Part shown: positions 1 to 64,000 of the stretch, piece after piece
Layout: the number at the start of each line of letters is the position of its first letter
How positions within the stretch are numbered: position 1 is the stretch's first letter
Origin: Pararhodobacter oceanensis
Lineage (GTDB): Bacteria > Pseudomonadota > Alphaproteobacteria > Rhodobacterales > Rhodobacteraceae
Assembly: GCF_003076755.1 (NCBI RefSeq)
Contig: NZ_QDKM01000002.1
Location: 372,001-436,000, forward strand
Length of the DNA stretch: 64,000 nucleotides
Direction: 5' to 3'
Translations under genes and position numbers: made by a program
The notes under the pieces: model-generated
Database searches by the model: none
What the model saw: only the letters and a program-made list of their open reading frames with translations
Told to the model about the DNA's origin: nothing

Positions 1-148
1 GCACCGCCATCAGCACAAAGGCGACCCAGCCTTGGCGCCCGGAAAACACGCTGAGCGCCAGTGCGAAATAGCCGGGGTCATGAAAGCTGTCGTCTTCAAG
101 GCCGCCGTTGCGTTCGGCTTTGGCGAGCATGCGGTCGAAGTGGTCCAT
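1..148 (-). CDS. Hypothetical protein, N-terminal part only (gene runs off the window)
   Basis: An open frame of 49 codons starts with ATG at 148 and remains open to the window edge. The N-terminus is polar (MDHFDRMLAKAERNGG) and is followed by a hydrophobic stretch beginning near residue 31 that looks like the start of a membrane segment. A GGAAAGGG stretch lies upstream of the ATG. The gene is divergent from serS. I do not recognise the family, and the missing C-terminus prevents a better call. Confidence 0.5.
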   Translation of the reverse strand, partial: MDHFDRMLAKAERNGGLEDDSFHDPGYFALALSVFSGRQGWVAFVLMAV

Positions 149-371
149 CTCGTGCCCTTTCCGGTGCAAAATCATGAGGGGTGTTACGCGCAGCCTAGCA
201 GATTGCGCGGCGCGGGGCTTTAGCTTGGATCAAATTGCGCGCGGGGCCGAAACCCTGTGCAAACGCTGAAATCCCGTCTCGGCGCTGAATTTCCCAACCA
301 TCGCCTCGGGGCATCTTTCCCCGCGCGGCGCAATGGTGCATAGCTGGGCGGTCAATTTTTCGAGGTCCATC

Positions 372-1664
372 ATGCACGATATCCGCGCCATCCGCGAGAA
401 CCCAGACGCTTTTGACGCCGCTTTGGCGCGTCGCCACCTGTCGCCCTTGGCCGCCCAATTGCTGGCGCTTGACGAGGCGCGGCGGGCGAAAATTCTGGCC
501 GCCGAAACCGCGCAGGCCGAGCAGAACCGCGCCTCCAAGGACGTCGGCGCCGCGAAAGCCCGTGGCGATGAGGCGGAATTCCAGCGGCTGCGCGCTTTGG
601 TCGCCGAGAAGAAATCCGAAGTCGCTGCATTGCATGCAGAGGCCGGCGAGGAAGACGCCAGATTGACCGCGATGCTGGCTGAAATTCCCAATCTGCCGCT
701 GGCCGAAGTGCCCGAGGGCAAGGACGAGAGCGACAACGTCGAGGTGCGCCGCTGGGGCACGCCGCGCGAGATGGATTTCGAGGCCAAGGAGCATTTCGAC
801 ATCAAAGGCGTGAAACCCGGGATGGATCTGGCACTGGCAGCGAAGCTTTCGGGCAGCCGGTTCATGGTGCTAAAGGGCGCGGTGGCGCGGGTGCATAGGG
901 CGCTGGCGCAATTCATGATTGATACGCATACGACGGAACACGGGCTCAGCGAATGCTGGACGCCGGTTCTGGTCAAGGATGAGGCGATGTATGGCACCGG
1001 CAACCTGCCGAAATTCGCCGAGGACAGCTATCAGACCACCAATGGTTGGTGGCTGATCCCGACCTCGGAAGTCACCATGACCAATTTCGCCGCGGGCGAG
1101 ATCATGGAGGCCGCCGATCTGCCGGTGCGGATGACCGCGCATACCCATTGCTTCCGCTCCGAGGCGGGTTCGGCGGGGAAAGACACCACCGGCATTCTGC
1201 GCCAGCACCAGTTCGAAAAGGTCGAGATGGTGACCCTGTGCAAGCCCGAAGACGCGATTACCGAACACGAGCGGATGACCGGCTGCGCAGAGGCGATCCT
1301 GCAAAAGCTGGAATTGCCTTATCGGACGGTGGTTTTATGCACCGGCGATATGGGGTTCGGCTCGCAGAAAACCTATGACATCGAGGTTTGGGTGCCGGGG
1401 CAGCAGACCTTCCGCGAGATTTCCAGCTGCTCGACCTGCGGGACATTTCAGGCGCGGCGGATGAACGGGCGGTTCCGGCCCGAGGGCGGCGGCAAGCCGG
1501 AGTTTCTGGCAACACTGAACGGCTCGGGGCTGGCAGTGGGGCGCTGCCTGATCGCGGTGCTGGAGAACGGCCAGCAGGCGGACGGCTCGGTGGTCCTGCC
1601 CGAAGCGCTGCACCCCTGGCTGGGCGGTAAAACCACGATCTCGCCCGAGGGTGTTCTGGTCTGA
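372..1664 (+). CDS. serS: Seryl-tRNA synthetase
   Basis: Class II aminoacyl-tRNA synthetase of 430 residues that charges tRNA-Ser (and tRNA-Sec where present) with serine in the cytoplasm. The N-terminal 110 residues form the long helical arm, rich in Arg, Glu and Ala, and the rest is the catalytic domain. Motif 2 is seen in the stretch [18 protein letters not shown] and motif 3 in [12 protein letters not shown]. The start [11 protein letters not shown] is the usual N-terminus of the family; an upstream in-frame GTG/ATG region (333 onward) would add 13 unconserved residues. GAGG at 362-365 is a fitting ribosome binding site. It appears to be monocistronic, with a hairpin terminator just downstream. 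Confidence 0.97.
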
Positions 1665-1687
1665 CCCGCCCTGTGGTGTGAAACGGC

Positions 1688-1709
1688 AAGCCCGCCTTTC
1701 GGCGGGCTT
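1688..1709 (+). terminator. Hairpin downstream of serS
   Basis: Perfect 9-bp stem AAGCCCGCC/GGCGGGCTT with a TTTC tetraloop, 24 bases after the serS stop. There is no long T run after it, so termination may be Rho-independent but weak. Confidence 0.7.
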
Positions 1710-1860
1710 AAGTCTATGTTTAAACTCCCGAATTGAACCGGCAGTTTAGGGTTGCGGGCGGCGGGCCAAGCCGTGCCGTTTCTGTCAGGCGTGCGGCCCT
1801 CGGTGGTGCTTTGAGTGGTGGAAGATTGAGGGGGCGCTGCCCCCGGCCTGCGGCCTCCCC

Positions 1861-1884
1861 CGGGATATTTGGGGCATAAAGTGG
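1861..1884 (+). repeat. GGATATTT extragenic repeat, copy 1 (GGGCATAAAGTGG variant)
   Basis: Reads GGGATATTTGGGGCATAAAG. Copy 3 at 9910-9933 is nearly the same. It lies directly after a GC-rich hairpin in non-coding DNA. See the finding on the repeat family. Confidence 0.6.
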
Positions 1885-1980
1885 GGACGGGGCGGCGCTC
1901 TATGTGACGCTTTGCGCGGCGGGAGATATGGTTGCGCTATTTTGGGGCTTTGCCCCTCTTCGGCTGCGCCGAATTCACCC

Positions 1981-2002
1981 CAGGATATTTATGGACAGAT
2001 GA
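1981..2002 (+). repeat. GGATATTT extragenic repeat, copy 2 (GGACAGATGA variant)
   Basis: Reads CAGGATATTTATGGACAGAT, ending 4 bases before the 3' end of the minus-strand lipase gene. It matches the copies at 33494-33519 and 44880-44905, which are in the opposite orientation. Confidence 0.65.
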
Positions 2003-2006
2003 GGGG

Positions 2007-2933
2007 TCAGGAGGCGTGTTCGTTGAACAGGGTGAGCATGCGGGCGAGGAAGTCGTCGCGGACCTCGGGGCGTTCCATGGTGAGTTCGTGGCGCGCGCCC
2101 TCAAAGAAAGCGAGTTCGGCGCCGGGCCAATTGGCGACGCGGGTGCGAATCGCCGCTTGGCTGACGATTTCCTCGTCGCTGCCGAGCCCGAAGAGCGCGG
2201 GAATTTGCGGGGAGGGGAGGGCGGCAAGGGCCTCCATCTCGGCCAATGCCTCGATCATCCAGCGCAGCGAGGGGCCGCCGAGTGCCAGCCGCGGGTCGGC
2301 CACGATCTGGGCTTTCATCCGGTCGAATTGGGCGCGGTCGCTGGTCAGCGTGTTGTCCTCGAACGCCATGCCGGGCAGGCCGAAATCGGGGCCGGTGGTC
2401 GGCGCGTAGCGTTTATCGAGCCCCAAGGGGCGCATCACCAGCGCCATCGCGCGTAGGGCCGGGGTCAGATAGGCGGGTTGGTTGAGGCCGAGCATCGGGC
2501 CGCTGAAGGCCACCGCCGGCGGGGTCTTGCCGCGGATCAGGCCGCGCAGGGCAATGCAGCCGCCCATTGAATGCGCGAGCCATGGCGCGTGACTGGCGCC
2601 GAGGTCTGCGGCGGCATTAAGATAGGCGTCGAGATCAAGCTGGAAATCCGAGAACCGCGCCACATCGCCCATGCTCGCGTCAGGGTTGCTGCGGTCGGCG
2701 AGCCCTTGGCCGCGCCAGTCGATGACCATCGCGCCCCAGCCCTGCGCCGCCAGATCGCGGATCACCAGACCGTATTTCTCGATATATTCGGTGCGGCCGG
2801 GCAGGATCAGAACCTGTCTCTCGCCCGGCCAATGCGCGAGGCGCAGGCGCTGCCCGTCCGCCGCCTTGAGCCAATAGGCCCGCCCGCCCTCGGGCGCGTC
2901 ACAGGCGGCCAGAGGTGCGGCGGGCAGCTCCAT
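2007..2933 (-). CDS. Alpha/beta hydrolase, lysophospholipase (PldB-like)
   Basis: 308-residue cytoplasmic serine hydrolase of the PldB / monoacylglycerol-lipase type. The nucleophile elbow AHSMGG is at about residue 120. The oxyanion-region motif LPGRTEYIEKYG is near residue 45 and the WRGQGLADR strand-turn near residue 75 is typical of this group. A catalytic His is expected in GARHELTMERPEV near the C-terminus. Substrate is probably a lysophospholipid or acylglycerol, but this is inferred from family only. The ATG follows the stop of the SCP2 protein gene by one base, so the two are almost certainly co-translated. Confidence 0.85.
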   Translation of the reverse strand: MELPAAPLAACDAPEGGRAYWLKAADGQRLRLAHWPGERQVLILPGRTEYIEKYGLVIRDLAAQGWGAMVIDWRGQGLADRSNPDASMGDVARFSDFQLDLDAYLNAAADLGASHAPWLAHSMGGCIALRGLIRGKTPPAVAFSGPMLGLNQPAYLTPALRAMALVMRPLGLDKRYAPTTGPDFGLPGMAFEDNTLTSDRAQFDRMKAQIVADPRLALGGPSLRWMIEALAEMEALAALPSPQIPALFGLGSDEEIVSQAAIRTRVANWPGAELAFFEGARHELTMERPEVRDDFLARMLTLFNEHAS

Positions 2934-2934
2934 C

Positions 2935-3222
2935 TTAGCCCAGAACCGAGGCGAGTTTCATCGCCGAGCTCATCGAGCCGTCGATTTTCAGCTTGCCGGA
3001 CATAAACGCCATCGTCGGGTTCACATCGCCGTTCATGATGCCCTCGAACGTCTCGGCCGAGGCGGTCAGCGTGACATCGGTCTCATCATCGCCTTCGCGC
3101 GCGCCGTCACCGTCGATCACCACCGAGCCCTCGCCCTCGATGACGAATTTGGCCGATCCATCTATGCCACCGGCGGTTTTGACGGCCAATGCTTCTACGG
3201 CCTTTTTGATAACGTCGCTCAT
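2935..3222 (-). CDS. SCP2 sterol-binding domain protein
   Basis: A 95-residue single-domain SCP2 protein that would form a small cavity binding fatty acyl or other lipid ligands. It has the acidic central stretch and the closing pattern NPTMAFMSGKLKIDGSMSSAMKL that is conserved in bacterial stand-alone SCP2 proteins. It is the first gene of a two-gene unit with the lysophospholipase, which fits a role in lipid handling, although the ligand is unknown. The length is normal for the family. Confidence 0.88.
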   Translation of the reverse strand: MSDVIKKAVEALAVKTAGGIDGSAKFVIEGEGSVVIDGDGAREGDDETDVTLTASAETFEGIMNGDVNPTMAFMSGKLKIDGSMSSAMKLASVLG

Positions 3223-3299
3223 GTCTGTTCTATCCTGATCGTGATGTTAAAATTTCCGGCCATGGAGGAGTTGCTCTCGCAATTTCTCAAGGCCACAGT

Positions 3300-3929
3300 A
3301 TGATTGCAACTATGAAGCAGTCCTGCACGTTCCTCAATGCTCTCGTTGCGGCAAGTTTGACCTTTACGTCACTCTCGGCAGTGGCGGGGCCGGTGGTGGC
3401 GCAAGACCTGCCGCAAAGCCAGCAGGGGCAGGCGCAAGTGATGCCGGTTCAGGCGGTGCCGACCGAGGAATTGCTGCGCGAATTGGCGCGGCCCGATCAA
3501 GAGCGCTGGGTGCGGCTGGAGCGGCAGATCTTGCGGCGCTGGGCGCGCTCGGGCTCGGCGGCGATTGATTATCTCTATGGGCGCGGGCAGGCGGCGTTGC
3601 ACACCGGACAGGCCGAGGATGCAATCGCCCATTTCAGTGCCGTGATCGACCATGATCCCGATTTCGCCGAAGGCTGGAACGGGCGCGCCACCGCCTATTT
3701 CATGATCAACCGGCTGGGCCAATCGCTGGCCGATATCGAACAGGTGCTGATCCGCAACCCGCAGCATTTCGGCGCGCTGGCCGGGCTTGGCATGATCCTT
3801 GAGCAGCTCGACCGCCCCGAAGAGGCGCGCGCTGCCTATCAGGCCTCGCTGGCGGTGCATCCGCATCAGACCTCGGTGCTGGATGCGGTGGCGCGGCTCG
3901 ACCTTGCCACGGCGGGGGCGGCGCTTTAA
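3300..3929 (+). CDS. Secreted or periplasmic tetratricopeptide repeat protein
   Basis: 209 residues. An N-terminal signal-like segment (hydrophobic residues about 11-30, then SAVAGPVVAQ) predicts export. From about residue 90 there are three TPR-type helical repeats with the usual pattern, for example YGRGQAALHTGQAEDAIAHF, WNGRATAYFMINRLGQSLAD and LAGLGMILEQLDRPEEARAA. TPR proteins are scaffolds, so no enzymatic role is inferred. An alternative start is the ATG at 3312 (MKQSCTF). The preceding short frame (3262-3302) ends in the start region. It is divergent from the SCP2 gene. Confidence 0.8.
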   Translation: MIATMKQSCTFLNALVAASLTFTSLSAVAGPVVAQDLPQSQQGQAQVMPVQAVPTEELLRELARPDQERWVRLERQILRRWARSGSAAIDYLYGRGQAALHTGQAEDAIAHFSAVIDHDPDFAEGWNGRATAYFMINRLGQSLADIEQVLIRNPQHFGALAGLGMILEQLDRPEEARAAYQASLAVHPHQTSVLDAVARLDLATAGAAL

Positions 3930-4073
3930 CAGTTCGGGCGAGTTTCACAGATCGGGCGTGGGTCATGGAGCGAACACGATCCGGCGGGGCTGCAGGCGCC
4001 CTCATGTCATGGCCGCAGGGATGCAAGCGGCGTCAGCCATCTTGCGGGCCATCTTAACGAGCAGAGCACGATC

Positions 4074-7000
4074 ATGAACATGAGCAGTCAATCGCGGGTG
4101 ACGGCGGTCCTGGGACCGACCAACACCGGCAAAACCCATTATGCCATCGAGCGCATGCTCAGCCATCGCACCGGCGTCATCGGCCTGCCGCTGCGGCTAT
4201 TGGCGCGCGAGGTCTATGACCGGATTGTCGCCCTGCGCGGCCCCTCGGTGGTGGCGCTGGTCACCGGCGAGGAGCGGATTGTGCCGCCGCGCACCGCCTA
4301 TTGGGTCTGCACCACCGAGGCGATGCCTTTGGAGATCGGCGCCGATTTCGTCGCCATCGACGAGATCCAGCTTTGCGCCGATCCCGACCGCGGGCATGTG
4401 TTCACCGAACGGCTGCTGCATGCGCGCGGGCTGCAGGAGACGCTGTTTCTGGGCTCGGACACAATGCGCGGGGCGATTGCCGATCTGGTGCCCAAGGCGC
4501 AATTCCTGCGCCGCGACCGGCTGTCGCAGCTATCTTATGCGGGATCAAAGAAACTGGCGCGGATGCCGGCGCGTTCGGCGATTGTGGCGTTCTCGGTCGA
4601 GAATGTTTACGCGATTGCCGAGTTGATCCGCCGCCAGAAGGGCGGTTGCGCGATTGTCATGGGCGCTTTGAGCCCGCGGACCCGCAACGCGCAGGTGGAA
4701 CTCTATCAAAACGGCGATGTCGATTATCTGGTTGCCACCGATGCGATCGGCATGGGGCTGAACCTCGATATCAAACATGTCGCCTTTGCCGGCACCTCGA
4801 AATTTGACGGGCGGCGGATGCGGCCCTTGCTGCCCGATGAGTTGGCGCAGATCGCCGGACGCGCGGGGCGGCATGTGACCTCGGGCACCTTCGGGGTCAC
4901 CGGCGAGGCGCGCGCTCTCTCGCCCGAAGTTGTGCAATCCATTGAAAACCATCTGTTTATGCCGGTGCGCAAGCTGCATTGGCGCAATGCCAAGCTGGAA
5001 TTCGGCACTGCCGACCGGCTGATCTCGAGCCTTGAGGCGCAGACCAATGATCCTTGGTTAACGCGGGTGCGCGAGGCTGATGACCTGTTGGCGCTCAAAT
5101 CCCTGACCGCAATGCCCGAGGTCACCGGCAAGCTGCGCGATGCCCGCGATGTGCGGCTGCTCTGGGATGTCTGCCGTGTGCCCGATTTTCGCGGCATCTC
5201 GCAGGCCGAACACGCCGAGCTATTGTCGCAGCTGTTTGACTTCCTCCATGGCGGCGGGAAAGTGCCGAGTGACTGGCTGGCGCGCAATATTTCGCAGATT
5301 GACCGCGTGCAGGGTGATATTGACACGCTGTCACGCAGACTGGCCTTTATCCGCACATGGACCTATGTCGCGCAACGAAGTGGGTGGGTCGATGACGAAA
5401 ACCATTGGCGCGGGGAAACCCGCGCTGTAGAAGACCGGCTGTCAGATGCGTTGCACGAACGCCTGACAGCAGCATTTGTTGACCGGCGCACCTCTGTATT
5501 GATGCGCCGGTTGAACCAAAAGGAGAGCCTTGTGGCCGAGGTGAATGACAAGGGCGAAGTGACGGTTGAGGGCGAATTCATCGGCCGTCTCGAAGGATTC
5601 CGGTTCCGGCAGGATCAAACGACATCGAGCGAAGAGGCGCGGATTGTGCGTCAGGCCGCCGTTGCGGCGCTGGCGCCGGCGTTTCATCTGCGCGCGGACC
5701 GGTTTTACAATGCGCCTGATACGGAGATGGAATTCACCGAGCAGGGTGGCCTGATGTGGGGCACAGAGGCGATCGGCAAGCTGGTTGCCGGTCCTGATGC
5801 GCTGCGTCCGCAGGCGGTGGCCTTCGTTGATGACGAGGCCGGAGCCGAGGTTGCCGATAAGGTGCGCCGCCGGTTGCAGCATTTCATCGACCGCAAGGTG
5901 GCGGCGCTGTTCGAGCCTTTGCTGAACCTGCAGCGCGACGAGACCCTGAGCGGGTTGGCGCGGGGCTTTGCGTTTCAACTGGTCGAGGCGCTGGGCATCC
6001 TGCCGCGCGAGGCGGTGGCCGAGGACGTCAAGGCGCTGGATCAAGAGGCGCGCGGGCTCTTGCGCAAGCACGGTGTGCGCTTTGGCCAGTTCACCATCTT
6101 CCTGCCGGCGCTGTTGAAGCCCGCGCCGACGCGGCTGCGGCTGGTGCTTTGGTCGCTGATGAACGGGCTCGATACTTTCCCCGAAAGCCCGCCGCCGGGT
6201 CTGGTGACGATCCCCAATCTCGAGGATGTGCCGGCGCAGCATTACACGCTCTCGGGCTACCGTCCGGCAGGTGCGCGCGCGATCCGCATTGATATGCTCG
6301 AGCGGCTGGCCGATATGCTGCGCACCCGCGACACCCGCGCTGGCTTTGAGGCGGCGCCGGATATGCTGTCGATCACCGGCATGACGCTGGAGCAGTTCGC
6401 CGATCTGATGCAGGGGCTGGGCTATGCCGCCGAGCGCGGTGAGCGGGTCAAACAACGCCCGGCACCGAGCGTCGAGGCGACCGCCGAAGAGATCGCCGCG
6501 CAGGCGCAGGCCGAGGCCGATAAATCCGCAATTGTGGCGGATGAGGCGGCTGCGGATGAGCCAGCCAGCGAGCCTGCCAGTGAAGCGGGCGAGGCTGCGG
6601 AAGCTGCCCCCGAAGGGGAGGTGGTGACTGAAGTGGCCCCAGAAGTGGCGGAAGCGGCCCCCGAGGTCGAAGCCGAAACCGTGGTTGCCGAGGCACCCGC
6701 AGAAGCTCCTGCAGACGCAGCAAGCGAGGCTGAAGCGCCCGCCGCCGCTGAAGCCGCAGCACCCGCCGCCGAGGAGATGGAAGTCTTCTATACCTTCCGC
6801 TGGGCACCGCGTCCGCGCCACCGTGCGCGTGACGGGCAGGGCCGTGGTGGCCAGCGTCGGGGTGCCGCTCCGGCCGAGGGCGAGGCACAGGGCGAGCGTC
6901 CGCGCCGCGACGGCGAGCGTCGTGGCAAGCCGCAGGGCCGTGGCGATGGTGGCGGCAAACCGCAAGGCGAGCGCCAAGGTGATCGGCGCGGCAAGGGTGG

Positions 7001-7166
7001 CAAGCCCGGGCGCCGTGACACTGGTCGTGATGGTGGCCGCGATAACGCCCGCCAGCAGCCGCGCAAGTTCCAGTCCGGCCCCGACCGCAAGAAGGACCGG
7101 ATTGATCCCGATAATCCCTTCGCCGCCGCCCTGATGGGGCTGCGCGATACGGTCAAGAAAGACTAA
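4074..7166 (+). CDS. SUV3/MgpS-like DEAD-box-related helicase with long disordered tail
   Basis: 1030-residue NTP-dependent nucleic acid helicase. Visible motifs: Walker A GPTNTGKT at residues 14-21, motif II DEIQ at 96-99 (the form found in mitochondrial SUV3), and motif VI QIAGRAGR at 259-266. A SUV3-type C-terminal region follows to about residue 800. Residues about 800-900 are rich in Glu, Ala and Pro. The last 130 residues are rich in Arg, Gly and Asp, giving an acidic then a basic disordered tail. It resembles the Rhodobacter sphaeroides helicase MgpS, reported to affect photosynthesis gene expression; that link is from memory. The S4 protein and fdxA follow on the same strand. Confidence 0.88.
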   Translation: MNMSSQSRVTAVLGPTNTGKTHYAIERMLSHRTGVIGLPLRLLAREVYDRIVALRGPSVVALVTGEERIVPPRTAYWVCTTEAMPLEIGADFVAIDEIQLCADPDRGHVFTERLLHARGLQETLFLGSDTMRGAIADLVPKAQFLRRDRLSQLSYAGSKKLARMPARSAIVAFSVENVYAIAELIRRQKGGCAIVMGALSPRTRNAQVELYQNGDVDYLVATDAIGMGLNLDIKHVAFAGTSKFDGRRMRPLLPDELAQIAGRAGRHVTSGTFGVTGEARALSPEVVQSIENHLFMPVRKLHWRNAKLEFGTADRLISSLEAQTNDPWLTRVREADDLLALKSLTAMPEVTGKLRDARDVRLLWDVCRVPDFRGISQAEHAELLSQLFDFLHGGGKVPSDWLARNISQIDRVQGDIDTLSRRLAFIRTWTYVAQRSGWVDDENHWRGETRAVEDRLSDALHERLTAAFVDRRTSVLMRRLNQKESLVAEVNDKGEVTVEGEFIGRLEGFRFRQDQTTSSEEARIVRQAAVAALAPAFHLRADRFYNAPDTEMEFTEQGGLMWGTEAIGKLVAGPDALRPQAVAFVDDEAGAEVADKVRRRLQHFIDRKVAALFEPLLNLQRDETLSGLARGFAFQLVEALGILPREAVAEDVKALDQEARGLLRKHGVRFGQFTIFLPALLKPAPTRLRLVLWSLMNGLDTFPESPPPGLVTIPNLEDVPAQHYTLSGYRPAGARAIRIDMLERLADMLRTRDTRAGFEAAPDMLSITGMTLEQFADLMQGLGYAAERGERVKQRPAPSVEATAEEIAAQAQAEADKSAIVADEAAADEPASEPASEAGEAAEAAPEGEVVTEVAPEVAEAAPEVEAETVVAEAPAEAPADAASEAEAPAAAEAAAPAAEEMEVFYTFRWAPRPRHRARDGQGRGGQRRGAAPAEGEAQGERPRRDGERRGKPQGRGDGGGKPQGERQGDRRGKGGKPGRRDTGRDGGRDNARQQPRKFQSGPDRKKDRIDPDNPFAAALMGLRDTVKKD

Positions 7167-7221
7167 AGCGCAGACGCGGCGGCAGGGGGGACCTTGCCGC
7201 CGCTCTCGCCTCTATAGCGCT

Positions 7222-7722
7222 ATGAGCGACAAGACCCCCTCCACCCCAGCAGCCGCACCGCAATCCGCCCCACAGGCCAGCGAGTCGATCCGCCTCGACA
7301 AATGGCTCTGGCATGCGCGGTTCTTCAAATCGCGCTCCTTGGCGGCGGCGGCGGTGCGCGGGCCCCTGCGGCTCAATGGCAATCCGGTCAGCAAGCCTGC
7401 GCAACCGGTGCGCGCCGGTGACACGCTGACTTTCACCCAGGGCGACCGTGTGCGCGTCATCCGCATCCTCGCCCCCGGCACCCGCCGTGGCCCCGCCCCC
7501 GAGGCGCAGGCGCTCTATCAAGACCTGCAACCCGAGGCACCAAAGCCCGACGCCGCCGCCCCGCAGGCGCGCCGTGGCGGACGTCCGACCGGCAAGGCGC
7601 GGCGCGATTTCGATGCCGCGGTTGATTCGGCGATGGGTCACGCCTCGGATACGGCCCCCGATGACACCCTCGATACCGGCTTTGATGCGGCGCGGGACCG
7701 CAGGGATGACACAGCGCCTTGA
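7222..7722 (+). CDS. S4 domain RNA-binding protein (HslR/Hsp15-like)
   Basis: 166 residues. An S4 RNA-binding domain occupies about residues 20-90, with the signature SIRLDKWLWHARFFKSR and GNPVSKPAQPVRAGD. In E. coli, Hsp15 binds free 50S subunits carrying nascent chains, and a similar role is likely here. The C-terminal half is low complexity, Ala/Arg/Asp rich, and probably disordered. It lies 55 bases after the helicase and 54 before fdxA, so the three may be transcribed together. Confidence 0.88.
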   Translation: MSDKTPSTPAAAPQSAPQASESIRLDKWLWHARFFKSRSLAAAAVRGPLRLNGNPVSKPAQPVRAGDTLTFTQGDRVRVIRILAPGTRRGPAPEAQALYQDLQPEAPKPDAAAPQARRGGRPTGKARRDFDAAVDSAMGHASDTAPDDTLDTGFDAARDRRDDTAP

Positions 7723-7776
7723 TTGATTGCGCCGAGGGGGTTAAGTCCGAGCGGACAAACAAAGACGAGCCCCGCC

Positions 7777-8115
7777 ATGACCTATGTCGTGATCGACAAT
7801 TGCATTGCCTGCAAATACACCGACTGTGTCGAAGTATGCCCCGTAGACTGTTTCTATGAGGGCGAGAATATGTTGGTCATTCATCCCGATGAATGTATCG
7901 ACTGCGGGGTCTGCGAGCCGGAATGCCCGGCCGATGCGATCCGCCCGGACACCGAGCCGGGGCTGGAAAGCTGGGTCGAGCTGAACCGCAAATATGCCGA
8001 GGTCTGGCCGGTGATCACCCAGCGTTCAGACCCGATGCCCGAGGCCGAAGAGCGCGACGGCGAGGCCGACAAACTGTCGAAATACTTCTCGGAAGCGCCG
8101 GGCGAGGGCAGCTAG
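7777..8115 (+). CDS. fdxA: 7Fe ferredoxin FdxA
   Basis: 112-residue cytoplasmic electron carrier. Cysteines at 9, 17 and 50 are placed to bind a [3Fe-4S] cluster and those at 21, 40, 43 and 46 a [4Fe-4S] cluster. Cys12 and Cys25 match the extra cysteines of Azotobacter ferredoxin I, whose sequence this follows closely ([19 protein letters not shown]). The start MTYVVIDNC is the family N-terminus; an upstream in-frame codon at 7723 would add 18 unrelated residues. It is the last gene before a 255-base regulatory gap. Confidence 0.95.
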
Positions 8116-8181
8116 GACCATAGGCGCGGCACCGCGCCGCGCAAAAGCGGCGAATCACGCCGCTGTGCAGCATATTGCGCG

Positions 8182-8207
8182 ATTCGACCCTTTGATTCGG
8201 GTCGAAT
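8182..8207. promoter_or_regulatory. Perfect 9-bp inverted repeat upstream of carD
   Basis: ATTCGACCC at 8182-8190 and its exact complement GGGTCGAAT at 8199-8207 are separated by 8 bases. No T run follows, so this looks more like an operator than an fdxA terminator. A possible sigma70-type -35 (TTGATT, 8192-8197) lies in the spacer, with TATGTA (8214-8219) 16 bases on. A binding protein would therefore block the promoter. The promoter assignment is tentative. Confidence 0.45.
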
Positions 8208-8370
8208 TTGTGCTATGTATTGTTTTATAACATTTATCTGCCCAGCATCTGCAGCGCTGCTCGCTGTGGGGTGCTTTTTTTCGGCAATGACGATCCGATG
8301 CGATGGGAGCATAGCCTCCCAGCGCAACGCTTGTCGCTGAAATTCCGGGCCCAACCGAGGATACGCCTGT

Positions 8371-8880
8371 ATGAGCAAGAGCCGCAAAGCTGAGTTTCGT
8401 CCGAATGACTTTGTTGTCTACCCTGCTCATGGGGTGGGCAAGATTGTCTCCATCGAAGACCGCGAGATTGCCGGTATGGAGCTGGAGCTCTTTGTGATTT
8501 CCTTCGAAAAGGACAAGATGACGCTGCGGGTGCCGACCAATAAGGCGGTCGAAGTGGGCATGCGCGGGTTGTCCTCGCAGGACACGGTGACGCGGGCTCT
8601 GGCGACGCTCAAGGGCAAGGCGCGGGTAAAACGCGCGATGTGGTCGCGCCGCGCGCAGGAATACGAGCAGAAGATCAACTCGGGCGACCTGCTGATGATT
8701 GCCGAAGTGGTCCGCGACCTGCACCGCACCGACGACCAGCGCGAGCAAAGCTATTCCGAGCGCCAGCTTTATGAAGCCGCGCTCGAACGCCTGACCCGCG
8801 AAGTCGCTGCCGTCTCGGGCGTCGATGAAGCCAATGCGCAAAAGCAGGTCGGTGACGTGCTTGTGGCGCGCGCGGCCTGA
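8371..8880 (+). CDS. carD: CarD/CdnL family transcription regulator
   Basis: 169-residue CarD-family protein. The N-terminal Tudor-like RNA-polymerase interaction domain covers residues about 8-70 (FRPNDFVVYPAHGVGKI and FVISFEKDKMTLRVPTNKA). It is followed by the helical DNA-binding domain containing the conserved Trp in RAMWSRRAQEYEQKI. CarD proteins bind the RNA polymerase beta subunit and stabilise open complexes; in Rhodobacter they act on promoters lacking the usual -7 T. The start has GAGGA upstream. A strong terminator follows. Confidence 0.95.
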   Translation: MSKSRKAEFRPNDFVVYPAHGVGKIVSIEDREIAGMELELFVISFEKDKMTLRVPTNKAVEVGMRGLSSQDTVTRALATLKGKARVKRAMWSRRAQEYEQKINSGDLLMIAEVVRDLHRTDDQREQSYSERQLYEAALERLTREVAAVSGVDEANAQKQVGDVLVARAA

Positions 8881-8908
8881 GCCAGAGCCGCGATGCGTAA
8901 CACCCTTG

Positions 8909-8940
8909 AAACCGCCCCGCTTATGCCGGGCGGTTTTTTT
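8909..8940 (+). terminator. Rho-independent terminator of carD
   Basis: Nine-bp stem AAACCGCCC/GGGCGGTTT (8909-8917 with 8928-8936) followed by a T run to 8940. Confidence 0.9.
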
Positions 8941-9065
8941 CTGCGCTGCTGCTCGGTCGCGCAAAAATAACGCCACGCAACCGCGCGTCGCGGCAGGGCC
9001 CGCCCCTTGCCAGCGCGCCGGTTGCTGTTTTATAGCCGAAATCTGAAAAACAACCGGAGACGACA

Positions 9066-9806
9066 ATGGCAGGCCACTCGAAATGGGCAAATATTCAGCA
9101 TCGCAAAGGCCGGCAGGACGCCGCGCGCTCGAAGCTGTTCTCGAAATTGTCCAAGGAGATCACGGTTGCCGCCAAGATGGGCGATCCCGATCCCGATAAG
9201 AACCCGCGCCTGCGGCTGGCGGTGAAAGAGGCGAAAGCGGTCTCGGTGCCGAAAGACGTGATCGACCGCGCGATCAAGAAATCGCAGGCCGGAGACGCCG
9301 AGAACTACGACGAAATCCGCTATGAGGGCTATGGGCCGGGCGGCGTCGCGGTGATTGTCGAGGCGATGACCGACAACCGCAACCGCACCGCGTCGAATGT
9401 GCGCTCGACCTTCACCAAATGCGGCGGCAATCTGGGCGAGACCGGCTCGGTGGGCTTTATGTTCGACCGCATGGGGCAGATCGTCTATCCGGCCAGCGCC
9501 GGTGATGAAGACACGGTGATGGATGCGGCGATCATGGCCGGTGCCTCGGATGTGGAAAGCTCGGACGACGGGCATGTGATCTGGACCGATTTCGAGGACC
9601 TCGCGGATGTGTCCTCGGCGCTGGAGGAGGCGCTGGGCGACTCGCTGTCGACGAAACTGGTGTGGAAGCCGCAGACCACCACGGAATTGGATCTTGAGGG
9701 TATGCAAAAGCTGATGAAGCTGTTGGATGCGCTGGAAGACGATGACGATGTGCAATCGGTGACGGCGAATTTCGAGGCCTCGGATGAGGTCATGGACCAG
9801 TTGTAA
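9066..9806 (+). CDS. yebC: YebC/PmpR family protein
   Basis: 246 residues, normal length for the family. The diagnostic N-terminus [18 protein letters not shown] is complete, and the acidic second and third domains follow ([19 protein letters not shown], then VGFMFDRMG). Family members act as DNA-binding regulators or, as shown for some, help ribosomes translate proline-rich stretches. GGAG lies 8 bases before the ATG. In many bacteria yebC is next to ruvC; that is not the case here. Confidence 0.95.
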
Positions 9807-9865
9807 GTAAATTGCCGGGCTGCGCCCGACACGATGTGATGCCGCTGTGGCGGCATCGGTTCAGG

Positions 9866-9889
9866 GAGGGGGCTTTGCGCCCCCTCTTT
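9866..9889 (+). terminator. Terminator-like hairpin after yebC
   Basis: Eight-bp stem GAGGGGGC/GCCCCCTC (9866-9873 with 9879-9886) followed by TTTG. A second hairpin, GATGCCGC tgtg GCGGCATC, lies at 9838-9857. A GGATATTT repeat follows. Confidence 0.65.
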
Positions 9890-9909
9890 GCTTCGCAAAT
9901 TCACCCCCG

Positions 9910-9933
9910 CAGGATATTTAGGGCATAAAGTGG
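9910..9933 (+). repeat. GGATATTT extragenic repeat, copy 3
   Basis: Reads CAGGATATTTAGGGCATAAA and then GTGG. It shares the GGGCATAAAGTGG end with copy 1 and likewise follows a GGGGGC...GCCCCC hairpin. It lies 36 bases before the aldo/keto reductase start. Confidence 0.6.
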
Positions 9934-9969
9934 CGGCCGGGCGGGGCGCGTATTGATCTGGAGGGATCT

Positions 9970-10968
9970 ATGAAGACACGGAGATTGGGGAAACACGGAC
10001 CGGAGGTGTCGGCGCTGGGCTACGGGGCGATGTCGTTTTCGGATTTCTACGGGCCGACCAGCGAGGCCGCCTCGCATGCGCTGCTGGATCTGATGCTGGA
10101 GGCGGGGGTTACCCATCTCGATACCTCGAATGTCTATGGCAGCGGGCGGTCCGAGCGGTGGATCGGCAGTTATCTCAAGGCCCGACCGGCGGCGCGGGAG
10201 CGGTTTGTGCTGGCGACCAAGGCGGGGATTTCGCAGGACGCCTCGGGCGCGCGCAAGCTCGACAATTCCGCCGCGCATCTGGAGGCGGAGCTGGACGCCA
10301 GTCTCATGCGCATGGGCGTTGATCATGTGGATCTGTTTTATGTTCACCGCCGCGAGGCCGCGCGGCCGATTGAAGAGGTGACCGAGGTCTTGGCGCGGCT
10401 GCAGGCCAAGGGCAAGACCCGCGCCATCGGCTATTCCGAGATCGCGCCCGCCTCCCTGCGCCGTGCCGCTGCGGTGCATCATATCGACGCGGTGCAATCG
10501 GAGTATTCCCTGCAAACCCGCGCGCCGGAACTGGGGTTGGTGCAGACCTGCGCGGAACTGGGCACGGCTTTGGTGGCGTTTTCGCCGGTGGGGCGGTCGA
10601 TGTTGACCGACCGGCCGTTGCGGGTGGGCGATGTGGAGCGGGTGCCCTTTCTCAAGGTCAATCCGCGGTTTGCGCCTGAAAACCATGTCGCCAATCTGGC
10701 GATCACCGACCGCTTCCGGCAGCTTGCCGCCGAGATGGGCGTGCCCGCCGCGGCGCTGGCGATTGCCTGGCTCTTGGCGCAGGGCGAGCATATCCTGCCG
10801 ATCCCCGGCACCCGTGATCCGCAGCATCTGCGCGAGGCGATCCAGGGCGCGGAACTGGTGCTCGGGCCCGAGGATCTGGCGCGGATCGAGGCGGTACTGC
10901 CGGTCGGCTGGGCCCATGGCGACCGTTATGATCCGGTGCAATGGATCGGGCCCGAGCGCTATTGCTAG
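9970..10968 (+). CDS. Aldo/keto reductase
   Basis: 332-residue NADPH-dependent (beta/alpha)8-barrel oxidoreductase of the YakC/Tas-like subfamily. The catalytic tetrad is visible: Asp and Tyr in LDTSNVYGSGRSE, Lys in VLATKAG and His in LFYVHRREA. The C-terminal NADPH motif IPGTRDPQHLREA is also present. The physiological substrate is not inferable. It appears to stand alone, with repeat DNA upstream and a 262-base gap before rpsA. Confidence 0.9.
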   Translation: MKTRRLGKHGPEVSALGYGAMSFSDFYGPTSEAASHALLDLMLEAGVTHLDTSNVYGSGRSERWIGSYLKARPAARERFVLATKAGISQDASGARKLDNSAAHLEAELDASLMRMGVDHVDLFYVHRREAARPIEEVTEVLARLQAKGKTRAIGYSEIAPASLRRAAAVHHIDAVQSEYSLQTRAPELGLVQTCAELGTALVAFSPVGRSMLTDRPLRVGDVERVPFLKVNPRFAPENHVANLAITDRFRQLAAEMGVPAAALAIAWLLAQGEHILPIPGTRDPQHLREAIQGAELVLGPEDLARIEAVLPVGWAHGDRYDPVQWIGPERYC

Positions 10969-11230
10969 GGCGTGCGCGGCGGGACTAAGCGGGGCATATC
11001 GCTCGCTGCAGGGCGAACCCCGCGTGCAGCCTGCGAAAAAAGGGCTCTGCGCTTGCTTGCGGTGGCAAATCGCGATACAGACCGCCCATCCCGAGGCGGG
11101 GCTGCCGTGGCTCAGAGTGATTCTGCGCCCATGCGGCCCTTTTCGTAATGGACAGTAAAAGTCCGGGAACAGTCAAAGACCGGCGGAACCAACCGCATGG
11201 CCAGTAAAACAACCACGAAGGAACTTTTGA

Positions 11231-12910
11231 ATGAGCGCTAACGCTACAATGGAAGAATTCGAGGCTCTACTCGCAGAGTCTTTTGAAATCGACACCCCGG
11301 TTGAGGGATCTGTCGTTAAAGGCAAGGTCATCGCCATCGAGGCCGGCCAAGCCATCATCGACGTCGGCTATAAAATGGAAGGCCGCGTTGATCTGAAAGA
11401 ATTCGCCAACCCAGGCGAAGCCCCCGAAGTGGCGGTCGGCGACGAGGTGGAAGTCTACCTCGAGCGCGTCGAAAACGCCCGCGGCGAAGCCGTTGTGAGC
11501 CGTGAAAAGGCCCGCCGCGAAGCTGCATGGGACCGTCTGGAGAAGGCCTACGAAGACGAAGAGCGTGTCGAAGGCGCGATCTTTGGTCGCGTCAAAGGCG
11601 GCTTTACCGTCGATCTGGGCGGCGCTGTGGCGTTCTTGCCCGGCAGCCAAGTTGACGTCCGTCCGGTGCGTGATGCCGGCCCGCTGATGGGTCTCAAGCA
11701 GCCGTTCCAGATCCTGAAAATGGATCGTCGTCGTGGCAACATCGTGGTCTCGCGCCGCGCCATCCTCGAAGAAAGCCGCGCCGAACAGCGCGCCGAGGTG
11801 ATCAGCCGTCTGGCCGAAGGTCAGGTGCTGGAAGGCGTGGTCAAGAACATCACCGAATACGGTGCGTTTGTTGACCTCGGCGGTGTTGACGGGCTTCTGC
11901 ACGTCACCGATATGGCATGGCGCCGCATCAACCACCCCTCCGAGGTGCTCTCGATCGGTCAGACCCTGAATGTTCAGGTGATCAAGATCAACAAAGAGAC
12001 CCACCGCATCAGCCTAGGCATCAAGCAGCTGCAGGCCGATCCGTGGGATGCCGTCGAAGGCAGCTACCCCTTGGGTTCGGTCCACAAGGGCCGCGTGACC
12101 AATATCACCGACTACGGCGCATTCGTCGAGCTGGAGCCGGGCGTCGAAGGTCTGGTTCACGTCTCGGAAATGTCCTGGACCAAGAAGAACGTGCACCCGG
12201 GCAAGATCGTGTCCACCTCGCAAGAGGTTGAGGTCATGGTTCTGGAAATCGACAGCGCCAAGCGCCGCGTGTCTCTGGGCCTCAAGCAGACCCAGCGCAA
12301 CCCGTGGGAAGTCTTTGCCGAGTCGTTCCCCGCCGGTGCCACCATCGAGGGTGAAGTCAAGAACATCACCGAATTCGGTCTGTTCATCGGTCTCGAAGGC
12401 GATATCGACGGCATGGTTCACCTGTCCGACCTGTCGTGGGACCAGCGCGGCGAAGACGCGATCCAGAACTACCGCAAAGGCGATGTGGTTCAGGCCGCAG
12501 TTCTCGAAGTCGACGTCGAGCGCGAGCGTATCTCGCTCTCGGTCAAGGCTCTGGGCGAAGACAGCTTCTCCGAGGCTGTTGACGGCGTGAAGCGTGGCTC
12601 GATCATTACAGTTGAGGTCACCGCGATCGAAGACGGCGGCATCGAGGCCGAGTATAACGGTATGAAGTCCTTCATCCGTCGCTCGGATCTGGCCCGTGAC
12701 CGTGCCGACCAGCGCCCCGAGCGCTTTGGCGTTGGTGACAAGGTCGACGTCCGCGTCACCTCGGTCGACAGCAAGAGCCGTCGCTTGGGTCTGTCGATCA
12801 AGGCGCGCGAGATCGCCGAAGAGAAAGAAGCCGTGCAGCAGTATGGTTCCTCGGATGCCGGCGCTTCGCTGGGCGACATCCTGGGTGCCGCGCTGAACAA
12901 AGGCGACTGA
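11231..12910 (+). CDS. rpsA: 30S ribosomal protein S1
   Basis: 559 residues with six S1 (OB-fold) domains in tandem; the repeated pattern [20 protein letters not shown] is clear in at least four of them. It binds mRNA leaders and delivers them to the 30S subunit. AAGGAA precedes the ATG. The 262-base leader may hold an S1 autoregulatory structure, as in other bacteria, although I cannot identify one. Here rpsA is followed by ihfB, as in many proteobacteria, but the usual upstream cmk gene is absent. Confidence 0.97.
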
Positions 12911-12923
12911 TCCTAAGACCAAG

Positions 12924-12957
12924 GCGCCCCCATCCGTCAGGGGTGGGGGCGCTTTTT
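12924..12957 (+). terminator. Rho-independent terminator of rpsA
   Basis: Nine-bp stem GCGCCCCCA/TGGGGGCGC (12924-12932 with 12944-12952) followed by TTTTTC. Confidence 0.9.
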
Positions 12958-13207
12958 CACCTCCGCCGGTCTGCGAATTGCAAAACCCGCGCGCCAGATG
13001 CCGCTTTTGGCGCCGCGCCTTGCAGCCACCGGGCCCCGCCAGATCGCATCGCTGCGGGTTTGTGCTGATTCGGCTCGCCTGCATGACGCGCGCGTCGCCC
13101 GTGCTGCGCCCGTGCCGTACCTGTGCTTTGCCCGTGCTTTCGCTTACCCCGACAGGCAGGTTTGTGCCGCCAGTGAGCTGCAAACCCACGGATTCGTGCG
13201 GTTTTCA
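12958..13207. other. Long non-coding gap between rpsA and ihfB
   Basis: Together with the promoter region this is about 350 bases. The stretch is rich in GCC/CGTGC-type short runs (for example three GTGC/CCGTGC steps at 13098-13136). It contains open frames but none with a family resemblance. I see no RNA gene in it. Confidence 0.5.
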
Positions 13208-13235
13208 TTGTGCGTCAAAACTTTTTGCCTATAGT
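13208..13235 (+). promoter_or_regulatory. Putative sigma70 promoter of ihfB
   Basis: TTGTGC at 13208-13213, a 16-base spacer, and TATAGT at 13230-13235, 70 bases before the ihfB ATG. The spacer is unusually AT-rich for this genome. Confidence 0.5.
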
Positions 13236-13304
13236 CGGTGGGACAATCAACCGGCCACAGAAGCCGCAATTATCGCAGAAACTGCGCCACCTTGGGGGGA
13301 GGCC

Positions 13305-13592
13305 ATGATCCGTTCGGAACTGATTCAAAAGCTCGCTGAAGACAATCCACATCTCTATCAGCGCGACGTTGAGCGTATTGTCAGCACGTTCTTCGATGAG
13401 ATTGTCGAAGCCCTGTCGCGTGGCGAACGTGTCGAGTTGCGCGGATTTGGCGCCTTCTCGGTCAAGCGTCGCGATGCCAGAACCGGCCGCAACCCGCGCA
13501 CCGGCGAGACCGTCGAAGTCGAAGAAAAATGCGTCCCGTTCTTCAAGACCGGCAAGCTGCTGCGTGACCGGTTGAACGGGCTGGAAGACTGA
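13305..13592 (+). CDS. ihfB: Integration host factor beta subunit
   Basis: 95-residue HU/IHF family DNA-bending protein that pairs with IhfA. The beta-ribbon-arm motif [22 protein letters not shown] is complete. The start [17 protein letters not shown] matches the family N-terminus and is preceded by GGGGGAGG at 13295-13302. A longer in-frame opening back to 12978 is not coding. It is followed by a small membrane protein gene after 10 bases and then trpF, suggesting one operon. Confidence 0.95.
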
Positions 13593-13602
13593 ACTGACGT
13601 TT

Positions 13603-13971
13603 ATGAAATACCTTCGCTATGCATTCCTGGCTGTGGTCCTGTTGCTTTGCGTCACGCTGGCGCTGGCCAACCGTGCGCCGGTGACGCTGGCGCTCTGGCC
13701 GGATACGGTCAGCGCCTTTCTCGGCTTTGGCTATTCGCTGACCCTGCCGCTGTTCGTGATCGTCGGCGGCGCCGCCGGGATCGGGCTGGTGCTGGGGCTG
13801 GTCTGGGAATGGCTGCGCGAGCGTGGCAACCGCACCGAGGCGGCGAAATTGCGCCGTGAGAACAGCCAGCTGCGCGCCGAGGCCCCGCGGGCTCCGGCAG
13901 CGGATACAGCGCGCACGAAGCCGCGCGACCAAGTGCTGGCGATCCTTGACGACAGTGACGGCGCGCGATGA
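13603..13971 (+). CDS. LapA-like (DUF1049) inner-membrane protein
   Basis: 122 residues with two membrane segments (about residues 5-22 and 43-68) separated by the short loop [20 protein letters not shown], and a cytoplasmic coiled-coil-prone tail. This is the LapA_dom architecture. LapA in E. coli works with LapB in controlling LPS synthesis; no LapB-like gene is next to it here. It lies between ihfB and trpF and overlaps trpF by 4 bases (ATGA). Confidence 0.85.
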
Positions 13972-14615
13972 GCGAGCCGGGCATTCAGGTCAAGATCTGC
14001 GGTCTGACCAAGCCGCAGGATATGGAAGCCGTCGCCGCTGCGGGCGCCAGCTATGCCGGTCTGAATTTCTTTCCCAAATCGCCACGCTATGTTTCCGGCG
14101 CGCTGGCCCGCGAGATCTCGCTGGCCGCACCCGTCGGATTGGCGCGGGTGGGGCTGTTCGTCAATGCCGATGACGCGCAACTCGACGCGGTGCTGGCCGA
14201 GGTTCCTTTGGATTTCCTGCAGTTACACGGTGCCGAGACGCCCGAGCGTATCGAGGAGATCCGCGCCCGCTACGGCTTGCCGCTGATCAAGGCGGTTGGC
14301 GTGGCGGATGCCGAGGATGTCTCGAAACTCTCGGATTACGCACGCCACGCCGATATGCTGCTGGTCGATGCGAAACCGCCCAAGAATGCCGAATTGCCCG
14401 GCGGCAACGGGCTGACCTTTGACTGGCGGTTGATCGCCGGTCGGCGCTGGTCGGTGCCGTGGATGCTGGCCGGTGGGCTGACCCCGGATAATGTGGCGGA
14501 GGCGGTCAAACTGACCGGCGCGCGGATGGTCGATGTCGCCTCGGGCGTCGAAAGCGCACCGGGGGTCAAAGACCCCGAGATGATCGCCCGTTTCACCGCT
14601 GCGGCGCAGGGCTGA
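13968..14615 (+). CDS. trpF: Phosphoribosylanthranilate isomerase
   Basis: 215-residue (beta/alpha)8 enzyme that converts N-(5'-phosphoribosyl)anthranilate to CdRP in tryptophan synthesis. The catalytic Cys is in [12 protein letters not shown] and the catalytic Asp in the DFLQLHGAE-to-LLVDAK region. The phosphate-binding end [13 protein letters not shown] is conserved. Its start overlaps the LapA-like stop codon. The trpB gene lies 450 bases downstream with one small gene between, so trpF and trpB form a split trp cluster without trpA in the window. Confidence 0.95.
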
Positions 14616-14623
14616 GGCAGGGC

Positions 14624-14959
14624 ATGGGGCTGATCAGCAAAACCGTGTTCTACGCGGCCATCGCCGGTGCGGGCGCGGCTTTTGCCACCAAACCCTCGAT
14701 TGACGAGGTGCGGCTTCTGTTCCAACAGCGGCTGGCCACGCAGATCGAGGATGGCTCGATCGTCAATGCCGATGACAGCGCCACACAGGCACTGCTCGCC
14801 GCATGCCAGATCTCGCCGGCAAACTGCGCGCGGCTGTTGGAGGGGGCAGTGTCGATGGAATACAGCGACTATCTGCTGGCCGCCGTGGTCGATGCCCGCA
14901 CACCCGGGTTTGAGCCGCGCCAATGCCTTGCCGCCTTTGACCGGCTGTTCTGCCGGTAA
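14624..14959 (+). CDS. Small hypothetical protein between trpF and trpB
   Basis: 111 residues with an N-terminal hydrophobic helix (about residues 5-21, ISKTVFYAAIAGAGAAF) that could be a signal anchor. A polar domain with two cysteines in the pattern CQISPANCARLL and a third in the last three residues follows. It begins 9 bases after trpF and precedes trpB in the same direction. I do not recognise the family and propose no function. The position between two trp genes suggests only co-transcription. Confidence 0.7.
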   Translation: MGLISKTVFYAAIAGAGAAFATKPSIDEVRLLFQQRLATQIEDGSIVNADDSATQALLAACQISPANCARLLEGAVSMEYSDYLLAAVVDARTPGFEPRQCLAAFDRLFCR

Positions 14960-15061
14960 CGCCGATCTTCCCCCGCCAGAACGCCTGAACCGGCGCAGAG
15001 TTCTTGCCCTTAGGCGCTCTGCGTTCTAGGACAGGGCAAACCAGATGCGGGGGCAGAACAG

Positions 15062-16294
15062 ATGGCCGAAGACCTTATCAATTCCTTCATGGGCGGCCCG
15101 GACGAGAACGGCCGGTTCGGCCTGCACGGCGGGCGTTTTGTCTCTGAAACGCTGATGCCGCTGATCCTCGATCTTGAGGCCGAATACGAGAACGCCAAGA
15201 CCGACGACAGCTTCTGGGCCGAGATGGATGATCTCTGGACCCATTATGTCGGTCGCCCGTCGCCGCTCTATTACGCCGAGCGGATGACGCAGGAGCTGGG
15301 CGGCGCGAAAATCTACCTCAAGCGCGACGAGCTGAACCACACCGGCGCGCATAAGATCAACAACGTGCTGGGCCAGATCATTCTGGCACGCCGCATGGGC
15401 AAGACCCGGATCATCGCCGAGACCGGCGCCGGTCAGCACGGGGTCGCCACGGCCACAGTCTGCGCCAAATTCGGGCTGAAATGCGTGGTCTATATGGGCG
15501 CGCATGATGTCGAGCGGCAGGCGCCCAACGTCTTTCGCATGCGTCTCTTGGGCGCCGAAGTGGTGCCGGTGACCTCGGGCCGCGGCACGCTGAAGGACGC
15601 GATGAACGACGCGCTGCGCGACTGGGTGACCAATGTCCGCGACACCTTCTATTGCATCGGCACGGTTGCGGGCCCGCATCCCTATCCGGCGATGGTGCGT
15701 GATTTCCAGTCGATCATCGGCAAGGAAGTTCGCACACAACTCGCCGCGCAAGAGGGCGAGGGGCGGCTGCCCGACACGGTGATCGCCGCCATCGGTGGCG
15801 GCTCAAATGCGATGGGCCTGTTCTACCCGTTCCTTGACGACGAATCGGTGCGCATCATCGGCGTTGAGGCCGGTGGCAAGGGCGTCGATGAGACCATGCA
15901 GCACTGCGCCAGCCTCTCGGGCGGGCGCCCCGGCGTGCTGCACGGCAACCGCACCTATCTCTTGCAAGACGGCGACGGGCAGATCCTTGAGGGCTATTCG
16001 ATCTCGGCGGGTCTTGACTACCCGGGCATCGGGCCTGAGCATTCGTGGCTGCATGACATTGGCCGCGCCGAATACGTCAGCATCACCGACGCCGAGGCGC
16101 TGGCGGCATTCCAGCTCTCGTGCAATCTCGAGGGGATCATTCCCGCGCTCGAGCCCAGCCACGCGCTCGGCCATGTGATCAAAATCGCCCCCGATCTGCC
16201 AAGCGACCATATCATCGTGATGAATATGTGCGGCCGCGGCGATAAGGACATTTTCACCGTCGCCAAACACCTTGGCTTTGACATGAAAATCTAA
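15062..16294 (+). CDS. trpB: Tryptophan synthase beta subunit
   Basis: 410-residue PLP enzyme that condenses indole and serine to tryptophan. The PLP-binding lysine is in HTGAHKINN, the phosphate-binding glycine loop in [10 protein letters not shown], and the substrate region in [15 protein letters not shown]. Length and N-terminus match the TrpB1 type that partners TrpA. The alpha subunit gene is not in this window. A hairpin terminator follows. Confidence 0.97.
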
Positions 16295-16298
16295 CGGC

Positions 16299-16325
16299 AG
16301 GGCGGCGCGAGCCCGCCCTTATTCC
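16299..16325 (+). terminator. Terminator of trpB
   Basis: Stem AGGGCGG/CCGCCCT (16299-16305 with 16313-16319) directly followed by TTATT. Confidence 0.7.
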
Positions 16326-16598
16326 CCCGCGCGCGGTCTGGTGATCACGCGCGGGGTCACGCGGCGGCGTCATCACGTTTATTTGCGCAAGAATATTTCA
16401 GCCATGTAAGTAGTTGAAGTTAAACGATTTATTGACGAACTGCCTCACGTATCCTCCGCTAAGCGCCGCAAAACCGGCCCGAGCGCGTGGAACTTAACCG
16501 CAGTCGTCACGTTCTCTCATCAATGGGGCGCACCACCGCGCTTCGCGACACCCAACGCCCTTTGGTGTCTGATGAAAAAACTGAGAGGACGACCTATT
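16326..16598. other. Upstream region of the small secreted protein
   Basis: Roughly 270 bases, notably AT-rich between 16375 and 16450. This is consistent with a promoter region. A TTGACG at 16432-16437 could be a -35 box but I see no convincing -10 at the right distance. Confidence 0.4.
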
Positions 16599-16940
16599 AT
16601 GACCTTCAACCGTATGACCGCCGCCGCCGTTTTTGCCGCTTCGATGAGCCTGATTCCGGCAACCGGTGCCTTGGCAGAATCGCACGGCCAGAACCAGCGC
16701 GCCGAGCAAAACGCCCCGATTGACAGCGCCATGGCCGAGTTTCAGGCCTGCCTCGAGAGCCGCGTCAACACCAGCGACGGCGAGAACCTGCGCAGCGAGT
16801 CGAATGATCTGGTGACTATCGAAGACACCATGGGCTGCACGACCGTGTTTCAAAGCATGAACACCGGTGGTCTGACCCAGTCCGAGGTCAATGACGGCGA
16901 GACCCTGCGCTCGGATCAGAACGAGATCGAGACCGACTAA
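16599..16940 (+). CDS. Small secreted acidic protein of unknown function
   Basis: 113 residues from ATG 16599, which has GAGAGGA 10-16 bases upstream; an in-frame ATG at 16572 has no such site. Residues 1-26 form a signal peptide (MTFNRMTAAAVFAASMSL...ALAES). The mature part is acidic and Asn/Ser/Glu rich with two cysteines (residues about 49 and 77). It contains a repeated pattern: GENLRSESNDLVTIED near the middle and GETLRSDQNEIETD at the end. I do not recognise the family. It is monocistronic and followed by a strong terminator. Confidence 0.75.
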   Translation: MTFNRMTAAAVFAASMSLIPATGALAESHGQNQRAEQNAPIDSAMAEFQACLESRVNTSDGENLRSESNDLVTIEDTMGCTTVFQSMNTGGLTQSEVNDGETLRSDQNEIETD

Positions 16941-16964
16941 TCTGCGCCACATCGGATGCAGCAC

Positions 16965-17000
16965 ACGGGCCAGAGCTTATCTCTGGCCCGTCGTCTTTTG
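16965..17000 (+). terminator. Terminator of the small secreted protein gene
   Basis: Perfect 11-bp stem ACGGGCCAGAG/CTCTGGCCCGT (16965-16975 with 16981-16991) followed by CGTCTTTTG. Confidence 0.8.
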
Positions 17001-17016
17001 TCCTCAACCTGCTGCT

Positions 17017-17412
17017 TCAGACCAGACGCGGTGGCCCGTCCGTGGCGCTATCGACCAGACCATAGCGCAGACCGGCGCCGATACGGTGGGCGAGGGCGGA
17101 CCATGCGGCGGCGGAGGCCTCGGGCAGGCTCTGCGCCAGCACCTCGTCAAACAGCGCCAGCCATGGCTCGAACATGCCGGGCCGCACATTCCCTGCCTGT
17201 TTATGCACCATCATCGGATTGCCGTCATACTGGCGCTCGAACATGATCGCATTGCGCCAGAAGGCGGCGATTTTCGCCTCATGCTCGGGCCAGTCGGTGA
17301 CATGGCTGGCGAAGACCGGACCCAGCACCGGATGGATGCGGATCCGCGCGTAGAAGGCGGCGACCACAGCGTCGATCTGGGCGGCGGTGACGGGGAAACG
17401 GGGCTCTATCAT
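17017..17412 (-). CDS. Group III truncated hemoglobin
   Basis: 131-residue 2-on-2 globin. The pattern FYARIRIHPVLGPVF, DWPEHEAKIAAFW, YDGNPMMVHKQ and MFEPWLALFDE is that of group III truncated hemoglobins. The proximal heme His is expected in the MMVHKQ stretch. Some relatives are linked to nitrosative or microaerobic stress. I start at the ATG at 17412; a longer opening to 17661 runs antisense to DUF2237 and has no globin similarity. The next gene upstream on this strand is DUF2237, 88 bases away. Confidence 0.85.
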   Translation of the reverse strand: MIEPRFPVTAAQIDAVVAAFYARIRIHPVLGPVFASHVTDWPEHEAKIAAFWRNAIMFERQYDGNPMMVHKQAGNVRPGMFEPWLALFDEVLAQSLPEASAAAWSALAHRIGAGLRYGLVDSATDGPPRLV

Positions 17413-17500
17413 CGGGATAAACTGCGCCAGCAACAGCCCCCGTGCAAGCGCGCAAATTGCCGCGCCTGACCCCCGCAGCCCCGCCCGTAACCGGCGAAAA

Positions 17501-17893
17501 TCACTCCAGCGCGTGCATCTGCAGCACCTCAAGCGGCACCACATCCAGCGTGCGCTCATGGGTCGCTTCCAGCCGGATACGCGGCGCCGCCCCCTCGTCA
17601 TGGGCCTGCAGGAACCGCTCGGCGCAGAGGCACCATTGATCGCCGGGTTTGAGACCGGCAAAGCCGAATTCGGGGCGCGGCGTGCTCAGGTCATTGCCCA
17701 GATATTTCGACATCGCCAGAAATTCGGCGGTCATCACCGCGCAGACCGTATGGATCCCCCGATCCCCCGGTCCGGTGTCGCAGCAGCCGTTGCGAAAGTA
17801 GCCGGTGAGCGGGTCATGCGAGCAGGGGTGCAGGGCGGCGCCAAGCACATTGACCGAGGCCGCTTTGATCGGATCGCCGGGAAGAGGGGGCAT
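17501..17893 (-). CDS. DUF2237 family protein
   Basis: 130 residues. The conserved pattern NVLGAALHPCSHDPLTGYFR, GCCDTGPGDRGIHTVCA and GDQWCLCAERFLQA is typical of DUF2237, a family rich in invariant Cys and His that suggests a metal or redox site. Function is unknown. GGAG lies 8 bases upstream of the ATG. The gene is 25 bases downstream of the CDGSH protein on the same strand, so the two iron-sulfur or cysteine-rich proteins may be co-expressed. Confidence 0.85.
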   Translation of the reverse strand: MPPLPGDPIKAASVNVLGAALHPCSHDPLTGYFRNGCCDTGPGDRGIHTVCAVMTAEFLAMSKYLGNDLSTPRPEFGFAGLKPGDQWCLCAERFLQAHDEGAAPRIRLEATHERTLDVVPLEVLQMHALE

Positions 17894-17918
17894 TGGGGGC
17901 TCCTGTCTTGTCGTTGGA

Positions 17919-18161
17919 TTACAATGTCTTATGCGTGCCATCACAGAGCGGCGGCGTGCCGCAATGCTTGCAGCCGCAAAAGAACACGCGCTTGCTCTCG
18001 CTGGCGGTATAGCGCAATGGCACCAGACCGCTACCCTTATGCGAGCCATCGCAAAACGGCTGCTTGGCCGAGCGCCCGCACGCGCACCACATATAGGATT
18101 TTCCGGCCTCGACCGCGGTCGGATAGGGCGCTTTCTGAGCGATGATCGGGGCCTCACTCAT
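17919..18161 (-). CDS. Dual CDGSH iron-sulfur domain protein
   Basis: 80 residues containing two CDGSH-type 3Cys-1His [2Fe-2S] sites: Cys26, Cys28, Cys37, His41 (CACGRSAKQPFCDGSH) and Cys62, Cys64, Cys73, His77 (CGCKHCGTPPLCDGTH). Such proteins are redox or cluster-transfer factors. The ATG at 18161 overlaps the end of the serine hydrolase gene by 8 bases, indicating translational coupling. A longer open frame to 18257 is shadow. Confidence 0.9.
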   Translation of the reverse strand: MSEAPIIAQKAPYPTAVEAGKSYMWCACGRSAKQPFCDGSHKGSGLVPLRYTASESKRVFFCGCKHCGTPPLCDGTHKTL

Positions 18162-19365
18162 CGCTGAGCGCCGCATCTGTTGCGGGTGCAGGTTGCAGGG
18201 TCTCGGCCAGCCGCGCGAGGCTGCGGAACATCTCGATATGACCGTCGAGCACCCCATCGGCGCGGAACGCGCGGTCGGCGCTATTCACCGCGATCACCAC
18301 ATCGCGGGCGCGGTCGATCCAGATGAACTGCCCGTAGACACCGCGGGCATAGACCTCGCCCGCCTCGGCACCCTCGGGCAGCCACCATTGATAGCCGTAA
18401 CCGACCCCGCCCGGCGCGCTGGCCACGGTCGATTCCGCGATCCAATCGGCGGGCACCAATTGCTGGCCATCCCACATCCCGTTCTGCGCCACCAATTGCC
18501 CGATCCGCGCATAATCCCGCGTCGTCAGGTTCAGCCCGCCCAGCACAAAGGCGACGCCATCGCCATCGGTGACATAGAAGGGATCACGCCGCAGGCCCAT
18601 CGGCGCAAACAGCTTCTCTTCGACCAGCTCGGGGATCGTGCGACCGGTGGCGCCGCGGATCACCATGCTCAACACATGGGTGTCAATCGAGACATATTGC
18701 CAATCCGCCCCCGGATCGCCGCGGCGCGCCGATTGGCCAGCGGCAAACCCGTCCATCGAGCCGCCCAGCGCCAGCACCCGCCCCATGCGGTTGATATCGG
18801 ACCAGAAGTCGAAATAATCTTCATTGAACGCCACGCCCGAGGCCATCTGCAAGACGTTGCGGATGCTCGCCCCGTCATAGGCCGATCCGCGCAATTCCGG
18901 TGCAAATTCCGTCACTTGCGCATCAAGGTCAGGGATCACCCCCTCGCCGTGCAACTGCCCCAGCAACAAGGACAGCACGCTTTTCGCCACCGACCACGAC
19001 ATCCGCAGATCGTCCTGCTCGGTGCCCTGATAATAGCCCTCCATAAGCAACTGCCCGTCGCCCAGCACCACCAATCCGGTGATCGCATTCTCCGCCACCC
19101 AGCTATCGATATCGAGCGGTTCGGCCACCTCGGCGAAACCCTGCATATCGCCCTCGGGCAGGGGGGTGGCGCTGCCGCCATCCATCGCACGGGTGTGGAA
19201 TAGCGTCTCCATCGACGAGAAATTCGCGGTGATCTTCTCGGCGTCAAACAGGCTGTTGACCGCCATCAAACGGGTCAGATCCTCGCGTTTCCAGATGCCG
19301 AGCGCGGCGAGGACCACGATCAGCGCGGCGAGGGTGATTCCAATTCGTTTCAACCATTTGCGCAT
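18154..19365 (-). CDS. Serine hydrolase, beta-lactamase / NylB-like
   Basis: 403-residue protein of the class C beta-lactamase superfamily. Residues about 8-25 form an N-terminal membrane anchor. The catalytic SxxK is Ser125-Lys128 (SWSVAKS), and a YxS motif is in ADWQYVSIDTH. The usual HTG/KTG box appears as RGVYGQF. These features are nearest to 6-aminohexanoate-dimer hydrolase (NylB)-like esterases/amidases, so beta-lactam resistance should not be inferred. It is the first gene of a serine hydrolase–CDGSH–DUF2237 unit and is divergent from glnE. Confidence 0.85.
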   Translation of the reverse strand: MRKWLKRIGITLAALIVVLAALGIWKREDLTRLMAVNSLFDAEKITANFSSMETLFHTRAMDGGSATPLPEGDMQGFAEVAEPLDIDSWVAENAITGLVVLGDGQLLMEGYYQGTEQDDLRMSWSVAKSVLSLLLGQLHGEGVIPDLDAQVTEFAPELRGSAYDGASIRNVLQMASGVAFNEDYFDFWSDINRMGRVLALGGSMDGFAAGQSARRGDPGADWQYVSIDTHVLSMVIRGATGRTIPELVEEKLFAPMGLRRDPFYVTDGDGVAFVLGGLNLTTRDYARIGQLVAQNGMWDGQQLVPADWIAESTVASAPGGVGYGYQWWLPEGAEAGEVYARGVYGQFIWIDRARDVVIAVNSADRAFRADGVLDGHIEMFRSLARLAETLQPAPATDAALSDE

Positions 19366-19496
19366 CCCGCACCCCTGTCATCTTGTGGATTTTGGACAGT
19401 CTCGCATGTGGCGGCGCAAACGCAAGGGTGATCCTAAAGTCAGGCGGCGGCGGGCTGCTGCGTTGACCTTTCGCCGCCAAGCGTGACAATCGCCCC

Positions 19497-22316
19497 ATGA
19501 CAGATTTTGCCAGCCGACTCACCCGCGCGCCGCTTGCCTATGATCCTGACGCCGGTGCCGAGGCCGAGGCGCGGTTTGCCGATCAACCGCCTGAATTGCG
19601 CGCGGTTCTGGCCGGTGCGGCGGGGTGCAGCCCGTTCCTGAAATCCTTGATGGGGATCGAGCCGGAGTGGCTGCGCGAGACCCTCGCGCAATCCCCCGAG
19701 GCCGCTTTGGAGGCGGAACTCGCCGCGCTGACCCCCGCGCCCCCCGCGGAGACCGGCTCGATGCTGCGGCGCGCGAAACGGCGGATCGCGCTGTTGGCGG
19801 CGCTGGCGGATCTGGGCGGGGTTTGGACGCTTGAGGAGGTCACGCTGGCCCTGACCCGCCTTGCCGATACCGCCGTTCAGCGCGCGCTGGCCAGCCATCT
19901 CGCCGAGGAAATTCGCCGCGGAAAAATCCCCGATGCGCAGCAAGGCGATGAGGAGCGCGGCGCTGGAATGGTGGCCTTTGCGATGGGCAAAATGGGCGCC
20001 TATGAGCTGAATTATTCCTCGGATATCGACCTGATCTGCCTGTTTGACGACAGCCAGTTTGAGGCCGGTGCCTGCCATGAGGCGCGGCAAGCCTTCATCC
20101 GCGCGACCCGCAAGACGGCGGCGCTGCTCAATGACCACACCGGCGAGGGCTATGTGTTTCGCACCGATCTGCGGCTGCGCCCCGACGGTTCGGTGACGCC
20201 GGTCTGCCTGTCGATGGAGGCCGCCGAGCGTTACTATGAAAGCCTTGGCCGCACATGGGAGCGCGCGGCATGGATCAAGGCCCGCCCCTGCGCCGGGGAT
20301 CTGGCGGCGGGGGCGCGGTTTCTTGAGACATTGCGCCCCTTTGTCTGGCGGCGGCATCTCGATTACGCGGCGATCCAGGACGCCCATGACATGCGTGTGC
20401 GCATTCGGGATCACAAAGGGCTGGGCGGGGCTTTGGCGCTGGCCGGTCATGACATGAAACTGGGCCAAGGCGGCATCCGCGAGATCGAGTTTTTCACCCA
20501 GACGCGGCAGTTGATCTCGGGCGGGCGCGACCCTGAATTGCGGCTGCGCGGCACCGTCGAGGGGCTGGCGGCATTGGCGGCGCAGGGCTGGATACCGGCG
20601 CCACAGGCCGCCGAGTTGACCGCGCATTACCGCGCTCACCGCGAAGTCGAACACCGGCTGCAGATGATCAATGACGCGCAGACCCATATCCTGCCCGGCA
20701 CGCCCGAGGGCTTTGCGCGGCTGGCCTGTTTCATGGGGCAATCCGACGCCGCCGCATGGCAGCAAGACCTGCTGGAACGCTTGGCGGCGGTGCAGAGCCT
20801 GACCGAGGAATTCTTTGCCCCCGGTTCCCCCGCCGGACCCGACACCGAGGCGCCGGAGCTGAGCGAGCATCAAGAGGCGATTGTCAGCGGCTGGCGCTCT
20901 TATCCCGCGATGCGGTCCTCGCGCGCGCAGGAGATTTTCAAACGCCTGCAGCCCGAGTTGATGTCGCGTCTGTTGAAGGCGCCGCTGCCCGACGAGGCGG
21001 TGATCGGCTTTGATCGTTTTCTCTCGGGCCTGCCCGCCGGTGTGCAGTTGTTTTCCCTCTTCGAGGCCAATCCGACGCTGATTGACCTGCTGATTGACGT
21101 GCTGACCACCGCACCCGAACTCGGCGAATATCTGGCCCGCAACTCGGGCGTGTTTGATGCGGTGATCGGCGGGGATTTCTTTGCCGATTGGCCGCAAAAA
21201 GAGGTGCTTGCGCAGGATCTGGCCGAGCGGTTGGCGGCGTCTGCCGATTATGAACACGCGCTTGATGCGCTGCGCGCGTGGCATAAGGAATGGCATTTTC
21301 GCATCGGCGTGCATCATCTGCGCGGCTTGATCGACGGGGTCGAGGCGGCCACGCAATACGCGCAACTCGCCGATACGGTGCTGACCGCGATCTGGCCCTT
21401 GGTCGCGGCGGAATTTGCCCGCAAACACGGGGCGGCGCCGGGGCGCGGGGCGGTGGTGCTGGGCATGGGGTCACTGGGCGCGGGGCGGCTGAATGCGGCC
21501 TCGGATCTGGATCTGATCGTGATTTATGACGCAGCGGGGCAGGAGGGCTCGGAGGGCAAACGCCCGCTCGCCGCGCGGCCCTATTACGCGCGTTTGACGC
21601 AGGCTTTGGTCACCGCCTTGTCGGCGCCGATGGCGCAGGGGCGGCTTTATGAGGTTGATATGCGGCTGCGGCCCTCGGGGCGGCAAGGGCCGGTGGCGAC
21701 CGCGATCAAAGCGTTTGAGGCCTACCAGCGCGACGAGGCCTGGACATGGGAGCATCTGGCGCTGACCCGCGCTCGCGCGGTCGCCGGATCAGCGGAATTG
21801 GGCGCTGAGGTGGAGGCGTTTCGAGGCGAATTGCTGGCGCAGAAATCCAAGGGCGAGGGCGTGGCGCAGGCGGTGGCCGAGATGCGCGCGCGGCTGCAAG
21901 CCGCCAAGCCTGCGCGCGGGGCGCTGGATGCCAAAGACGGCGCCGGTCGCTTGCAAGACATTGAACTCATGGCGCAAATGCTGGCGCTGCAAGCCGCCGC
22001 TCCGGCCCGCAAGATCGAGGCGCAGCTCCTCGCCGGGCGCCGCGCGGGGCTGATCGAGAAAGAGGACGAGCAGATTTTGCTGGGGGCCTACCGGCTACTC
22101 TGGCGGGTGCAATGCGCACAGCGGCTGCTGGGCGACCGCGTGACCGATGCCGAACGGCTCGGCGACGGGGCGCAGGCGTTCTTGCTGCGCGAAACCGGCG
22201 CCGAGACCCTTGATGCGCTGACCGCAGAGCTGCGCGACGTCACCGCGCAGGCCGCGCAGGTGATCAACGCGGCCCTGCCCGTATCAAGCGGCGGCGCGGG
22301 TGACACCGCCGGTTAG
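19497..22316 (+). CDS. glnE: Bifunctional glutamine synthetase adenylyltransferase/deadenylase
   Basis: 939 residues. Two nucleotidyltransferase domains are separated by a PII-responsive linker. The N-terminal deadenylylating domain has [20 protein letters not shown] (about residue 160) and the C-terminal adenylylating domain has [19 protein letters not shown] (about residue 655). It adds or removes AMP on glutamine synthetase in response to PII. The gene overlaps the convergent metA 3' end by 4 bases. Long open frames on the opposite strand are shadows. Confidence 0.95.
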
Positions 22317-23245
22317 TCGTCGCGCGCCGCGAGGCCGATCTCGTCCATATTATAGGGCGTGCTTTGGTAAATCTCGTTGATCCAATTGCCATACAAGAGA
22401 TGCGCGTGACTGCGCCAGCGGTTGGTCGGCACGCGCGAGGGATCATCCTCGGGGTAGTAATTCACCGGCACATTGATCGTCTTACCGGCGGCAATATCGC
22501 GGTCGTATTCTTCTTTCAGCGTGCCGCTATCATATTCAAAATGATTGAAAATATAGAGCGCGCGGTGGGCGGGATCCTTGATCAGCGCGGGGCCGACCTC
22601 GGCGGAGCCCAGCAACGTCTCCAGCCCCTCGGTGGCATCGACCTCCTCTTGGCGGATCTCGGTCCAGCGGCTGACCGGGATCAGCACATCATCCGAAAAC
22701 CCGCGCAGGAACGGCGAGGCGGGGGCAAGGTTCTGGTGCCGGAAACAGCCGAAGGCCTTACGCTCCAGCGGGTGTTTGCGCACCCCGTGGAAATAATTGA
22801 TCATCGCCATGCCACCCCAGCAGACGCCAAAGGTCGATTGCACGTTGGTCTGGGTCCAGTCAAACACCTCGCGCAGCTCATCCCAATAGGTCACCTGATC
22901 AAAGGGCAGATGCTCGATCGGCGCGCCGGTGATCAGCAATCCGTCGAATTTCTCATGTTTAACCTCTTGGAAGGATTGGTAAAACTCTTCCATATGCTCG
23001 GCGGCGGTGTTGCGGGTCTCATGTTCGGTCATGCGGATCAGGCGAAAGTCGATCTGCAAGGGCGTCGCCCCGATCAGCCGCGCGAACTGGTTCTCGGTCT
23101 GGATCTTTTTCGGCATCAGGTTCAGCAGCCCGATCTTCAGCGGGCGGATGTCCTGCCGCGCGGCGCGGGTGTCGGACATCACGTTGACGCCCTCGGCAGA
23201 GAGTACATCATATGCGGGCAGGGTGGCGGGCAGGGTAATCGGCAT
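22313..23245 (-). CDS. metA: Homoserine O-acetyltransferase (MetA type)
   Basis: 310 residues, first step of methionine synthesis from homoserine. The nucleophile is Cys142 (GVCWGGMA), and the His235 and Glu237 pair is in YIFNHFEYD, the numbering used for Bacillus cereus MetA. Residue 111 is Glu ([10 protein letters not shown]). In the family, Glu at this position favours acetyl-CoA and Gly favours succinyl-CoA, so I predict an acetyltransferase despite the MetA fold. The 3' end overlaps glnE. The 82-base gap to the upstream ATPase contains no recognisable SAM riboswitch. Confidence 0.9.
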
Positions 23246-23327
23246 AACAGGTCCTTAACGCAGGGGATGGGACCACCGGCGGTCAAACAGACGCGGAGAC
23301 ATATAAGCAGGCAGGATCAGCGGAGGA

Positions 23328-24200
23328 TCAGGCGGCTTCTTCGGCGCGACGGTTCAAGGCTTCGGCAATCAGCGCGTTGAAATCATCGGGGGAATTGACC
23401 TTGGCCATCTCGGTGGCGCAGACCTTCAACCCCCATTTCGCCGCCATCGCCGCATAGCGCGGCTGGCGGTGGGCCAAGGCGCGGGCATAGGTCCAGCGCA
23501 CAAAGGCATCAGGGTCAACGGCGCTTGGCATTCGCCCGCTTTCATTCAGGTAGGTCTGCCATGCATCGAGCAGGAAATCGGGCCGGTAATACATCGGCTT
23601 TGGCGCGCGATCAAAGCGGCGGATCAACTCGGCGGTGTGATCCTCCGAGCCTTCGATCCAGACCAGCAGCAGATGCCGCGACAGCACGCTGAGCACCGGA
23701 TCGACCGGATAATCAGGGTTCACCACCTCGGCGATCGAGCCGGAAGTGTCGCAGACGAAATTCTCATAGCCGTAAAGATCCGACGCACGGTCGATAAACC
23801 GCGGCGTATCCAAGAGCGCGGCCACCTCGGCCTCGCGGTGTTCGGCCTGACGGCGGCGATATTCCTCAATCGGCAGGCCGCCTTTGGCCGGATCACCCGG
23901 TTTGCCCAGATAGGCCGAGAGGGGGGCGAGATTGTCAAAGGTGATATTCGAGGTGATATGCACCGAATCCGAGAGCAGCAACTCGCGCAGCAGCGGCACT
24001 TTCATCGCCTCGCGCTTGAAATTATCCGCAATCGCCTCGCCCATATAGCGGGTGCCGATGCGGTAATCGACCGAGTAATGAAACCAGCCGCCCTCACGCA
24101 GCAGCGACGAGGTGCGGGTTTTGCCCAAGCCTGACATGCCAAACAGCAGCACGCTTTTCTGCGGGGCGCGCGTCCATTCGGCGGCAGTTTCGTAGATCAT
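23328..24200 (-). CDS. P-loop ATPase of unknown function
   Basis: 290 residues. A Walker A motif GMSGLGKT is at about residues 21-28, in a P-loop kinase-like N-terminus (KSVLLFGMSGLGKTRTSSLL). Further conserved-looking patches are FVCDTSGSIAEVV and LLLVWIEGSEDHTAELI. I recognise it only as a Rhodobacteraceae-type ATPase. It lies between the penicillin-acylase-like gene (54 bases) and metA (82 bases) on the same strand, so an operon is possible. No substrate can be suggested. Confidence 0.8.
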   Translation of the reverse strand: MIYETAAEWTRAPQKSVLLFGMSGLGKTRTSSLLREGGWFHYSVDYRIGTRYMGEAIADNFKREAMKVPLLRELLLSDSVHITSNITFDNLAPLSAYLGKPGDPAKGGLPIEEYRRRQAEHREAEVAALLDTPRFIDRASDLYGYENFVCDTSGSIAEVVNPDYPVDPVLSVLSRHLLLVWIEGSEDHTAELIRRFDRAPKPMYYRPDFLLDAWQTYLNESGRMPSAVDPDAFVRWTYARALAHRQPRYAAMAAKWGLKVCATEMAKVNSPDDFNALIAEALNRRAEEAA

Positions 24201-24254
24201 TCTTCAACTCGCATCTGGGTCGTTTCCGGGTCTGATGAGGGGAATATGCGCCCC

Positions 24255-26756
24255 TCAGCGCTGTGGTTCAAGGCGTGTGATCCCGACACCGCCGGCGCGC
24301 GCCAGATCGGGGTCCAGCGTCATCGGGATATACTCGCCGCGCCGCCACAATACGCCGAGATCATCGTAATGATGGCTCAACGGGTGGCCCGACTGGCCGG
24401 TCGAGACGATGAACACGCTGCTTTCGGGATCGGCCATATCATAGACCCCGCGATACCCCGCGCCGTGGATATTCAAAAACGGCTGTGGCGCGCCCGGAGG
24501 GCCACCGCGCGTCAGCCCGCGCATCAGCGTATTATCGCCGCCGCTGGTCGACTGGCGGATGTTCACAAACAGCCCCAGCACCGGCACTTCGCCCAGCACC
24601 GGATGGTCATGGGTCGCCTGATGCGCCTCGCCCCAGCGCCAGCTTTCAATCGCCGGTCCGAAATCCTGCGTCAGGCCGAGCAGAGCCTCATCCAGCGAGG
24701 CGCGGGCGATATCGACGCAGGTCTCGATCACCGCCGATTGCACCACATCGCACCATTCCCCCGCGCCATCGGTGTTCGAAAACACCCGCTCGATGAAATC
24801 GGGCAGCATATGCGAGAACATCTCGATCTGCGGGCCCAACTCATCGCGGGTCAGGCGGAACTGCAACTCGCGCATCCATGCCGCGTAGATCAGGGGTTCC
24901 GGCAGATGCTCGTTCATCTCGCCGTTCCAATCGGCCAAGAGTTGCAGCGCGATCTGGCGTTGCGCCTGCGCGCTGCCCGGCTCGGGGGCGGCGTCCTGAA
25001 ACCACAGTTCGGCCCCGACCAGCGGCAGAAGCGTGCGCGCGGCTTGGCTGACGGTATCAAGCTGCGCTTCGATAAAGCTCTCGCGGGTGTGGACCGAGCG
25101 TTGCCGCATCAGCCGCACCCAGCGCTGGATGCGGGTCGTATCGCCCCAGTCAAAGCTGACATGCAGCGGAAAGGGCCGGTCGAGGGGTTTGTTGTTGGTA
25201 TTGCCCAGAAGCCCGGTCTGCGGGTCGATGAACTGCGGGTTCGAGGCATAGGGAAAGACCCCCTGCCAGCGTGCATCCGCGTCATAGCCGGGCGCGGGCA
25301 TGCGGCCCTGCGTCGGGTGGTCGGCGCTGCGCCGCGGCATCTGCCCGATCACCTGCATCGCGATATGATTGCGGTCGATCAACATCAGGTTCTGCGCGGG
25401 CGCGACAAAAGCCTCGCCCGCCGCGATCGCCTCTTGCACCGAGCCCGCGCGGTTGAGCGCCACCGCCGCGCTGATCGAGGTATCCTCAGCCGAGAGCGCC
25501 GTCCACGACAGCGCCGCGACATGGCCGGGCGGGGTCACCGAGGCCAATGAGTAATGGCTGCCCGGCAGGATCGGCCCGTTCGCCGACCAGCGCGTGGTGA
25601 TCGTCACCGGATCGGCATCGGCTACATGGATGATCGAGCGGCGGGTGTCGAATTCCGCCCAGCCGTCCGGCGTGCGGTAGCGCTGGGTGTTGTCGGTGCT
25701 CAACTCCTCAAAGAACAGGTCTTGATCGTCCAGATAGGCGGTGGTCAGCCCCCATGCCAGCCGCTCGGAGCGCCCGACCATCACCGCCGGCACGCCGGGA
25801 ATGGTGCCGCCGGTCACCGCGCCGCTGCTCAGATCGAGCCGCGCCAGATACCAGATCGCGGGCGCCGAGAACCCCAGATGCGGGTCATTGGCCAAAAGCG
25901 TGCCACCATTCGCCGAGCGTGTCGGACCGGCAGCAAAGGCGTTCGACGCCCCCGCGGTTTCCGTCGAGTTGAACGGCGACAGCGACCCACCGCGCAATTC
26001 ACCCGGCAGGCGGAACGGCATCGCAAGTTGCGTCTGCCATTGCGTCTCGCTCACGCCGGGGAACAGGCTGGCGAAATCGGGCAGGGACGACAGCCCGTCA
26101 CCACCCTCAATCGGCATCAGGTCATTGGTGCGGGTCTCGCCGATCAGCGTCGACAGCCGCGCCCGCTGCACCTCGTTTTCCAGATGGCCGGACATCTGCA
26201 CCGCCATCAGCTTGAGGATCGCGATACTATCGGCGGGCTGCCAGAGACCCACTTCGCTGGGAAACAGGAAATACTCGGGCGCCCCGCGCCCCATCGCGCG
26301 GTCATTGACCAGCGTGATCCAGGCATTGACCCCGCGCGCATAGGCGTCCAGCGCGCTCAGCGTCTGCGGATCCTGCGCCGCGACCGAGCTTTGCGACAGC
26401 CCGTAAATGTCAAACCGCCGCATCAATTCATCGGTGCGCAGGGTGCGCTCGCCGAACACCTCGCTCAGACGCCCCTGCGCGGTGCGCCGCAACAGGGTCA
26501 TCTGCCACAGCCGGTCCTGCGCATGGGCAAACCCGAGGCCAAAGTAGACATCCGCGTCGCTCTCGCCGAAAATATGCGGCACCGCATGGGTATTGCGAGC
26601 AATTTCAACGGTGTCGCCAATGCCGCGCACCCGCCAACTGGCGTCATAGTCGGGCAAGGATCGCGACAGGAAGTAATAGACACCGATCGTGGTGGCCAGA
26701 AACAGCACCACCAGAGCAGTGGCGATGCGCAGCAACCAGCGAAACAGGGAGAGCAT
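24255..26756 (-). CDS. Penicillin acylase family N-terminal nucleophile hydrolase
   Basis: 833 residues. Residues about 8-30 form an N-terminal membrane anchor or signal. The alpha-chain region carries NTHAVPHIFGESDADVYFG, followed by a linker and the beta-chain start AGASNAFA, where Ser271 would become the N-terminal nucleophile after self-cleavage. Substrates of environmental members include acyl-homoserine lactones and other amides, but none can be assigned. The start MLSLFRWLLR at 26756 fits a membrane protein; an opening to 27149 runs antisense to the oxidoreductase and is rejected. The gene is divergent from the oxidoreductase with 108 bases between them. Confidence 0.88.
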   Translation of the reverse strand: MLSLFRWLLRIATALVVLFLATTIGVYYFLSRSLPDYDASWRVRGIGDTVEIARNTHAVPHIFGESDADVYFGLGFAHAQDRLWQMTLLRRTAQGRLSEVFGERTLRTDELMRRFDIYGLSQSSVAAQDPQTLSALDAYARGVNAWITLVNDRAMGRGAPEYFLFPSEVGLWQPADSIAILKLMAVQMSGHLENEVQRARLSTLIGETRTNDLMPIEGGDGLSSLPDFASLFPGVSETQWQTQLAMPFRLPGELRGGSLSPFNSTETAGASNAFAAGPTRSANGGTLLANDPHLGFSAPAIWYLARLDLSSGAVTGGTIPGVPAVMVGRSERLAWGLTTAYLDDQDLFFEELSTDNTQRYRTPDGWAEFDTRRSIIHVADADPVTITTRWSANGPILPGSHYSLASVTPPGHVAALSWTALSAEDTSISAAVALNRAGSVQEAIAAGEAFVAPAQNLMLIDRNHIAMQVIGQMPRRSADHPTQGRMPAPGYDADARWQGVFPYASNPQFIDPQTGLLGNTNNKPLDRPFPLHVSFDWGDTTRIQRWVRLMRQRSVHTRESFIEAQLDTVSQAARTLLPLVGAELWFQDAAPEPGSAQAQRQIALQLLADWNGEMNEHLPEPLIYAAWMRELQFRLTRDELGPQIEMFSHMLPDFIERVFSNTDGAGEWCDVVQSAVIETCVDIARASLDEALLGLTQDFGPAIESWRWGEAHQATHDHPVLGEVPVLGLFVNIRQSTSGGDNTLMRGLTRGGPPGAPQPFLNIHGAGYRGVYDMADPESSVFIVSTGQSGHPLSHHYDDLGVLWRRGEYIPMTLDPDLARAGGVGITRLEPQR

Positions 26757-26864
26757 GGGTTCGGGCCTCGTCGTGTTGACCTTGGGGTGTGCATCGTTTC
26801 CTATGTGGGAAAGCGCAGGAGCGCAATTCAAACAACCGACAGAGTGATGAAAGAGGGGCGGACG

Positions 26865-27746
26865 ATGGCCAAAGTGGCATTTCTCGGGCTTGGCGTGATG
26901 GGCTATCCGATGGCGGGGCATCTGGCCGCGGCCGGACATCAGGTGACGGTCTATAACCGCACCTTCTCCAAGGCCGAGGCTTGGGTGGCCGAGCATGGCG
27001 GGCAGGCGGCGCGCACCCCGCGTGAGGCCGCGGCGGGGGTGGATTTCGTCATGGCCTGTGTGGGCAATGATGATGATCTCGCCGAGGTGTGCCGCGGCGA
27101 TGACGGGGCTTTCGCGGGGATGGATCAGGGCGCGCTGTTTGTCGATCACACCACGGTTTCCGCCAAAATCACCCGCGCTCTGGCCGCAGAGGCACAGGCC
27201 GCAGGGCTGGGCTTTGTCGATGCGCCGGTCTCGGGCGGGCAGGCGGGGGCCGAGAACGGCGTCCTTTCGATCATGTGCGGCGGCGCGGCGGCGGATTACG
27301 CGCGGATCAAGCCGGTGATTGAAGCCTACGGCAAAATCTACAATCTGGTCGGCGAAAGCGGCGCAGGACAGATCGCCAAGATGATGAACCAGATCTGCAT
27401 CGCCGGTCTGGTGCAGGGGCTTTCCGAGGCGCTGCGTTTCGGCGAGAAGGCGGGCATGGATGGCCGCGCCGTGGTCGATGTGATCCAGGGCGGTGCCGCG
27501 GGCTCATGGCAGATGGTCAACCGCCATGACACCATGCTTGACGCCAAATATGACTACGGGTTCGCCGTCGACTGGATGCGCAAGGATCTGGCGATCTGCC
27601 TGCAAACCGCCGAGGAAATCGGCGCCTCGCTGCCGGTCACCGCGCTGATCGATCAATTCTATAAAGACGTGCAGAATATGGGCGGCGGGCGCTGGGATAC
27701 CTCCTCGCTGATCGCACGTTTGCGCAAGGTGGACGGCGATGACTAA
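26865..27746 (+). CDS. 3-hydroxyisobutyrate dehydrogenase family oxidoreductase
   Basis: 293-residue NAD(P)-dependent beta-hydroxyacid dehydrogenase. The Rossmann motif [15 protein letters not shown] is at residues 5-19, the substrate motif [10 protein letters not shown] near 122, and the catalytic Lys in [15 protein letters not shown] near 170. The exact substrate (3-hydroxyisobutyrate, tartronate semialdehyde or similar) cannot be told. GAGGGGCGG precedes the ATG. The gene overlaps adenine deaminase by 8 bases. Confidence 0.9.
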
Positions 27747-29439
27747 GCAACCTTTGGAGACCCGCATCGCACAGGGGCGCGGTGATGAACCTGCCGATCT
27801 GGTGCTCAAGGGCGGCAGGGTCTGGTGCATGGTTACCGGTGCGCGGATTGCGGGCGATGTGGCGATCTGCGGGCAGCATATCGTCGGCATCGGCGCCGAA
27901 TATCAGGGCAAGCGCGAGATTGATGTGCGCGGCAAGACCCTCGTGCCCGGCTTCATCGACACGCATTTGCATATTGAAAGCTCCTGCATCACGCCCTTCG
28001 AGTTCGACCGCTGCGTCACCCCGCGCGGCGTCACCACGGCGATCTGCGACCCGCATGAGATCGCCAATGTCGCCGGCCTCATCGGCATCGAGTATTTCCT
28101 CAACGCCAGTTCCCGCACGGTGATGGATATCCGGGTGAATCTCTCCTCCTGCGTGCCCTCGACGCATATGGAGACGGCGGGCGCCAATCTGACCGCCCGC
28201 GATCTTGCGCCGCTCAAGGATCATCTGCGGGTGATCGGTCTCGCGGAATTCATGAACTACCCCGGCGTGATCCACCGCGATCCGACCTGTATGGAGAAGC
28301 TCCACGCCTTTGAGGGCTGTCATATCGACGGCCACGCGCCCTTATTGTCGGGCCGCGATCTCAACGCCTATGCCAGCGCAGGTATCCGCACCGAGCATGA
28401 GGCGACCAGCGCCGCAGAGGCGACCGAGAAGCTGCAAAAGGGCCTGCGGGTGCTGATCCGCGAAGGCTCGGTGTCAAAAGACCTTGAGGCGCTGGCCGAG
28501 GTGCTGACCCCCGTCACCGCCGCCTATATGTGCCTCTGCACCGACGACCGGAACCCTCTGGACATCGCCGAACACGGGCATCTCGACTACATGATCCGCC
28601 GGTTGATCGAGAAGGGCCGCGATCCCTTGTCGGTCTACCGCGCTGCCTCGCTGTCGGCGGCCGAGGCCTTCGGGCTCAAGGACCGCGGCCAGATCGCGCC
28701 GGGTAAACGCGCCGATATCGTGGTGCTGGAGGATATCACCGGTTGCCACGCCGAGATGGTCTTCTGCGGCGGGGTCTTGGCCGATGACGCCGCTTTCGCC
28801 GCCCGCGAGGAAATCCCGCCGGTCGCCCGCGCCTCGGTGCATGTGCCCGCGATCACCGCCGCGAGCTTCCGCTACGCGGGCAATGCCTCCGAGACGCCGG
28901 TGATCGGCATCCGCCCCGGGATGATCCTCACCGACCACCTGCGCGAGGAAATCCCCGCCAGTGACGGCGACAAACGCCCCGATCCATCGCGTGATCTGGC
29001 GCGCATCACGGTGATCGAGCGTCACGGGATCAACGGCAATATCGCCAATGGTTTCGTGCGTGGGTTCCAGATGACCAAAGGCGCGATTGCCTCGACGGTC
29101 TGCCATGACCACCATAATATCGCCGTGGTCGGGGTCGATTACGCCGATATGGCGCTGGCCGCGAAACGGCTGGGTGAGATCGAGGGCGGCTTTGTTGTCG
29201 TTGAGGGTGGGCAGGTGGCTGCCGAACTGGCGCTGCCCGTCGCAGGTCTGATGTCGCTCGAGCCCTTCGAGCATGTGCGCGACCGGCTGGTCGATCTCCG
29301 CGCCGCCGCCCGCGCGCTGGGCGTGACGCTGGAGGAACCCTTCCTGCAACTCGCCTTCGTCGCCCTGCCGGTGATCCCGCATCTGAAAATCACCGATCTC
29401 GGCATGGTGGATGTCGATAAGTTCGAGGTAATCCCCTAA
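27739..29439 (+). CDS. ade: Adenine deaminase
   Basis: 566-residue amidohydrolase converting adenine to hypoxanthine plus ammonia. The metal site is in [12 protein letters not shown] and CDPHEIANV, with further metal or substrate residues in [10 protein letters not shown] and [10 protein letters not shown]. Length and sequence match the bacterial Ade (YerA/Ade) family. Its start lies 8 bases inside the preceding oxidoreductase gene. It is the last gene before repeat DNA. Confidence 0.93.
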
Positions 29440-29463
29440 CCCCGCAAGAACGTCCTCCGGCTT

Positions 29464-29482
29464 CATCTTGCCAAAAATACTC
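29464..29482 (-). repeat. GGATATTT-type extragenic repeat, copy 6 (divergent)
   Basis: The reverse strand reads GAGTATTTTTGGCAAGATGA, a GAGTATTT variant of the repeat, 24 bases after the ade stop. Confidence 0.5.
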
Positions 29483-29542
29483 AAATCAAACCGGCGAGGC
29501 CACGCACCACGCTGGATTGACGCTCCGCCCGGCGGCACCGCC

Positions 29543-29606
29543 GGGCAGCGCCGAACCGACCCCACGGGTCGGCGCTCCGCTTGCCCCTCGGCTCGGCGCT
29601 GCCCTT
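29543..29606. repeat. 64-nt hairpin repeat, copy A
   Basis: Starts GGGCAGCGCCGAACCG and ends CGGCGCTGCCCTT. Bases 1-11 pair with 52-62, and an inner 7-bp stem CCGACCC/GGGTCGG (29556-29562 with 29566-29572) sits inside. Copy C has the same length and structure. Confidence 0.75.
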
Positions 29607-29660
29607 ATTCACTAGGCGACACCCCCCGCCGAAATTCCGCGCCGCTTCGACCTTCCGCCC

Positions 29661-29710
29661 GACGGCCCCATGCATCGGCGCGCCGCTTGCCCCTCGGCCC
29701 GGCGCTACCC
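29661..29710. repeat. Hairpin repeat, degenerate copy B
   Basis: Shares CGCCGCTTGCCCCTCGG and the GGCGCTACCC end with copies A and C, but the left arm is eroded. Together the three copies fill much of 29540-29850. Confidence 0.55.
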
Positions 29711-29786
29711 GCAATTTGTAAGCGATAGAACATGGCCCTCATCCCTGAGGCGGCCCAATCCAGCCTCCCGCCCGATGGAAACAATC

Positions 29787-29850
29787 GGGCAGCGCCGAAC
29801 CGCCCCCACGGGGCGGCGCTCCGCTTGCCCCGCGTGGCGGCGCTGCCCTT
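29787..29850. repeat. 64-nt hairpin repeat, copy C
   Basis: Same 64-base length as copy A. The inner stem is CCGCCCC/GGGGCGG (29800-29806 with 29810-29816), so the A–T pair of copy A is replaced by C–G. This compensatory change keeps the hairpin. Confidence 0.75.
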
Positions 29851-29895
29851 TCGCATTAATCGCTCCGCGAACCGACCCGGCCCGTCACAGCACCG

Positions 29896-30810
29896 TCAGG
29901 GCAACACCCCCTCCGGCACCTCCAGCGGCTCACCGCCCAGCGCCGTCACAATCACCCGCACATTGGACACGATCATCCCCGGCCAGCTCTCCGCCCCCGA
30001 GCCGACCTCGCCCAAAGCATCCGAATAGAGCGAGCCGCCGATCACCAGCTCATGCCCCCGCGCCGCCGCCGCCTCGATCAGCGCCTGCACTGCGCGCGGG
30101 TTCAATGTGGTCTCGATAAAGGCCGCCGGAATATCGCGCGCCGCGGCGATCTGCGCGGCCTCGTCAATATCCGCGATCGAGGGCTCGGAATCCGTTGAAA
30201 TCCCCTGTATCGCCTCGTTCTGCAGGTCATAGCTGCGGGCGAAATAGGTGAAGGCGTCATGCGCGGTCAACAAGACCCGCTGCGCCTCGGGGATCGTCGC
30301 CAAAGACGCCCGCGCCCAGGCATCCAGCGCCTCGGCCCGCGCCATCTCGGCCTCGGCACCGGCGGCAATCTCTTCGGCGCAGTCCGGCGCCAGCGCGGTC
30401 AATGTCTCGGCCAAAGGCGCAAAGATCCGCGACCAGAGCACCGGATCCATCCAGATATGCGGGTCGGGCACGCCGGAGTGCAAAAGCAGCCCCTCATGGC
30501 TGATCTCCTCGCCCAACACCTGCGCCCCGATCCGCGCCAGAATATCCGCCAGCCGCCCCTCAAGGCTCAGCCCCAGCGCGACAATCCGGTCGGCGCTGCG
30601 CAGCCGCTGGATATCCGATGGCCGCGCTTGATAAAGATGCGGGTCCAGCCCCGGCCCGATCAGCGTCTCCACCGCGACGCAGTCCCCGGCGATCCGCTGC
30701 GCCGGGTCCGAGATCATCCCGATGGTGGCCAAGAGCGACGGCGCGCTTTGCGCCTGAGCCGAAAGCGGGGCCAGCCCCAAAGCCGCCACAACGGCGAGTA
30801 TTTTGCGCAT
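29896..30810 (-). CDS. Metal ABC transporter substrate-binding protein (ZnuA/TroA type)
   Basis: 304-residue periplasmic cluster A-I binding protein with a signal peptide (residues 1-20, ending SAQA). Likely metal ligands are His58 (DPHLYQ), His118 (DPHIWMD), His184 (AHDAFTYF) and an acidic residue such as Glu233 or the Asp in SLYSDALG. There is no His-rich loop, so zinc, manganese or iron all remain possible. No permease or ATPase gene adjoins it on either side in the window. Two palindromes upstream suggest metal-dependent control. GGAGGGG precedes the ATG. Confidence 0.88.
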   Translation of the reverse strand: MRKILAVVAALGLAPLSAQAQSAPSLLATIGMISDPAQRIAGDCVAVETLIGPGLDPHLYQARPSDIQRLRSADRIVALGLSLEGRLADILARIGAQVLGEEISHEGLLLHSGVPDPHIWMDPVLWSRIFAPLAETLTALAPDCAEEIAAGAEAEMARAEALDAWARASLATIPEAQRVLLTAHDAFTYFARSYDLQNEAIQGISTDSEPSIADIDEAAQIAAARDIPAAFIETTLNPRAVQALIEAAAARGHELVIGGSLYSDALGEVGSGAESWPGMIVSNVRVIVTALGGEPLEVPEGVLP

Positions 30811-30831
30811 ATTGTTCCACCCCTCCCTCTG

Positions 30832-30848
30832 TTGCGAGTCACTCGCAA
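30832..30848. promoter_or_regulatory. Operator-like palindrome 1 upstream of the metal-binding protein
   Basis: TTGCGAGTCACTCGCAA, a 7+3+7 perfect palindrome, 22 bases upstream of the start codon at 30810. Confidence 0.5.
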
Positions 30849-30864
30849 GTTACCCCTTTTGGTA

Positions 30865-30887
30865 TTGCGAGTGATTCTCAATTGCAA
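30865..30887. promoter_or_regulatory. Operator-like palindrome 2, Fur-superfamily-like
   Basis: Begins TTGCGAGTGATTCTCA and ends ATTGCAA (23 bases in total), sharing TTGCGAGT with palindrome 1. TTGC/GCAA ends around a GAGTGATTCTC core resemble Fur-type boxes. The regulator is not known. Confidence 0.45.
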
Positions 30888-30897
30888 GGCCCATCGC

Positions 30898-30916
30898 TAA
30901 TCGTAATTTCCGATTA
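30898..30916. promoter_or_regulatory. Small dyad TAATCG-N7-CGATTA upstream of the demethylase gene
   Basis: An AT-rich inverted repeat in the divergent region, about 130 bases before the ATG at 31046. It could be a LysR-type site (T-N11-A form), but it is equally possible that it is chance in AT-rich DNA. Confidence 0.3.
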
Positions 30917-31045
30917 ATTTCACCATAGTTCACGAATTGCCAACCCTCGAACAGCAGGGCCATACTGCGGGTATCAAGGCACGGACCCGCGACGACCCAC
31001 GACGACCCGCGGCGGGCCATAGGCGAAGGCAAAGGCAGGCATAGA

Positions 31046-33463
31046 ATGACACAGACAGCACGGGTGGTGGTTATCGGCGGCGGCGTGGTCGGGGCATCGG
31101 TGCTCTATCATCTGGCCAAAGCCGGCTGGACCGATTGCCTTCTGCTCGAGCGCAACGAGTTGACCGCCGGCTCCACATGGCACGCGGCGGGCAATGTGCC
31201 GACATTCTCCTCGTCATGGGCGGTGATGAACATCCAGCGCTATTCCGCCGAACTCTACCGCGGGCTCGGCGAGGCGGTGGATTATCCGATGAACTACCAT
31301 GTCACCGGCTCCCTGCGGCTGGCCCATTCCACCGAGCGGATGCGCGAATTCGAGCGTGTCGCGGGGATGGGGCGCTATCAGGGGATGGATATCGAGGTGA
31401 TGGCCACCGAGGATATTCAGGCGCGCTATCCGTTCCTCGCCACCCATGATCTGGCGGGCGGGCTTTATGACCCTTACGACGGCGATATCGACCCCGCGCA
31501 ATTAACCCAAGCCTTGGCCAAAGGCGCCCGCGATCTCGGCGCGCGCGTTGAGCGTTTCCGCCCCGTCACCGGCGCGCGCCGTGAGGGCAATGAATGGGTG
31601 CTCGAGACGCCAAAGGGCGAGATCCGCTGCGAATATGTGGTCAATGCCGCGGGCTATTACGCCGACCGCGTCGGCGCGCTCTTTGGCCGCAAAGTGCCGA
31701 TGATGGTGATGAGCCACCAGTATCTCTTGTTCGACAATATCCCCGAGCTGGAAAGCTGGTCGAAAGACAATAACGCCAAACTGCCGCTCCTGCGCGATGT
31801 CGACAGCTCCTATTACCTGCGGCAGGAAAAATACGGGTTCAACCTCGGCCCTTACGAGAACCCCTGCAAGGCGCATTGGATCACCCGTGATGACCCGATG
31901 CCCGAGGATTTCAGCTTCCAGCTTTATCCCGATGATCTCGAGCGGCTGGAATGGCATATCAATGACGCCATGGCCCGCGTGCCGCTGCTGGAACAGGCCA
32001 ATCTGCAAAATGTGATCAACGGCCCGATCCCCTATACGCCCGATGGCAACCCGCTAATCGGCCCGATGCCCGGCGTGCCCAACGCTTTCGAGGCCTGCGT
32101 GTTCACCTTCGGCATCTGTCAGGGCGGCGGCGCCGGTAAGGTGCTGGCGGAATGGATCACGGAGGGCGGCACCGAGCGCGATATGTGGGCGGTCGATCCG
32201 CGCCGCTTCACCGGTTTCGAGAGCCGCGACTACTGCATCGCCAAGGGGATGGAGGTCTACGGCCATGAATACGCGATGCATTTCCCGCATCACGCATGGC
32301 CGGCAGGGCGCGACCAGAAACACGGGCCGAACCACGCGCGGCTGCAAGCCTTGGGCGCGCAGTTCGGCGCCTATAACGGCTGGGAGCGCGCCAATTGGTT
32401 TGCGCGCGCGGGCGACGACACCTCCGAGGCAGGCACCCAGACGTGGCGCCGCGAAGGCCCGTGGTTTGGCGCGGTCAAAGCCGAATGCGAGGCGGTGCGC
32501 GACGGGGTCGGGGTGCTCGATCTGCCCGGCTTCTCGCGGTTTAATCTTGACGGCGCGGGCGCGGCCGAGTGGCTCGATGCGCAGATCTCCGGCAGATTGC
32601 CGCGCGCGGGCCGCGTCTCGCTGGCTTATTTCCCCGACCACCGCGGGCGGATCGTCACCGAAATGTCACTGGTGCGCCACGGGCCGGATCACTTCACCCT
32701 GATCACCGCCGCCACCGCGCAGCTTCATGACTTCGAGTGGCTCAAACGTAGCCTCCCGGACAACCTGACGCTGACCGACCAGACCGAGGCCATCTCCACC
32801 CTGATCATCACCGGCCCCAAATCCCGCGATTTGCTCACAAAACTCACCGATGCCGACCTCGCGCTGCCATGGCTCAGCCACCAATCCGCCGAGGTCGCAG
32901 GCCGCGATGCACATCTCCTGCGCGTCTCCTTCGCCGGCGAACTCGGCTGGGAAGTCCACGCCACCCCCGGTGATATCGCCCATATCTACGATGAGGTGCT
33001 CAACGCCGGCGCCACCCCCTTCGGCATGTTCGCGCTCAATTCGCTCCGCATCGAGAAAGGCTACCGCGCGTGGAAAGGCGATCTCTCCACCGATTACACG
33101 CTGCTCGAAGGCGGGCTCGAGCGTTTCATCGACTGGTCCAAGGACTTCCACGGCAAACCAGCACTCGAGGCCGAAAAACAGGCCGGCCCCGCCAAACGCT
33201 TCGCCCTCCTGACCGTTGAGTCGCCCGAGTTCGACCCGCCCTATATGTCGACCATCTGGCAGGGCGACACAGTCGTTGGCGAGACCACCTCGGGCTATTT
33301 CGGCCACCGCACCCAGCGCTGCATCGCGCTGTCGATGCTGCGCGCCGATCTCGCCACGCCGGGCACCGAGTTGGAAATCGAGATCTTCGGCCAACGCCAC
33401 CGCGCCGTGGTTCAACCCGACGGCCCGCTCTGGGACCCCAAAAACGAAAGCCTGCGCGCATGA
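31046..33463 (+). CDS. FAD-dependent dimethylglycine/sarcosine dehydrogenase-like protein (FAD + GcvT), first copy
   Basis: 805 residues. The N-terminal DAO-type FAD domain has the dinucleotide motif [17 protein letters not shown] (residues about 7-23) and GSTWHAAG near residue 46; the His there is the usual covalent FAD attachment point. From about residue 430 a GcvT/folate-binding domain follows ([18 protein letters not shown]). The family oxidises N-methyl groups and passes the formaldehyde unit to THF. Dimethylglycine or sarcosine is likely, but the substrate is not proven. A paralogue lies 193 bases downstream. Confidence 0.88.
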
Positions 33464-33493
33464 CCTCCCTCATCGCCGCGATCTTCGCCCCCG

Positions 33494-33519
33494 TCATCTG
33501 TCCAAAAATATCCTCGGGG
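33494..33519 (-). repeat. GGATATTT extragenic repeat, copy 4
   Basis: The reverse strand reads GGATATTTTTGGACAGATGA. It opens the repeat-filled gap between the two demethylase genes. Confidence 0.65.
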
Positions 33520-33526
33520 GTTCCAA

Positions 33527-33616
33527 GGGGGCAGAAAGCCCCCTTGGCCTTCCTTTTTGCGGGGCGGAAAACCTCCTTGGCCTTCCTTCATCGGGGGCAG
33601 ACAGCCCCCTTCGCCT
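33527..33616 (+). repeat. Three tandem imperfect copies of a 32-nt G5..C5 hairpin unit
   Basis: Units begin at about 33527 (GGGGGCAGAAAGCCCCCTTG), 33560 (GGGGCGGAAAACCTCCTTGG) and 33592 (GGGGGCAGACAGCCCCCTTC). The first two share the tail GGCCTTCCTT. Units 1 and 3 form GGGGGC/GCCCCC stems; unit 2 is degenerate. Confidence 0.65.
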
Positions 33617-33656
33617 GTGTCCTCCAGACCACGCACTCAACCCCCACGGCCCGCCC

Positions 33657-36095
33657 ATGACCCTTCCTTCCCATGCCCGTGTGGTGATCATCGGCGGCGG
33701 GATTTCCGGCTGTTCGGTCGCCTATCACCTCGCCAAGGCGGGGTGGACAGACATCGTCCTGCTCGAGCGCAAGCGCCTGACCAGCGGCACCACTTGGCAT
33801 GCGGCGGGGCTGATCGGGCAGCTGCGCGGCAGCCTCAATATGACCCGTCTGGCGAAATATTCCGCCGATCTCTACGTCCGGCTCGAGGCCGAGACCGGCA
33901 TCAGTACCGGCATGCGCCAGAACGGCTCGATCACCGTCGCGCTGACGCCGGAACGCCATGAGGAAATCCTCCGCCAAGCCGGTCTCGCCCGCGCTTTTGA
34001 TGTTGATGTCTCCGAGATTTCTCCCAGCGATGTCAAAGCCCTATACCCGCATCTCAACGTGGATGACGTGGTCGGCGCGGTGCATCTGCCACATGACGGG
34101 CAATGCGATCCGGCCAATATCGCCATGGCGCTGGCCAAGGGCGCGCGGATGATGGGGGCGGCGATCCACGAGGGCGTGAAGGTCACCCGCGTCCTGGATA
34201 ACGGCGCCCGCGTTACTGGCGTTGAATACGACGCAGGAGGGGGCGAGAGCGCGGTGATTGCCTGCGAACATGTGGTGAATTGCGGCGGCATGTGGGGCCG
34301 CGATCTGGCCGCCACCTCGGGCGTCACGCTGCCCCTGCACGCCGCCGAGCATTTCTATCTGGTCACCGAACCGATCCAGGATCTGACCCGCCTGCCGGTG
34401 CTGCGGGTGCCGGATGAATGCGCCTACTATAAGGAAGACGCGGGCAAAATGATGCTCGGCGCCTTCGAGCCCAAGGCCAAACCTTGGGGCATGGCGGGCA
34501 TCCCCGAGGATTTCGAATTCGACAGCCTGCCCGAAGATTTCGAGCATTTCGAACCGATCCTTGGCATGGCCATGCATCGCATGCCGATGTTCGAGCGCGC
34601 CGGTATCCACACGTTCTTTAACGGTCCCGAAAGCTTTACGCCGGATGATCGCTATTACCTCGGCGAAGCGCCGGAACTGGGCAATTATTGGGTCGCCGCG
34701 GGGTATAATTCCATTGGTATCGTCTCTTCGGGCGGTGCCGGGATGGCGCTGGCCCATTGGATGACCGAAGGCGCGCCGCCCTTTGATCTGTGGGAGGTGG
34801 ATATTCGGCGCGCGCAGCCCTTCCAGCGCAACCGCAAATATCTGGCCGAGCGGGTGTCTGAAACGCTGGGCCTGCTTTATGCCGATCACTTCCCCTACCG
34901 GCAGGTGGAAACCGCGCGCGGCGTGCGGCGCTCACCCTTGCACGAACACCTCAAAGCCCGCGGCGCGGTCTTTGGCGAGGTCGCAGGCTGGGAGCGCGCC
35001 AATTGGTTCGCGCGCGAGGGGCAGGAACGCGCATATCGCTACGCTTGGGGGCGGCAAAACTGGTTCGACAACCAGCGCGCCGAACATATGGCGGTGCGCG
35101 AGCGCGTCGGCCTGTTTGACATGAGCTCCTTCGGCAAAATCCGCGTCGAAGGCCGCGACGCCTGCGCCTTTTTGCAACGGCTCTGCGCCAACCAGATCGA
35201 CGTTGAGGCCGGACGGCTGGTCTACACCCAGATGCTCAACCAAAGCGGCGGGATTGAAAGCGATCTGACCGTCACGCGGCTGACGGAAACCGCCTTTCTT
35301 CTGGTCGTCCCCGCCGCCACCCTGCAGCGCGATCTGGCGTGGCTGCGGCGGCATCTGAGTGATGATTTCGCCGTCATCACCGACGTCACCGCGGGCGAAT
35401 CCGTGCTTTGCCTGATGGGCCCGCAAGCGCGCGATGTGCTGTCGCGGGTCACCCCCGACGCGCTGGACAATGACGCGTTCCCCTTCGGCACCGCCCGCGA
35501 GATTGAACTCGGCTACGGCCTCGCCCGCGCCCACCGCGTGTCCTATGTCGGCGAACTCGGCTGGGAACTCTACGTCAGCGCCGACCAGTCCGCCCATGTC
35601 TTCGAAGCGCTCATGGACGCCGCCCCAGAAATCAAACTCTGCGGGTTGCACACGCTCGACAGTTGTCGCATTGAAAAAGCCTTCCGCCACTTCGGCCATG
35701 ACATCACCGACGAGGATCATGTGCTCGAGGCCGGTCTCGGTTTCGCGGTGAAAACCGGCAAGGGGGAATTCATCGGCCGCGACGCGGTGCTGCGCAAACG
35801 CGAAGCGGGGCTTGAGCGGCGGATGGTGCAATTCCTGCTGCGAGACCCCGAGCGTCTGGCCTATCACAATGAGCCGATCTACCGCGACGGCGCGCTGGTC
35901 GGTACGGTAACCAGCGGAAATTACGGGCATTTTCTGGGTGGTCCGGTCGCGATGGGCTATCTGCCCTGCAAGGGCCAAAGCGTGGCCGAGATGCTGAGTG
36001 CCCGTTTCGAGATCGACATCGCCGGCCAGCGCATTCCCGCGCAGGCCTCGCTGGCCCCGTTTTATGACCCCAAGGGCGCGCGGATGAAGCTCTGA
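33657..36095 (+). CDS. FAD-dependent dimethylglycine/sarcosine dehydrogenase-like protein (FAD + GcvT), second copy
   Basis: 812 residues with the same architecture as the first copy: [25 protein letters not shown] for covalent FAD, a mid FAO_M-like segment, and a GcvT domain with GWERANWFA and VGELGWELY. It is clearly paralogous but diverged, so the pair probably acts on successive substrates (for example dimethylglycine then sarcosine). I start at ATG 33657 ([15 protein letters not shown]); the opening to 33216 passes through the upstream gene and repeats. The ribosome binding site is weak. The MttB homologue follows 52 bases later. Confidence 0.88.
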
Positions 36096-36147
36096 CCGCG
36101 ACGCCAAAGACTATTTCGTGAAATTGCGAATGATGGGAGTGCGCCAA

Positions 36148-37695
36148 ATGATCGAAGACGTGAAAATCGCCCCTAAGGCCCGCCGCGCAGGCGGGCGTGC
36201 CGCGCGCGTTGCGGTCCGCTCCGCGCCCTTGGATGAGGCGCTGCGGCCGGTGCGCGCAGGTCTCGAAGGCGGGCAATATAGCCCGCTCTCTGCGGCCTCG
36301 GTCGAGCGCATCCATCAGGCGGCGCTGCAGGCGCTTGAGGAAATCGGCCTCGCCAATGCGCCGCAATCGGGCATCGAGGTGATGACCAAAGCCGGCGCCA
36401 TTCTGGGCGATGACGGGCGGCTGCGGTTCCCGCGCGCGCTGGTCGAGGATATGCTGGCGAAAGCCGCGCGCGGGATCACGCTGTATGGCCGTGATCCGAA
36501 ATATGACCTGCAATTGTCGGGCAGCCGCGTGCATTACGGCACCGCCGGTGCGGCGGTGCATGTGGTCGATGTCGATACCGGCGAATACCGCGAATCCACA
36601 TTGAAAGACCTGCATGACGCCGCGCGATTGGTGCAACATCTAGATAATGTGCATTTTTTCCAGCGTATCTGCGTGGCCCGCGATATCCTTGATAACTACG
36701 AGATGGACCTGAACACGATCTACGCGGCGGCGGCGGGAACCCGCAAACATATCGGGACCTCGTTTTCTGATCCCTCGCATGTAGCGGGCTGTTTCGAGTT
36801 GTTGCATGATATCGCGGGCGGTGAGGAGGCCTGGCGCGCGCGGCCTTTCATGAGCAATTCCAACTGCTTCGTGGTGCCGCCGATGAAATTCGCCGAGGAA
36901 AGCTGCGTCTCGATGGAGGCCTGTATCCGCGCGGGCATGCCGGTGCTCTTGCTCTCGGCGGGGCAGGCGGGGGCGACCTCACCGGCGCCGATCGCATCGA
37001 CGATCGTGCAGGCGGTGGCGGAATGTCTGGCCGGCGTGGTCTATGTCAACGCCATCGCGCCCGGCCATCCGGCGATCTTTGGCACATGGCCCTTTGTGTC
37101 GGACCTGCGCACCGGCGCGATGTCGGGCGGCAGCGCCGAGCAGGCGTTACTGACCGCCGGTTGCGCGCAGATGCACCGGTTTTATGGCTTGCCCGGCGGG
37201 GCGGCGGCGGGGATTGCCGACAGCAAACTGCCGGATATGCAGGCGGGGTGGGAGCAGGCGATTTCCAACACGCTTGCCGGTCTCTCGGGGCTGAATATGG
37301 TCTACGAATCGGTCGGGATGCATGCGTCCCTACTGGGATTCTGCTTTGAATCCCTGACCTTGGGCGATGATATTCTGGGGCAGGCACTGCGCTGCGTGCG
37401 CGGGATTGATGTCACCGAGGACTCTGTGTCGATCGAGGTGATCCGCGAGACCTGTCTCGAGGGACCCGGCCATTATCTGGGCTCGGACCAGACGCTGAAG
37501 CTGATGCAGACCGAGTATATTTACCCCGAGTTGGGCAACCGGATGAGCCCCAAGGAATGGAACGAATCCGGTCGTCCGCGGCTGATGGACGGGGCGAAAA
37601 AGCGCACCGCGGATATTCTGGCCAGCGCGCCCTGCCAGATTGATCCGGCGCTGGACCGGGCGATCCGGGCGAAATATCCGATCCGGTTTAGCTAA
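36148..37695 (+). CDS. Trimethylamine methyltransferase (MttB) family protein without pyrrolysine
   Basis: 515 residues of the MttB superfamily: corrinoid-dependent methyltransferases with a (beta/alpha)8 barrel. There is no in-frame TAG, so this is a non-pyrrolysine member, like the glycine betaine methyltransferase MtgB group of anaerobes. Typical patches include FCFESLTLGDDILGQALRC and LEGPGHYLGSDQTLKLMQTE. The ATG at 36148 has GGGAG 9 bases upstream; a GTG at 36118 is an alternative. The substrate is inferred to be a methylated amine; a corrinoid protein gene is not in the window. Confidence 0.85.
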   Translation: MIEDVKIAPKARRAGGRAARVAVRSAPLDEALRPVRAGLEGGQYSPLSAASVERIHQAALQALEEIGLANAPQSGIEVMTKAGAILGDDGRLRFPRALVEDMLAKAARGITLYGRDPKYDLQLSGSRVHYGTAGAAVHVVDVDTGEYRESTLKDLHDAARLVQHLDNVHFFQRICVARDILDNYEMDLNTIYAAAAGTRKHIGTSFSDPSHVAGCFELLHDIAGGEEAWRARPFMSNSNCFVVPPMKFAEESCVSMEACIRAGMPVLLLSAGQAGATSPAPIASTIVQAVAECLAGVVYVNAIAPGHPAIFGTWPFVSDLRTGAMSGGSAEQALLTAGCAQMHRFYGLPGGAAAGIADSKLPDMQAGWEQAISNTLAGLSGLNMVYESVGMHASLLGFCFESLTLGDDILGQALRCVRGIDVTEDSVSIEVIRETCLEGPGHYLGSDQTLKLMQTEYIYPELGNRMSPKEWNESGRPRLMDGAKKRTADILASAPCQIDPALDRAIRAKYPIRFS

Positions 37696-37698
37696 TTG

Positions 37699-37730
37699 CC
37701 GCGCGCCGCTTCATTCGGGGCGGCGCGCGG
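37699..37730. terminator. Convergent hairpin between the MttB homologue and the stress protein gene
   Basis: Perfect 11-bp stem CCGCGCGCCGC/GCGGCGCGCGG (37699-37709 with 37720-37730) in the convergent gap. No T run is present, so activity is unproven. Confidence 0.5.
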
Positions 37731-37747
37731 GAGCTTGGAACGGGCGC

Positions 37748-38158
37748 TTAGCGCGAGATCAGCACCGAGCATTGCGCATGGCGCACCACCCGCGAGGCGG
37801 TCGAGCCGATGAAATAATCGCTCAGCCCCGGACGGTGCGAGGCGATCATGATCAGATCGGCGCCATTATCCTCGGCGCATTGCAGGATCTGGCTGGCCGC
37901 CGCCCCCGTGCGCACTTCGGTTTCGACGGTGAAATCCACCTTGTCGACCAAGAGCGCCAGTTCCACTTTGGCCTCGGCCTGACGCCGGTCGTTGAGGTCG
38001 CGCGGCAGTTCGGCGGCGACATAGCTGGGCACGTCCTCGAGCACGTTGAGCAGCCGCGCGGTGCCGCCGGGCTGGAGCATCTGCGCGGCCTTGGCCAGCA
38101 GCGCCTTGCCAGCGTCGCCATGGCTGAGATCAACCGCCACGATGATATGGGAATACAT
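37748..38158 (-). CDS. Universal stress protein (UspA family)
   Basis: 136 residues with the UspA fold. The first strand HIIVAVDLS and the C-terminal ATP-binding-like pattern IGSTASRVVRHAQCSVLI with ASHRPGLSDYF are present. Such proteins bind ATP or AMP and respond to stress. It is convergent with the MttB homologue and lies just before a tandem repeat array. A functional link to the methyl-transfer genes is not evident. Confidence 0.88.
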   Translation of the reverse strand: MYSHIIVAVDLSHGDAGKALLAKAAQMLQPGGTARLLNVLEDVPSYVAAELPRDLNDRRQAEAKVELALLVDKVDFTVETEVRTGAAASQILQCAEDNGADLIMIASHRPGLSDYFIGSTASRVVRHAQCSVLISR

Positions 38159-38256
38159 GAGAATCTCCTGTTCGGGTTGCGAGTTGGGATCTGTCTAACC
38201 CGCATCAGGGCAGATTTCGTTGATCTGGGTCAAGGGATTAAGTGGAGGGGGAGGGG

Positions 38257-38290
38257 GCGCGGAATCAAGGCGGAGCCGCCGCGCATCGTC
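38257..38290 (+). repeat. Truncated first unit of the tandem array
   Basis: Matches the start of each later unit (GCGCGGAATCAAGGCG then GCCGCCGCGCATCG) for about 32 bases and then diverges, as expected for a degenerated end unit. Confidence 0.6.
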
Positions 38291-38383
38291 CGGTCGGTCC
38301 GGCAGGTGGCTTTCCAAAGGAAGCTATCGAGAAGGGAACACCTACGGGCTCGCAATTCGCGATTTAGGTTGGTCCCTGCCTAC

Positions 38384-38912
38384 GCGCGGAATCAAGGCGT
38401 CAGCCGCCGCGCATCGCCAGACCGCCCCCTGGGCTGGCGATTTGGTTGGTCTGGGTGCGTCGTTCATAGGTCGCTCGGATACAGCTACCATAAAGCGCAC
38501 CGTTCCACGGTCGTCTCGCCATCCCGCGGTCTGGCGATGCGCTCCGTTGCGTATAATAGCCCGCGCGGAATCAAGGCGCAGCCGCGGCGCATCGCCAGAC
38601 CGCCCCCCGGGCTGGCGATTTGGTTGGTCTGGGTGCGTCGTTTAAAGATTGCGCGAACACAGCCACCATAAAGCGTACCGTTCCACAGGCGGCTCGCCAT
38701 CCCGCGGTCTGGCGCTGCGCTACGTTGCGTATAGTAGCCCGCGCGGAATCAAGGCGATAGCCGCCGCGCATCGCCAGACCGCCCGCACGGGCTGGCGATT
38801 TGGCCAATCTTGGTGCGTCGTTCAGAGGTCGTCCGGATACAGCCACCATAAAGCGCGCTGTTCCACGGTCGTCTCGCCATCCCGCGGTCTGGCGATGCGC
38901 TGCGTTGCGCGT
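38384..38912 (+). repeat. Three tandem units (~179 bp each), each containing a 17-bp inverted-repeat-bounded element
   Basis: Unit starts are at 38384, 38563 and 38741 (GCGCGGAATCAAGGCG). Each unit holds an element bounded by GCGCATCGCCAGACCGC and its inverse: 38409-38425/38526-38542, 38587-38603/38704-38720 (one mismatch), and 38766-38782/38884-38900. Periods are 179 and 178 bases. The array occupies the gap between the stress protein gene and the methyltransferase and has no coding character. It is not a CRISPR array. Confidence 0.85.
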
Positions 38913-38932
38913 CGCCCAGACCCTTCGCGCGC

Positions 38933-39913
38933 TTACCCGCGCCCGCGACGTCCGCCGCGGCGGCCCGAGGAGGAGGCCGAGGCCGCCCGCGAGGCCTCGG
39001 CAAATGTCGCGCCCTCTTTCATCGCTTCCATCACCTTGGCCAGCCGGATCCACTCACCGCCATTCGGATCGTGGTTCATCAGCATATTCGCCGCGCGGAT
39101 CGCCTCCATCTCTTGCGCCCGCACCGGGTTCATGATCGCCGAGGTCATGCCCGCGCCAATCGCCATCGGCAGGAACGCCGCGTTCACCCCGTGACGGTTC
39201 GGCATCCCGAAGGACACATTCGACGCGCCGCAAGTGGTGTTGACGCCGAGATCCGCGCGCAAGCGGCGCACCAGTTCAAACACCTGCCGTCCGGCGGTGG
39301 CCATGGCACCAATCGGCATCACCAAAGGGTCAACCACGATATCATGCGCGGGAATACCGAAATCCGCCGCCCGCTCGACGATCTTTTTCGCCACCGCGAA
39401 ACGCACATCCGGGTCTTCGGAAATACCGGTGTCATCGTTCGAGATCGCCACCACCGGCACGTTGTATTTCTTGACCAAGGGCAGCACCATTTCCAGCCGC
39501 TCTTCCTCGCCGGTGACCGAGTTCAGCAAGGGCCGCCCGTTCGCTGCCTTCAGGCCTTCCTCCAGCGCGCCGGGCACCGAGCTGTCGATGCACAGGGGCA
39601 CATCAATCACCGATTGCACATGCTCGATCAGCGCCTTCATCAGTGGCGGCTCGACAAAATTATTGTCGGCATAGCGCGGGTCTTTGGCCATCATATTGGT
39701 GAACACCGCGCCTGAGTTGATATCGAGCACATTCGCCCCGCAGAGCACCTGTTCCAGCGCGTCCTTCTCGATGGTCGAGAAATCGCCCAGCTCCAGCTCG
39801 GCAGCCAGTTTCTTGCGGCCGGTCGGATTGATGCGCTCGCCGATCACGCAAAACGGCTCGTCAAAGCCGATCACCACGGTTTTGGTCGCGGACTCGAGGA
39901 CGGTGCGGGTCAT
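38933..39913 (-). CDS. Methyltetrahydrofolate:corrinoid methyltransferase (dihydropteroate synthase fold)
   Basis: 326 residues. The pterin-binding domain is shown by VIGERINPTGRKKLA, LDINSGAVF, PLCIDSSVPGALEEGL, ISNDDTGISED and VVDPLVMPIGAM. It belongs with MtgA/AcsE/MeTr-type enzymes that move a methyl group between corrinoid protein and THF. The C-terminal 25 residues are Ala/Ser/Arg/Gly rich and unlike the family, ending close to the repeat array. AAGGAG precedes the ATG. It is the third gene of a minus-strand unit beginning at 41350, separated from the MTHFR homologue by 173 bases. Confidence 0.88.
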   Translation of the reverse strand: MTRTVLESATKTVVIGFDEPFCVIGERINPTGRKKLAAELELGDFSTIEKDALEQVLCGANVLDINSGAVFTNMMAKDPRYADNNFVEPPLMKALIEHVQSVIDVPLCIDSSVPGALEEGLKAANGRPLLNSVTGEEERLEMVLPLVKKYNVPVVAISNDDTGISEDPDVRFAVAKKIVERAADFGIPAHDIVVDPLVMPIGAMATAGRQVFELVRRLRADLGVNTTCGASNVSFGMPNRHGVNAAFLPMAIGAGMTSAIMNPVRAQEMEAIRAANMLMNHDPNGGEWIRLAKVMEAMKEGATFAEASRAASASSSGRRGGRRGRG

Positions 39914-40086
39914 GTGGAAACTCCTTGGTAGCCGCCACAGTCTGTGCTGCGCGCGGCGTCTGCAAATTCTTGTCTCAACGCACCGGCGGCGCGTCTCGTG
40001 TCGCGGCCAGATGGGGCAAACCCCGCCGCGTTCATCAACTCAGCGCAGCGCCACCAGCCTCGGGGCGCCGCGCCAGATCATCGGGA

Positions 40087-41013
40087 TCAGCCCAGAGCCT
40101 GCGCCGCGCCCGCCTCGGCGCCCGCGCGTTCCGCGACCCATTTGGCGTTGGTCTTGATCCCGCCCAGCGGGAAGAAATGCACCGATTCAATGCCGAATGC
40201 GGGGTTCGCGGCTTTGTAATCGGCCAGCTCGCTGACAAACTCGTCGGGCTCATAGGGCAGCAGCAGTTTCGACACATCCATCGCGCGTTTTTGCAGCACT
40301 TTCAGCGAGGCGCCAACCCCGCAGGCGATGGAAAACTTGATCAACGTCTGCAGCTTTGCCGGACCCGCCACGCCGATATGCACCGGAATATTGATCCCCT
40401 CGGCCTGCAAGCGGTTGACCCAGTCAATCACCGGTTTTGCCTCAAAGCAGAACTGCGTCGCCAGCGCCATCTGCGCATCCGTGCGCTCGGCAAAAGCCTG
40501 TTTCCAGCGCAGCGCTTCCATCACCATCTGGTCCGAACCGTCGGGATCGATATCCTTATTGCCCTCGGGATGCCCCGCCACATGCAGCCGCGCAAACCCG
40601 TCAAAGGCGCCGGTGTCCAGCAGTTGCATCGAGGAATGAAACTCCCCATGCGGCTTGGCCACACCACCGGCCAGGATCAGGCCCTGGGTCACACCGGCCT
40701 CGCCCTGATAGCGCGCGATCCAATCGGTCAGCGTGGCTTTATCCTTGATGATCCGCGCCGGAAAATGCGGCATCGGCTCGAAGCCTTCACCCCGCAGACG
40801 CGCGGCCGTGGCGACCATCTCGGCGATCGGGGTGCCCTCTATATGGGCGATATAGACCCGCGTGCCCGCAGGCAGGAGGGCGCGGAAATCCTCGACCTTC
40901 TCGGCGGTGCGCGGCATCACCTCGATGGAAAACCCGTCAAGGAACGACACCATCGCGTCAGAGCCTCTGGTCGCGGGACCGCTGTCTTTGCGGGCGAATT
41001 TGAATAGTGCCAT
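40087..41013 (-). CDS. Methylenetetrahydrofolate reductase homologue
   Basis: 308 residues. The MetF-type barrel is visible in SIEVMPRTAEKVEDF near residue 30, YIAHIEGTPIAEMVATAARL, LILAGGVAKPHG and AATQFCFEAKPVIDWVNRLQ-like blocks. In the catabolic setting it would oxidise methyl-THF to methylene-THF. I start at ATG 41013 (MALFKFARK), which has GGGAGG upstream, rather than an in-frame opening 24 bases earlier. It lies 17 bases from the upstream 'virulence factor' gene, so they are co-transcribed. The genome probably has another, biosynthetic metF, which is not seen here. Confidence 0.85.
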   Translation of the reverse strand: MALFKFARKDSGPATRGSDAMVSFLDGFSIEVMPRTAEKVEDFRALLPAGTRVYIAHIEGTPIAEMVATAARLRGEGFEPMPHFPARIIKDKATLTDWIARYQGEAGVTQGLILAGGVAKPHGEFHSSMQLLDTGAFDGFARLHVAGHPEGNKDIDPDGSDQMVMEALRWKQAFAERTDAQMALATQFCFEAKPVIDWVNRLQAEGINIPVHIGVAGPAKLQTLIKFSIACGVGASLKVLQKRAMDVSKLLLPYEPDEFVSELADYKAANPAFGIESVHFFPLGGIKTNAKWVAERAGAEAGAAQALG

Positions 41014-41029
41014 CAGTGCCTCCCTGAGG

Positions 41030-41350
41030 TTAATCAACCGCGTTCCACCCGTCGTTGGCGATCAGCGTCTTGAACCTTTCGGTGTCGTATGCCTGTTCCA
41101 GCTTTTCGGCCTCGGCGCGTGCGACTTCTTCCTGTTCGCCAGCGACATGATAGGGGTCGCCTTTGCGCCAATCGGCCAGATAGGCATCCGAGTCGCGCGC
41201 CCCCGCCTTCATCGCACAGCGGTCGATGGTCTGCTCGAAACGTTCGGTCAGCGCCACTTTGGCGCCGCGCCGCCCCTTGCCGACAATCACCTGTGCGGGG
41301 ATGTCGCGCCAATATACGATGATAACGGGCTGCAGCGGGGTGTCGGTCAT
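41030..41350 (-). CDS. Small 'virulence factor' family protein (PF13769-like)
   Basis: 106 residues with MTDTPLQPVIIVYWRDIPAQVIVGKGRRGAKVAL at the N-terminus, an N-terminal patch seen in proteins named 'virulence factor' in this family. Despite the name there is no evidence here for virulence. Homologues sit in similar methyl-transfer gene sets in related genomes, from my memory. It is the first gene of the unit, 17 bases before the MTHFR homologue, and has GGAG 8 bases upstream of its start. Confidence 0.75.
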   Translation of the reverse strand: MTDTPLQPVIIVYWRDIPAQVIVGKGRRGAKVALTERFEQTIDRCAMKAGARDSDAYLADWRKGDPYHVAGEQEEVARAEAEKLEQAYDTERFKTLIANDGWNAVD

Positions 41351-41634
41351 GGTGAAGGCTCCGGTTCAAGACGTTTCTATCAGTTCGCCATTTTTTGCCA
41401 GCGGCGAGGGGCTGATATCGACCAAGGCGGGCTGCCTTGCGACCTCGCTGTCATATCAAGCGCATAATGCGCGAGGCCAGCGCCTGCAGCGTGAAATTTC
41501 CTCATCATCATGGTGAGGGCAAGCGGCTTGCGCGGCCATATGATGCAGGCGGTGACAAGCCACGGTGGTATTCGAGCCCGCCTCTAAAGCGGTCTCCACA
41601 GCAGTCGCCGCGCCAGTCCAAACGAGCGACACGT
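41351..41634. other. Upstream region of the methyl-transfer operon
   Basis: About 280 bases. It contains the nested inverted repeat and otherwise unique sequence. I see no cobalamin or SAM riboswitch pattern and no RNA gene. Promoter elements cannot be placed with confidence. Confidence 0.4.
41413..41458. promoter_or_regulatory. Nested inverted repeat upstream of the methyl-transfer operon
   Basis: TGATAT (41413-41418) and ATATCA (41453-41458) enclose AAGGC/GCCTT (41423-41427 with 41433-41437). It lies 60-110 bases upstream of the start at 41350 on the minus strand. It may be an operator or a leader hairpin. Confidence 0.35.
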
Positions 41635-41666
41635 AAAAGGCCCGCCCCGTTTTCAGGGGGCGGGCC
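41635..41666 (-). terminator. Rho-independent terminator of the beta-barrel gene
   Basis: Ten-bp stem GGCCCGCCCC/GGGGCGGGCC (41639-41648 with 41657-41666) followed on the minus strand by TTTT (41638-41635). Confidence 0.85.
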
Positions 41667-41702
41667 AATCAAAGCTAGGTGTGGGCAGATGCCTGCGCGG
41701 GT

Positions 41703-42404
41703 TTAGAAGCGCATGCTATAGCCAAGGCGCAGAGTGCCGAAATCGCCAACCCCGTCAAAGCGGTCGGTTGGCAGGGAGCCGGTGCCGAAGGGCAATGCCC
41801 CGAGATCATAGTGCAGATATTCCAGACGGACCGACGAGCGCGCGCTCAAGCCGTATTCCGCACCAAGACCCACCACATAGCCGGTGGCAGAGCCGCTGCC
41901 CTGTTGGGCGCTGTTGAGGATACCGCCCGAGACATTGGCATGGGCGATACCGCCGGTGCCATAGATCAGCCAGTTGTTCTGCGCGACGCCGACCCGGCCG
42001 CGCAGGGTGAACAGCGAGTCGATATTGACGTTACAATTGCCGGTGTTGCAGCTCCAGAACGGGCCGGCGGTGCCCTGCGGCGTGATGCCGTTGGCGCCGG
42101 TCGAGGCGTCAAACTCGACACCGAAAACCGTGCTGCCCGATTGCCAATTGCGACCAAGGAACGCCGCGCCGGTGGCGCCGCTGATCTCGACATTCGGGCC
42201 CAATTGATTGAGCGCCGACACGCCCAACCGGTAGGTGCCGCGCGAATAGCCGATCGCCGCACCAAAATAGGTTCCGCTCCAGTCATAGGCGGCGGGCATT
42301 TGATAGACGACCGGCGGCGGCGCGACATCAATCGGGCCCGAGGCCGTGGCTGCAGTGGCCAGCGTCGTTGCAACTGCGGTGGAAAGACTAAGGGAAAATT
42401 TCAT
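41703..42404 (-). CDS. Outer-membrane beta-barrel protein
   Basis: 233 residues. A signal peptide (residues 1-22, MKFSLSLSTAV...TAASG) and a C-terminal GYSMRF ending in Phe mark an outer-membrane barrel. Alternating hydrophobic strands and tyrosine/tryptophan-rich turns are seen (DWSGTYFGAAIGYSRGTY, VGLGAEYGLSARSSVRLEY). It resembles small surface barrels such as the Omp25/31 type in alphaproteobacteria. There are two cysteines (near residues 127 and 132). A strong terminator follows. Function is unknown. Confidence 0.85.
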   Translation of the reverse strand: MKFSLSLSTAVATTLATAATASGPIDVAPPPVVYQMPAAYDWSGTYFGAAIGYSRGTYRLGVSALNQLGPNVEISGATGAAFLGRNWQSGSTVFGVEFDASTGANGITPQGTAGPFWSCNTGNCNVNIDSLFTLRGRVGVAQNNWLIYGTGGIAHANVSGGILNSAQQGSGSATGYVVGLGAEYGLSARSSVRLEYLHYDLGALPFGTGSLPTDRFDGVGDFGTLRLGYSMRF

Positions 42405-42960
42405 CTGTATAACTCCGTTGGTAAGTCAAGTGATAAACACGCCTTGGCGGCTTACCTGACGTAAACGCGGCGCAAAAAAAACGCGCCGTGTTAAGGAAAT
42501 GTTAACGAAATCACCCTGTTTTTGATAGCATCGCATGCCGTGCCAGTGAGATTTTCACCACGCGGGCGATCAATTCAGCACAGCAAATACAGGCTTTTCC
42601 TTCACTTTGTGACCCGTTCCGAAAAATCCAGCGGGGTGAACGGCTTGCCCTATGACCGGTTACCACGCGGCGGCGAGGCACGGGTTTTTGCGTGTTGCTA
42701 AAACGCCACAAATGGGCACCCGCAGGTGGTTTTTACCCCTGCATCCGGGGGGGGCATCCGCTCATAGACTCATTCGGCGGCCCATTCGGATGGCGCTTGC
42801 GGTGCCGTCGCATGCCTGTATTCGGGCGGTCTGGCGGCGCCTGCGCGCTGCGTGCCGAATCATCGCGGTGCCGCAGGGTCGACGGGCGTGGATCTTGATC
42901 AGTTCTTGCGCCGGACCCCTCGCGCGACTACTGTAGAGGCAACACGAAATGGAGGGCGGT
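42405..42960. other. Large gap upstream of the Ppx/GppA gene
   Basis: About 555 bases between divergent genes. The first 150 bases are AT-rich and likely hold the beta-barrel promoter. The remainder has several short open frames with no coding features, including one overlapping the GGGGGGGC run at 42750-42760. No hairpin-with-T-run or RNA gene was evident. Confidence 0.5.
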
Positions 42961-44112
42961 ATGACGCCCGAGCGTCCCGTTGGCGCGGTGACGCAGCCGA
43001 AACCGTCGAGATCGCCCCGCAAGCGGCGGCCTCCGTCCGGTCATCAGTCACAGCGCCAGAATCTGTCCGGTGAGGCGGGGCTTTATGCCGCGCTGGATCT
43101 GGGCACAAATAGTTGTCGTATGCTGGTTGCGCGCCCCAAGGGTCCGCAATTTGAAGTCGTGGACAGCTTCTCGCGCAGCGTCGAGCTGGGCACTGGGCTC
43201 GAGGCCACCGGTCGGCTCGGCCATGGGCCGATGGCGCGCACCGTGCAGGCGCTGCGGATCTGCCGCCGCAAGCTCGATGACCATAAGGTCAAACGCATGC
43301 GTCTGGTCGCCACCGAGGCCTGCCGCCGTGCGCATAATTCCAATGAATTCATCCGCAAAATCCAGCGCGAAACCGGTCTGCGGCTGGAAATCATCCCCAC
43401 CGAGGAAGAGGCGCGGCTGGCGGTGATCTCCTGCGCGCCCTTGGTCGCGCCCGAGACCGAGCAGCTTTTGGTCATCGACATCGGCGGCGGCTCCACCGAA
43501 CTGGTGTGGATCGACCTGTCCGAGGTCGCCCCCGAGGCGCGCCGCGAGGCAATCCTTGGCATCCGCCTCGGCCCCGTCGCCCGCCCCGGTGTGCGCTCCA
43601 CTCTGGGGCAGGCCAAGGTGGTCGACTGGATCTCGGTGCCCTTGGGCGTCGCAACCCTGCGCGAGCAATTCACCGATGTCGACAGCGACGCGGCACGGTT
43701 CGCGCTGATGAGCTGGCAGTTCGAGGAACATCTGCAAGGGTTTCTGCCCTATCAAACGCCCGCGCCGCTGGCCAATTTCCAGATCATCGGCACCTCGGGC
43801 ACGGTCACCACCGTCGCCGCCTCGTTTCTCGGGCTGCGGCGTTATGACCGCAACAAGGTTGACGGGCTGACGATGACCTCGCTGCAGGTCGATACGGTGA
43901 TCCGCGATTATCTGACGCTCGGGCCGGAGGGGCGGCGCAGCGATCCGCGCATCGGCCGCGAGCGTCACGGGCTGATCATGTCGGGGGCGGCGATCCTGCA
44001 AGCGCTGACCCGCGTCTGGCCCACCGAAGTCATGTCGGTCGCCGACCGTGGATTGCGCGAAGGATTGCTCTACGCGCAGATGAGCCACGACGGCGTGCTG
44101 CAAAAAATGTGA
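42961..44112 (+). CDS. Ppx/GppA family phosphatase
   Basis: 383 residues. The ASKHA fold is shown by YAALDLGTNSCRMLV (about residue 40) and the phosphate-2 motif VIDIGGGSTELV (about residue 165), with a GTSGTVTTVAA block later. The family hydrolyses exopolyphosphate and/or pppGpp; which applies here is not clear. ATG 42961 is preceded by GGAGG, and the 4-codon longer opening is not needed. rlmE starts 9 bases after its stop, so the two are co-transcribed. Confidence 0.9.
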   Translation: MTPERPVGAVTQPKPSRSPRKRRPPSGHQSQRQNLSGEAGLYAALDLGTNSCRMLVARPKGPQFEVVDSFSRSVELGTGLEATGRLGHGPMARTVQALRICRRKLDDHKVKRMRLVATEACRRAHNSNEFIRKIQRETGLRLEIIPTEEEARLAVISCAPLVAPETEQLLVIDIGGGSTELVWIDLSEVAPEARREAILGIRLGPVARPGVRSTLGQAKVVDWISVPLGVATLREQFTDVDSDAARFALMSWQFEEHLQGFLPYQTPAPLANFQIIGTSGTVTTVAASFLGLRRYDRNKVDGLTMTSLQVDTVIRDYLTLGPEGRRSDPRIGRERHGLIMSGAAILQALTRVWPTEVMSVADRGLREGLLYAQMSHDGVLQKM

Positions 44113-44121
44113 GGACTGAAC

Positions 44122-44871
44122 ATGGCGAAACCGCCAAGCAAGAACACCTCGGGCCGCGGCCAGCGCGACCTGCGGGTGAAGGTCAAAACCGCCAAGGGCC
44201 GACGCCTGTCGTCGACCCGCTGGCTGGAACGCCAGCTCAACGACCCCTATGTGGTGCGCGCGAAACGCGAAGGCATGCGCGGGCGTGCCGCCTATAAGAT
44301 ACTGGAGTTGGACGATAAATTCCGCTTCCTCGTGCCCGGTGCGCGGGTGGTCGATCTCGGCAGCGCGCCCGGTGGCTGGCTGCAGATCGCGGTTGAGCGG
44401 GTCAATGCGCTGGGCACGAAATCCGGCAAGAAACAGGGCTCGGTGCTCGGCGTTGACCTGCAAGAGGTCGAGCCGGTCGCCGGGGCCGAGGTCCATGTGC
44501 TCGATTTTCTCGACGACGACGCCGACGCCAAGGTCAAAGCCTGGCTCGGCGGGCAGGCGGATGTGGTGATGTCGGATATGGCCGCCTCCTCCACCGGCCA
44601 CAAACAGACCGACCATCTGCGCATCATCACGCTCTGCGAACACGCCGCCTATTTCGCCTTTGACGTGCTCTCCCCGGGCGGCACCTATGTCGCCAAAGTG
44701 CTGGCCGGTGGCGCCGAGGGCGAGTTGCAAAAACTCCTCAAACGCCATTTCACCAAAGTCTATAACGTCAAACCCCCCTCCAGCCGCGCCGATAGCTCGG
44801 AAAAATTCGTCGTCGCCACCGGCTTTCGCGGCCAACAGGACAGTGACGACAGCGAGGCTGACGCTAGCTAA
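44122..44871 (+). CDS. rlmE: 23S rRNA (uridine-2'-O)-methyltransferase RlmE/FtsJ
   Basis: 249 residues. The SAM site is in [15 protein letters not shown] and the catalytic K-D-K-E set in [13 protein letters not shown]-type, [13 protein letters not shown] and [10 protein letters not shown] blocks. It methylates U2552 in the ribosomal A loop. It is slightly longer than the E. coli protein (209 residues), mainly at the N-terminus, which is basic, and the C-terminus, which is Asp/Ser rich. The gap after it holds a GGATATTT repeat and a strong hairpin. Confidence 0.94.
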
Positions 44872-44879
44872 CCGCCTCG

Positions 44880-44905
44880 TCATCTGTCCAAAAATATCCT
44901 GGGGT
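44880..44905 (-). repeat. GGATATTT extragenic repeat, copy 5
   Basis: The reverse strand reads GGATATTTTTGGACAGATGA. It lies 8 bases after the rlmE stop and is followed by GGGGC...GCCCC hairpins. Confidence 0.65.
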
Positions 44906-44947
44906 GAGGCCGCAGGCCGAGGGGCAACGCCCCTGCGCGATCCGCGC

Positions 44948-44980
44948 CGAAAGCCGGGGGTTCGATGCCCCCGGCTTTCG
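44948..44980. terminator. Strong hairpin between rlmE and gltX
   Basis: Perfect 13-bp stem CGAAAGCCGGGGG/CCCCCGGCTTTCG (44948-44960 with 44968-44980) with a 7-base loop. There is no clear T run; it may be part of the composite repeat. Confidence 0.55.
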
Positions 44981-45071
44981 CCCCAATAGCCCCCCGACAC
45001 CACAGCCCCAACGCCGCCGAACTGGACAAATCCCGCGCGCTGTGCAAATGCAGCCGCAACAGGAGAACCCC

Positions 45072-46397
45072 ATGACCGTCACCCGTTTCGCCCCGTCGCC
45101 CACCGGCTATCTGCATATCGGCAACCTGCGCACCGCGCTGTTCAACTATCTGATCGCCCGCAAGACCGGCGGCCAGTTTATCCTGCGGCTTGATGACACC
45201 GACCAAGAGCGCTCCAAGCAGGAATATGTCGACGGGATCAAAACCGATCTCGAGTGGCTGGGGCTGGAATGGGACCGTATCGAGCGCCAGTCCGAACGCC
45301 TCGAGCGCTACGCCGAGATGGCCGATATGCTGCGCGCCGAGGGCCGGTTTTATGAGTGTTTTGAGAGCCCCACGGAACTCGATCTCAAGCGCAAGAAACA
45401 GCTCAATATGGGCAAGCCGCCGGTCTATGACCGCGCCGCTCTGGCGCTCGACGCCGCCGCCCGCGAGGAGCTGCGCAAGGACCGCAACGGTTACTGGCGT
45501 TTCCGGCTTGATCTCGAGCGGATCGAATGGACCGACGGCATTCTCGGCGATGTTTCGATCGACGCCGCCTCGGTCAGCGATCCGGTGTTGATCCGCGCCG
45601 ACGGGCAGGTGCTCTATACTTTCGCCTCCTCGGTCGATGATATGGATATGGGCGTTACCCATATCGTGCGCGGCTCGGACCATGTGACCAATACCGCCAC
45701 GCAGGTGCAGATCATCCGCGCCATGGGCGGCACCCCGCCCGCCTTTGCCCATCACTCGCTGCTCACCGGCCCGCAGGGCGAGGCGCTCTCCAAACGTCTT
45801 GGCACCCTCAGCCTGCGCGATCTGCGTGCGCAGGGCGTCGAGCGCATGGCGCTCTTGTCGCTGCTGGCACGCCTTGGTTCTTCGCAGCCGGTCGAATTGC
45901 GCGCAGATCTTGATCAGATCGCCGAGGGGTTTGACCTCAACCATTTCGGCGCCGCGCCGACCAAATTCGACGCCGAGGATCTCTGGCCGCTGACCCGCGC
46001 CCATGTGCAGTCGCTGCCGGTGAGTCACGCCGAAGTTGCCGCAAAGCTAACGGAATTGGGCGTCCCCGCCGAGATCGCGCCGGCCTTCTGGGAGGTCGCG
46101 CGCGCCAATATCACTCGGCTCGAGGATGTGGGCGACTGGTGGGCGCTCTGCCGCGACGGCGCCACGCCGCTGGTTGATCCCGAGGATGCGGAGTTCGTGG
46201 CAGAGGCCCTGACCATGCTGCCGCCGCCGCCCTATGGGCCAACCGCTTGGGCCGATTGGACCGCAGCGGTCAAGGAGGCGACGGGCCGCAAGGGTAAGGG
46301 GCTGTTCATGCCCCTGCGCAAGGCGCTGACCGGCCGCGGCAACGGGCCGGATATGAGCGCGCTGATGCCCTTGCTGCAAAAAGCCCCGCAGGCGTAA
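45072..46397 (+). CDS. gltX: Glutamyl-tRNA synthetase
   Basis: 441 residues, class I. The HIGH-type motif is written HIGN in APSPTGYLHIGNLRTAL, as in many alphaproteobacterial GltX, and the KMSKS loop reads LSKRLG. It charges tRNA-Glu and may also charge tRNA-Gln. Many alphaproteobacteria carry two gltX genes; only one is in the window. The start ATG 45072 has AGGAG at 45061-45065, whereas the opening from 44904 crosses non-coding repeats. Confidence 0.94.
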   Translation: MTVTRFAPSPTGYLHIGNLRTALFNYLIARKTGGQFILRLDDTDQERSKQEYVDGIKTDLEWLGLEWDRIERQSERLERYAEMADMLRAEGRFYECFESPTELDLKRKKQLNMGKPPVYDRAALALDAAAREELRKDRNGYWRFRLDLERIEWTDGILGDVSIDAASVSDPVLIRADGQVLYTFASSVDDMDMGVTHIVRGSDHVTNTATQVQIIRAMGGTPPAFAHHSLLTGPQGEALSKRLGTLSLRDLRAQGVERMALLSLLARLGSSQPVELRADLDQIAEGFDLNHFGAAPTKFDAEDLWPLTRAHVQSLPVSHAEVAAKLTELGVPAEIAPAFWEVARANITRLEDVGDWWALCRDGATPLVDPEDAEFVAEALTMLPPPPYGPTAWADWTAAVKEATGRKGKGLFMPLRKALTGRGNGPDMSALMPLLQKAPQA

Positions 46398-46429
46398 GGC
46401 GCTAATTTACAAAGGTTTTCGCCGGTGCC

Positions 46430-47137
46430 TCAGGCAATCCGGCGGAACCGCGATTCGGGGCCGGAGTTGTCGAAATAGGGTACGCTTTCGACGCGGCCTG
46501 ACCGCACCACCGCCTCGGCCTCGGCCAGCACCACTTCGGTGACAAACGGCAGATCCAGCCCGCGCGCCTCGCGCAGGGCGATCCAGTGCAGATGGCTCAA
46601 CTCATCGGTCGCGCGGGAGAAATCATCGGGATCGGTGGCCAGCATCTCGGCCCGCGCCAGAAAGAACCGCGCGTCAAACCGGCGACTGCGCCCCGGCGGG
46701 GTCACCGCGCGAAACATGAATTGCAACGCATCGCCGCGCGGGCATAGCTCGGCCTTGGCGAAATCCGCCCAATCGCGCGGCACCTCGCCCCCCCATGCGC
46801 GCGGCGCACAAAGCATCTGCCCGGCCTCTTCCCACAACTCGCGGATCGCCGCGGCGACCATCGCCTCGGGGCTCGGCGGCTGGGCGGTGACCGGATCGCA
46901 AAGTAGCCGCGCGCGCTCGATCTCGGGCACCGCAGGGGTCAGCGCAATCCGCCCGTCGTCAGGATCAACCGCACCGCCCGGAAACACGTATTTCGACGGC
47001 ATGAATGCCGCCGCCGAGCCGCGCTGGCCCATCAGGACCTGCGGGTTATCGCTGTCGCCGTCGCGGATCAGGACAATTGTCGCGGCATCGCGGATCGGGC
47101 GGTCAAATCCGTGATCATCCGGATCGCCTGCAGTCAT
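46430..47137 (-). CDS. NUDIX hydrolase
   Basis: 235 residues. The Nudix box is spread across FPGGAVDPDDG and AAIRELWEEAGQML, giving the GX5EX7REUXEEXGU pattern with a large insert, as in the long CoA-pyrophosphatase-like alphaproteobacterial members. The substrate is unknown. Its ATG at 47137 overlaps the end of the DUF983 gene by 4 bases, indicating coupling. It is convergent with gltX. Confidence 0.88.
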   Translation of the reverse strand: MTAGDPDDHGFDRPIRDAATIVLIRDGDSDNPQVLMGQRGSAAAFMPSKYVFPGGAVDPDDGRIALTPAVPEIERARLLCDPVTAQPPSPEAMVAAAIRELWEEAGQMLCAPRAWGGEVPRDWADFAKAELCPRGDALQFMFRAVTPPGRSRRFDARFFLARAEMLATDPDDFSRATDELSHLHWIALREARGLDLPFVTEVVLAEAEAVVRSGRVESVPYFDNSGPESRFRRIA

Positions 47138-47535
47138 TTTGGCGCCCCGAACCCATGCATCCGCCGCGACCATTGCAGCGCCACCAAAGCGCCCTTGATC
47201 CGCGGCAGCATATAGAGCGCCATCGCCAGCGCCACGCCCCAGCACAGCGCGATCATCACCACCGGCGCCGGTTTCCACATCATATAGACCGCCAGATAGA
47301 CCAGCATCGCCACCTTGCCGACCACCAGAATGGTCAGATAGGCGGGGCCGTCATCGGCGCGGTGATGGTGCAGGGGCTCATCACAGCTGGGGCAGTTATC
47401 GGCCACTTTCAGATAGCCCTTGAGCATCCGCCCATTGCCGCAATTGGGGCATTTACGCGCCCAGCCCAGCCGCAGCGCCGGCCCCAGCGGGCGGTCGTCG
47501 ATGGCGTCAAAAGTGGTGGAGTCGGTGGTGGTCAT
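47134..47535 (-). CDS. DUF983 zinc-ribbon membrane protein
   Basis: 133 residues. An N-terminal zinc ribbon (Cys29, Cys32, Cys48, Cys51: CPNCGNG and NCPSCDEP) is followed by two transmembrane helices (about residues 70-90 and 93-110). DUF983 proteins of this kind have no assigned biochemical role. It is coupled to the NUDIX gene downstream. Short direct repeats lie just upstream of it. Confidence 0.85.
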   Translation of the reverse strand: MTTTDSTTFDAIDDRPLGPALRLGWARKCPNCGNGRMLKGYLKVADNCPSCDEPLHHHRADDGPAYLTILVVGKVAMLVYLAVYMMWKPAPVVMIALCWGVALAMALYMLPRIKGALVALQWSRRMHGFGAPK

Positions 47536-47553
47536 GATGCGCTTACTCTTGTG

Positions 47554-47605
47554 ACTGGGCCACTCAGATAACTGGGCTATTCAGATAACCGGGCCATTCC
47601 TATGA
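47554..47605. repeat. Three short tandem repeats (about 17 bp)
   Basis: ACTGGGCCACTCAGATA, ACTGGGCTATTCAGATA and ACCGGGCCATTCCTATGA lie back to back, 19 bases upstream of the DUF983 ATG. Confidence 0.6.
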
Positions 47606-47749
47606 CGGGGCAATTGCGCAGGCCCGTAAAGACCCGCCGTAACTGGGTAATTCCGGCGCGACGCGCCAGCACAGACACAAGCCTCGCAGCTGCGCGTCCA
47701 CGGTTGCGCAGCATAGGGATTGCCGCGGGAGGGTCAACTCGGCCCAGTT

Positions 47750-47776
47750 CGAAAACAGTGCGAAACTGCCCGAAAA
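47750..47776 (+). promoter_or_regulatory. Phased CGAAA direct repeats upstream of the EF-hand gene
   Basis: CGAAAA at 47750, CGAAAC at 47761 and CGAAAA at 47771: spacing of 11 and 10 bases puts them on the same DNA face. This pattern suits a protein bound in tandem, 90-115 bases upstream of the ATG. Confidence 0.4.
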
Positions 47777-47865
47777 TTCTGCGACGGAATGTCCGGCCTC
47801 CTGCGTATTACATGCATCAACGCGCCAAAGGATGATCCACCGGCGCCCCAAAACCGGAGCCTTAA

Positions 47866-48453
47866 ATGAGCACCAAGACACCTTTGACCGCCGCCGCTCT
47901 CATTCTCGTGGCGATCCCCAGCCTGTCGCTGGCGCAAGCGCAGGACGGCCGCCGCATGGCCGCGCCGCAGTTCGATTTTGCCGCCGCCGATGCCGATGCC
48001 AGCGGCGCGATCTCGCAAGAGGAATGGACCGCTTATGTCACCGCGCAGATGAATGAGCGTCGCGCAACCCGTCTCGGCGCCATGGCCGACCGTTTGATCG
48101 CGGCCGGTGACGCCGATGCCGACGGGCAATTGACCCGCGACGAGGTGATCGCCGGTTACACCAGCCTGCAGGAAGAGCGCCGTGAGGCCCGCGCCGCCCG
48201 CGCCGAAGACGGCGACCGCGAGCATCGCCGCGGCCACCGCCACGGGCATCGCGGCGATCGCGACCATCGTGGCCGCGGCATGGAGCGGATGGACCCCGCA
48301 GAAGGCATGAGCCGCGCCTTCGAGCGGATGGACCGCAATGACGACGGGCAGATCGACGCCAATGAGTTCAGCCGCATGCAAGAGCGGATGCAGGAGCGTA
48401 TGGAGCGCCGGATGGAGCGCCGCTCGGAACGTGGTGGCAGCGACGAAGGCTAA
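47866..48453 (+). CDS. Secreted EF-hand calcium-binding protein
   Basis: 195 residues with a signal peptide (residues 1-25, ending AQAQ). Three EF-hand loops are seen: DADASGAISQEE, DADADGQLTRDE and DRNDDGQIDANE, each with Asp at positions 1, 3 and 5. Between the second and third lies a His/Arg/Asp-rich segment (HRRGHRHGHRGDRDHRGRG) that could bind metals, and the C-terminus is Glu/Arg/Met rich. It precedes the ECF sigma gene cassette in the same direction, suggesting a periplasmic sensor or target. Confidence 0.85.
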   Translation: MSTKTPLTAAALILVAIPSLSLAQAQDGRRMAAPQFDFAAADADASGAISQEEWTAYVTAQMNERRATRLGAMADRLIAAGDADADGQLTRDEVIAGYTSLQEERREARAARAEDGDREHRRGHRHGHRGDRDHRGRGMERMDPAEGMSRAFERMDRNDDGQIDANEFSRMQERMQERMERRMERRSERGGSDEG

Positions 48454-48476
48454 GCGGCAAGCTGGCAAGCTGGCAG

Positions 48477-48498
48477 GCGGGCGCCATCTCCGCCCGCT
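48477..48498 (+). terminator. Hairpin between the EF-hand gene and the sigma factor gene
   Basis: Inverted repeat GCGGGCG/CGCCCGC (48477-48498 region) followed by TAAAC. The T run is poor, so it may attenuate rather than terminate. Confidence 0.45.
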
Positions 48499-48602
48499 AA
48501 ACTTGCCTAAACCGGCGTCGGGCGTTACCTCTGCAGGGGCCGCCCGCCGCCCAAAGCGACGGGGCCGATCACCACTCTATGCCACGGGACAGCAGTTTCA
48601 CC

Positions 48603-49172
48603 ATGACAGCGCAGGACGCCCCAAGCGACGACGCGCTGCTTTGCGCCTATGCCGCCGGTGATACCGCGGCGGCGCGGGAACTGATGGAGCGGCTGGCACC
48701 GCGGGTGTTGCGGCTGGCGCAGCGTCTGTTGCAAGACCGCGCCGAGGCCGAAGACGTCACCCAAGAGGCGATGCTGCGGCTTTGGCAGATCGCGCCGAAA
48801 TGGGTGCCGGGGGGCGCGCAGCCCTCGACATGGCTGCACCGTGTGGCGGTCAATCTGGCCACCGACCGGCTGCGGCGGCGGCGCAGCGTGGCGCTCGATT
48901 CGATTGCCGAACCCGATGATCCGGCGCCCGCTGTGGTCGAAGGGATGATCGAGGCCGACCGGCAGCGCGCGCTTGACGAGGCGCTGGCGCTTTTGCCCGA
49001 CCGGCAACGTGCGGCGGTGGTGTTGCGCCATCTCGAGGGGCTGGGCAATCCCGATATCGCCGCGGCGATGGGCATCGGGGTCGAGGCCGTCGAAAGCCTG
49101 ACCGCGCGAGGAAAGCGCCGCTTGACAGAATTGCTGTCGGGGCGGCGGAATGAACTGGGGTATGACCGATGA
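48603..49172 (+). CDS. ECF-type RNA polymerase sigma factor
   Basis: 189 residues from ATG 48603 (an alternative ATG is at 48579). Region 2 is marked by AEAEDVTQEAMLRLW and STWLHRVAVNLATDRLR; region 4 by LPDRQRAAVVLRHLEGLGNPDIAAAMGIGVEAVESLTARGK. It is a group IV (ECF) sigma factor. A single-pass membrane protein gene overlaps it by 4 bases and fits an anti-sigma factor, and a CnrX/Spy-like sensor gene follows, as in metal-responsive ECF systems. Confidence 0.9.
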   Translation: MTAQDAPSDDALLCAYAAGDTAAARELMERLAPRVLRLAQRLLQDRAEAEDVTQEAMLRLWQIAPKWVPGGAQPSTWLHRVAVNLATDRLRRRRSVALDSIAEPDDPAPAVVEGMIEADRQRALDEALALLPDRQRAAVVLRHLEGLGNPDIAAAMGIGVEAVESLTARGKRRLTELLSGRRNELGYDR

Positions 49173-49624
49173 CTGAGAGAGACACGTCTGACAGGAACGC
49201 GCCCGCAAATGCACCCGCGACGGCACCCACGGATGCCTTCGGGGATGATATGCTCGAGGCGCTGTTTGCCGAAGCGCGCGCAGCCCAAGCACCCGCGCTG
49301 CCCGATGCATTGAGCGCGCGGATGATGGCGGATGCTGCGGCTGCTTTGGCGCCGCCGCCCGCGTCGCATCCCAATTGGTGGGCGCGGCTGCGGCTGGCCC
49401 TTGCCGATATCGGCGGCGCCCCCGGTTTGGCCGGTGTCAGCGCGGCGGGACTGGCGGGGGTCTGGATCGGCTTTTCCGGCAGCGGCGGCACCGGCGCTCT
49501 CTTGACCCAGTTCTGGCAGGGGGCGGCGACGGTCAGCCCCTCGGTTTCGGAATGGGTCGAGACCGATCCCCTGACAGATGACAGCTCGACGCTCTGGGCG
49601 TTGATGAGCGGCGAAATCGAGTGA
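49169..49624 (+). CDS. Putative membrane anti-sigma factor (unrecognised)
   Basis: 151 residues. A disordered N-terminus is followed by a helical cytoplasmic region (residues about 25-65), one transmembrane segment (about residues 90-108, GAPGLAGVSAAGLAGVWIGF) and a short periplasmic tail. The topology and the ATGA overlap with the sigma gene suggest an anti-sigma factor, but no zinc-binding HXXXCXXC motif is present. The role is inferred from position only. Confidence 0.6.
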   Translation: MTERDTSDRNAPANAPATAPTDAFGDDMLEALFAEARAAQAPALPDALSARMMADAAAALAPPPASHPNWWARLRLALADIGGAPGLAGVSAAGLAGVWIGFSGSGGTGALLTQFWQGAATVSPSVSEWVETDPLTDDSSTLWALMSGEIE

Positions 49625-49631
49625 GGCAGCT

Positions 49632-50231
49632 ATGACCACCCCCCCGCAGACCCCTGAGACCCCGACACACGGCAACTCTGGCCCCCAAAAACCCGCCGTC
49701 TCGCGCAGCCGTCGCGGGTTGCGGATTGCACTGATCGGTTCGCTGGTGGTCAATGTTCTGGTGATCGGCGTGTTGATCGGCGGCGCGATGCGGGCCGCGC
49801 ATTACGCCCCACCGCGTCCGCCCTCGGACTTCCGCGCGCTCTGGCGGGCGATGCCCGAGGAGGCGCGCAGCGATCTGCGCGCGCTCAACCGTGGCACACA
49901 TGACCGTGGTACACATGGCGCCCGCGGCGACCGGCAGGGCGAGCGTGGCAGTGACCGCCCCAGTGAGCGTCGCAGTGATGGCCGTCGCAGTGAGCGCTAT
50001 GCGGAGCGTCAGGCCGAGCGTCTGGCCCGCGCGCAGGAGGCCAACCGCGAGATCATCGCTTTGCTGCGCGGCGAGCCGTTTGACACCGCAGGTTTCACCC
50101 AGGTTCTCGGCGCCCAGCGGCAGCGTAATCACCAGCGCCTGCAAGAGGCCGAAGCCGCCTTTGCCCAGCGGGTCAGCGAATTGACCCCGGCGGAACGCCA
50201 GCAAATGGCCGAGGAGTTGGAGCGGGAGTAG
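49632..50231 (+). CDS. Periplasmic heavy-metal sensor (CnrX/Spy-like)
   Basis: 199 residues. One N-terminal membrane segment (about residues 30-52, RIALIGSLVVNVLVIGVLIGG) precedes a periplasmic domain rich in Arg, Glu and Gln, typical of the heavy-metal sensor or LTXXQ/CnrX type (for example LRGEPFDTAGFTQVLGAQR). A low-complexity stretch of Asp/Arg/Gly/Ser repeats (RGDRQGERGSDRPSERRSDG) lies in the middle. It starts 7 bases after the preceding gene. The signal sensed is not known. Confidence 0.8.
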   Translation: MTTPPQTPETPTHGNSGPQKPAVSRSRRGLRIALIGSLVVNVLVIGVLIGGAMRAAHYAPPRPPSDFRALWRAMPEEARSDLRALNRGTHDRGTHGARGDRQGERGSDRPSERRSDGRRSERYAERQAERLARAQEANREIIALLRGEPFDTAGFTQVLGAQRQRNHQRLQEAEAAFAQRVSELTPAERQQMAEELERE

Positions 50232-50394
50232 CGCCATCTCTCCCGCACCCCGTCAGCACCCCGCCACTGCGCGGCGCAGAAATGTCACCCCGCGATGACA
50301 CCACACGGTGACGCCTCGCCGTAAGGTTTCGCCGAGCCGCCTTGCCGAGCCGCCTTACCGTGCCGCCACGCCATGCCCCAGCGCCGCGCCCCCT

Positions 50395-51798
50395 TCAGGC
50401 CGCCGCGAAGACCATGACCTGATTGCGCCCGTCGCTTTTCGCCTCCATCAAGGCGGCATCGGCGCGCGCCCATGTGTCGCGCGCGGTCTCCGCCGGGATC
50501 TGCGGCGCTGGCGTCAAATTCGGCCCCAGCGCCAGCCCCACCGAGATCGTCACTCGCACCGCGCAGTGTTTCTCGGGCAAACCCACCGGCGCCTCCGAGA
50601 CGATGCGGCACAACCGTTCGGCGGCCTGTCGGGCGGTGGCGATCGTCGCATCGGGCAGGGCGACCAGAAACTCCTCCCCGACGATGCGCGAGATCAGGTC
50701 CGAGGGCCGCAGATTGTCGCGCAGCCGCGCCGCGACGGTCTCCAGCACCGTATCACCGGCGGCATGGCCATAGGTGTCATTGACGGTTTTGAAACGGTCC
50801 AGATCCAGCACCATCACCGCGAATTGCCGCCCGCTCTCTTGTGCGCGTGCGGCGATCCGGTCCAGATGCGCCAGCGCATAGCGCCGGTTGTAAAGCCCGG
50901 TCAGCGGATCGGTCACCGCCAGCCGCAGCCCGTGGCTGACCGCCTGCCGCAGATGGTCGGCGCGGCGTTTGCGCTGGATATGCAGGGCGATGCGCAGCGC
51001 GGTTTCCTGCGGGTCCAGCGGCAGGGTCAACAGATCATTCGCGCCCACATCCAGCGCCATCGCCGCAGCCTCGGGCTCGGCCTCGGGCAGGACCAGCGCA
51101 ATCGCCGCGTGGCGGCTTTGCAACCGCGCGCGCAGATCGGCGATCAACCGCAGCCCCGATCCTGCGGCGCCCAGATCTTCGGCAACCAGATAGAGATCCT
51201 GCGAGGCGGCGCTGGTGGTATCGGTCAAGGCCTCGGCGGGGGTGAGGATGGTGACGCGTTCTTTTATGTGGTTGGCCAATGTGTTACGCCAGCCCATCGC
51301 CACCGAGGGCTGCCCCGCGACCATGCCGATCCGCCCCGGCATCGGCAGTAGGGTCTCGCCCCCAACGCCGCCATCCATCGCAAGATCGCCCCAGGTTTCC
51401 GACCGCATGCGCAGCTCGGCCTCGGTCTCATGGGCGCGCAGCAGGCTGCGGATGCGGGCCAGCAGGATCACCTCATTCAACGGTTTGGTCAGAAATTCAT
51501 CGGCACCGGCGGCCAGCGCCTGCAACCGGCTGTCGCGATCGGTCGAGGCGGTGATGATCACCACCGGAATATGCTGCGTGGCCGGATCGGCGCGCAACCT
51601 TCGACACACCTCGATCCCCGACAGATCGGGCAGCATCATATCCAGCAATATCAGCTTTGGCTGGGTCTCGCGCGCCAGTGCCAGCGCGGTCTCGCCATCC
51701 GCCGCTTGCTGTGTTTCATAACAGGCCGCGTTCAGTTTAACCTTGAGTATGATCCGGTTCGTTGCCAGATCATCTACGATCAGAATATTGCCTGTCAT
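50395..51798 (-). CDS. PleD-like diguanylate cyclase (receiver–pseudoreceiver–GGDEF)
   Basis: 467 residues. The first receiver domain has the phospho-acceptor Asp53 (LLDMMLPDLSG) and Lys105. A second receiver at about 155-275 lacks these residues. The GGDEF domain has the inhibitory I-site RPSD at 364-367 and the active-site loop VGEEF at 373-377, so the first Gly of GGDEF is replaced by Val (codon GTC at 50680-50682). The protein makes c-di-GMP if the substitution is tolerated. It is divergent from DUF3572. Confidence 0.9.
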   Translation of the reverse strand: MTGNILIVDDLATNRIILKVKLNAACYETQQAADGETALALARETQPKLILLDMMLPDLSGIEVCRRLRADPATQHIPVVIITASTDRDSRLQALAAGADEFLTKPLNEVILLARIRSLLRAHETEAELRMRSETWGDLAMDGGVGGETLLPMPGRIGMVAGQPSVAMGWRNTLANHIKERVTILTPAEALTDTTSAASQDLYLVAEDLGAAGSGLRLIADLRARLQSRHAAIALVLPEAEPEAAAMALDVGANDLLTLPLDPQETALRIALHIQRKRRADHLRQAVSHGLRLAVTDPLTGLYNRRYALAHLDRIAARAQESGRQFAVMVLDLDRFKTVNDTYGHAAGDTVLETVAARLRDNLRPSDLISRIVGEEFLVALPDATIATARQAAERLCRIVSEAPVGLPEKHCAVRVTISVGLALGPNLTPAPQIPAETARDTWARADAALMEAKSDGRNQVMVFAAA

Positions 51799-51928
51799 TC
51801 ACGCGTACCCCTCACCTGAACGGTGACGTAACATTACCTGCCCGGCCAAACATCGGTCGTGGTTCACAGTTTAGCGGCGAAAAGTTAACGAAACCTTTAA
51901 CGCCGCAGTCTCGAGAGGAAAGACCCCG

Positions 51929-52222
51929 ATGAGCCCGATAAGTATGTCGCGCGCCGCCGCCGAGGAGTTTGCCGCCCTCGTTCTGTCTTGGTTAACCGAG
52001 GATCACGCCCGCATCGGCGGCTTTCTGGCTTGGTCGGGGCTGGCGCCGGAGGAGTTGCGCGCGGGCCTCGCCGAGGGCACGCTGTTGCCCGCCGTCCTCG
52101 ACTATCTGACGCTGGATGAGGCGATGCTGCTGGAGGCTTGCCAAGACCTTGATTACCCACCAGAAACCCCGATGACCGCGCGCCAGTCCCTGCCCGGTGG
52201 CGAGATCATACATTGGACCTGA
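51929..52222 (+). CDS. DUF3572 family protein
   Basis: 97 residues, all helical in appearance (RAAAEEFAALVLSWLTEDHARIGGFLAWSGLAPEELRAGL). DUF3572 proteins are small, uncharacterised and typically found next to pleD-like genes in alphaproteobacteria. GAGAGGAAAG precedes the ATG. The next gene's start lies 3 bases after its stop, so it is co-transcribed with the HAD gene. Confidence 0.85.
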   Translation: MSPISMSRAAAEEFAALVLSWLTEDHARIGGFLAWSGLAPEELRAGLAEGTLLPAVLDYLTLDEAMLLEACQDLDYPPETPMTARQSLPGGEIIHWT

Positions 52223-52224
52223 CC

Positions 52225-52914
52225 ATGCAAAATATCCGCGCGATTCTCTTCGACAAAGACGGCACATTATTCGACTTTCAGGCCACCTGGGGGGCCTGGG
52301 CGCAGGCGCTTTTGCAAGAATTCGCCGCGGGCGATCAGGGCCGGTTGGACGCGATGGCAGAGGCGATTGATTTCGATCTTGCCGCGGCGCGTTTCCGCCC
52401 CGAATCGGCGGTGATCGCGGGCACCGGCACCGAGGTTGTTAACCTTCTTAGCCCGGTCCTGCCCGGCGTCGATCCGCGCTGGCTCGAACAGCGCATCGCC
52501 GAGGCCGCCCGCGCGGCGCCTTTGGTCGAGGCGGTGCCGCTGCGTCCGCTCTTGCAAGGGCTGCGCGACCGGGGCTGTAAATTGGGCGTTGCCACCAATG
52601 ATTACGAATCCGTCGGCCGCGACCATCTCTCTGATGTTATTGAGCTTTTCGACTTCATTGCCGGGTTCGATTCCGGCTTTGGCGCCAAGCCCGAGCCGGG
52701 CATGCTATTGGGTTTCGCCCGCGCCTGTGACCTCGCCCCACGCGACATCCTGATGGTCGGCGATTCGCATCATGATCTGCTGGCCGGACAGGCGGCGGGG
52801 ATGCCGACTTTGGGTGTCTTGACCGGCGTCGCTACCGCCGCCGATCTGGCCCCCGTGGCGGATATTCTGCGCCCCGATATCGGCCATATTCCCGCGCTTT
52901 TGGGCGTTTCCTGA
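52225..52914 (+). CDS. HAD-family phosphatase (phosphoglycolate phosphatase-like)
   Basis: 229 residues. HAD motif I is FDKDGTLFD, motif II is in KLGVATNDYES, and motifs III-IV are in GAKPEPGMLL and LMVGDSHHDLLAGQAAGMPT. It has the cap arrangement of the phosphoglycolate phosphatase group, but the substrate cannot be stated. ATG 52225 lies 3 bases after the DUF3572 stop; a TTG at 52213 is a possible but less likely start. Confidence 0.9.
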   Translation: MQNIRAILFDKDGTLFDFQATWGAWAQALLQEFAAGDQGRLDAMAEAIDFDLAAARFRPESAVIAGTGTEVVNLLSPVLPGVDPRWLEQRIAEAARAAPLVEAVPLRPLLQGLRDRGCKLGVATNDYESVGRDHLSDVIELFDFIAGFDSGFGAKPEPGMLLGFARACDLAPRDILMVGDSHHDLLAGQAAGMPTLGVLTGVATAADLAPVADILRPDIGHIPALLGVS

Positions 52915-52982
52915 AGGAATTCGCTTTTCGTTAACAATTTTGCTGCAGGCTGCTGGTATAAGTAGTAATGGGTGACGGCTAT

Positions 52983-53588
52983 ATGCATGGTTTGATCAAT
53001 AAATCTCTGCAGACCTTTCTGACCGAGTCCTTTGGCGCTGCGGTCTGGCGGGAGATTGCGCGCGACTCGGGTGTGGCGCAATCGCTGGGGCCGGACGGGT
53101 TCGAGGCGATGCAGGTTTACGATGATCAACTGACCTATGCGGTGCTGGCCTCGGCGGTTTCGATCCTGCAGCGGCCGCTGGACTGCCTGCTTGAGGATCT
53201 GGGCACCTTTCTGATCTCGAATGAACGGCTGGAACCGCTGCGCCGTTTGCTGCGTTTCGGCGGCGTCAGTTTCACCGATTTTCTCTATTCTCTCGATGAC
53301 TTACAGGGCCGCAGCAAACTTGCGGTGCCCGATCTGGACCTGCCGGAACTCTGGGTTGATGAGGATGGCGCGGGGCAATTTACCCTGACCTGTCGCAATT
53401 GCCCGCAGGGGTTTGGCCATGTGATGGTCGGTATTCTGCGCGCTTTGGCCGATGATTACGGGGCTCTTGCGGTGCTGGATCATCTCGGCAATGGTGGTGG
53501 CATGTCCGATGAGGTGATCACCATCAAGGTGCATGATCCGGCCTTCCACGCCGGCCGCCGCTTCGACCTTGCGGTCGGAGCGATGTGA
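52983..53588 (+). CDS. H-NOX (heme NO-binding) domain protein lacking the proximal histidine
   Basis: 201 residues from ATG 52983 (MHGLINKSLQTFL), the family N-terminus; ATG 52968 would add five residues. The H-NOX fold is recognisable through FGGVSFTDFLYSLDDL. The position where the heme-binding His normally sits (the H of LDDLH) is Gln108, and no His occurs between residues 3 and 145. The usual YxSxR motif is replaced by the region TCRNCPQ (136-142), with a CxxC at Cys137-Cys140. The neighbour 65 bases on is an HNOBA-GGDEF protein. Confidence 0.85.
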   Translation: MHGLINKSLQTFLTESFGAAVWREIARDSGVAQSLGPDGFEAMQVYDDQLTYAVLASAVSILQRPLDCLLEDLGTFLISNERLEPLRRLLRFGGVSFTDFLYSLDDLQGRSKLAVPDLDLPELWVDEDGAGQFTLTCRNCPQGFGHVMVGILRALADDYGALAVLDHLGNGGGMSDEVITIKVHDPAFHAGRRFDLAVGAM

Positions 53589-53653
53589 GCGGCGCGGTAT
53601 CGGAGCAAGGTGCGTATTGGTGCGGGACGGGTGTTTGTGAGGGGCAGGAATAA

Positions 53654-54688
53654 GTGATGGATGGGGATTTGCGCCAACAGGGATTTCAACTCAGTGCATC
53701 GGCGCTCGGGCAGATGATGCCAATGTATCTCTGGCTTGATAACGCGGGCCATATCCGCGGCGCCGGTCCGACATTGCAAAAGCTGATGGGCGCGCAGTAT
53801 CTGGGGCGCAAATTCACCGATATCTTCGATCTGCGGCGTCCGCGGGTCTGGGGCAATGTGCTGGAATTGACCCGCGCGCAGCGGTTGCGCATGTCGCTGA
53901 ACACCCCGCCGCACACCTCGTTCAAGGGCACGGCGGTGCCGCTGCAAAGTGATGGGGGGGTCTTGCTCAATCTCTCCTTTGGTTATGCGGTGCGCGAGGC
54001 GGTGCGCGATCACGGGCTTTCCGACACCGATTTCGCCGCCACCGATCTGGCGATTGAACTCCTCTATCTGGCCGAGGCGAAAACCGCGGTGATGGGCGAA
54101 GTCAGCAAAATGGCCACCCGTTTGCAGGGCGCCAAAGCGATTGCCGAGGCGCAGGCGCTGACCGATGCGCTGACCGGTCTGGGCAACCGCCGCGCGATGG
54201 AACAGGCGATGGAGGTCTTGCTACAGGCGGAAAACGGCTTTGCGCTGATCCATCTTGATCTGGATTTCTTCAAACAGGTGAATGACACTTTGGGCCATGC
54301 GGCGGGCGATCATGTGCTGGTGAAAATCAGCGAGATCCTGCGCGCCTCGGCGCGGGGTGCGGATCTGGTGGCGCGGGTCGGGGGCGATGAATTCGTCATC
54401 CTGATGGAGGGGGTGCGCGATGCCGCCCCGATTGAGCGTGTCGGCAGGCAAATTCTCGACCATATGCAAGAGCCGATCTTGTTTGACGGGCAGCATTGCC
54501 GCGTCGCCCTGTCGATGGGGGCGGTGGTTGGCCCGACCAAACGCGACCTGTCGATCAGCGCCGAGGATTTGATGGCCAAGGCCGATGTCGCGCTCTACGC
54601 CTCGAAAAAGGCCGGTCGCGCGCGGCTGACCCTTTCAGAGGCGTCGGGCAATCTGCGCGAACTGGCGGCGATGGACCTGCCCGCCTAA
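53654..54688 (+). CDS. HNOBA–GGDEF diguanylate cyclase
   Basis: 344 residues. The N-terminal about 130 residues are the HNOBA (heme NO-binding associated) PAS-like domain, with YLWLDNAGHIRGAGPTLQKL. A short linker helix follows, then a GGDEF domain with I-site RGAD (233-236 approximately) and an intact GGDEF at 243-247. It is predicted to make c-di-GMP in response to the H-NOX partner encoded immediately upstream. This is the usual way H-NOX proteins of bacteria control cyclases. Confidence 0.9.
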   Translation: MMDGDLRQQGFQLSASALGQMMPMYLWLDNAGHIRGAGPTLQKLMGAQYLGRKFTDIFDLRRPRVWGNVLELTRAQRLRMSLNTPPHTSFKGTAVPLQSDGGVLLNLSFGYAVREAVRDHGLSDTDFAATDLAIELLYLAEAKTAVMGEVSKMATRLQGAKAIAEAQALTDALTGLGNRRAMEQAMEVLLQAENGFALIHLDLDFFKQVNDTLGHAAGDHVLVKISEILRASARGADLVARVGGDEFVILMEGVRDAAPIERVGRQILDHMQEPILFDGQHCRVALSMGAVVGPTKRDLSISAEDLMAKADVALYASKKAGRARLTLSEASGNLRELAAMDLPA

Positions 54689-54711
54689 GTCCGGGCGCGC
54701 CGGATCGTGGC

Positions 54712-55878
54712 TTAGCCCTGCACAAAAAGCGAGCCGGGCAGGGTGCAGAATTTCTCCACCCCCGTCTCGGTGATCAGCAAGGGCTCGGTAATTTCGATCC
54801 CCCCGTCGTCCAGCCAAAGCGCCGGCATGAAGTGAAAACACATCCCCGGGGTCAGCACGGTTTTATCGCCGCGGCGCAGCGACAAGGTGCGCTCCCCCCA
54901 ATCCGGCGGATAGCTTAACCCGATGGAATAGCCGCAGCGGCTGTCCTTGCTGAACCCGTGTTTGTTGAGCGCCGCGTTGAACGCATTGGCGATATCCTCA
55001 CAAAGGTTGCCCGGCCGCGCCTGTTGCAACGCGGCCTCACTCGCCTCTTGCACCGCCTCTTCGGCGCGGCGGTATTGCGCCGGCGGCTCGCCGAAAAACA
55101 GGGTCCGCGATTGCGGGCAATGATAGCGCCGGTAAACCCCTGCAATTTCAAAGAAATGCGCCTCGCCGCGCTGCATCGGCCTATCGTCCCAGGTCAGATG
55201 CGGGGCGGTGGCATCCATGCCCGAGGGGGTCAGCGGCACAATTGCCGGATAATCCCCCCAATGCCCGCCCGCGCCCAAAGCAGAGCTGCGCAGGATTTCC
55301 GCGACCAATATGTTTTTCGGCAGACCGGGCTGCGCGACATCCAAAATCGTTTGATGCATCGATTCCACGATCCGCGCGGCACGGCGCATGCGCTCGATCT
55401 CGGCCGCTGATTTCACCGCGCGCTGCCAGTTCACCAAGCCTGTGGCGTCCTGCAGCCTTAGATCTTTGGCCAGCACGGCATGGGCTTTGGCGGAATAATA
55501 GTAATTGTCCATCTCCACACCCACCTGCGCCGCTTGCCAACCACGCTCGGCCAGCGCTTGGGTCAGGGTCTCCATCGGGTGCTTTTGCGGGTTCTGCACA
55601 TAGGTATCATCATACCCCAAAACACAGTCATCCGGCATCCAGACCGTGCGCAGCGCCCCCGCCGCATCCATCTCGCGCCCCCACCAGAGCGGCGCGCCCG
55701 AGGGACCGACGATCACCGCCTGATGCACGTAAAACGACCAGCCGTCATAGCCGGTGATCCAGGCCATATTCGACGGGTCACTGACCACCAGCACTTCCAG
55801 CCCGGCGATTGCCATGGCGGCGCGCACGGCGGTGAGGCGGTCGGAGTATTCCGCTTGCGTGAACTCGGCTGAATCCAT
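54712..55878 (-). CDS. doeA: Ectoine hydrolase-like M24 family protein (DoeA/EutD)
   Basis: 388 residues. Strong similarity from memory to Halomonas DoeA: SDPSNMAWITGYDGWSFYVH, MDNYYYSAKAHAVL and PIVPLTPSGMDATAPHLTWDD-type blocks (here AIVPLTPSGMD). The creatinase-like domain carries FFEIAGVYRRYHCPQSR in place of the metal-binding Asp residues of M24 peptidases. Ectoine hydrolase opens ectoine to N-acetyl-diaminobutyrate. The rest of the ectoine catabolic operon is not adjacent. ATG 55878 has GGAGG directly upstream, better than the TTG at 55893. Confidence 0.8.
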   Translation of the reverse strand: MDSAEFTQAEYSDRLTAVRAAMAIAGLEVLVVSDPSNMAWITGYDGWSFYVHQAVIVGPSGAPLWWGREMDAAGALRTVWMPDDCVLGYDDTYVQNPQKHPMETLTQALAERGWQAAQVGVEMDNYYYSAKAHAVLAKDLRLQDATGLVNWQRAVKSAAEIERMRRAARIVESMHQTILDVAQPGLPKNILVAEILRSSALGAGGHWGDYPAIVPLTPSGMDATAPHLTWDDRPMQRGEAHFFEIAGVYRRYHCPQSRTLFFGEPPAQYRRAEEAVQEASEAALQQARPGNLCEDIANAFNAALNKHGFSKDSRCGYSIGLSYPPDWGERTLSLRRGDKTVLTPGMCFHFMPALWLDDGGIEITEPLLITETGVEKFCTLPGSLFVQG

Positions 55879-56032
55879 GGTGACCTCCGGCAAAAGAGGA
55901 CCTGCGCAGCCAGCGAGGTCCTGTAGAACAGATGCGCGGCGCCAGTTTGCGCCAGCGGTAATGGCGCAATGTTTGCACGGGGTTAGCGAAATCAGAGGCG
56001 GGTTTGCGACGGAATGCAGTCTGCCCGCGGCG

Positions 56033-56470
56033 TTACGGATCCAGCCAGATGGTCATCGGCCCGTCATTGACCAGCGCCACTTGCATCTCGGCGCCGAACT
56101 GCCCGCGCCCGACCGCAACGCCCTGCGCGGCCAGCCGGTCGGCGAAAGCCTCATAGAGTTCGCGGCCCACTTCGGGGGCGGCGGCGGCGGAAAAACCGGG
56201 CCGATTGCCGCGTGAGGTATCGGCGGCAAGGGTGAACTGGCTGACCACCAGCGCGCCGCCACCGACATCCGCCAGACTGCGGTTGGTCTTGCCGCTTTCA
56301 TCGCGAAAGATGCGCAGTTTCAACACTTTATCGGCCAGAGCCTCCGCACCCGCCAGATCATCACCCTGCATCGCGCAGACCAGTATCAACAGGCCGGGGC
56401 CGGTCTCCCCGACCACTGCGCCATCCACCGAGACCGAAGCCTCGGTGACCCGTTGGATCAATGCCCGCAT
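56033..56470 (-). CDS. dtd: D-aminoacyl-tRNA deacylase
   Basis: 145 residues. The Dtd N-terminus [17 protein letters not shown] and the [17 protein letters not shown] and [12 protein letters not shown] motifs are complete. It hydrolyses D-aminoacyl-tRNAs and also glycyl-tRNA-Ala. It begins one base after the stop of the Zn-ribbon protein gene, so it is translationally coupled to the envelope-stress operon. Confidence 0.95.
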
Positions 56471-57676
56471 TTACCTGCCCTGACTGACGTAGAAATAAAT
56501 CCCCGCGGCGATCACCACCACGGCGACGGCGCCGGCGATTTTCCATGCCGACCACGGACGCTCGCCCTGCACTTTGCCGGTCTGCCCGTTGACCACAAAC
56601 CGGTAGGTCTTGCCGCGGTATTGATAGGCCGCCATCCAGATCGGCAGCAGCAGATGTTTGAACCGCTCATTGGCGTGATCGGTATCGACCGAATGCACCC
56701 GCTGCTCGTCGCCGCCAATATCGCGGCGCACATCCTGTTTGATCACCTCATTCATCCGCTCGACGCCCAGATCATGGCCCTCGGGCAGATCGACGGTATA
56801 GCCCTCGGCGCGAAACCCGGACAGGAATTGCGGATTATAGGGCGCCAACTCGCCCAGCATCCAGGGCTCGAGCGCGCGCACATATTTGCGCGGCAGGGAC
56901 TGCGCGGCCATGATCAGCACATCGGTGAAATCGCGCGCGACACGGCCCTTGACCCGCGTCCAGCGGATTTTGCGCACCTGTTCGGTCTCGGTTTTGCCGT
57001 TCCGCGTCACCCGGCGGGTCTCGTAATAGGCGTCGCCGCGTTCGCCGGTATAGCGGCTGCTGGTATCGGCATCAAAGGCCCAATAGGGCACATAAAGCCC
57101 GCTCAGCCGCGAGCCGTCCGAGCGCGCGTAATGCTTGAGCTTGTTGGGCGCGAACCACAACCGCCCGAGCCATTTGCGCATCGCCTGCTGCGCGTCGTCC
57201 TGCCTGAGCTTGAAGGGCAGCACCGCCGCCGGTTTGATATGTCGGTGGGTGCCGGTATCGGTCACCACCGGGGTGCCGCAAAACGGACATTGCGCGGCAT
57301 GTTGGGCGGGATCAAACTCCACCTGCGCGCCGCAATTGCTGCAGCTAAGCACCCGCGTTTCCTCGATCGCATCGGGCGGCAGATGGTTGGCCAGCGCCTC
57401 GCGCAGATCATAGGTGGTCAGCGCCTCGTTGCGCTGATCGTCGCTGAACGGGATCTCTTGCTCATGGCCGCAATACTGGCAGGTCAGCCGTTGCTGCCCC
57501 GGCTCATACCGCAGTTGCGCGCCGCAGTTCTCGCAAGGAAACCGGTGCGTATCAGCGGCTTGCGGTGCAGGATCATCGTTCGGCGGCACGTCTGGCGGCG
57601 GCACATCCGGCGGGGGGGCGCTCGGCGGGGTGGGCGGCATTGGCGGCTCGGGCGGCAGGTTGTTGCTGTCGCTCAT
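56471..57676 (-). CDS. Zinc-ribbon membrane protein (YdjG-like)
   Basis: 401 residues. Pro-rich N-terminus, then two CxxC–CxxC zinc ribbons: CENCGAQ...CQYCGHE near residue 48 and CSNCGAQ...CPFCGTP near residue 111. A long cytoplasmic domain follows (including WFAPNKLKHYAR and the tail VKQDVRRDIGGDEQRV-like block) and one C-terminal transmembrane segment (residues about 380-397). This matches the Zn-ribbon TFIIB-type protein paired with SPFH proteins, as YdjG is with YdjI in Bacillus. Start and stop lie 3 and 0 bases from neighbours. Confidence 0.8.
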   Translation of the reverse strand: MSDSNNLPPEPPMPPTPPSAPPPDVPPPDVPPNDDPAPQAADTHRFPCENCGAQLRYEPGQQRLTCQYCGHEQEIPFSDDQRNEALTTYDLREALANHLPPDAIEETRVLSCSNCGAQVEFDPAQHAAQCPFCGTPVVTDTGTHRHIKPAAVLPFKLRQDDAQQAMRKWLGRLWFAPNKLKHYARSDGSRLSGLYVPYWAFDADTSSRYTGERGDAYYETRRVTRNGKTETEQVRKIRWTRVKGRVARDFTDVLIMAAQSLPRKYVRALEPWMLGELAPYNPQFLSGFRAEGYTVDLPEGHDLGVERMNEVIKQDVRRDIGGDEQRVHSVDTDHANERFKHLLLPIWMAAYQYRGKTYRFVVNGQTGKVQGERPWSAWKIAGAVAVVVIAAGIYFYVSQGR

Positions 57677-57679
57677 GGC

Positions 57680-58807
57680 TTAGCCCGCCGGCGGGGGCGG
57701 CGGCGGCACCGAGGCAAAGATTGGCGCCAAACCGCCCACCTCACCGGCCTTTTTCCAGCCGTCCTGACCGGCGGTCCAGACCATTGAATCGCGGCCGAAA
57801 TTGCCTTGGCTCATCATCTCGCGCAGCTGGCTGTCGGTGAACGGGCCGGTGGTCTGGCCGTTCGCCGCCACATGCCAGACCGTCGCCGCTGGGGGCGGCG
57901 GTGGCGGTGGTGGTGCGGAGGCCGAAGGCGCGCCGCCCGATTGCTGGTTGTTGCCCGACATCGCATTGGCCATGGTCTGCGCCATGCCCATCCCCATGCC
58001 CATGCCAAGCCCCGCGCCCATCGCGTTGTCGCCGCCTGCCGAAGCCGCGGTCTGCATCGCCTGTGCGGCGGAAAACTGGCTGTATTTGTTCAGATCGCCG
58101 ACGATCCCCATCGAGCTGCGCTGATCGAGCACTTTCTCGACCTCGGGCGGTAGGGAGATGTTTTCAATATACAATTCGGGCATCGACAGCCCGTAATCCT
58201 TCAGCGTCGGGTCGATGGCCTCGCCGACAATCCGCGACAGATCGCTGGTATTGGCCGCCATATCCAGCGCCGCAATGCCGCTGCTGGCCAGTGTCTGGCT
58301 GACCTTTTGCACCACGATATTGCGGATCTGGCCTGAGATTTCATCCTCGGTAAATTCGCCATCGGTGCCGACAATCTCGGTCATGAACACGCCCGGATCC
58401 TGCACCCGGATCGTATAGCTGCCGAACGCCCGCAGCCGCAGCGCGCCGAACTCGGGATCGCGCAGCATGATCGGGTTTTGCGTGCCCCATTTCAGGCCGG
58501 GAAAGCGGCGGGTGTTGACGAAATAGATCTCGGATTTGAACGGCGAGTCGAACCCGTGGCTCCAATGCTGCAGCGCGGTCATCAGCGGCATATTGTTGGT
58601 CTGCAGCTCATACAGGCCGGGGCCGAAAATATCCGCCATCTGGCCTTCGTGGATGAACACCGCCGCCTGACCCTCGCGGACGGTCAGCTTGGCGCCCATC
58701 ATAATATTATTGCCGTAGCGCTCAAAGCGGTAAACCAGCGTATCGCGGCTGTCGTCGAGCCACTCGATAACGTCAATGAATTGACCTTTAAGGAAATTAA
58801 ATACCAT
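57680..58807 (-). CDS. SPFH domain protein with C-terminal GYF_2 domain (YdjI-like)
   Basis: 375 residues. The N-terminal two thirds is an SPFH/YdjI-type ('virion core-like') domain: FLKGQFIDVIEWLDDSRDTLVYRF, AVFIHEGQMADIFGPGLYEL. Then a Gly/Met-rich linker (GAGLGMGMGMGMAQTM), an eight-Pro run, and a GYF_2/DUF4339 domain (VWHVAANGQTTGPFTDSQL) near the end. SPFH proteins scaffold membranes. It lies 3 bases from the Zn-ribbon gene. Confidence 0.88.
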   Translation of the reverse strand: MVFNFLKGQFIDVIEWLDDSRDTLVYRFERYGNNIMMGAKLTVREGQAAVFIHEGQMADIFGPGLYELQTNNMPLMTALQHWSHGFDSPFKSEIYFVNTRRFPGLKWGTQNPIMLRDPEFGALRLRAFGSYTIRVQDPGVFMTEIVGTDGEFTEDEISGQIRNIVVQKVSQTLASSGIAALDMAANTSDLSRIVGEAIDPTLKDYGLSMPELYIENISLPPEVEKVLDQRSSMGIVGDLNKYSQFSAAQAMQTAASAGGDNAMGAGLGMGMGMGMAQTMANAMSGNNQQSGGAPSASAPPPPPPPPAATVWHVAANGQTTGPFTDSQLREMMSQGNFGRDSMVWTAGQDGWKKAGEVGGLAPIFASVPPPPPPAG

Positions 58808-58858
58808 TAGACACTCCTGCGGAAATACACGCTCAAGGCTTTGGGGGGTAATGTGCCG

Positions 58859-59839
58859 TCAACTCTCGCCCGGTGCAAGTTCGGAGGCAATCGAAAACAC
58901 AATCGGGCGGGCGCGGGCGGCGGTCATCCCCGGTCTCAGCCTTGGGTTGTAATGAATTGTCAGTAAATTCAGGTCATGCTCGGTGATCAGGGCGAATTCC
59001 TGATCGTCGTTAAAGATCGACGGGCGGGCGCTGTCACTATCCGAGGCAAGGCCCAACCCTTGGGTCAATTCTTCGTGATAGCAGGCGAGACGGGTCAAAT
59101 CGGGATGTTCGGCGCGGATCACCGCCACCGCTTCGGAGTAGACCGCGCCGCCATCGCGCGAAAAGGCGATGACCAGACAGAAGGTCTCGCGCGGCATTTC
59201 GGTGATCAGGCGCACCGCGCCGTCATCAATGCCGGGCACCAATTCGCGCAGCCTCGGACCCGAGGCGCGGCGTTCGGATTCCGAGAGCACCAGCACGTGG
59301 AAATTGCCCTGTGTCGTGCCGAAAGGCGCCAGTGAAATCGGATGCCCCGAGGCGCGGGCAAGGCGGCGGGCCAATTGCCCGACCTCGCGGTGATCACGCG
59401 CGCGTGTCGCGCGGCTGACCGTCGGGCCGAACTCCAACACATAGGTCACCGGCACCTGCCAACGCCGCAACACGCTGGCCGCATTGCCGCCAAACCCCAA
59501 AGGGCCGCGGATATGTTCCTCGCGCAGCGCCACATCCAGATAGGTCTGCGCCAGCCGCGACGCCGAAAGCGGCACCTCATCGGCGCCACTGTCCTGACGC
59601 ATCAGATTATTCGCCACACGCTGGGTTTCAATGCGGCTGTAATAATCGGCCAGTTCCGCCGACAGCGGGTCGGTGGTCAGGTTTTCCGCCGGTCGTGCCG
59701 GGGCAGCGGCCGAGCGCACCACCCCTTGATTGCCCTGCAACGAGGCGCAACCGGCGGCAAATACCAGAGCGGCGAGCGCCATAAGCGCCCGCGCCCGCCC
59801 GGTCAGGGCAGGGGGATCAAGGCGAGGGCGCGGTGTCAC
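58859..59839 (-). CDS. DUF2927 family lipoprotein
   Basis: 326 residues. The signal sequence ends in LAALVFAAGC, a lipobox with Cys31. The DUF2927 domain contains CYHEELTQGLGLASDSD, a HExxxQ-type motif that resembles a metal-protease site without proof of activity. It overlaps the telA 3' end by 23 bases, so the real start could be the later ATG at 59782, which would leave a shorter signal. It lies inside the TelA–SPFH operon. Confidence 0.8.
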   Translation of the reverse strand: MTPRPRLDPPALTGRARALMALAALVFAAGCASLQGNQGVVRSAAAPARPAENLTTDPLSAELADYYSRIETQRVANNLMRQDSGADEVPLSASRLAQTYLDVALREEHIRGPLGFGGNAASVLRRWQVPVTYVLEFGPTVSRATRARDHREVGQLARRLARASGHPISLAPFGTTQGNFHVLVLSESERRASGPRLRELVPGIDDGAVRLITEMPRETFCLVIAFSRDGGAVYSEAVAVIRAEHPDLTRLACYHEELTQGLGLASDSDSARPSIFNDDQEFALITEHDLNLLTIHYNPRLRPGMTAARARPIVFSIASELAPGES

Positions 59840-60983
59840 GAGCCTTGGCTGCCGACAGCGAATCGCGCAGCTCGGATTCCATCTTGCGCAGCTCTTCCTC
59901 GGCGGCGGCGCGTTTGGCCTTGCCCGCGTCGGCGATCTCGAGACTGTCTTGGATCGTCGCGATCAACTGCTCATTGGCGTGTTTCACCGCTTCGATATCA
60001 AACACGCCGCGCTCCATCTGCTCACGCACCTCGCGGTTCGCCTCGCGCAGCCCGTCGGCGTTGCGGCTGAGCAATTCATTGGTCAGATCATTCGCCTCGC
60101 GGATCGATTGCGCCGCTTCTTTCGAGCGCTGGATTGTCAGCGATTGCGCCAGCTGGGTCTCCCACAGGGGCACGGTATTGACCAAGGTCGAGTTGATCTT
60201 GGTGACCAGCGATTTGTCGTTTTCCTGCACCAGCCGGATCGAGGGCAGCGACTGCATGGTCACCTGCCGCGTCAGCTTCAGGTCATGCACGCGGCGCTCC
60301 AGATCATCGCGCGCAGCACGCAGATCGCGCAATTCCTGCGCCTTGATGATCGTCTCGTTCTCGCTGGCGGCCTGCACCTCGGCGTCTTTCGCCGGAATGT
60401 CGACGCTGTCGAGTTCTTTCAGCTTTTCTTCACCGGCGGCGATGTATAGGGCCAGCTCATTGTAGAAATCGAGGGTCTTTTCATACAGCAAATCCAAGGA
60501 CTTGATGTCTTTCAGCAGCACCGTTTCATGGCTGAGAAGATTGTCGGAAATATTGTCGATCTGGCTTTGCACGGTCTCGTAGCGGGCCATGAAATTGGCC
60601 AGCGGCGCGGCTTTGCCGGTCAGACGCTCCCACCATGAGCGGTCGCGGCGGGTGTCGAGTTCGCTGACGCTAAAGCCGCGGATGGTGGTCACGATCTGGC
60701 GCAGACTGTCACCGGCGGGGCCGACATCCTTGTTGCGCACATCGGTCAGCATCGCCTGCGAGATCGTCTGCAACTCAAGCTGCGCGCGCGAGCCGAAGCC
60801 GATGATCGAGCTGGTCGAGCCGATGTCGATTTCCGCCATCCGCGTGCGGATACCCTCGGCGTCGGTGGCGTCGGCGGCCTCCAGCGGCACGATATCGGCG
60901 GCGGGTTCGGGCAACCGCATCAATGCGGCTTCTTCGATCGCGGTGGTCAGTTCTTTGGCCTGTTGGCGCACCTGCTCGGACAT
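59817..60983 (-). CDS. telA: TelA/KlaA-type toxic anion resistance protein
   Basis: 388 residues. The long helical TelA signature includes DIGSTSSIIGFGSRAQ, FSVSELDTRRDRSWWERLTGK and LYIAAGEEKLKEL, with coiled coil through most of the length. TelA proteins confer tellurite and other anion or envelope stress resistance. ATG 60983 has AGGAG upstream; an opening to 61094 is rejected. It follows xpaC by 46 bases in an operon. Confidence 0.9.
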   Translation of the reverse strand: MSEQVRQQAKELTTAIEEAALMRLPEPAADIVPLEAADATDAEGIRTRMAEIDIGSTSSIIGFGSRAQLELQTISQAMLTDVRNKDVGPAGDSLRQIVTTIRGFSVSELDTRRDRSWWERLTGKAAPLANFMARYETVQSQIDNISDNLLSHETVLLKDIKSLDLLYEKTLDFYNELALYIAAGEEKLKELDSVDIPAKDAEVQAASENETIIKAQELRDLRAARDDLERRVHDLKLTRQVTMQSLPSIRLVQENDKSLVTKINSTLVNTVPLWETQLAQSLTIQRSKEAAQSIREANDLTNELLSRNADGLREANREVREQMERGVFDIEAVKHANEQLIATIQDSLEIADAGKAKRAAAEEELRKMESELRDSLSAAKARDTAPSP

Positions 60984-61029
60984 TGGCGGCTCCTTTCTTG
61001 TGGATGACGGGATGACACCGGAGACCGGG

Positions 61030-61962
61030 TCAGATTTTGTCGGGGTCCGTGGGGCGCACACCCTCACGTTCGAGGCGTTCTTGCAGCACGTCAATCTCGA
61101 TTTCCAGCTGTTGGCGGTCGCTGTCGATCAAAGTCTCGGTCCGCAGCATAAAGTTCTCTTCCAAATCATCAAGCAGCGCGATGTAATCGGCGCGCGCCTC
61201 CGCGTCGCGGGTGCGGCCATAAAGATCGGCAAATTTCACCGTCGCGTCACGCGCGCCGCGCAGGTAAATCCCCAGATAGCGCCGCGCTGCGCTCAGTTGT
61301 GCGGGGTCGTTTTCCACCGCCCGCAAGAGGCTGCGCACATGGGTTTGAAAGCCTCCGAGCCGCGCTTCGACCTTGCGGTCCTTGGCGCGTTTGATCGCAT
61401 CCGACATCGCCGCAAGTTGCTCTTCGGCGCCCTCGACGGCGCGGGCCACGCGTTCGGTCTGGAATTCGTCGATCCCCTCCATGCCCTTGTCGGACAGAGG
61501 GTCAAAGCCGAAGGAGGCGCTGTGCAACACCGCGCCGACGACACCGAAAATCGCCGAGACATAGAGACCGCCCTCGGTGCCAAAACCGGCCAGCCCAAGG
61601 CCCAAGCCCGTCGCCACCGAGGCGAAAATCTTGCGCGGGATTGCCGGACGCCGCGCGATGCGGCGCTGCGCATAGGCGTCCTGCGCGATCACCCCCTCGC
61701 GAGTTAACCATGCCGCAAGGATCAACAGGGCGAAGACGCCCAGATGCTGGATCATCCCCGCCGGATCGCGGAAAAACGCGCTGAAAGCCCAGAGAAACGG
61801 CAGAATAAACAAAAGGTTGACCCGCGCGCCTACCGGATTGACCCGTTTCATCGGCACCGGAGCCTTGCGCGCGCTGCCTGTCGTCGCGGGTCTGGCGCCT
61901 GTGTTCAGCGCCTCGCGGGCCTCGGGATCGGGGCTGTATTGACCGCCAAAACGTCGCGCCAT
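61030..61962 (-). CDS. xpaC: XpaC family membrane protein
   Basis: 310 residues with three or so membrane segments (about residues 48-68, 70-88, and 118-145 in the GLGLGLAGFGTEGGLYVSAIFG part) and a long cytoplasmic coiled-coil tail. XpaC (5-bromo-4-chloroindolyl phosphate hydrolysis protein) is next to telA-like yceH in Bacillus as well. Its enzymatic activity is not established. It is 3 bases after the micro-TM gene. Confidence 0.85.
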   Translation of the reverse strand: MARRFGGQYSPDPEAREALNTGARPATTGSARKAPVPMKRVNPVGARVNLLFILPFLWAFSAFFRDPAGMIQHLGVFALLILAAWLTREGVIAQDAYAQRRIARRPAIPRKIFASVATGLGLGLAGFGTEGGLYVSAIFGVVGAVLHSASFGFDPLSDKGMEGIDEFQTERVARAVEGAEEQLAAMSDAIKRAKDRKVEARLGGFQTHVRSLLRAVENDPAQLSAARRYLGIYLRGARDATVKFADLYGRTRDAEARADYIALLDDLEENFMLRTETLIDSDRQQLEIEIDVLQERLEREGVRPTDPDKI

Positions 61963-61965
61963 GCC

Positions 61966-62046
61966 TTAGCCCCCCACGAACCAAACATAGATGGTCAGCG
62001 CCAGAAGCAGGATATAGGCGGTGTTTCGCAGTCCGTTTGAAGTCAC
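61966..62046 (-). CDS. Putative 26-residue membrane microprotein upstream of xpaC
   Basis: A GTG-started frame of 26 residues: a short polar N-terminus, then one transmembrane helix (LRNTAYILLLALTIYVWFVGG minus its last residues). AGGGA lies 8 bases upstream, and it ends 3 bases before xpaC. A single TM helix and tight packing in the operon make a real small protein plausible; codon use and conservation remain unchecked. Confidence 0.5.
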   Translation of the reverse strand: MTSNGLRNTAYILLLALTIYVWFVGG

Positions 62047-62150
62047 AAGCGCGTCCCTGTTGGTTGCATGGCCCCTCAATCTTCGCGTTCGAGGCCATGA
62101 TTTCAAGACTATACGCGGGTTTTTCGCCGCTTGGGAAGCATTGATGCGCG

Positions 62151-63374
62151 TTAACGTCCCGTCGGCGGCTTGCGCGGCGTGGTTTGGGTGCTGCGGGCGG
62201 ATTTCGTGCCCCATGACTTGGGCGCGGCGGCTTTGCCCGCCGGAGCGCCACCCGCTTTGCCGCGGCTTGAGGGTTTGCCACCCGTGGCGCCGCCGTGGGA
62301 TTTACTGCCCCATGATTTGCGCCCCGCCGCCGGAGCGCTCTCATCCATCGGCCCGCCCGCCCGCTTGCCCATCGGTTTGCCCATCGGCTTACCCACCGGT
62401 TTGCGCGCCGGTTGCCCTGCGGCTTTCGGCCCCGTCTTGCCGCGCGCCTCGGGTTTCCCGCGCGCATCTGTCTTGCCGCGCGTCTCCGGTAGCCGTGATT
62501 GCACCGCCGGACCGGCGCGCCCCTCGGCCACCTCATCCGCCGCCAGCCCCAGCTGGTCACGCAGCGAGCGCGGGCGCAGTTCCTCGACCTCACCGGCACG
62601 CAGGTTGCCCAATTGGAACGGCCCGTAAGCCACGCGAATCAAACGGTTAACCGCCAGACCCACATGATCCATCGCGCGCCGCACCTCGCGGTTGCGCCCC
62701 TCGCGGATGCCCACCGACAGCCATGCGTTGGCGCCCTGTTGCTTGTCGATTGTCACCATCATCGGCTGGAACTGCTCGCCATCAATGTTGATCCCGCGGC
62801 GCAGCGGCTCCAGCATCGCCTCGGTCGGTGTGCCATTCACCCGCGCGCGGTATTTGCGCAGCCAGCCGGTCGAGGGCAGTTCAAGCCGCCGCTTGAGATC
62901 GCCGTCATTGGTCAGCAAGAGCAAGCCTTCCGAGTTCAAATCCAGCCGCCCGACCGACATCACCCGCGGCAAATCCTCGGGCAGGGTCTCGAACACCGTG
63001 GTCCGGCCCTTCTCGTCACGCTCCGAGGTCACCAGACCCAGCGGTTTGTTATAGAGCCAGACGCGCACCGGCTCGGGCTTGCCAATGGGCGCGCCATCCA
63101 CCGCGATCTTGTCGCGGGCGGTGACATTGAGCGCCGGGCTGTCGATCACCACGCCGTTGACGCTGACCCGTCCCTCTTCGATCATCGCCTCGGCCCCGCG
63201 CCGTGAGGACACGCCGACCCGCGCCAGCACTTTCGCGATCCGGTCGCCGGATTTCACCGCGCCCTCGGGGGCTGCAGCAGCCGCCGCGCCGGCCCGCGCC
63301 AAGGGCTTCGCACCGCGCTTTTGGGGCGCTTTGCCATGGCTGTCCCTCGGGGGATTTACGGGCGATTTGGACAT
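62151..63374 (-). CDS. rluB: 23S rRNA pseudouridine synthase (RluB family)
   Basis: 407 residues from ATG 63374. An S4 domain (RIAKVLARVGVSSRRGAEAMI) precedes the pseudouridine synthase domain with catalytic Asp in SVGRLDLNSEGLLLLTNDG. It modifies a uridine in the large rRNA. The C-terminal 130 residues are basic Lys/Gly/Arg/Pro-rich repeats (for example GKPMGKPMGKRAGG and KSWGTKS), unlike E. coli RluB. A start at 63428 is also possible, but leaves only 9 bases to the divergent tadA ATG at 63438, which argues for 63374. Confidence 0.9.
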   Translation of the reverse strand: MSKSPVNPPRDSHGKAPQKRGAKPLARAGAAAAAAPEGAVKSGDRIAKVLARVGVSSRRGAEAMIEEGRVSVNGVVIDSPALNVTARDKIAVDGAPIGKPEPVRVWLYNKPLGLVTSERDEKGRTTVFETLPEDLPRVMSVGRLDLNSEGLLLLTNDGDLKRRLELPSTGWLRKYRARVNGTPTEAMLEPLRRGINIDGEQFQPMMVTIDKQQGANAWLSVGIREGRNREVRRAMDHVGLAVNRLIRVAYGPFQLGNLRAGEVEELRPRSLRDQLGLAADEVAEGRAGPAVQSRLPETRGKTDARGKPEARGKTGPKAAGQPARKPVGKPMGKPMGKRAGGPMDESAPAAGRKSWGSKSHGGATGGKPSSRGKAGGAPAGKAAAPKSWGTKSARSTQTTPRKPPTGR

Positions 63375-63437
63375 CTGCTTGCCTGTCTTTAAAGGGGCGG
63401 GCTTGCGCTGCGCGGCAGGCGCAGGCATCAACCCCCC

Positions 63438-63893
63438 ATGAACCGGTTTGCAAGCCCCATGTCAATCGCACTTGCCGAGGCGCGCGCCGCCTTTGCGCGT
63501 GGCGAAGTGCCGGTGGGCGCGGTGATCACCGACCCCAAAGGCGTGGTGGTGGCGCAGGCCGGAAACCGCACCCGCGAGTTGAGCGATCCCAGCGCCCATG
63601 CCGAGGTTCTGGCCCTGCGCGCCGCCTGCCAAGCCGCGCAAAGCGAGCGTCTGCCCGGTCATGCGCTCTGGGTGACGCTCGAGCCATGCCCGATGTGCGC
63701 CGCCGCGATCAGCTTTGCCCGTATCGCGACGCTTTACTATGGTGCCAGCGATGCCAAATCCGGCGGCGTCGCGCAGGGGCCGAGGGTGTTCCACCACCCG
63801 CAATGCCACCACGCGCCCGAGGTCTATGAGGGTATCGCCGAGGTCGAAAGCGCCGAATTGCTGCGCGGGTTTTTCGCCAGACTGCGCGGCTGA
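63438..63893 (+). CDS. tadA: tRNA-specific adenosine deaminase
   Basis: 151 residues. The zinc site is His54 with catalytic Glu56 (SAHAEV) and Cys84, Cys87 (EPCPMC). It makes inosine 34 in tRNA-Arg(ACG). ATG 63438 gives MNRFASPMSIALAEARAAF; the ATG at 63459 is an alternative. It is divergent from rluB with short spacing, and the remaining 107 bases after it show no recognisable gene. Confidence 0.95.
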   Translation: MNRFASPMSIALAEARAAFARGEVPVGAVITDPKGVVVAQAGNRTRELSDPSAHAEVLALRAACQAAQSERLPGHALWVTLEPCPMCAAAISFARIATLYYGASDAKSGGVAQGPRVFHHPQCHHAPEVYEGIAEVESAELLRGFFARLRG

Positions 63894-64000
63894 TCGCGCC
63901 GCAAGTGGCCGCTCTGCCACCCAGATATGCGCATCCCCGCGCGCCGCGCCTCAATCTGTGCCATTTGCGCCGCGAAACCTTTGCGAAACCGGCGGGGCAG

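Follow-up and report, generated by a model that had tools for sequence, protein, structure and literature searches.

A histidine-less H-NOX protein beside a diguanylate cyclase in Pararhodobacter oceanensis: a likely Group 5 member with a probable heme-independent role

What can an H-NOX protein do next to a diguanylate cyclase when the histidine that should hold its heme is missing? The question is raised by two adjacent genes on contig NZ_QDKM01000002.1 of Pararhodobacter oceanensis (assembly GCF_003076755.1), within a stretch of 64,000 nucleotides (positions 372,001 to 436,000 of the forward strand) that was analysed as a whole and is called the window here. The H-NOX gene and the positions in it that matter for the argument are given below in window coordinates; "clade" refers to the group of relatives defined further on.

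52983..53588, + strand: H-NOX/HNOB-domain protein of 201 aa without proximal heme His (Pfam PF07700)
52986..52988, + strand: His2, conserved in 236 of the 247 clade members covering the position
53241..53264, + strand: RRLLRFGG, residues 87-94, a strongly conserved signature of the clade
53304..53306, + strand: Gln108, codon CAG, at the proximal heme-histidine position (alignment to Nostoc H-NOX)
53391..53402, + strand: C137-R-N-C140, where the YxSxR heme-propionate motif is expected (alignment)
53418..53420, + strand: His146, neighbour of the residue opposite Nostoc M144 in the alignment; 129 of 265 clade members have His here

The product of 52983-53588 matches the Pfam HNOB profile (PF07700) with 72.7 bits against a cut-off of 25.5, over its residues 2-159 and positions 1-155 of the 163 in the profile, which bears out the H-NOX fold recognised in the sequence-only reading of this DNA. 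No second HNOB match was found in the window's genome at E <= 0.001. A phmmer comparison with solved structures, which matched Nostoc H-NOX Alr2278 and sGC beta-1, sets Gln108 opposite the proximal His105 of the Nostoc protein (the His of NLHAR) and aligns C137-R-N-C140-P with its YQSTR. The earlier reading had put Gln108 at the heme-ligand position and CRNC in the place of a missing YxSxR, and had proposed an alignment with H-NOX sequences as the check; this alignment has now been run and agrees on both points. Its further statement that no His occurs between residues 3 and 145 is exact, since the only histidines are 2, 146, 167, 184 and 189; cysteines occur only at 68, 137 and 140. Judged from these residues, the protein would not be expected to bind heme at the classical site. 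When the solved structures were searched with a profile built from 66 clade sequences, the same kinds of entries came up, and none from the window's own clade.

An HNOB-type match was present in 220 of 296 genomes of the family, in a sample of about one genome per genus. We aligned 327 loci, of which 291 rows belong to the clade of the window protein and 36 fall outside it; among 40 rows that had been set apart, L234, L294, L322 and L325 were counted in the clade, and L170, L175 and L296 were not. Removal of 25 duplicate rows left 266 unique clade sequences, window included. The FastTree reconstructions recovered the clade without any canonical member, with a support of 89 for 266 tips and of 94 for 265 tips after more columns had been removed. 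The proximal His is absent from 248 of the 266 sequences, the window protein being one of them: position 108 is Pro in 187, Gln in 24, His in 18 and Arg in 12, followed by Glu (6), Asn (5), Ala (5), Ser (4) and others in smaller numbers. The full YxSxR motif occurs in 0 of the 266 and is therefore also missing from all 18 His-bearing members. Among the 36 rows outside the clade, 34 have the His and 31 the full YxSxR; the two without the His are L170, with Gln, and the broken L175.

In the genus sample, 196 clade proteins were read, one per genome: position 108 is Pro in 143, His in 15, Gln in 10, Arg in 8 and another residue in 20, so that 181 genomes are without the His. This count draws on 200 loci, contributed by 199 of the 220 matching genomes, and omits some second copies; genomes with matches beyond the first listing were searched again, apart from G060, G082 and G330. 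The remaining genomes have canonical loci only, are among these three, or have short or split matches (G063, G075, G100, G114, G229, G302 and G306 were left out for this reason). Within the genus, 17 proteins including that of the window carry Gln (12), Pro (3) or Arg (2) at position 108. When 387 genomes of the class were searched with the clade profile, 10 matches came up: six from the same family and four from other families, the latter canonical-looking by their His and Y.S.R. The recurrence of the pattern across the family is far beyond chance. By parsimony, position 108 would have changed 12 times with the clade root read as His-less, or the His would have been lost 38 times if it was never regained; the word loss is used here on the strength of the outgroup having the His. 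In the canonical group, L170 (G123:C4:118741-119217) keeps Tyr-Ser-Arg intact but has Gln where the heme ligand should be, which looks like an independent loss beyond the clade. The H-NOX matches of L175 (G289), G202 and G075 have an internal stop or are split in two frames, so that the gene is occasionally broken or misassembled.

By shared features, the window protein would belong to the Group 5 H-NOX proteins of Rhodobacteraceae-type bacteria: it has no proximal His, its clade has no conserved Cys and a GGDEF gene adjoins it. A 2022 review (PMC8738867) describes Group 5 as a very large group containing a P. denitrificans sequence, in which the proximal His is found in <10% of members, being mostly Pro, and conserved Cys are absent, and it raises the question of how NO or another signal is sensed. 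Our clade counts agree with these figures. Cys137 is present in 164 of 265 clade members (62%) and no Cys column is conserved at >=80%, which refines the description without contradicting it. The loss of the His in H-NOX proteins of this family is already described, and the window protein is a typical representative of a group that is known but has no explanation so far. The sequence-only reading was right that the His is gone; it looked at one degenerate protein, whereas this loss is the norm of the described group.

The second gene of the pair and its motifs are the following.

53654..54688, + strand: diguanylate cyclase partner, start at GTG 53654 or ATG 53657 (Pfam GGDEF, 134.4 bits)
53687..53851, + strand: partial HNOBA-like segment at the cyclase N-terminus (Pfam PF07701, 24.0 bits, 59 of 216 positions)
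54353..54364, + strand: RxxD inhibitory site (RGAD), cyclase residues 234-237
54380..54394, + strand: GGDEF active-site motif, cyclase residues 243-247

The cyclase had been described as keeping HNOBA, GGDEF and the I-site. The last two are in place, but "intact HNOBA" is an overstatement, as the match is weak (24.0 bits against a cut-off of 23.4) and partial. Among the cyclases of seven relatives, all with GGDEF, HNOBA is over the cut-off in three, below it in three and without a match in one, so the segment appears degraded no further in the window cyclase than in those of its relatives. A scan of named genomes returned at least 592 stretches, at least 535 of them confirmed as relatives, and the closest among the matches listed were Pararhodobacter and other Rhodobacteraceae. 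In the best 80 of these at least 535 by similarity to the window, a non-random choice, an adjoining GGDEF gene with GGDEF and RxxD intact was found at 80 of 80 named loci, regardless of the residue at 108. The H-NOX gene itself is under purifying selection, with dN/dS of 0.04-0.34 in 11 of 12 His-less pairs and no usable dS in the remaining pair; the values are quotients of computed dN and dS and are rough, since dS is >1 in several pairs. In 10 of the 12 pairs, all His-less, the H-NOX protein is more conserved in identity than its cyclase. The earlier suggestion that a signalling pair persists is upheld by the pairing and by these ratios.

Directly upstream of the H-NOX gene is a further gene on the same strand.

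52213-52914, + strand: HAD hydrolase gene directly upstream of H-NOX

A homologue was present at 53 of the 76 named loci with >=900 bp upstream, and at 16 of those 53 it lay no more than about 375 bp from where the H-NOX gene starts (all among the best 80 of at least 535 relatives); being near the H-NOX gene at 16 loci only, it was left out of the system. A PleD-like response-regulator diguanylate cyclase (Response_reg and GGDEF) is encoded on the - strand at 50395-51798, some 1.2 kb upstream of the H-NOX gene, so that two c-di-GMP genes stand near each other. At 48579-50231 (+), genes for an ECF-type sigma factor, for a product with no Pfam match and for a protein with a Metal_resist domain follow one another and perhaps form one operon. 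Downstream, a convergent M24 peptidase/creatinase-like gene occupies 54712-55893 (-), with a homologue at 5 of the 80 named loci (best 80 of at least 535, some with short flanks).

We consider it probable that the window H-NOX is a heme-independent, selectively maintained cyclase partner of the Group 5 kind, probably in an "NO-on-like" inhibitory state; it would bind the cyclase and hold it down. In canonical H-NOX proteins, rupture of the iron-His bond is thought to be necessary for activation by NO, as reported in PMC12329717. If NO acts by breaking this bond, a protein that never forms it should rest in the released, "NO-on-like" shape. A proximal-His mutant of a Shewanella H-NOX reportedly behaves like the released form. 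The released form may then inhibit the neighbouring cyclase, by analogy with Dinoroseobacter shibae, where the NO-bound H-NOX is reported to inhibit Dgc1 (PMC7232146; PMC8846402), and the output would be set by something besides heme-NO, such as the amount of the protein, or a ligand sitting where heme used to bind. A resting inhibitory form fits what is reported for P. denitrificans mutants. Kumar and Spiro (2017; PMC5588039) describe the H-NOX proteins of P. denitrificans and R. sphaeroides as lacking the axial His, and their P. denitrificans hnoX mutant was partly deficient in attached growth and formed less biofilm; the authors suggest that the H-NOX inhibits DgcA and retain an NO-sensing model despite the missing His. 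The level of c-di-GMP in P. denitrificans is given as below detection in PMC12582929. A literature search, with subscription journals mostly outside it, found neither a heme-binding test of a His-less member nor a proposed ligand for one.

The His-bearing members of the clade bear on whether the His goes with NO. Genome G074, whose protein L168 we take to be the D. shibae H-NOX, has His at 108 and C-I-W-H-R in the YxSxR position. With such a sequence, the heme-NO sensing reported for D. shibae would dispense with the Tyr and Ser. Its H-NOX is listed among heme NO sensors in PMC8846402. A profile search of the window's genome found no nirK over the cut-off and no Cytochrom_D1 (nirS) match. Across the genus sample, nirK or nirS was present in 9 of 15 genomes with the His and in 43 of 144 without it (Fisher p 0.039); the 15 are all the His-bearing ones, and the 144 are a non-random part, in list order, of the 181 His-less ones. 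Presence was scored by hand (nirK over the curated cut-off, nirS at >=377 bits, weak matches ignored); three genomes whose nir matches were only partial or of paralogue type (G149, G244 and G275) were counted as lacking both. On the tree the association comes down to 3 supported independent pairs with a median sign-test p of 0.5, so a tie between His retention and denitrification is suggestive at most, and shared ancestry could account for the signal. A link of Trp or His at 139 with His108 (13 of 18 vs 26 of 248, raw p 1e-8, with the grouping chosen post hoc) was rejected: S8 and L86 outscore Trp139 alone, and 4 supported independent pairs give no significance.

A more far-reaching reading, possible in our view but doubtful, is that Group 5 represents a new type of sensor, with a non-heme small molecule in the heme pocket or heme on the clade-specific His2, read out to the cyclase via the acidic and arginine residues peculiar to the clade (E71-D72, R87-R88-R91 and D157-D158); most of a bacterial family would then have turned an NO switch into another switch. 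E41, E71, D72, R87, R88, R91, R153, D157 and D158 are near-invariant in the clade and mostly other residues in the canonical paralogues. The same residues bear on a purely structural or dosage role, in which the protein would be a pseudo-sensor without signal input, like the H-NOX of the sGC alpha subunit. We find this rather unlikely: the pairing with a cyclase at every one of the best 80 loci speaks for it, but the window H-NOX stands alone and without an occluding N-terminal extension, its HNOB match beginning at residues 1-2, and E71, D72, R87, R88, R91 and D157 suggest an evolved task, although they could be just an interface.

A point against heme independence is that heme could sit on another residue, His2, His146 or Cys137, which would have freed position 108 to drift. 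Of these, His2 attracts most interest as a possible substitute ligand or contact, as the His seen in 236 of 247 clade members is found in 0 of 33 canonical paralogues (Lys 28, Tyr 4, Leu 1), and Pro121 and Trp22 also stay near-invariant in the clade. However, His2 is present in 16 of the 17 His108-bearing members that cover the position, so it does not track the loss of His108; Cys137, for all its 164 of 265, is gone from a sizeable minority, and about half of the members have no His146. A swap to His146 as distal ligand was also considered and set aside, since 122 of the 248 members without His108 and 7 of the 18 with it have His146, and compensation is not clear. Coordination by one of these residues therefore seems unlikely to us.

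We think it improbable that C137-R-N-C140 forms a redox or metal switch, perhaps analogous to the zinc-Cys H-NOX proteins. The CxxC is shared by 8 of 17 same-genus proteins, window included, and Cys oxidation is reported to be sensed by the heme-free V. cholerae H-NOX and by a "Cc" H-NOX, which we read as Caulobacter (PMC7108781; PMC12329717). However, of the 266 unique sequences in the clade only 10 combine Cys137 with Cys140 (Cys140 in 12 of 253), and position 108 in these 10 is Q (4), P (4) or R (2). The sequence-only reading had offered the CxxC as a new metal or redox site and had proposed a survey of its co-occurrence with Gln108; the two do not track each other, and since the motif is also rare, the idea finds no support in the family and was ruled out as a general new switch of the clade. 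Moreover, the zinc site consists of three Cys and a His or Gln, two of the Cys being C-terminal, and the window protein has no Cys past 140; Group 5 is also reported without conserved Cys in PMC8738867. Finally, the gene might be what is left of an NO sensor that is being lost. The varied residues at 108 (P, Q, R, E, N, A, S and others) speak for such decay, as do a few copies that are split in two or interrupted by a stop (G289, G202, G075), but the conservation makes it highly improbable, with dN/dS of 0.04-0.34 in 11 of 12 pairs and an occurrence in 196 genomes from about the same number of genera.

The counts show that the unexplained case is the common one: most of the H-NOX/cyclase pairs found in the family cannot be taken for ordinary heme-NO sensors, despite the domain name. 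The scattered His-bearing relatives are natural comparisons for the effects of losing the heme ligand.

Among known systems, the zinc-Cys redox H-NOX proteins of V. cholerae and Cc are an example of possible heme-independent H-NOX signalling, but they keep the proximal His and a site of three Cys and a His or Gln, both absent from the window protein. The pseudo-H-NOX of the sGC alpha subunit shares with it an H-NOX fold without heme (as we infer for the window) and the pairing with a cyclase; it differs in being a domain of a fusion protein whose N-terminal extension fills the heme pocket. Closer is the Group 5 type, Pden_3719/hnoX with dgcA, which like the window has an adjacent GGDEF cyclase, a lost His and no conserved Cys, whereas the window has Gln where Pro is commoner in the group and carries the CxxC; P. 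denitrificans is a denitrifier, whereas the window's genome has no nirK over the cut-off and no nirS match. The H-NOX/Dgc1 pair of D. shibae falls, through L168, in the window's own clade, with the same cyclase architecture and with the Tyr and Ser of YxSxR likewise replaced, and the difference is that the presumed D. shibae protein has His108 where that of the window has Gln108.
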